Of a stretch of 15,198 bases of DNA, positions 1 through 15,198 are shown piece by piece. Origin of the DNA: Nitrospirota bacterium. GTDB lineage: Bacteria > Nitrospirota_A > Leptospirillia > Leptospirillales > Leptospirillaceae. Location: positions 1-15,198 of the forward strand of contig DAIBSV010000029.1 in NCBI GenBank assembly GCA_027415455.1. The letters are read 5' to 3'. Both the position numbers and the translations under genes were made by a program. Under the pieces are notes generated by a model that was given only the letters and a program-made list of their open reading frames with translations, was not told the origin of the DNA and did not search any database. Each line of letters begins with the position of its first letter. Positions within the stretch are counted from its first letter, which is position 1.

Positions 1-22
1 GCATGTTCTTCTCCTTTTTTTT
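1..22 (-). CDS. Ribosome binding site and ATG of the next gene, cut by the window edge
   Basis: About 50 bp after the hesA stop, the minus strand shows a run of eight A, GGAG (14-11), a 6-nt spacer and ATG at 4-2. This is as good as any translation start in the window, so a further gene of the same unit probably begins here. Only its start codon is visible, so nothing can be said of its product. The G+C-rich stretch at 30-70 has short GGCC palindromes but no convincing terminator. Confidence 0.55.
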
Positions 23-70
23 GAGGAACCGATTCTTAGGGCCGACTGGGCCGGCCGGGCTTCCGGGTTC

Positions 71-805
71 CTACCCCTCCCGACAGGCCGTACAACTTCG
101 GGATTTCTTCACGCGAAAGGAACGGGTCGAGAGATCCATCCCCTCGAACACCGTCATCCGGTTCTCCACCTCCCTGCCGTATCCGGACAGGATGCGGAGG
201 GCCAGGACCGCCGCCATGGCCCCCACCGCCCCCGAGATCGCCCCCAGAACGGGAAAGCCCAGGGGGTCCCACGCCGGGTCCCCCTCGGGAAAGAGGCACT
301 CGAGACAGGGACCCGTGCCGGGTCCAAGAGGAACCACCATCCCTTCCATCCCGTTCATCGCGGCAAAAATGAGAGGTTTTTCCGCCTTTCGCGCCATTCT
401 GTTCAGGAGGAAGCGCTCCTCGAAGTTTGTCCGGGCGTCGATCAGGAGGTCGGAGGAGGCCACCAGACTTTCCATCCAGGGCGAGATCCGGGCGTCGATG
501 GCCGTGATCCGGCACCCGGGCACCTGCCGGGAGAGCCGCTCGGAGGCCTGGGCGACGCGGCTTTTTCCAATCCCCGCCCTCTCCATGAGGGTCTGCCGGT
601 TCAGGTCGGGAAGCTCGAGGTCTCCCGCATGGACCAGAACGAGGTTTCCGACCCCTCCCATCGCGAGATACTGGGCCACGACGCCCCCGACCCCCCCGAT
701 CCCGGCCAGGAAGACCTGGCTCCTGGCCAGGCGCGCCTGGTTTTCGTCCGTCCACCCCGGGAGAGTCGACTGGCGCTCCAGAAGATGTCCGCCCACGCCC
801 GTCAC
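71..805 (-). CDS. hesA: HesA/MoeB/ThiF-family adenylyltransferase-like protein
   Basis: The 244-residue product is an E1-like ThiF/MoeB/HesA protein. It begins LLERQSTLPGW (8-18), has the nucleotide-binding GIGGVGG at 35-41 and PDLNRQTL at 66-73, K81 in GIGKSRV, NFEERFLLN at 127-135, and two CxxC pairs, C167/C170 and C238/C241, that would hold the structural zinc. In MoeB the segment before NFxxR reads DCTDN, whose second Asp is essential; here it is DARTN, so that Asp is T126. HesA genes are common in nif clusters and are thought to help molybdenum or Fe-S metabolism. The start is GTG at 805, overlapping the nifV stop; a second GTG at 799 is possible. MoeB is the alternative; context favours HesA. 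Confidence 0.85.
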   Translation of the reverse strand: MTGVGGHLLERQSTLPGWTDENQARLARSQVFLAGIGGVGGVVAQYLAMGGVGNLVLVHAGDLELPDLNRQTLMERAGIGKSRVAQASERLSRQVPGCRITAIDARISPWMESLVASSDLLIDARTNFEERFLLNRMARKAEKPLIFAAMNGMEGMVVPLGPGTGPCLECLFPEGDPAWDPLGFPVLGAISGAVGAMAAVLALRILSGYGREVENRMTVFEGMDLSTRSFRVKKSRSCTACREG

Positions 806-1983
806 GTTCCCTGGCGCGCGGGCGAACCGCCCTGTCCGGCCTCGATGATCGCCATGAAATGGGAGAGGATGGTCTGGGCGGGCACGATCCCCTTCAGACG
901 CCATCCTTCCTCCCGGACAATGGGAACCAGACGATCCAGAATCTCCGGCGGCGGACGGTATCCCATGCGCTCGAGCACGTTCCGGATGCCCGCCCGTCCG
1001 GTCTGGTGGGTCACGATGATTTTCCGCTTCGACCCGACCTGATCGGGAGAAAAGAGCTCGTAGTTCGCCGGCTCCTTGATGACCCCGTCCACGTGGATCC
1101 CCGACGAATGGTGGAAGATCCGGGAACCCACGACGGGCCGGTAGGGGGACAGGGTCCGCCCGATGGCGGTATAGAGCCATCGGGAGATGTGGGCGAGCCC
1201 CGGAAGATCGATCCCGGTCTCCGCCTCCTCGGGGCCCGAGAAGGCGAGGGCGAAGGCCACCTCCTCCATCACGGCGTTTCCCGCGCGCTCTCCGACCCCG
1301 GTCACCGTCGTGGAGAGGAACCGGGCTCCCGCGTGAAAGGCCGCCACCGTGTTGGCCGTCGCCATTCCCAGGTCGTTGTGGCAGTGGACCTCCACCGGGA
1401 CCCCCCATCGGGAGACCTGCCCGATCCGCTCCGCGATCTCCAGGGGATGGTGGCGGCCGACGGTGTCGCAGTACCGGACGCGGATTCCCCCGGACTCCCG
1501 GACCGCCCCCACGAAGTCCTCGAGAAACCCCATGTCGGCCCGCGAGGCATCTTCGAGGCCGACGGAGACGCGGACGCCTTCCGACGACAGCCGCCGAATC
1601 GACCGCCGGACCCGCTCGAGGGCCTCGATCCGGCTCATACCCCGAACCGAGGCGAGATGGCCTTCCGATGTCGGAAAGGAGAGATGCACCCGGCGAAAGC
1701 CCAGCCGGAGCGCCGCGTCGAAGTCCTCCTCCAGGGGCCGGAGCCAGGGAAAGAGCTCCGCGGGGACGGGAAGGGTCAGGAGAACCCGCAGGTCGGCGAT
1801 TTCATGTTCTCCCAGACAGGGGGTTCCCACCTCGATTTCCCGGACGCCGATCCTTGAGAGCGTCGTGACGATCGCCATCTTGGTGGGCCGATCGAAGAAA
1901 ACACCCGGGGACTGACCACCGTCGCGAAGGGTCGTATCCACGAAGACCGGGCCGACTGCCTGCGTTTTTGTCCCCTCCTCCAT
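802..1983 (-). CDS. nifV: Homocitrate synthase NifV
   Basis: NifV condenses acetyl-CoA and 2-oxoglutarate to homocitrate, the organic ligand of FeMo-co. The 393-residue product is of normal length. The catalytic/metal motif FVDTTLRDGGQSPGV spans 14-28 (R20, D21), the metal-binding HCHNDLGMATANTVAAFHAG begins at H200 with H202, GVGERAGNA lies at 229-237 and HHSSGIHVDG at 291-300; the latter is typical of homocitrate/isopropylmalate synthases. There is no C-terminal leucine-feedback domain, which argues against LeuA. The usual DGEQ is DGGQ here. The ATG at 1983 has AGGGAGG 7 nt upstream; the open frame to 2193 overlaps the DUF683 gene and is not coding. The stop overlaps the next gene by 4 bp (GTGA). 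Confidence 0.95.
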   Translation of the reverse strand: MEEGTKTQAVGPVFVDTTLRDGGQSPGVFFDRPTKMAIVTTLSRIGVREIEVGTPCLGEHEIADLRVLLTLPVPAELFPWLRPLEEDFDAALRLGFRRVHLSFPTSEGHLASVRGMSRIEALERVRRSIRRLSSEGVRVSVGLEDASRADMGFLEDFVGAVRESGGIRVRYCDTVGRHHPLEIAERIGQVSRWGVPVEVHCHNDLGMATANTVAAFHAGARFLSTTVTGVGERAGNAVMEEVAFALAFSGPEEAETGIDLPGLAHISRWLYTAIGRTLSPYRPVVGSRIFHHSSGIHVDGVIKEPANYELFSPDQVGSKRKIIVTHQTGRAGIRNVLERMGYRPPPEILDRLVPIVREEGWRLKGIVPAQTILSHFMAIIEAGQGGSPARQGT

Positions 1984-2032
1984 CCTGCTCCCTCCCTTCA
2001 GGCCTATAGGACCAATGGGCCGTCGCCGCCTT

Positions 2033-2230
2033 TCAGGAGGCGCTGGCCCGTTCGAACGCCTCCTTGGCCTCGGCCCATTCCCGGTGCTTTTCAATGGCCT
2101 TCCGGGAGACCTCCTCGATGCGCTGGTAGGCCCCCGGAAGCTCCTCGGTGAGATCGTGAAGCTCCATCGCCGTTTCCGCCGCCTGTCTGGCAAGCTTCCG
2201 GTAGCGTCCCTCCAGTTCCTTCAGGTCCAT
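2033..2230 (-). CDS. DUF683 / CCE_0567-family nif metalloprotein
   Basis: A 65-residue, all-helical small protein of the DUF683 (PF05082, CCE_0567) family, which forms antiparallel helical hairpins and has been reported to bind metal. The sequence MDLKELEGRYRKLARQAAET is followed by AMELHDLTEELPGAYQRIEE (21-40) with the family's LHDL-E-LP motif around H25-D26, and a second helix, RKAIEKHREWAEAKEAF. The start at 2230 is fixed by a strong AAGGAGG 4 nt upstream. An upstream in-frame ATG at 2332 lacks such support and its extra residues are non-conserved. It sits between the ANTAR gene and nifV in the sigma-54 unit. Its role in nitrogen fixation is not established. Confidence 0.87.
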   Translation of the reverse strand: MDLKELEGRYRKLARQAAETAMELHDLTEELPGAYQRIEEVSRKAIEKHREWAEAKEAFERASAS

Positions 2231-2240
2231 CGATCCTCCT

Positions 2241-2348
2241 TCATGACTTCTCCCGGAACCGGACTTCCGGTCCCGCAATGTCGAAGGCCGGGCTCTCGCC
2301 CGCTCCCTCGATCTCCCCCTTGAGAATGTCAAGGGCCACGTTCTTCAT
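2241..2348 (-). CDS. 35-codon in-frame continuation of the ANTAR gene, or separate small ORF
   Basis: Directly after the ANTAR TAG, in the same frame, comes ATG and 34 more codons ending in TGA at 2243-2241. The first residues, MKNVALDILKGEIEG, align without gap to the end of the ANTAR domain (consensus about KL-r-d-VA-a-al), so this is most simply the severed C-terminus. The rest (SPAFDIAGPEVRFREKS) is not recognised. There is no ribosome binding site of its own, although TAG-ATG adjacency could allow re-initiation. AAGGAGG for the DUF683 gene begins just past its stop. Whether it is translated alone, by readthrough, or not at all cannot be told from sequence. Confidence 0.5.
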   Translation of the reverse strand: MKNVALDILKGEIEGAGESPAFDIAGPEVRFREKS

Positions 2349-2855
2349 CTACAGCCGCCGCTTCATGCTCTCGGCCCGGATTCTCCGGTAGGCCCGATCC
2401 TCGGTCATCCCCTCCTGCTTCACCAGCACCCATTTCGCCCGCTCGATGATCTTGCGCTCGAAGGTCTCGTCTTTGAGCTTCTGGTTTTCCTCGCAGACGG
2501 TGCAGAAGTCCCGGATGTGGAAGACCGCCTCCTTGAGAAGGGAGGCGAAACGCAGGTCGCAAAAAGGCTGAAGCATGACTCCGGTCAGGCAGTCCTTTCC
2601 CTGCGCGTCCCGCCGCTCCATCAGGAGAATGATCGGAATGGGCGGACCGGCCCCGACGCTCTGGACGATCTGGAAAAAGGTCCCGAGAGACTCCCCCCGG
2701 TCGAGGAGGATTCCGTCCACGTCGAGCGATCCCGCCTGGGCCAGAAAGGCCTCCAGGGAGAGGACCGAGACCCGCTCCACGCCCATGGAGGTGAGCTCCC
2801 GAACGATCTCCCCGTGGCGGCTCGTGTCTTTTTGTATCAGTGCGATCGTTCGCAT
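2349..2855 (-). CDS. ANTAR-domain (NasT/AmiR-type) transcription antitermination regulator, shortened by an in-frame TAG
   Basis: ANTAR proteins bind paired hairpins in leader RNA and prevent termination. The 168-residue product has an N-terminal pseudo-receiver (about 1-118) with a possible phospho-acceptor D52 in GILLDRGES; the usual receiver KP is Q96-P97. A coiled linker (CEENQKLKDETFERK, 121-135) leads to the ANTAR helices: IIERAKWVLVKQEGMTEDRA at 136-155, then YRRIRAESMKRRL. The frame stops at TAG (2351-2349) in the middle of the last conserved ANTAR helix, and the same frame continues for 35 codons with a good match to the missing helix. The start is ATG 2855 with GAGAGGGG close upstream, about 25 nt after the predicted sigma-54 start site. 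Upstream ATGs as far as 2951 lie in or before the promoter. Confidence 0.85.
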   Translation of the reverse strand: MRTIALIQKDTSRHGEIVRELTSMGVERVSVLSLEAFLAQAGSLDVDGILLDRGESLGTFFQIVQSVGAGPPIPIILLMERRDAQGKDCLTGVMLQPFCDLRFASLLKEAVFHIRDFCTVCEENQKLKDETFERKIIERAKWVLVKQEGMTEDRAYRRIRAESMKRRL

Positions 2856-2890
2856 CGTCCCCTCTCTTTCCTGACGCTCACGAGTGGACA

Positions 2891-2907
2891 AGCAAATGCG
2901 GTGCCAG
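2891..2907 (-). promoter_or_regulatory. Sigma-54 (RpoN) promoter for the ANTAR-DUF683-nifV-hesA unit
   Basis: On the minus strand the sequence CTGGCACCGCATTTGCT matches the -24/-12 consensus, with GG at 2905-2904 and GC at 2893-2892 separated by exactly 10 bp. Transcription should start near 2880, about 25 nt ahead of the ANTAR ATG at 2855. The surrounding gap is the most A+T-rich stretch in the window. Sigma-54 promoters are the norm for NifA- or NtrC-controlled nif genes, so this unit is likely induced under nitrogen limitation together with the rest. Confidence 0.85.
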
Positions 2908-2937
2908 GAAACAAAAGCAAAATCAAACGAAGACTTG

Positions 2938-2967
2938 CAACAACGCATCATTCAACCAGCGTTGTTG
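2938..2967. repeat. 9-bp inverted repeat upstream of the sigma-54 promoter
   Basis: CAACAACGC (2938-2946) and GCGTTGTTG (2959-2967) are perfect inverted copies with a 12-bp spacer. The dyad centre lies about 72 bp upstream of the start site predicted for the sigma-54 promoter, a place where an enhancer-binding activator could sit. It is not the NifA consensus TGT-N10-ACA. As RNA it could also form a hairpin about 35 nt after the nifI2 stop, but no T-run follows. The assignment as an activator site is inference. Confidence 0.5.
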
Positions 2968-3001
2968 TTCGCGCAAAATTGATTCCGAGAAGACAATAAT
3001 G

Positions 3002-3424
3002 TCAGATAGAGGCCAATCCCCGTTCGCCGGTCCGGATCCGGAGGCTTTCCTCGAGAGGGGAGACGAAAATCTTGCCGTCCCCCATCCAGCCGGTCCGGTT
3101 TGTGCTCATGATCAGGTCGATCACTTCGTCCTTCATGGCCGAAGGAATGACGATCTGGAGCATGCGCTTCGGGATCCAGAAGACCGGACGCGTCAGCGAA
3201 TGGACCAGCGCGAAGGAGGCGGGGGTCAGGTGCCGGGTGATCTTCGAGACCGATTCGTATTCGGCCGGAACCTCCCGGTCGATGTCGGTCATGACGTTGC
3301 CGCCCTGAAGACCCCGCCCGCTGACAGTCGTGATGGTCATTGACCCGAGACCGATGGCCTCGAGGGCGCGCATGGTTGGCGCCACCTTGTCGCGGCGGAT
3401 GATGGCCGTTATTTCGAGAAGCAT
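3002..3424 (-). CDS. nifI2: NifI2, nif-dedicated PII regulatory protein
   Basis: This is the partner of NifI1 in ammonium-dependent inhibition of nitrogenase. The 140-residue product keeps the PII fold: LEITAIIRRDKVAPTMRALE at 3-22, GLGSMTITTVSGRGLQGG at 25-42, a long T-loop region of about 45 residues to IPKRMLQIVIP at 84-94, the B-loop TGWMGDGKIFVSP at 111-123 and RIRTGERG at 129-136. The long T-loop is what distinguishes NifI2 from GlnB. The ATG at 3424 has AAGGGAG upstream. This appears to be the last gene of the long operon; the next 146 bp hold a promoter for the following unit. Confidence 0.88.
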   Translation of the reverse strand: MLLEITAIIRRDKVAPTMRALEAIGLGSMTITTVSGRGLQGGNVMTDIDREVPAEYESVSKITRHLTPASFALVHSLTRPVFWIPKRMLQIVIPSAMKDEVIDLIMSTNRTGWMGDGKIFVSPLEESLRIRTGERGLASI

Positions 3425-3449
3425 CGCATTCTCCCTTCGACGGGGCCGA

Positions 3450-3767
3450 TCACTCGGCCTTTTCCCCGGTCCTGATGGTGTAGACCTCGCTCACAGGAGA
3501 GACGAAGACCTTTCCGTCCCCCTCGTAACCCACATAGGCGGCATTTTTGATGACGTCGATGATCGTCGCCACCTCGTCGTCTTTCGCCACGATCATGAGC
3601 ATGACCTTGGGAAGCTCGTCGTAGTGGATCGGACCGACCTTGATCCCCTTCTGCTTCCCCCGCCCGAAGACATTGGTTTTCGTCATCGCGGGAAAGCCCT
3701 TGGCCTCGAGCGCCAGCACCACGTCGTTTTCCTTTTCCGGCCGCACGATGGCCCGAATCATCTTCAT
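3450..3767 (-). CDS. nifI1: NifI1, nif-dedicated PII regulatory protein
   Basis: NifI1 forms a hetero-oligomer with NifI2 that binds and inhibits dinitrogenase when ammonium is present; 2-oxoglutarate and ATP relieve this. The 105-residue product starts MKMIRAIVRPEKENDVVLAL, has the NifI1-specific block GFPAMTKTNVFGRGKQKGIK at 24-43, a short T-loop ending HYDELPKVMLMIV at 48-60, the nucleotide-binding B-loop GYEGDGKVFVSP at 80-91 and the C-terminal TIRTGEK. The AMTK and GRGKQKGIKVG segments separate it from GlnB and GlnK. The ATG at 3767 has GGGAGG 7 nt upstream. It is followed by nifI2 after 25 bp. In many archaea and anaerobes the pair lies between nifH and nifD; here it lies at the end of the accessory operon. 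Confidence 0.9.
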   Translation of the reverse strand: MKMIRAIVRPEKENDVVLALEAKGFPAMTKTNVFGRGKQKGIKVGPIHYDELPKVMLMIVAKDDEVATIIDVIKNAAYVGYEGDGKVFVSPVSEVYTIRTGEKAE

Positions 3768-3799
3768 GCCCGTCCTCCCTGGTTCGTTGTTGTTCCTCT

Positions 3800-3824
3800 G
3801 GATCCCGTCACCGGAACGGGATCC
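3800..3824 (-). other. Perfect 9-bp hairpin directly after the nifW stop
   Basis: Arms GGATCCCGT and ACGGGATCC (3800-3808 and 3816-3824) pair perfectly around a 7-nt loop. The hairpin begins at the base after the nifW TAG and lies in the 57-bp nifW-nifI1 gap. Reading on the minus strand, no T-run follows (AGAGGAACAACAACG), so it is not a classical terminator. On the plus strand a TTTTT lies 7 nt beyond it, but no plus-strand gene ends here. It could set the relative level of nifI1-nifI2 mRNA by attenuation or by protecting the upstream message (inference). Confidence 0.6.
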
Positions 3825-4157
3825 CTAGCTCTTTTTCCCGATGCCTTCCGGATGGAAGGCAACGTTCACGCCCGAGGGGTTCTGCCGGAAAACCTTGAAG
3901 AGCGCCTCCTCCTGGGCCGTCCGGGTCAGGAAGGTTTCGTAGGCCCGTTCGAGGGCCTTGGCATAGGCTTCCCGCTTGGCTTCCGGCGAGGCTTCCGCCG
4001 GCCATTCCCGCTCGATTTCCTCCCGGAACTCCCCGAATTTCCTCAGAATGTGGAGACGATTCACCGAGACGACCTTCGGGTCGAATTCGACCCCGAAAAA
4101 CCTGAAATAATCTTCCGTGTCGGAAAATTTCTTGAGTTCCGCTTCCCAGTCTTCCAT
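3825..4157 (-). CDS. nifW: Nitrogenase-stabilizing/protective protein NifW
   Basis: NifW binds the MoFe protein and helps its maturation or oxygen protection. The 110-residue product has the family core (PF03206): FSDTEDYFRFFGVEFDPKVV at 11-30 followed directly by SVNRLHILRKFGEF at 31-44, then a helical segment ending EEALFKVFRQNPSGVNVAF at 83-101. The length is typical. The ATG at 4157 follows GGAGGAGGGG. The TAG stop is directly followed by a perfect hairpin before nifI1. Confidence 0.94.
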   Translation of the reverse strand: MEDWEAELKKFSDTEDYFRFFGVEFDPKVVSVNRLHILRKFGEFREEIEREWPAEASPEAKREAYAKALERAYETFLTRTAQEEALFKVFRQNPSGVNVAFHPEGIGKKS

Positions 4158-4179
4158 CTCTCCCCTCCTCCGAAGGCCT

Positions 4180-4491
4180 TCAGGACGCTGCCAGCTCTTC
4201 GTGCGTATAGCATTTTTTTGGACAGACCTTGGCGCAGGACTCGCACCCGATGCACAGTTCAGGATGGACGATGCTCATGACCTTCTTGTCGATCTCGTCC
4301 TCGTTGTCGGCGGTGACGGGAACCACCTCCCCCTCATCGTCGAGTCCCATCAGTTCCAGGATCCCCCGTCCGCACACCTTGAAGCAGCGGCCGCACCCGA
4401 TGCACCTGTCCGCATCGATCGCGCTCACGAACCGGGGGATCCAGATGCCCCCTCCCCGTGTCGGGGCGCTCACACACGTCGACTCCGCCAT
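4180..4491 (-). CDS. fdxB: Nif-specific ferredoxin III (FdxB)
   Basis: The 103-residue protein is a 2[4Fe-4S] ferredoxin of the nif-specific ferredoxin III type. The two cluster motifs are regular: C30xxC33xxC36xxxC40 ([15 protein letters not shown]) and C80xxC83xxC86xxxC90P ([16 protein letters not shown]), separated by a 39-residue acidic linker. The N-terminal [14 protein letters not shown] segment is characteristic of this subfamily. The last cysteine motif has an extra C94. The ATG at 4491 has GGAGG 5 nt upstream, 21 bp after the SIR2-like gene, and the stop is 22 bp ahead of nifW. It probably donates electrons to nitrogenase or its assembly (inference from family). Confidence 0.93.
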
Positions 4492-4512
4492 CTGAACCTC
4501 CGTCTTTTTTCT

Positions 4513-5412
4513 CTATCCTTTCCGCAGCCGGGCCAGAAGCTCCGGCAGAAAGACTTCATTGAGTGACACCGGGAGCACCGTGATCTCCTCCCGTTCGAAG
4601 AATATCCGCTCCTTGCCCGTCTGGGTCCCGGCCATGACCGCGAAATGGTTTCTTGCCGAACGTTTCATGATCTGCCGGGCGAAAATGCGCGACGTCTGGT
4701 TGTCGAACCGGCACCCGAGGAAGAGGTAATGGCGGCCCGTCCGATGCTCCTGGACCCATTTGGGAATGGGCGTCTGGATGTCGATCTCGGTGAGAACCTC
4801 CACGAAGTCCGCGTCGGAGAGCAGAAGCTCCGTCCCGGGAATCCGGGTTCCCAGGGGGCGGTAGAGAACCCGGTCCGAAGGAGAGGCCTCCTCCACCGGG
4901 ACCCACCCCTCCTCCGTCCGGCGGTCGAGGCGGTACCATCGGTCCCGGTATTCGGCCCGGCTCACCCCGCTGATCTGGATACCGCCCGGCTCCACCAAAA
5001 ACTCAGAGGAGGCCGACCCGTACCAGGCATCGACCACAAGACCGAGGGGATGCTCCTTCAGAATCCGGTGCACGGGAGCGGGCGGAGTCCCGGGCCGGAA
5101 GATCTCTTCCGCCAGGGCCAGAAGGGTTTTCCGGTGCTTGTGGGATTCGATGTACTGGGCGATCTCGTGCACCTTCCCCCTGAGTCGTCCGGGAACGGAG
5201 ACGCGTTCGGCCAGAACGGCCGCCAGCGCCCCCTCGGTGACCGGATAGCCGGGAGGCTCCGGGTAGAGGTCGGGCCCCAGGTAGACCACCAGCCGATCCT
5301 CCCTCCACAGGGAGGCGATCCGGTCCAGGGCCTCCTCGAGAAAGGCCCCGGAACTTCCGTGAAACACGGCCCCGTCTTCCTTCAAAACCCCTTCGATCGC
5401 CATCTCCCTCAC
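4513..5412 (-). CDS. SIR2-like domain protein (SIR2_2 type), catalytic residues missing
   Basis: The 299-residue protein follows the layout of SIR2-like domains (PF13289): LVVYLGPDLY at 41-50 in place of the NAD-binding LxGAGxS, a helical GALAAVLAERV, VHRILKEHPLGLVVDAWYGS at 114-133 in place of the TTNYD segment, VLYRPLGTRIPGTELLLSD at 182-200 in place of the KLHG segment, and the well-kept YLFLGCRFDNQTSRIFARQI at 229-248. The catalytic Asn/Asp of TTNYD and the catalytic His of LHG are absent (W130, G132, L187), so NAD hydrolysis or deacylation is unlikely. The start is GTG at 5412, overlapping the previous stop by 4 bp; an in-frame ATG follows at 5403. Its role beside nifT and fdxB is unknown. 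Confidence 0.75.
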   Translation of the reverse strand: MREMAIEGVLKEDGAVFHGSSGAFLEEALDRIASLWREDRLVVYLGPDLYPEPPGYPVTEGALAAVLAERVSVPGRLRGKVHEIAQYIESHKHRKTLLALAEEIFRPGTPPAPVHRILKEHPLGLVVDAWYGSASSEFLVEPGGIQISGVSRAEYRDRWYRLDRRTEEGWVPVEEASPSDRVLYRPLGTRIPGTELLLSDADFVEVLTEIDIQTPIPKWVQEHRTGRHYLFLGCRFDNQTSRIFARQIMKRSARNHFAVMAGTQTGKERIFFEREEITVLPVSLNEVFLPELLARLRKG

Positions 5413-5684
5413 TCCCGGACCGCGAGGAGAATCCCCCCCGCCATCCTGACATCGGACACCACCGAGACGCAGTGGTCGTTGGTATTGATGAAGTGGACCG
5501 CCACCGTTCCCGCCATCCGGGCGGGCGTCTCGGCCACGTCGGAGGCCGGTGCCGCCACGAAGACCACTCCGGGAAAACGCTCCCGCAGAAGCCGCAGCGT
5601 TCCGCGTCCCAGCCCCTGCCAGTTCTTTTCGACGATGTCGCTCACGACATCGACCACCGCATCCTCCATCGCGTCCTCCCTCAT
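5409..5684 (-). CDS. DUF6129-like small nif cluster protein
   Basis: A 91-residue soluble protein of unknown function. An N-terminal helix (DAVVDVVSDIVEKN) and a basic helix (LRLLRERFPGV at 30-40) precede the strands VVFVAA at 40-45 and VAVHFIN at 61-67, then NDHCVSVVSD at 69-78 with a conserved-looking DHC and a GGILLAV C-terminal strand. This pattern resembles the DUF6129 family, small proteins I associate with nif clusters; I give that name with moderate confidence. The ATG at 5684 overlaps the nifT stop by 4 bp, but an ATG at 5669 has GGGAGG 5 nt upstream and may be the true start. Its stop overlaps the GTG of the SIR2-like gene by 4 bp. Confidence 0.7.
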   Translation of the reverse strand: MREDAMEDAVVDVVSDIVEKNWQGLGRGTLRLLRERFPGVVFVAAPASDVAETPARMAGTVAVHFINTNDHCVSVVSDVRMAGGILLAVRE

Positions 5685-5890
5685 CCGGAAACCTTCCGGG
5701 CTTCGACCGTCAGCGGAAGCGTCTGTCCCGGCGCGATCTCCGGCAGCTCCAGCACCATCCCGTTCGCCAGCGTCACCTTCCCTCCGAACAGGCTCTCCCG
5801 GTCGGAGTCGACGATCGGCTCCTCCAGGTCCTTCTTCGGCACGTAAACGGAAAAGACTCCCTCGGCATTCTTCCGGACCATGACCTTCAT
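5681..5890 (-). CDS. nifT: Nitrogen fixation protein NifT (FixU)
   Basis: NifT is a small protein common in nif clusters, with no essential role established. The 69-residue product has the family hallmarks: MKVMVRKNAEGVFSVYVPKK at 1-20 with the VPKKDLEE motif, LFGGKVTLANGMVLELPE at 34-51, and LPLTVEARKV near the end. The length is typical (about 70). The ATG at 5890 has an AAAGGA ribosome binding site about 10 nt upstream. The frame extends to 6100, but that part is a shadow of the NifU-C-like gene. The stop overlaps the next gene by 4 bp (ATGA). Confidence 0.93.
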   Translation of the reverse strand: MKVMVRKNAEGVFSVYVPKKDLEEPIVDSDRESLFGGKVTLANGMVLELPEIAPGQTLPLTVEARKVSG

Positions 5891-5942
5891 CTTTTTGGCG
5901 TCCTTTCCCGACACACGGTGATCAGCCGGGGCCCGATCCACC

Positions 5943-5958
5943 CCGGACCGAAGCCCGG
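5943..5958 (-). other. Intercistronic hairpin with UUCG tetraloop upstream of nifT
   Basis: On the minus strand the sequence reads CCGGGC-TTCG-GTCCGG: a 6-bp stem (one G-U pair) closed by C-G around a UUCG tetraloop, an exceptionally stable RNA element. It lies in the 79-bp gap between the NifU-C-like gene and nifT, about 50 nt before the nifT ATG. No T-run follows, so it is not a standard terminator. A role in mRNA processing or differential stability is inference. Confidence 0.5.
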
Positions 5959-5969
5959 CAGGGCCCTCT

Positions 5970-6269
5970 TCAAAGCGTCTCCTCGGGGACCGGACAGACC
6001 GGAACCACCGCGGTGACCCTGTCGTCCCTCTCCCGAAGATAGCCCTCGATCCGGGCCACGACCGCCCTCTTTTCGGCGCAGGAGCGCGTGAAGGGACCAT
6101 ACAGCCTCACCACCACGCGCCCGTCGGTTCCGACCCCGGCGAGCCGGACGTCTCCTCCGGAGAGGATCAGTTCGCACCGGATCGGATCCATGATTTTTGC
6201 GAGCGACCAGTAGAACTGCCCCACGAAATCGTCCCTGTCGCCGTCCGGCTCCTCAAAGATTTCGTCCAA
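5970..6269 (-). CDS. NifU C-terminal (Nfu)-like protein without the CxxC motif
   Basis: The 99-residue protein aligns without gaps to the NifU C-terminal domain (PF01106): IMDPIRCELILSGGDVRLAG at 26-45 matches the IRP-L-DGGDVELV block, VVVRLYG at 52-58 matches VRLTG, and ARIEGYLRE at 72-80 matches the helix before the V-VV strand. In true Nfu proteins VRLTGAC is followed by a CxxC that binds a bridging 4Fe-4S cluster. Here the two positions are F60 and S63, and a lone cysteine, C64, sits one residue later. It is likely not a standard cluster carrier. The start is TTG at 6269 with GGGGGAGG 5 nt upstream, overlapping the preceding gene by 17 bp; the first ATG in frame is at residue 27, inside the domain. 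Confidence 0.7.
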   Translation of the reverse strand: MDEIFEEPDGDRDDFVGQFYWSLAKIMDPIRCELILSGGDVRLAGVGTDGRVVVRLYGPFTRSCAEKRAVVARIEGYLRERDDRVTAVVPVCPVPEETL

Positions 6270-6591
6270 CGCCGCCTCCCCCGGTTTTTTTGTCCTGTTT
6301 CCTGATCCTTGGGGACCCGCCTCCGACGGGTCCCGGAAGAACCATCAGATCCTCCTCGAAACAGCCGACGACCCGTTCCCTGGAAAAGGCCACGAAGTAG
6401 ACCCACCGGTCCCGCTCCTCCTGGAATCCGAGTCCGAGGATCTTTCCGCGGTCCCCTTCCCCGATCAGCCGCTCTCCCGGAAGGACGCTCCTGTAGGAGC
6501 CGTCGTTGTCGATGTCCCGCAGAACGACCACCCGCTGCCCCGGTCGCATGCGGGCGGGGTGATTCATCCTCCCGGGGGACAGGGCGCTCAC
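6253..6591 (-). CDS. Second NifZ-like domain protein
   Basis: The 112-residue product is a divergent member of the NifZ family: RPGQRVVVLRDIDNDGSYRS at about 16-35, LPGERLIGEGDRGKILGLGF at 37-56, then WVYFVAFSRERVVGCFEEDL at 63-82. These align with the RNDGT, GE-L-GD-GYV and YIYAV/VGC-EL blocks of NifZ, but the FLQQFY core is missing. The tail (about 30 residues) is glycine- and lysine-rich. I favour a GTG start at 6591 because it overlaps the nifZ stop by 4 bp, as at other junctions here, and has GAAGGA 8 nt upstream. An ATG at 6567 is possible, but GGGAGG abuts it directly. It is probably a tandem duplicate that diverged (inference). Confidence 0.75.
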   Translation of the reverse strand: MSALSPGRMNHPARMRPGQRVVVLRDIDNDGSYRSVLPGERLIGEGDRGKILGLGFQEERDRWVYFVAFSRERVVGCFEEDLMVLPGPVGGGSPRIRKQDKKTGGGGVGRNL

Positions 6592-6905
6592 GGAAGGGTT
6601 CCTTCGGAGGCGGCTCGCGGGGACACCTCCTCGGGATCGTCGTCGTAGTCCAGGGATTCGAGCTCGCGACGCTTGCATCCGATCGTCACCCCCCGCTCCG
6701 GGAGGTAGACGGCATAGATGTAGAACTGCTGGAGAAAGGTCCCGATGCTCCGGATATACCCTTCGTCCCCCTTCCGGCCCAGGATCTCCCCCACGTCCTT
6801 CTGGGGAAAGGTGCCGTCGTTCCGGATGTGCTTTTTGAGCCGGACCTTCTCCCCGAACTCGAAGAAGGGAGGTCCGGTCAGTTCGACGATGTCTCCGTCC
6901 GCCAT
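6588..6905 (-). CDS. nifZ: Nitrogenase P-cluster maturation protein NifZ
   Basis: NifZ assists formation of the second P-cluster of the MoFe protein. The 105-residue product carries the whole family signature (PF04319): FEFGEKVRLKKHIRNDGTFP at about 15-34, VGEILGRKGDEGYIRSIGTF at 38-57 with the FLQQFYIYAV block at 57-66, and GCKRRELESLD at 76-86. The tail is short and acidic. The ATG at 6905 has GGAGG 6 nt upstream. It is followed, with a 4-bp GTGA overlap, by a second NifZ-like gene. The sequence is a close match to the family, so I am confident of the name. Confidence 0.93.
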   Translation of the reverse strand: MADGDIVELTGPPFFEFGEKVRLKKHIRNDGTFPQKDVGEILGRKGDEGYIRSIGTFLQQFYIYAVYLPERGVTIGCKRRELESLDYDDDPEEVSPRAASEGTLP

Positions 6906-6930
6906 GATGCCCCTCCGCCCGATAAATGTC

Positions 6931-7143
6931 CTACGCCCGGCTTCCCGCCGCCTCCCCGGCGACCCGGGCGAACTCTTCCGGCTCGAACCGGAAGACTCCC
7001 CGTCCTCCCGAGAGGGATTCGTAACGGTCGCGGGTGTTCCGGGAAAGAAAGTTGAACCACGCCTGGGGGGTCAGCCCCTCCGGACATCCCGATATTTTTC
7101 TGACGCTTCCGTCGTTCGCGAAGACAACGTGAACCATTTCCAT
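6931..7143 (-). CDS. Small conserved-looking nif cluster protein, function unknown
   Basis: A 70-residue soluble protein that I cannot assign to a named family. It begins MEMVHVVFANDGSVRKISG, continues with CPEGLTPQAWFNFLSRN and a GGRGVFRFEPEEF segment, and ends in an alanine-rich helix. The pattern (beta hairpin with a DGS turn, then a helix with WFNFL, then a strand) looks like a compact folded domain. I chose the ATG at 7143 because GGAGG lies 9 nt upstream. The frame also opens at an ATG at 7248, but that start overlaps the DegT-like gene and has no ribosome binding site. It lies 76 bp after the DegT-like gene and 25 bp before nifZ, so it is part of the operon. The stop is TAG. Confidence 0.7.
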   Translation of the reverse strand: MEMVHVVFANDGSVRKISGCPEGLTPQAWFNFLSRNTRDRYESLSGGRGVFRFEPEEFARVAGEAAGSRA

Positions 7144-7219
7144 GTCGGACTTCCTCCATTTGGCCTCGTCCCCCGGGAAGACCGGCGGCCGGAGCTCCCC
7201 CGGGACAAAGGCGTCTCTG

Positions 7220-8383
7220 TCAGTAGATCGCGGCGCCGGCCCCGACATTTGTTGCCGCCTCCTTGAAGCGCTCGACGATGGCGGCCGCCTCTTCCGGAGT
7301 CATCCCGGGATGGAGCGGAAGCGCGATCGCGCGCTCCGCCAGTTTTTCCGCAACCGGGGCCATCCCCTTCCGCATCCCCCGGGCCGCAAACCACGGATGA
7401 AGGTGGATGGGCGCCGGGAATGGACGGGCTTCGATTCCCGCCCCGACGAGATCGTCGACGATGGCGTTTCTCGAGAGGACCGAAAACCTTGTTCCCAGGT
7501 GGACCATGTAGGCAAACCAGTTGACCCAGTCCACCTTCGGCGACTGGTACAGATCCTTGACCCCCTCGAAGGAGCGCATGGCCTCCTGGTAGGCGTCGAG
7601 CACCAGCGCCCGCTTCTTGATCCCCCCGGGAAGCCTCGAGAGGGACCGGAGCGCGAGCCGGGCAAGTCCCGGAGAAATGGTGAGTTCCAGGGGGAGAAGG
7701 GGGGGCGTTCCCGGGGGAAGGGATGAGGATTCCCCGCCCCGAAGCGTCCGGAAAAGAAGATCCAGATCCTCCCGGTCGGTGAGGATGGCCGCATAGGACT
7801 CTCCCAGATTGGGCTGGGGAGCTCCGAAGGCCAGGATCGACACGTCTCCGAAGCTTCCGGTCCGCCGTTCCCCGATTTCCGAAAAGAGCGATTCGGTCGC
7901 GTCCTCCACCAGCGCCACCCCCTTCTCCCGGGCGAGCCCCTCGAAGCGCTCCCAGTCGGCCGGATGGCCCAGTGTGTTCGAGACCAGGAGAAGCCGGGTC
8001 CGGGGGGTGATCTTCCGGGCCGCCTTTTCCGGATCGAGGGTGAAGGACCAGGAGTCGATGTCGGAGACGGTGAGCGTCGCATTCCTCCAGGCCACGGCCC
8101 GGGCCATCTGAAACCAGGAGAAGGGGGAGGCGACCACCTCGTCCCCCTCCCCGATCCCGAGACCCGACATCACCAGATACAGGGCGATCGTGGGTGTGGG
8201 AACCACCAGGGCCCGGGCCCGGCCGAAGACGAAACCCAGCCGGCTTTCGAGTGTTCCGACAGGGTCGCTCCAGGCTTCCTGACCGAGTTCCTCCCTCTGG
8301 AGCTGCTCCTCCTCGGGGCTCCATTGGGGAAGGTCGAAGGGGATGGCCTTTTCCGGCCCCTCTTTTTTCGGCATCGCCTTCAT
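7220..8383 (-). CDS. DegT/DnrJ/EryC1/StrS aminotransferase-fold protein lacking the PLP lysine
   Basis: The 387-residue protein has the length and fold landmarks of DegT-family sugar aminotransferases: LGIGEGDEVVASPFSWF at 75-91, DIDSWSFTLDPEKAARKITPRT at 108-129, LVEDATESL at 158-166, GSFGDVSILAF at 176-186 and the C-terminal PFPAPIHLHPWF at 321-332. The active site is altered. Aligned to the usual FSF-x3-KNLG segment, the Schiff-base lysine is Q190, the phosphate-binding serine is A185, and the EDAAQ glutamine is E164; D161 is kept. It is therefore probably not a PLP aminotransferase; a structural or binding role is possible (inference). The ATG overlaps the nifS stop by 4 bp, so it is made together with NifS. 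Its function in nitrogen fixation is unknown to me. Confidence 0.82.
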   Translation of the reverse strand: MKAMPKKEGPEKAIPFDLPQWSPEEEQLQREELGQEAWSDPVGTLESRLGFVFGRARALVVPTPTIALYLVMSGLGIGEGDEVVASPFSWFQMARAVAWRNATLTVSDIDSWSFTLDPEKAARKITPRTRLLLVSNTLGHPADWERFEGLAREKGVALVEDATESLFSEIGERRTGSFGDVSILAFGAPQPNLGESYAAILTDREDLDLLFRTLRGGESSSLPPGTPPLLPLELTISPGLARLALRSLSRLPGGIKKRALVLDAYQEAMRSFEGVKDLYQSPKVDWVNWFAYMVHLGTRFSVLSRNAIVDDLVGAGIEARPFPAPIHLHPWFAARGMRKGMAPVAEKLAERAIALPLHPGMTPEEAAAIVERFKEAATNVGAGAAIY

Positions 8384-9540
8384 GAGACCCTCCGTTCTTC
8401 CAAAAATCCAAGAATCTGTGAAAGCGCCCGGATCGTCCGGTCGACATCCTCCGGCCGCGTCTCGCGTCCCAGGGAAAAGCGGACCGAGGACATCGACTCC
8501 TCCCGGGAAAGACCCATCGCCGAAAGGACGTGGGACGGCTCCATCGATCCGCTGGAGCAGGCGGAGCCCATCGAGACGAAGATTCCTTCCCGGCCGAGAG
8601 AAAGGAGGATTTTCTCGCCCGGGGTCCCGGAGAATCGCAGATTCGAAATGTGCGGGGCCCGGAGACTTTCCTCCGCCGGACCGTTCCTGCGGATCCCTCT
8701 CCCGAGCGACAGAATTCCCTCCTCGAGCCGGCGCCTTAGGTGGGCGAGCCGGAGCGAGCCCTCCCCCAGGAATTCCCGGCTCTCAAGAGCCGCCTCCCCC
8801 AGTCCCACGATCCCGGGAACGTTCTCGGTACCCCCCCGGCGCCTGCGTTCCTGGGAGCCGGGCATGAGGGGATGGAAGTCCGCCCCCCTGCGGACGAACA
8901 GGGCGCCGATTCCTTTCGGGCCGTAAAACTTGTGGGCCGAAAGGGAGAGAAAGTCCGCGGGGACCGTCCGAAGATCGACGGGCACCTTGCCGCAGGCGGC
9001 GACCGCGTCCGTCAGAAAAAGGGCGCCGGCCTCGCGGGCGATCCCGGCGATTTCCCGGACGGGGTTTATCCCCCCGGTCTCGTTGTTCACCCACATGACC
9101 GCCACGAGGGCCGTTGTCTCGTCCACCATGCGGGACACCTGCGCCGGGTCGATGCGGCCGTCCTCCCCCGCCGGAATCGTCACCATCCGGATCCCCTCCC
9201 GTTCGAGATCGGGACGGAGGCCCAGGATCGAGGAGTGCTCGACCGCGCTCACGAGAACCGTCCGGCGCTCCGGACGCGACCTGACGGCGGACCGGATGGC
9301 CGTCTGGTTCGACTCCGTGGCTCCGCTCGTGAAGACGATCTCCCGGGGCTCGGCCCCCAGGAATTCCGCGAGATGGCCCCGGGCCCCGTTGACGGCCTCT
9401 TTGGCCCTTTCGCCCGCCGGGGACGGGCTCCCCGGATTGGCGTAGCCCTCCCGAAACCATGGGAGCATGGCCGCGAGGACCCTTTCCGAAACAGGGGTCG
9501 TGGCAGAGGAGTCGAGGTCGAGGAAAGCGGGGGCGTTCAC
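8380..9540 (-). CDS. nifS: Cysteine desulfurase NifS
   Basis: NifS is the PLP enzyme that takes sulfur from cysteine as a persulfide for nitrogenase Fe-S clusters. The 386-residue product has the FLDLDSSATTPV start, H102 (SAVEHSS), the WVNNETG block at 150-156, PLP lysine K204 in LSAHKFYGPKG, the RGGTENVPGIVGLG block at 235-248 and the persulfide cysteine C328 in MGSACSSGSMEPSHVL. This is a class I desulfurase with the short catalytic loop of NifS and IscS. The start is a GTG at 9540 with GGGGAGG 8 nt upstream, overlapping the LRV stop by 4 bp. One odd point: DAVAACGK at 178-185 replaces the usual DAVQAVGK, losing a glutamine that contacts PLP. IscS is the alternative, but context favours NifS. 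Confidence 0.93.
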   Translation of the reverse strand: MNAPAFLDLDSSATTPVSERVLAAMLPWFREGYANPGSPSPAGERAKEAVNGARGHLAEFLGAEPREIVFTSGATESNQTAIRSAVRSRPERRTVLVSAVEHSSILGLRPDLEREGIRMVTIPAGEDGRIDPAQVSRMVDETTALVAVMWVNNETGGINPVREIAGIAREAGALFLTDAVAACGKVPVDLRTVPADFLSLSAHKFYGPKGIGALFVRRGADFHPLMPGSQERRRRGGTENVPGIVGLGEAALESREFLGEGSLRLAHLRRRLEEGILSLGRGIRRNGPAEESLRAPHISNLRFSGTPGEKILLSLGREGIFVSMGSACSSGSMEPSHVLSAMGLSREESMSSVRFSLGRETRPEDVDRTIRALSQILGFLEERRVS

Positions 9541-10319
9541 GACGCCGCCCTCCCCTTCTCCTCGCCCAGGCGCCGGAGCGCGATCTGCCGGAGAAAGGCG
9601 TCGGGATCGGAGGCCATGGCCGAAAGGGCCTCTCCCGTCGCGCGTTCGGCCAGCCAGAACCGCACCCTCACGTCGGAGTCCCCCAGGGCCTCCCGCCAGA
9701 GGTCGGGATTTCCCCGTTCGAGGACCTCGATCCTGACGAGCGCGTCCGGATCCTCCCTGAAATCCAGATGATGGGGGGCGGGGATCCTCCGGGCGACAAC
9801 CCGCCGGACCTCGGGATCCGGATCCTCCTTCATGAAGATGAGGGCGGTCGGAGCGATCCGGAGCGCCACCTGGTGGCGGACGTAATAATCCGGATCGGAG
9901 GCCATCATCGGAAGAAGCGCCACGGGAATCCGGGCGGCCACACGGATCCGGACCTCCCGGTCCGGATCGTTCATCATCCGCACGAGAGAGCCCGCCGGAA
10001 GGAAGAGGGCCACGTTCATGCGGACGGTTTCGTCGGAGTCCCGGGTCATTTTCCTCAGTATTTCCGCCGGAAGGTATCGCGTGACGATCGCCCGGGTCTC
10101 GAAGTAGGGATCGTTCCAGAAGCGCTCCGCGAGGCGCGGATTGTTCCGGAAGAAGCGTTCGATATGACGCGCGTAGGTCGTCCTGACGCAGGAAGCGTTC
10201 GGGTCGCACCGGGTCTCCTCCTGAAGATGGGCCACCGGACAGCCTCCGCACGGAAGAGGATTTCCATTGTCGGAAGCCTGATTTTCCCGGGTCGTCCTTA
10301 CACCACAGAAGACTCTCAT
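9537..10319 (-). CDS. 4Fe-4S LRV (leucine-rich repeat variant) protein
   Basis: The 260-residue protein resembles the LRV Fe-S protein described from Azotobacter vinelandii nif DNA. An N-terminal cysteine cluster, C24xxC27-x10-C38-x5-C44, would bind a 4Fe-4S centre. From residue 70 it is built from consecutive units of exactly 24 residues beginning D-P/S-D (70, 94, 118, 142, 166, 190, 214, plus a partial one at 238), each with a hydrophobic helix-forming pattern such as VRIRVAARIP. The function is unknown; a role in Fe-S or nitrogenase protein maturation is inferred. The ATG at 10319 overlaps the stop of the TPR gene, and its own stop overlaps nifS by 4 bp. The open frame reaches 10643, but that upstream part overlaps the TPR gene and is not coding. 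Confidence 0.87.
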   Translation of the reverse strand: MRVFCGVRTTRENQASDNGNPLPCGGCPVAHLQEETRCDPNASCVRTTYARHIERFFRNNPRLAERFWNDPYFETRAIVTRYLPAEILRKMTRDSDETVRMNVALFLPAGSLVRMMNDPDREVRIRVAARIPVALLPMMASDPDYYVRHQVALRIAPTALIFMKEDPDPEVRRVVARRIPAPHHLDFREDPDALVRIEVLERGNPDLWREALGDSDVRVRFWLAERATGEALSAMASDPDAFLRQIALRRLGEEKGRAAS

Positions 10320-10831
10320 TCTTCCTCCCTTCCGCCCCTCCTGATCACGGTGACCAGAGGAGCGATCCCCATGAGATCGCGACCGTCGAGAATCCGGATT
10401 CGTTCCAGGATCCGGATTCCCCGCTCCGTTTCGCCCAGACGGGCATACAGATAGCCGACCGCCTTCATCGCAAAGAGATAGAACCGCGGTCCCGCCTCGT
10501 ATTCCGAAAAAGGCGCATCCTCCGGAGAAACGTCCTCGAATCTTGCGGGAAGACCGAGCCGGCCGGCCATGATCGCCGCCGCCCGCTCCGCGTAGGGGAT
10601 CGCCTCGGCAAGACGCCCCTTGTAGAAAAGAAACTTGTAGCATCCGATCACCACCGGCAGGTGCTCTCCATGGAGCCGGTCGGCCTCGCGAAGATATTCC
10701 CAGGCCCGGTCGGTCTCGAGCCAGGAGCGGGCCGCCTTCCCGAGAAGCGCCTGCGCCTCTTCGGGCGCCGGAGGGAAAAGGCCGGCCGAGAGCTCCTCCC
10801 AGCGGCTTTCGGAAACCCCTGACAATTCCAC
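10316..10831 (-). CDS. TPR-like helical repeat protein of the nif cluster
   Basis: I do not recognise a named family for this 171-residue protein. It is predicted all-helical, with two TPR-like units: one at about 43-90 (AWEYLREADRLHGEHLPVVI, then KGRLAEAIPYAERAA) and one at about 116-150 (FYLFAMKAVGYLYARLGE, then GIRILERIRILD). The second shows the typical Gly/Ala positions of a TPR. There is no signal peptide or membrane segment, so it is probably a cytoplasmic protein-protein adaptor. It starts 4 bp after the iscA-type gene and its stop overlaps the start of the LRV Fe-S gene by 4 bp (ATGA), so it is translationally coupled to an Fe-S protein. A role in nitrogenase or Fe-S maturation is inference from context only. 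Confidence 0.75.
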   Translation of the reverse strand: MELSGVSESRWEELSAGLFPPAPEEAQALLGKAARSWLETDRAWEYLREADRLHGEHLPVVIGCYKFLFYKGRLAEAIPYAERAAAIMAGRLGLPARFEDVSPEDAPFSEYEAGPRFYLFAMKAVGYLYARLGETERGIRILERIRILDGRDLMGIAPLVTVIRRGGREEE

Positions 10832-10835
10832 GGCC

Positions 10836-11219
10836 CTAGTGTCCGGCCCCTTTTTTGGAACACCCCCCTTCGGGGGCGGCAGGCCCGCCCTCCACGTTGA
10901 AGGAGGTCCCGCACCCGCAGGAGCTGACGGCGTTCGGGTTTTTGAACACGAGCTGGGTGTTCATCATGTTGTCCTCGAAGTCGATCTCGGAACCGTCGAC
11001 GAAGGGAAGGCACTCATCGGGAATGTGCAGGGCGAATCCCGGACCGGCGAAGACCTTGTCCGTCGGGAGAGCGCTCTCCGCCAGCTCCATGTCGTAGGAA
11101 AGTCCCGAACACCCTCCCGGCTTCACGATCAGCCGGATTCCGGACCGCTCAGTGCCCCCGTTGAAGCGGATCATGCGGCGGAGGAAGACCCCCGCCTTCT
11201 CAGTCACTGTCACACCCAC
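10836..11219 (-). CDS. IscA/HesB-type iron-sulfur assembly protein (nif-associated IscA)
   Basis: The 127-residue product belongs to the A-type Fe-S carrier family (IscA/SufA/ErpA/HesB), which passes clusters or iron to apoproteins. The three ligand cysteines are present: C37 in KPGGCSGLSYDM, and C101 and C103 in SSCGCGTSF. The tail beyond the CGCG motif is glycine-rich and carries an extra cysteine, C120. The start is a GTG at 11219 with GGAG 7 nt upstream in a poly-A context; an ATG at 11226 is in another frame and stops after eight codons. It follows the ferredoxin gene by 43 bp and is 4 bp ahead of the TPR-like gene. With nifS downstream, it is likely the nif-dedicated carrier often called IscA-nif. 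The stop is TAG. Confidence 0.92.
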   Translation of the reverse strand: MGVTVTEKAGVFLRRMIRFNGGTERSGIRLIVKPGGCSGLSYDMELAESALPTDKVFAGPGFALHIPDECLPFVDGSEIDFEDNMMNTQLVFKNPNAVSSCGCGTSFNVEGGPAAPEGGCSKKGAGH

Positions 11220-11262
11220 GCGTCATCTCCTTTTTTCTCTGTCTTTCTTTGTCACCAGGGGC

Positions 11263-11520
11263 TCATTCCCCGTGGAGCTTCACCTTCCGGGCCATGAGCG
11301 TCTCCCGATCCTCCACGCAGGCCGGATCGGGAATACAGGTGTCTTCGATCGGACAGACAGCCGTGCATTGCGCTTCGTCGAAAAAACCCACACACTCGGT
11401 ACAGAGGTCCGGATCGATCTGAAAGAGACCGTCGTCCGTTCCGCTGATCGCCGCGTTGGGGCATTCGGGCTCGCAGGCCGAGCACCCCGTGCAGTTGTCG
11501 AGAACGATCGTATAGGCCAT
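11263..11520 (-). CDS. fdxN: FdxN-type 2[4Fe-4S] ferredoxin
   Basis: This 85-residue protein is a small bacterial ferredoxin of the FdxN kind found next to nifB; it is expected to supply electrons for NifB-co synthesis or to nitrogenase. The first cluster motif is C10xxC13xxC16xxxC20P, the classical spacing. The second is C40xxC43-x8-C52xxxC56P, with the eight-residue insertion characteristic of FdxN and Alvin-type ferredoxins. Two further cysteines, C62 and C68, lie in the tail. It starts 9 bp after the nifB stop, so it is surely co-transcribed. The symbol is assigned from motif spacing and context; a generic 2[4Fe-4S] ferredoxin is the safe reading. Confidence 0.88.
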   Translation of the reverse strand: MAYTIVLDNCTGCSACEPECPNAAISGTDDGLFQIDPDLCTECVGFFDEAQCTAVCPIEDTCIPDPACVEDRETLMARKVKLHGE

Positions 11521-11529
11521 GGCGTTCCC

Positions 11530-13092
11530 CTATCCGATCACGGTGAGCGGGATCGATCCCGGAGCCGTCAGGGCCCCGGAGCGGATTTTTGTCTGTCCGC
11601 CGGCCTCCTTGGGCTTGATACGTCCGGCCCGGACACCCTCCGTGTACTCTCCGAAGTACTTGAGAAGGGACGGCTTGATCGACTGGTAGGCGTAGGCGTC
11701 GACCGCCGCGATTCCGGCATCCTCAAGCGTCTTCTTCGGACACCCCCCGACCTTGGCCACCATGACCGCCACGCAATCGGAAAGCGCCTCCGTGATCCGG
11801 GTGAGGGAGTCGTCCTCCCCGTAGCCCCCCTCGCAGTAGAGGTCGACCCGCCGGTGGCCGATGAACTTGGCCTCCGCCGCGGTCACTTCGTAGACCTGGA
11901 ACTCGCGGGCATGGCCGAAGTGCTGGTTGATCAGCCCCTCCCCCTGGGTCGCCACCGCCACGAGAATCGGCGGCGCCTGGGCAAGGCCGCTCGCCGCGCC
12001 GAGCCCGGCGAGCATCTCCTTGATCTTCCGCTCCTTTTCCCGGGTCTCCTCGACCTTGTCCCGATAGGCTTCCCGGGCCGTCATGTCGTAGGCGACATCC
12101 TTGATTTCGATCGCCTCGATCTTCTCGTTTGTGAACTCGGCGGAGCGGTCCTCGCCCAGGAGTCCCACCGCGTCGGCCCGGCACTGGCGGCAGTGGCGCA
12201 TCATGTTCATCTCGCCCTCGCAGGAGTCCTGGAGGTGCTTGAGCTCTTCCGCCGTCGGTCCCCGCTGACCCGTGAGGCCGTAGTAGGTCCCGTGCTCGGG
12301 TTCGGAGATGAGCGGCATGATGTTGTGGAGGAAAGCCCCGCGCTTCTTCACCTCGCGGTTGACCGCCTTCAGGTGCTCGTCGTTGACGCCCGGGATCATG
12401 ACCGAATTCACCTTGACCAGAATCTTTCGGGCGGTGAGCATCTCGAGACCCAGAAGCTGCCGCTCCGAGAGGATCTTCGCGGCGTCTCTCCCTTTCCAGC
12501 GTTTCTTGTTGTAGTAGATCCAGGGATAGATGCGCTCGCCGACCTCGGGGTCGACCATGTTGATGGTCACGGTGACGTGGTCCACGTTGTAGTCCGCGAT
12601 GCGGTCGACCATGTCCGGAAGGGCAAGACCGTTGGTGGAGAGGCAGAGCTTGATGTCCGGCGCCGCCTTCGAGATGAGCTCGAAGGTCTTGAAGGTCTTG
12701 TCCGGATTGGCCAGCGAATCGCCGGCCCCGGCGATCCCCACCACGGTCATCTGGTGGATTTCGGAAGCCACGGCCAACACCTTCTTCGCCGCGAGTTCGG
12801 GTGTCAGACGCTCGGAAACCACCCCGGGACGGGACTCGTTGGAACAGTCGTACTTGCGGTTGCAGTAGTTGCACTGGATGTTGCAGGCCGGAGCCACCGC
12901 CACATGCATCCGGGCGTAGAAGTGATGGGCCTCCTCGCTGTAGCAGGGGTGGTTCTTGACCTTGTTCCACACCTCGGGATCCATGTCGGCGGGACCCGCC
13001 GAGCTTCCGCATGTCGATGTCTCCGAGCAGCCGGCGGCTTCGGTTTCCGGCTCCTGAATGATCTTCAGAAAATTCTGGTCCTTTGCATCCAT
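11530..13092 (-). CDS. nifB: Nitrogenase cofactor biosynthesis radical SAM protein NifB
   Basis: NifB fuses two 4Fe-4S units with a carbide from SAM to make NifB-co, the core of FeMo-co. The 520-residue protein has the radical SAM Cx3Cx2C at C70, C74 and C77 (PACNIQCNYCNRKYDCSNE), the ESRPGV motif at 86-91, the HPC motif at 48-50, the glycine-rich AGAGDSLAN at 121-129, and the second cysteine motif MRHCRQCRADAVGLLGED with C301 and C304. From about residue 375 a NifX-type cofactor-binding domain is fused (ILVAVATQGEGLINQHFGHA). This long NifB architecture is typical of bacteria. The ATG at 13092 follows a G-rich AAGGGGG ribosome binding site. It sits 54 bp after the DUF269 gene and 9 bp before a ferredoxin gene. 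The SAM-binding glycine motif differs from the AGPGDPLAN form I know. Confidence 0.97.
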   Translation of the reverse strand: MDAKDQNFLKIIQEPETEAAGCSETSTCGSSAGPADMDPEVWNKVKNHPCYSEEAHHFYARMHVAVAPACNIQCNYCNRKYDCSNESRPGVVSERLTPELAAKKVLAVASEIHQMTVVGIAGAGDSLANPDKTFKTFELISKAAPDIKLCLSTNGLALPDMVDRIADYNVDHVTVTINMVDPEVGERIYPWIYYNKKRWKGRDAAKILSERQLLGLEMLTARKILVKVNSVMIPGVNDEHLKAVNREVKKRGAFLHNIMPLISEPEHGTYYGLTGQRGPTAEELKHLQDSCEGEMNMMRHCRQCRADAVGLLGEDRSAEFTNEKIEAIEIKDVAYDMTAREAYRDKVEETREKERKIKEMLAGLGAASGLAQAPPILVAVATQGEGLINQHFGHAREFQVYEVTAAEAKFIGHRRVDLYCEGGYGEDDSLTRITEALSDCVAVMVAKVGGCPKKTLEDAGIAAVDAYAYQSIKPSLLKYFGEYTEGVRAGRIKPKEAGGQTKIRSGALTAPGSIPLTVIG

Positions 13093-13146
13093 CTGGTACC
13101 CCCTTGTCCCCCGCAGGGACGCATGCGTTGTCCGGTTCGTTTCCGT

Positions 13147-13608
13147 CTATCCAAACGTCGCCACCTCTTTATATTTTTCGATCATTTCCGTCCCCTGGCG
13201 GATCAGTTTTTCGGCCTCCTCCAGGAGCTTCTCGCGGGACGCGAAGCCGAAGCGGTGCACGTCCCTGAGATTCTTGTTCACGACGACCAGCCGGCCGGCG
13301 ATCAGAACCATCCGGCCGAAGCCCTCGTGCGACATCTTCATCATCGGGGAGACCATCACCCCGGTCCTCTTCTCGATGGAGAGGGCCACGGTGTTGTAGA
13401 AGATCTCCAGGCGCCAGAGCACGTCAGGGTCGGGGTCCCCGATGATGGGGATCGCCCGTCTCGCCTCGGCGTCGAGAATGAAGGGTTTCAGAACCTGCTC
13501 GTCGGTGAGTTTGTCCCAGGCCCCGAACCCGTCGTGGGAGCGGAACTGGAGGGCAAGGTCCCTGAAAAAGGAATCGGTTTTTTCCACTGCCGTCTCGCCT
13601 GTCGTCAT
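13147..13608 (-). CDS. NifX-associated nitrogen fixation protein (DUF269)
   Basis: The 153-residue protein matches the NifX-associated family (PF03270, DUF269), which almost always follows nifX in nif clusters and whose molecular role is not settled. Recognisable segments are [21 protein letters not shown] at about 14-34, [20 protein letters not shown] at 53-72 and the block [21 protein letters not shown] at 85-105, followed by [14 protein letters not shown]. The C-terminus is a charged helix. The length equals the usual family length. The ATG at 13608 has a GGGGGGAGAG ribosome binding site just upstream. It lies between nifX and nifB, which supports a role in cofactor delivery or storage (inference). 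The stop is TAG. Confidence 0.9.
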
Positions 13609-13683
13609 CTCTCCCCCCGCGCTGTGATATGGTTCGGATTCATCTGTACGTCCTCATGATCAACCCTGCCGTCCCGATTTCCC

Positions 13684-14082
13684 TCAGTCTTCGGCAAAGT
13701 CCGCGACCTTTTCCCCCTGCTCCCGGAGGATCTTTCGCATCCAGGGAGGCGGCGTCCCGTTCAGCAGGATCCGGAGCCTCTCGAGGAGATCGGTGATCTT
13801 TTCCGGTTTTTCCACCTTGACCGGGTGGATCTTCTGGGCCACGACCCGGGCGGCCCCCGATCCGCCGATGGCGGCGACATAGAGAATGGCGCACCCCTTC
13901 AGGGCCTCGATCTTCGGAACCAGCTTGTCCTCGTTTCCGTCCTCGGCCAGATTCGACTCGAAGGAGGCGACCCCGGCGGGACGCCAGGAGTCGGCGTCGA
14001 GATCGTAGAACACGATGTTCTTGGCCCATCCGAAATGGGCGTCGACCGTTTCGAGATCCTGGGTGGCAAAGGCAATCTTCAC
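13684..14082 (-). CDS. nifX: FeMo-cofactor carrier protein NifX
   Basis: NifX carries NifB-co or the VK cluster to NifEN during FeMo-co assembly. The 132-residue product is one dinitrogenase iron-molybdenum cofactor domain (PF02579 type): KIAFATQDLETVDAHFGWAK at the N-terminus, the IVFYDLD strand at 23-29, and a glycine loop AAIGGSGAARVV at 70-81. The C-terminal PPPWMRKIL stretch is also typical of NifX. The start is a GTG at 14082 preceded by GGGGAGG at about 5 nt; it overlaps the nifN stop by 4 bp. The open frame extends upstream to 14757, but that part is a shadow of nifN. A stand-alone NafY or NifY is the main alternative, but size and position directly after nifN fit NifX. A 75-bp gap follows before the DUF269 gene, in which I see nothing beyond the next ribosome binding site. 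Confidence 0.92.
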   Translation of the reverse strand: MKIAFATQDLETVDAHFGWAKNIVFYDLDADSWRPAGVASFESNLAEDGNEDKLVPKIEALKGCAILYVAAIGGSGAARVVAQKIHPVKVEKPEKITDLLERLRILLNGTPPPWMRKILREQGEKVADFAED

Positions 14083-15198
14083 GGTTTCCTCCCCGTAAGG
14101 GTGTTTTTGATCGGCTCGCCATCGAAGCGGACGGGGACGAATTCTTCGGCCGGATTGCCGGAGAGCGTCGATTCCACGGAGCGGAGCTCCTCCGGATACC
14201 AGGTTTCCGGGGTGTTTTCCGGATCCCGGGACCAGATCATGTTGGCGAGCCGGAACAGCGTCTCCATGGCCCCCCGGTAGCCGACCTGGAGCCGGTGGGC
14301 CGCCCCGATCCGGTCGAAGATCGGGAAGCCCGTCCGGAAGAGCGGGATTCCGAGACGCTCCGCTCCCTGGCGCCCGTGGGCATGGGTCACGAGGAGCCGG
14401 GCTCCGCGCTCTCCGGCCCGCCGTTCGAGGAGTCCCAGATCCCCGATCTCCGCCTTCCCCCCGCCCATGCGGAGGTTCAGGGGGGAGTCGGTCGTCGTGA
14501 CGGCGGCGACGATCTCGGCCCCGTTCTCCTCGAGAAAGTGGACCACATCGTAAAGGTGGTCCGGCTCGAGGCCCGCGGCGATCCGGAGCCCTCCCACATA
14601 GAAGTGGGCGTCCAGCATGGCATCCGAGAGGCGATTCCTCTCCCGCCGGATCTTCCGGGGATAATCCCTCCCGGAAATGTGCCGAAGCGTCACGAGAAAG
14701 CGGTCGAAGGCGGACAGGCCCATGAGACGGGTCACCACCACGAAGGGAACCCCGCATTTTTTCAGGAGAGCCTCCCCCGCCACCCGGAGAGATTCCACCA
14801 GGACGATCGTTTGGGCGGAGGCCCCCATTCGCCGGATCTCCGGGAGGGTGGTCCCGCCCATGGAGACCGGCTCGAAGGTCTCCGGGACGATCCCGTCGAG
14901 CGACCGGGAAAGGTCCGGAAGAAAGATCGGGTCGAGGCCGAAGGACTCCAGGACCTCCCGGAGATAGTCGAGGTCGGCCACCGTCAGGTGGGATCCGGCC
15001 AGGACGTTGACCTGTCCGGGCACCGTCGCCTGCCCTGGCTCCGCGAGCTCCTCGATGGTCCGGACCATCGCGTCCCGGAATCCGTCCTCGTGGGAGCCCA
15101 CAAAATCCGGGGTCGAAACGGCGACGATCGGGATCCCGGCGTGCTCCGGATGCTTCTTCCGGAAGAGGGCGACCTCCCCCACGATGTCCTCCCCCTTC
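14079..15198 (-). CDS. nifN: Nitrogenase FeMo-cofactor scaffold protein NifN, 5' end outside window
   Basis: NifN pairs with NifE to form the NifEN scaffold on which NifB-co is matured to FeMo-co in the cytoplasm. About 373 codons are visible and the frame is open to the window edge, so the N-terminal part with its cluster-ligating cysteine is missing. A GTG at 15182 lies inside the gene and is not the start. Family landmarks in order are TPDFVGSHEDGF, GSHLTVADLDYLRE, LPDLSRSLDG, a GVPFVVVTRLMGLSAFDRFL stretch, LSDAMLDAHFYVGG and FPIFDRIGAAHRLQVGYRG, the last being the conserved C-terminal block shared with NifK-type proteins. The stop overlaps the nifX start by 4 bp (GTGA), so the two are translationally coupled. 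NifK is the only close alternative; the GSHLT and DAMLDAHFY blocks and the adjacent nifX favour NifN. Confidence 0.93.
   Translation of the reverse strand, partial: KGEDIVGEVALFRKKHPEHAGIPIVAVSTPDFVGSHEDGFRDAMVRTIEELAEPGQATVPGQVNVLAGSHLTVADLDYLREVLESFGLDPIFLPDLSRSLDGIVPETFEPVSMGGTTLPEIRRMGASAQTIVLVESLRVAGEALLKKCGVPFVVVTRLMGLSAFDRFLVTLRHISGRDYPRKIRRERNRLSDAMLDAHFYVGGLRIAAGLEPDHLYDVVHFLEENGAEIVAAVTTTDSPLNLRMGGGKAEIGDLGLLERRAGERGARLLVTHAHGRQGAERLGIPLFRTGFPIFDRIGAAHRLQVGYRGAMETLFRLANMIWSRDPENTPETWYPEELRSVESTLSGNPAEEFVPVRFDGEPIKNTLTGRKP

Follow-up and report, generated by a model that had tools for sequence, protein, structure and literature searches.

The question raised by this locus is whether a regulator gene of a nif cluster has been broken by a nonsense mutation, is expressed by way of a programmed event at a stop codon, or appears broken in a single assembled sequence. 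The window, meaning the whole stretch of 15,198 nucleotides that was analysed, carries an ANTAR regulator gene that starts at a conserved ATG at 2855 and meets an in-frame TAG at 2351-2349, 168 codons later. Past the TAG the frame continues with MKNVALDIL... for 35 codons, to a TGA at 2243-2241; the stop and the continuing frame described in the initial annotation are thus both present in the window sequence. Two PII genes and nifW lie upstream of the ANTAR gene, and nifB, DUF269, NifX-like and nitrogenase-component genes are found further along the window. A gene with a SIR2-like domain (PF13289) also lies within the nif cluster, at 4513-5412 on the minus strand. The interrupted gene, its stop and the genes downstream of it are as follows:

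71..835, minus strand: hesA-like gene of the ThiF family, downstream of the ANTAR gene
802..1983, minus strand: nifV-like gene with an HMGL-like and a homocitrate synthase domain, downstream of the ANTAR gene
2033..2230, minus strand: Rop-like gene (PF05082), downstream of the ANTAR gene
2241..2855, minus strand: ANTAR regulator gene, here interrupted; in relatives of the same type it consists of 204 codons and a TGA
2349..2351, minus strand: window-private TAG at codon 169, where the sister genome and relatives encode serine

The 168-residue piece encoded ahead of the TAG is a member of the ANTAR domain family, matching the PF03861 profile over positions 2-43 of 54 with 47.5 bits (curated cut-off 27.3), and the intact protein of a sister genome, G000, matches it over positions 2-54 of 54 with 59.3 bits against the same cut-off. 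A complete three-helix ANTAR domain is absent from the window reading and present in the sister genome and in relatives. The two profile spans bear out the claim that ungapped homology lies on both sides of the TAG, and because this homology runs through the stop, chance is irrelevant to the observation.

What the stop removes was judged from an AlphaFold model of a homologue (P0001; mean pLDDT 66.8, block pLDDT of 75 to 93 across residues 131-180), in which the ANTAR helices are predicted at residues 125-148, 152-166 and 170-184. Codon 169 had been placed inside the last conserved helix; in the model it sits in the loop ahead of that helix, and the TAG would remove the predicted helix 170-184. 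In an ungapped alignment, with the numbering matched through the M-N-K-R-A-R residue pattern, Ser169 appears to correspond to R177 of EutV. RNA binding by EutV is reported to be abolished by M172A and by the triple mutant N173A/R175A/R177A (PMC8934654), and the three-helix architecture of ANTAR domains is described as likely to be strictly kept (PMC7496416). Because of these EutV mutants and this architecture, a truncated product of 168 residues is expected to lose RNA binding.

A comparison of codon 169 in relatives, proposed as a check in the initial annotation, was carried out. The sister genome, which is co-specific with the window, is 99.73% identical to it over 7,824 bp (20 mismatches and one gap), and a second contig of the same genome is 99.78% identical over a further 5,022 bp (10 mismatches and one gap). 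Its codon 169 is TCG, serine. The search for relatives covered 21 genomes of the family, all of those returned by family and class searches. Of these, 19 contained a match of some kind and 13 an orthologue of full length. Serine occupies codon 169 in all 13 of the latter, encoded by TCG or TCC in 12 genomes and known from the protein only in the thirteenth (L024), and it is likewise present in nine loci from named assemblies, which are partly the same assemblies as the family genomes. Ser169 and the following Met170 are shared by all 25 homologues from the protein search. TAG at this codon is therefore found in none of the 25 homologous proteins and none of the 13 genomes with a full-length gene. 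The proposal that the stop replaces a usually basic residue, one base from AAG or CAG, does not hold for this family, in which the position is an invariant serine and the relatives instead use TCG or TCC. Elsewhere among ANTAR proteins, EutV and NasR have Arg at the aligned position, Rv1626 has Thr and AmiR has Pro. Two TGA codons flagged in other genomes, G020 and G003, were considered as further examples of interruption and set aside, as both lie beyond the ANTAR domain, at a variable or natural C-terminus. At the locus in G020 (L015), the TGA ends the ANTAR protein early, past the ANTAR domain, and the frame remains similar afterwards.

The differences between the window and its sister are unevenly spread. 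In the first half of the window there are 21, of which nine fall in 2350-2464 and five in 493-516, leaving seven for the remaining 7.7 kb. By sequence comparison, the window carries what appear to be two short patches, each from a different congener, with a private change beside them:

2353..2463, unstranded: patch that matches another species (L003/L012) exactly over 111 bp, with a smallest informative core of 2382-2439
2464..2464, minus strand: window-private change that turns Ile131 into Thr; the 25 homologues have Ile, Val or Leu there
471..520, unstranded: second patch, in hesA, that matches a third species (L006) exactly over 50 bp; the sister differs at 493, 500, 503, 504 and 516

Overall, L003 is approximately 87.5% identical to the window. 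No exact match between the two exceeds the 111-bp run, and the second longest is 56 bp; the longest exact match of the sister to L003 is also 56 bp and is located elsewhere. In the 122-bp stretch starting at 2353 the window has one difference to L003, the fewest of any stretch in 110-7700 (mean 15.3), whereas the sister has seven (elsewhere a minimum of 4 and a mean of 15). The widest interval free of sites specific to the lineage of the window and its sister is 2341-2508 (167 bp), against an expectation of 7.3 such sites per 111 bp. The second patch follows the same pattern: L006 is approximately 77% identical overall, the 50-bp run in the window compares with a next longest of 35 bp, and the sister, whose longest exact match to L006 is 35 bp and lies elsewhere, is without the patch. 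Exact-run statistics pass over bases inserted in a relative, and a rerun on ungapped sequence gave the same result. In the hesA reading, the patch at 471-520 alters residues 107, 111 and 115.

The two private changes in the ANTAR gene are placed at the margins of the larger patch, with the TAG 3 bp outside one edge and I131T terminating the patch at the other. The switch points fall in sequence common to the sister and L003, which extends over 29 bp on the left (2353-2381); on the right (2440-2474) the two share 34 of 35 bp with the window, the exception being the private base. Private differences also occur away from the patches: one further window-private base, at 7724, is a silent change outside both of them.

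Taken as a whole, these comparisons make the TAG a probable artefact, arising through assembly or sequencing error in a contig that is chimeric or carries errors. The window would represent metagenome-type sequence from a Leptospirillum-related species, into which a stretch of at least 2382-2439 and at most 2353-2474 would have been drawn from reads of another species. The foreign reads would have been joined through sequence common to both species, as a join by short k-mers would need, and base errors would have been left uncorrected at or near the joins, namely the TAG at 2350 and I131T at 2464. We infer that the patches are assembly products and that the two private changes are errors. The larger patch is about the size of one short read. 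For three related assemblies, coverage is stated as 1.6 to 3.4 in the titles of their records, figures that refer to those assemblies and not to the window itself; with coverage this low in related assemblies, the survival of single-read errors is plausible. The patches, of 24-50 and 58-122 bp, are also shorter than expected for homologous recombination. Against an artefact, the window outside the two patches looks clean when compared with the sister, and the other genes that were checked end at their expected stops. If the contig is at fault, the ANTAR gene in the organism is most likely intact and its product 204 residues long.

A real broken allele in one strain, produced by a short conversion tract from another species together with point changes, or by point changes alone, is possible but doubtful. 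Recombination between co-occurring species has been described in Leptospirillum populations and could also create patches. The TAG bases are present in the sequence, the rest of the window is coherent and closely resembles a co-specific genome, and two non-synonymous private changes in the ANTAR gene (the stop at S169 and I131T) are such as relaxed constraint would produce. Equally tentative is the functional part of this reading, that a product ending ahead of helix three of the RNA-binding domain should fail to bind the target RNA, for which the loss of RNA binding in the EutV mutants (PMC8934654) and the alignment of Ser169 with EutV R177 can be cited. Set against a real allele are the position of both changes at or beside the edges of a read-sized foreign patch, the origin of the second foreign patch in a different species, and a break in the ANTAR domain in none of the 13 genomes and none of the 25 proteins among the relatives examined.

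It is improbable that the foreign patch belongs to the sister genome rather than to the window. In favour of this reading, the nine differences in 2350-2464 include seven at which the sister deviates and the base of the window is that of L003 and L005. However, the seven differences of the sister to L003 in this stretch are a normal count of lineage-specific sites and the single difference of the window is the lowest among 122-bp stretches, and a patch in the sister would leave the two window-private changes unexplained.

Highly improbable is the proposal that the TAG is genuine and marks the natural loss, by inter-species micro-recombination, of an undescribed class of ANTAR regulator of nif genes. 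Such a regulator would have a degenerate receiver whose four invariant cysteines could bind a metal or Fe-S cluster and would be expressed from a sigma-54-type promoter ahead of nifV and hesA, and individual strains could tune or drop nif control. The chance that the TAG is a programmed event, whether readthrough, recoding of TAG or a two-piece protein made by coupled re-initiation at the next ATG, is negligible: the frame is conserved past the stop and an ATG directly follows it, but that ATG is the conserved Met170 (25 of 25 homologues), a stop with coding sequence after it occurs in none of the relatives examined (0 of 13 genomes with a full-length gene and 0 of 25 homologues), and six other genes of the window terminate with TAG. 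These six (hesA, nifW, the SIR2-like gene, iscA, nifB and DUF269) had been named correctly, and the earlier judgement that recoding is unlikely is shared here. Among the options given in the initial annotation, a nonsense mutation or sequencing error is favoured by the comparison with relatives, and readthrough and re-initiation found no support.

The intact regulator can be described from the relatives. The homologues are 188 to 212 residues long, with the exception of one fragment of 149 residues, and Cys89, Cys99, Cys118 and Cys121 are invariant in 25 of 25, being visible too in the distant L024. Asp52 is also invariant among the 25 homologues, and in an alignment to known ANTAR proteins Gln96 occupies the position of the receiver Lys. 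With Gln at this conserved position, the protein departs from the canonical phosphorylatable receiver of REC-ANTAR response regulators, and the N-terminal domain gave no Pfam match even at an E value of 10, receiver domain included. The four cysteines in this degenerate receiver form a possible metal or Fe-S site, and the protein may be a redox- or metal-responsive antiterminator of the nif unit; the AlphaFold model is too weak near the cysteines (pLDDT below 50 for residues 95-125) to judge whether they cluster.

Known systems resemble this family in part. EutV (6wsh/6ww6), Rv1626 (1s8n) and AmiR (1qo0) share the C-terminal ANTAR domain, with a sequence match that covers it and the part before it, and they are the top Foldseek matches, with TM-scores of only about 0.3 and rmsd of 13 to 15 for a low-confidence model. 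Rv1626 and EutV have the receiver Lys where Gln96 is found here and AmiR likewise has Gln, whereas the four invariant cysteines distinguish the present family from all three, and the window copy is without the third ANTAR helix. The ANTAR domain is also held in common with the NasR/NasT nitrate antiterminators (4akk was matched), and several sources label the homologues NasT-like; unlike these, the gene lies in a nif cluster, with PII genes on one side and nifV/hesA on the other, and the Pfam search matched no nitrate-sensing domain. Limited literature searches (ANTAR domain, nif, antitermination) returned no description of a nif ANTAR regulator. Two elements were noted ahead of the gene:

2891..2906, minus strand: sigma-54-type -24/-12 site TGGCACCGCATTTGCT, 36 bases ahead of the ANTAR ATG
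2936-2970: inverted repeat CAACAACGC/GCGTTGTTG, perfect over 9 bp, ahead of the ANTAR gene

At the score applied, the window contains no sigma-54-type site other than this putative one, and since shuffled sequence yields 1.4 per window at that score, only its conservation counts as evidence: GG-N10-GC is present in 24 of 24 upstream sequences of orthologues (duplicates included), with the 16-mer starting 51 to 55 bases ahead of the ATG. The CAACAACGC/GCGTTGTTG repeat was rejected as a candidate RNA target of the ANTAR protein, being confined to the window and its sister and absent from the other orthologue upstream regions compared.

What looks like the loss of a nif regulator is best understood as peculiar to a single contig, and a search for short patches of foreign-species identity around a lesion offers a cheap test for similar cases. 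The suggestion that the regulator of this nif unit may be inactive depends on the TAG being real, in which case the allele would amount to a naturally occurring knock-out of a nif ANTAR regulator and the regulator's control would be lost in that strain. The part worth experiments is the intact family, with its four invariant cysteines and conserved sigma-54-like site.
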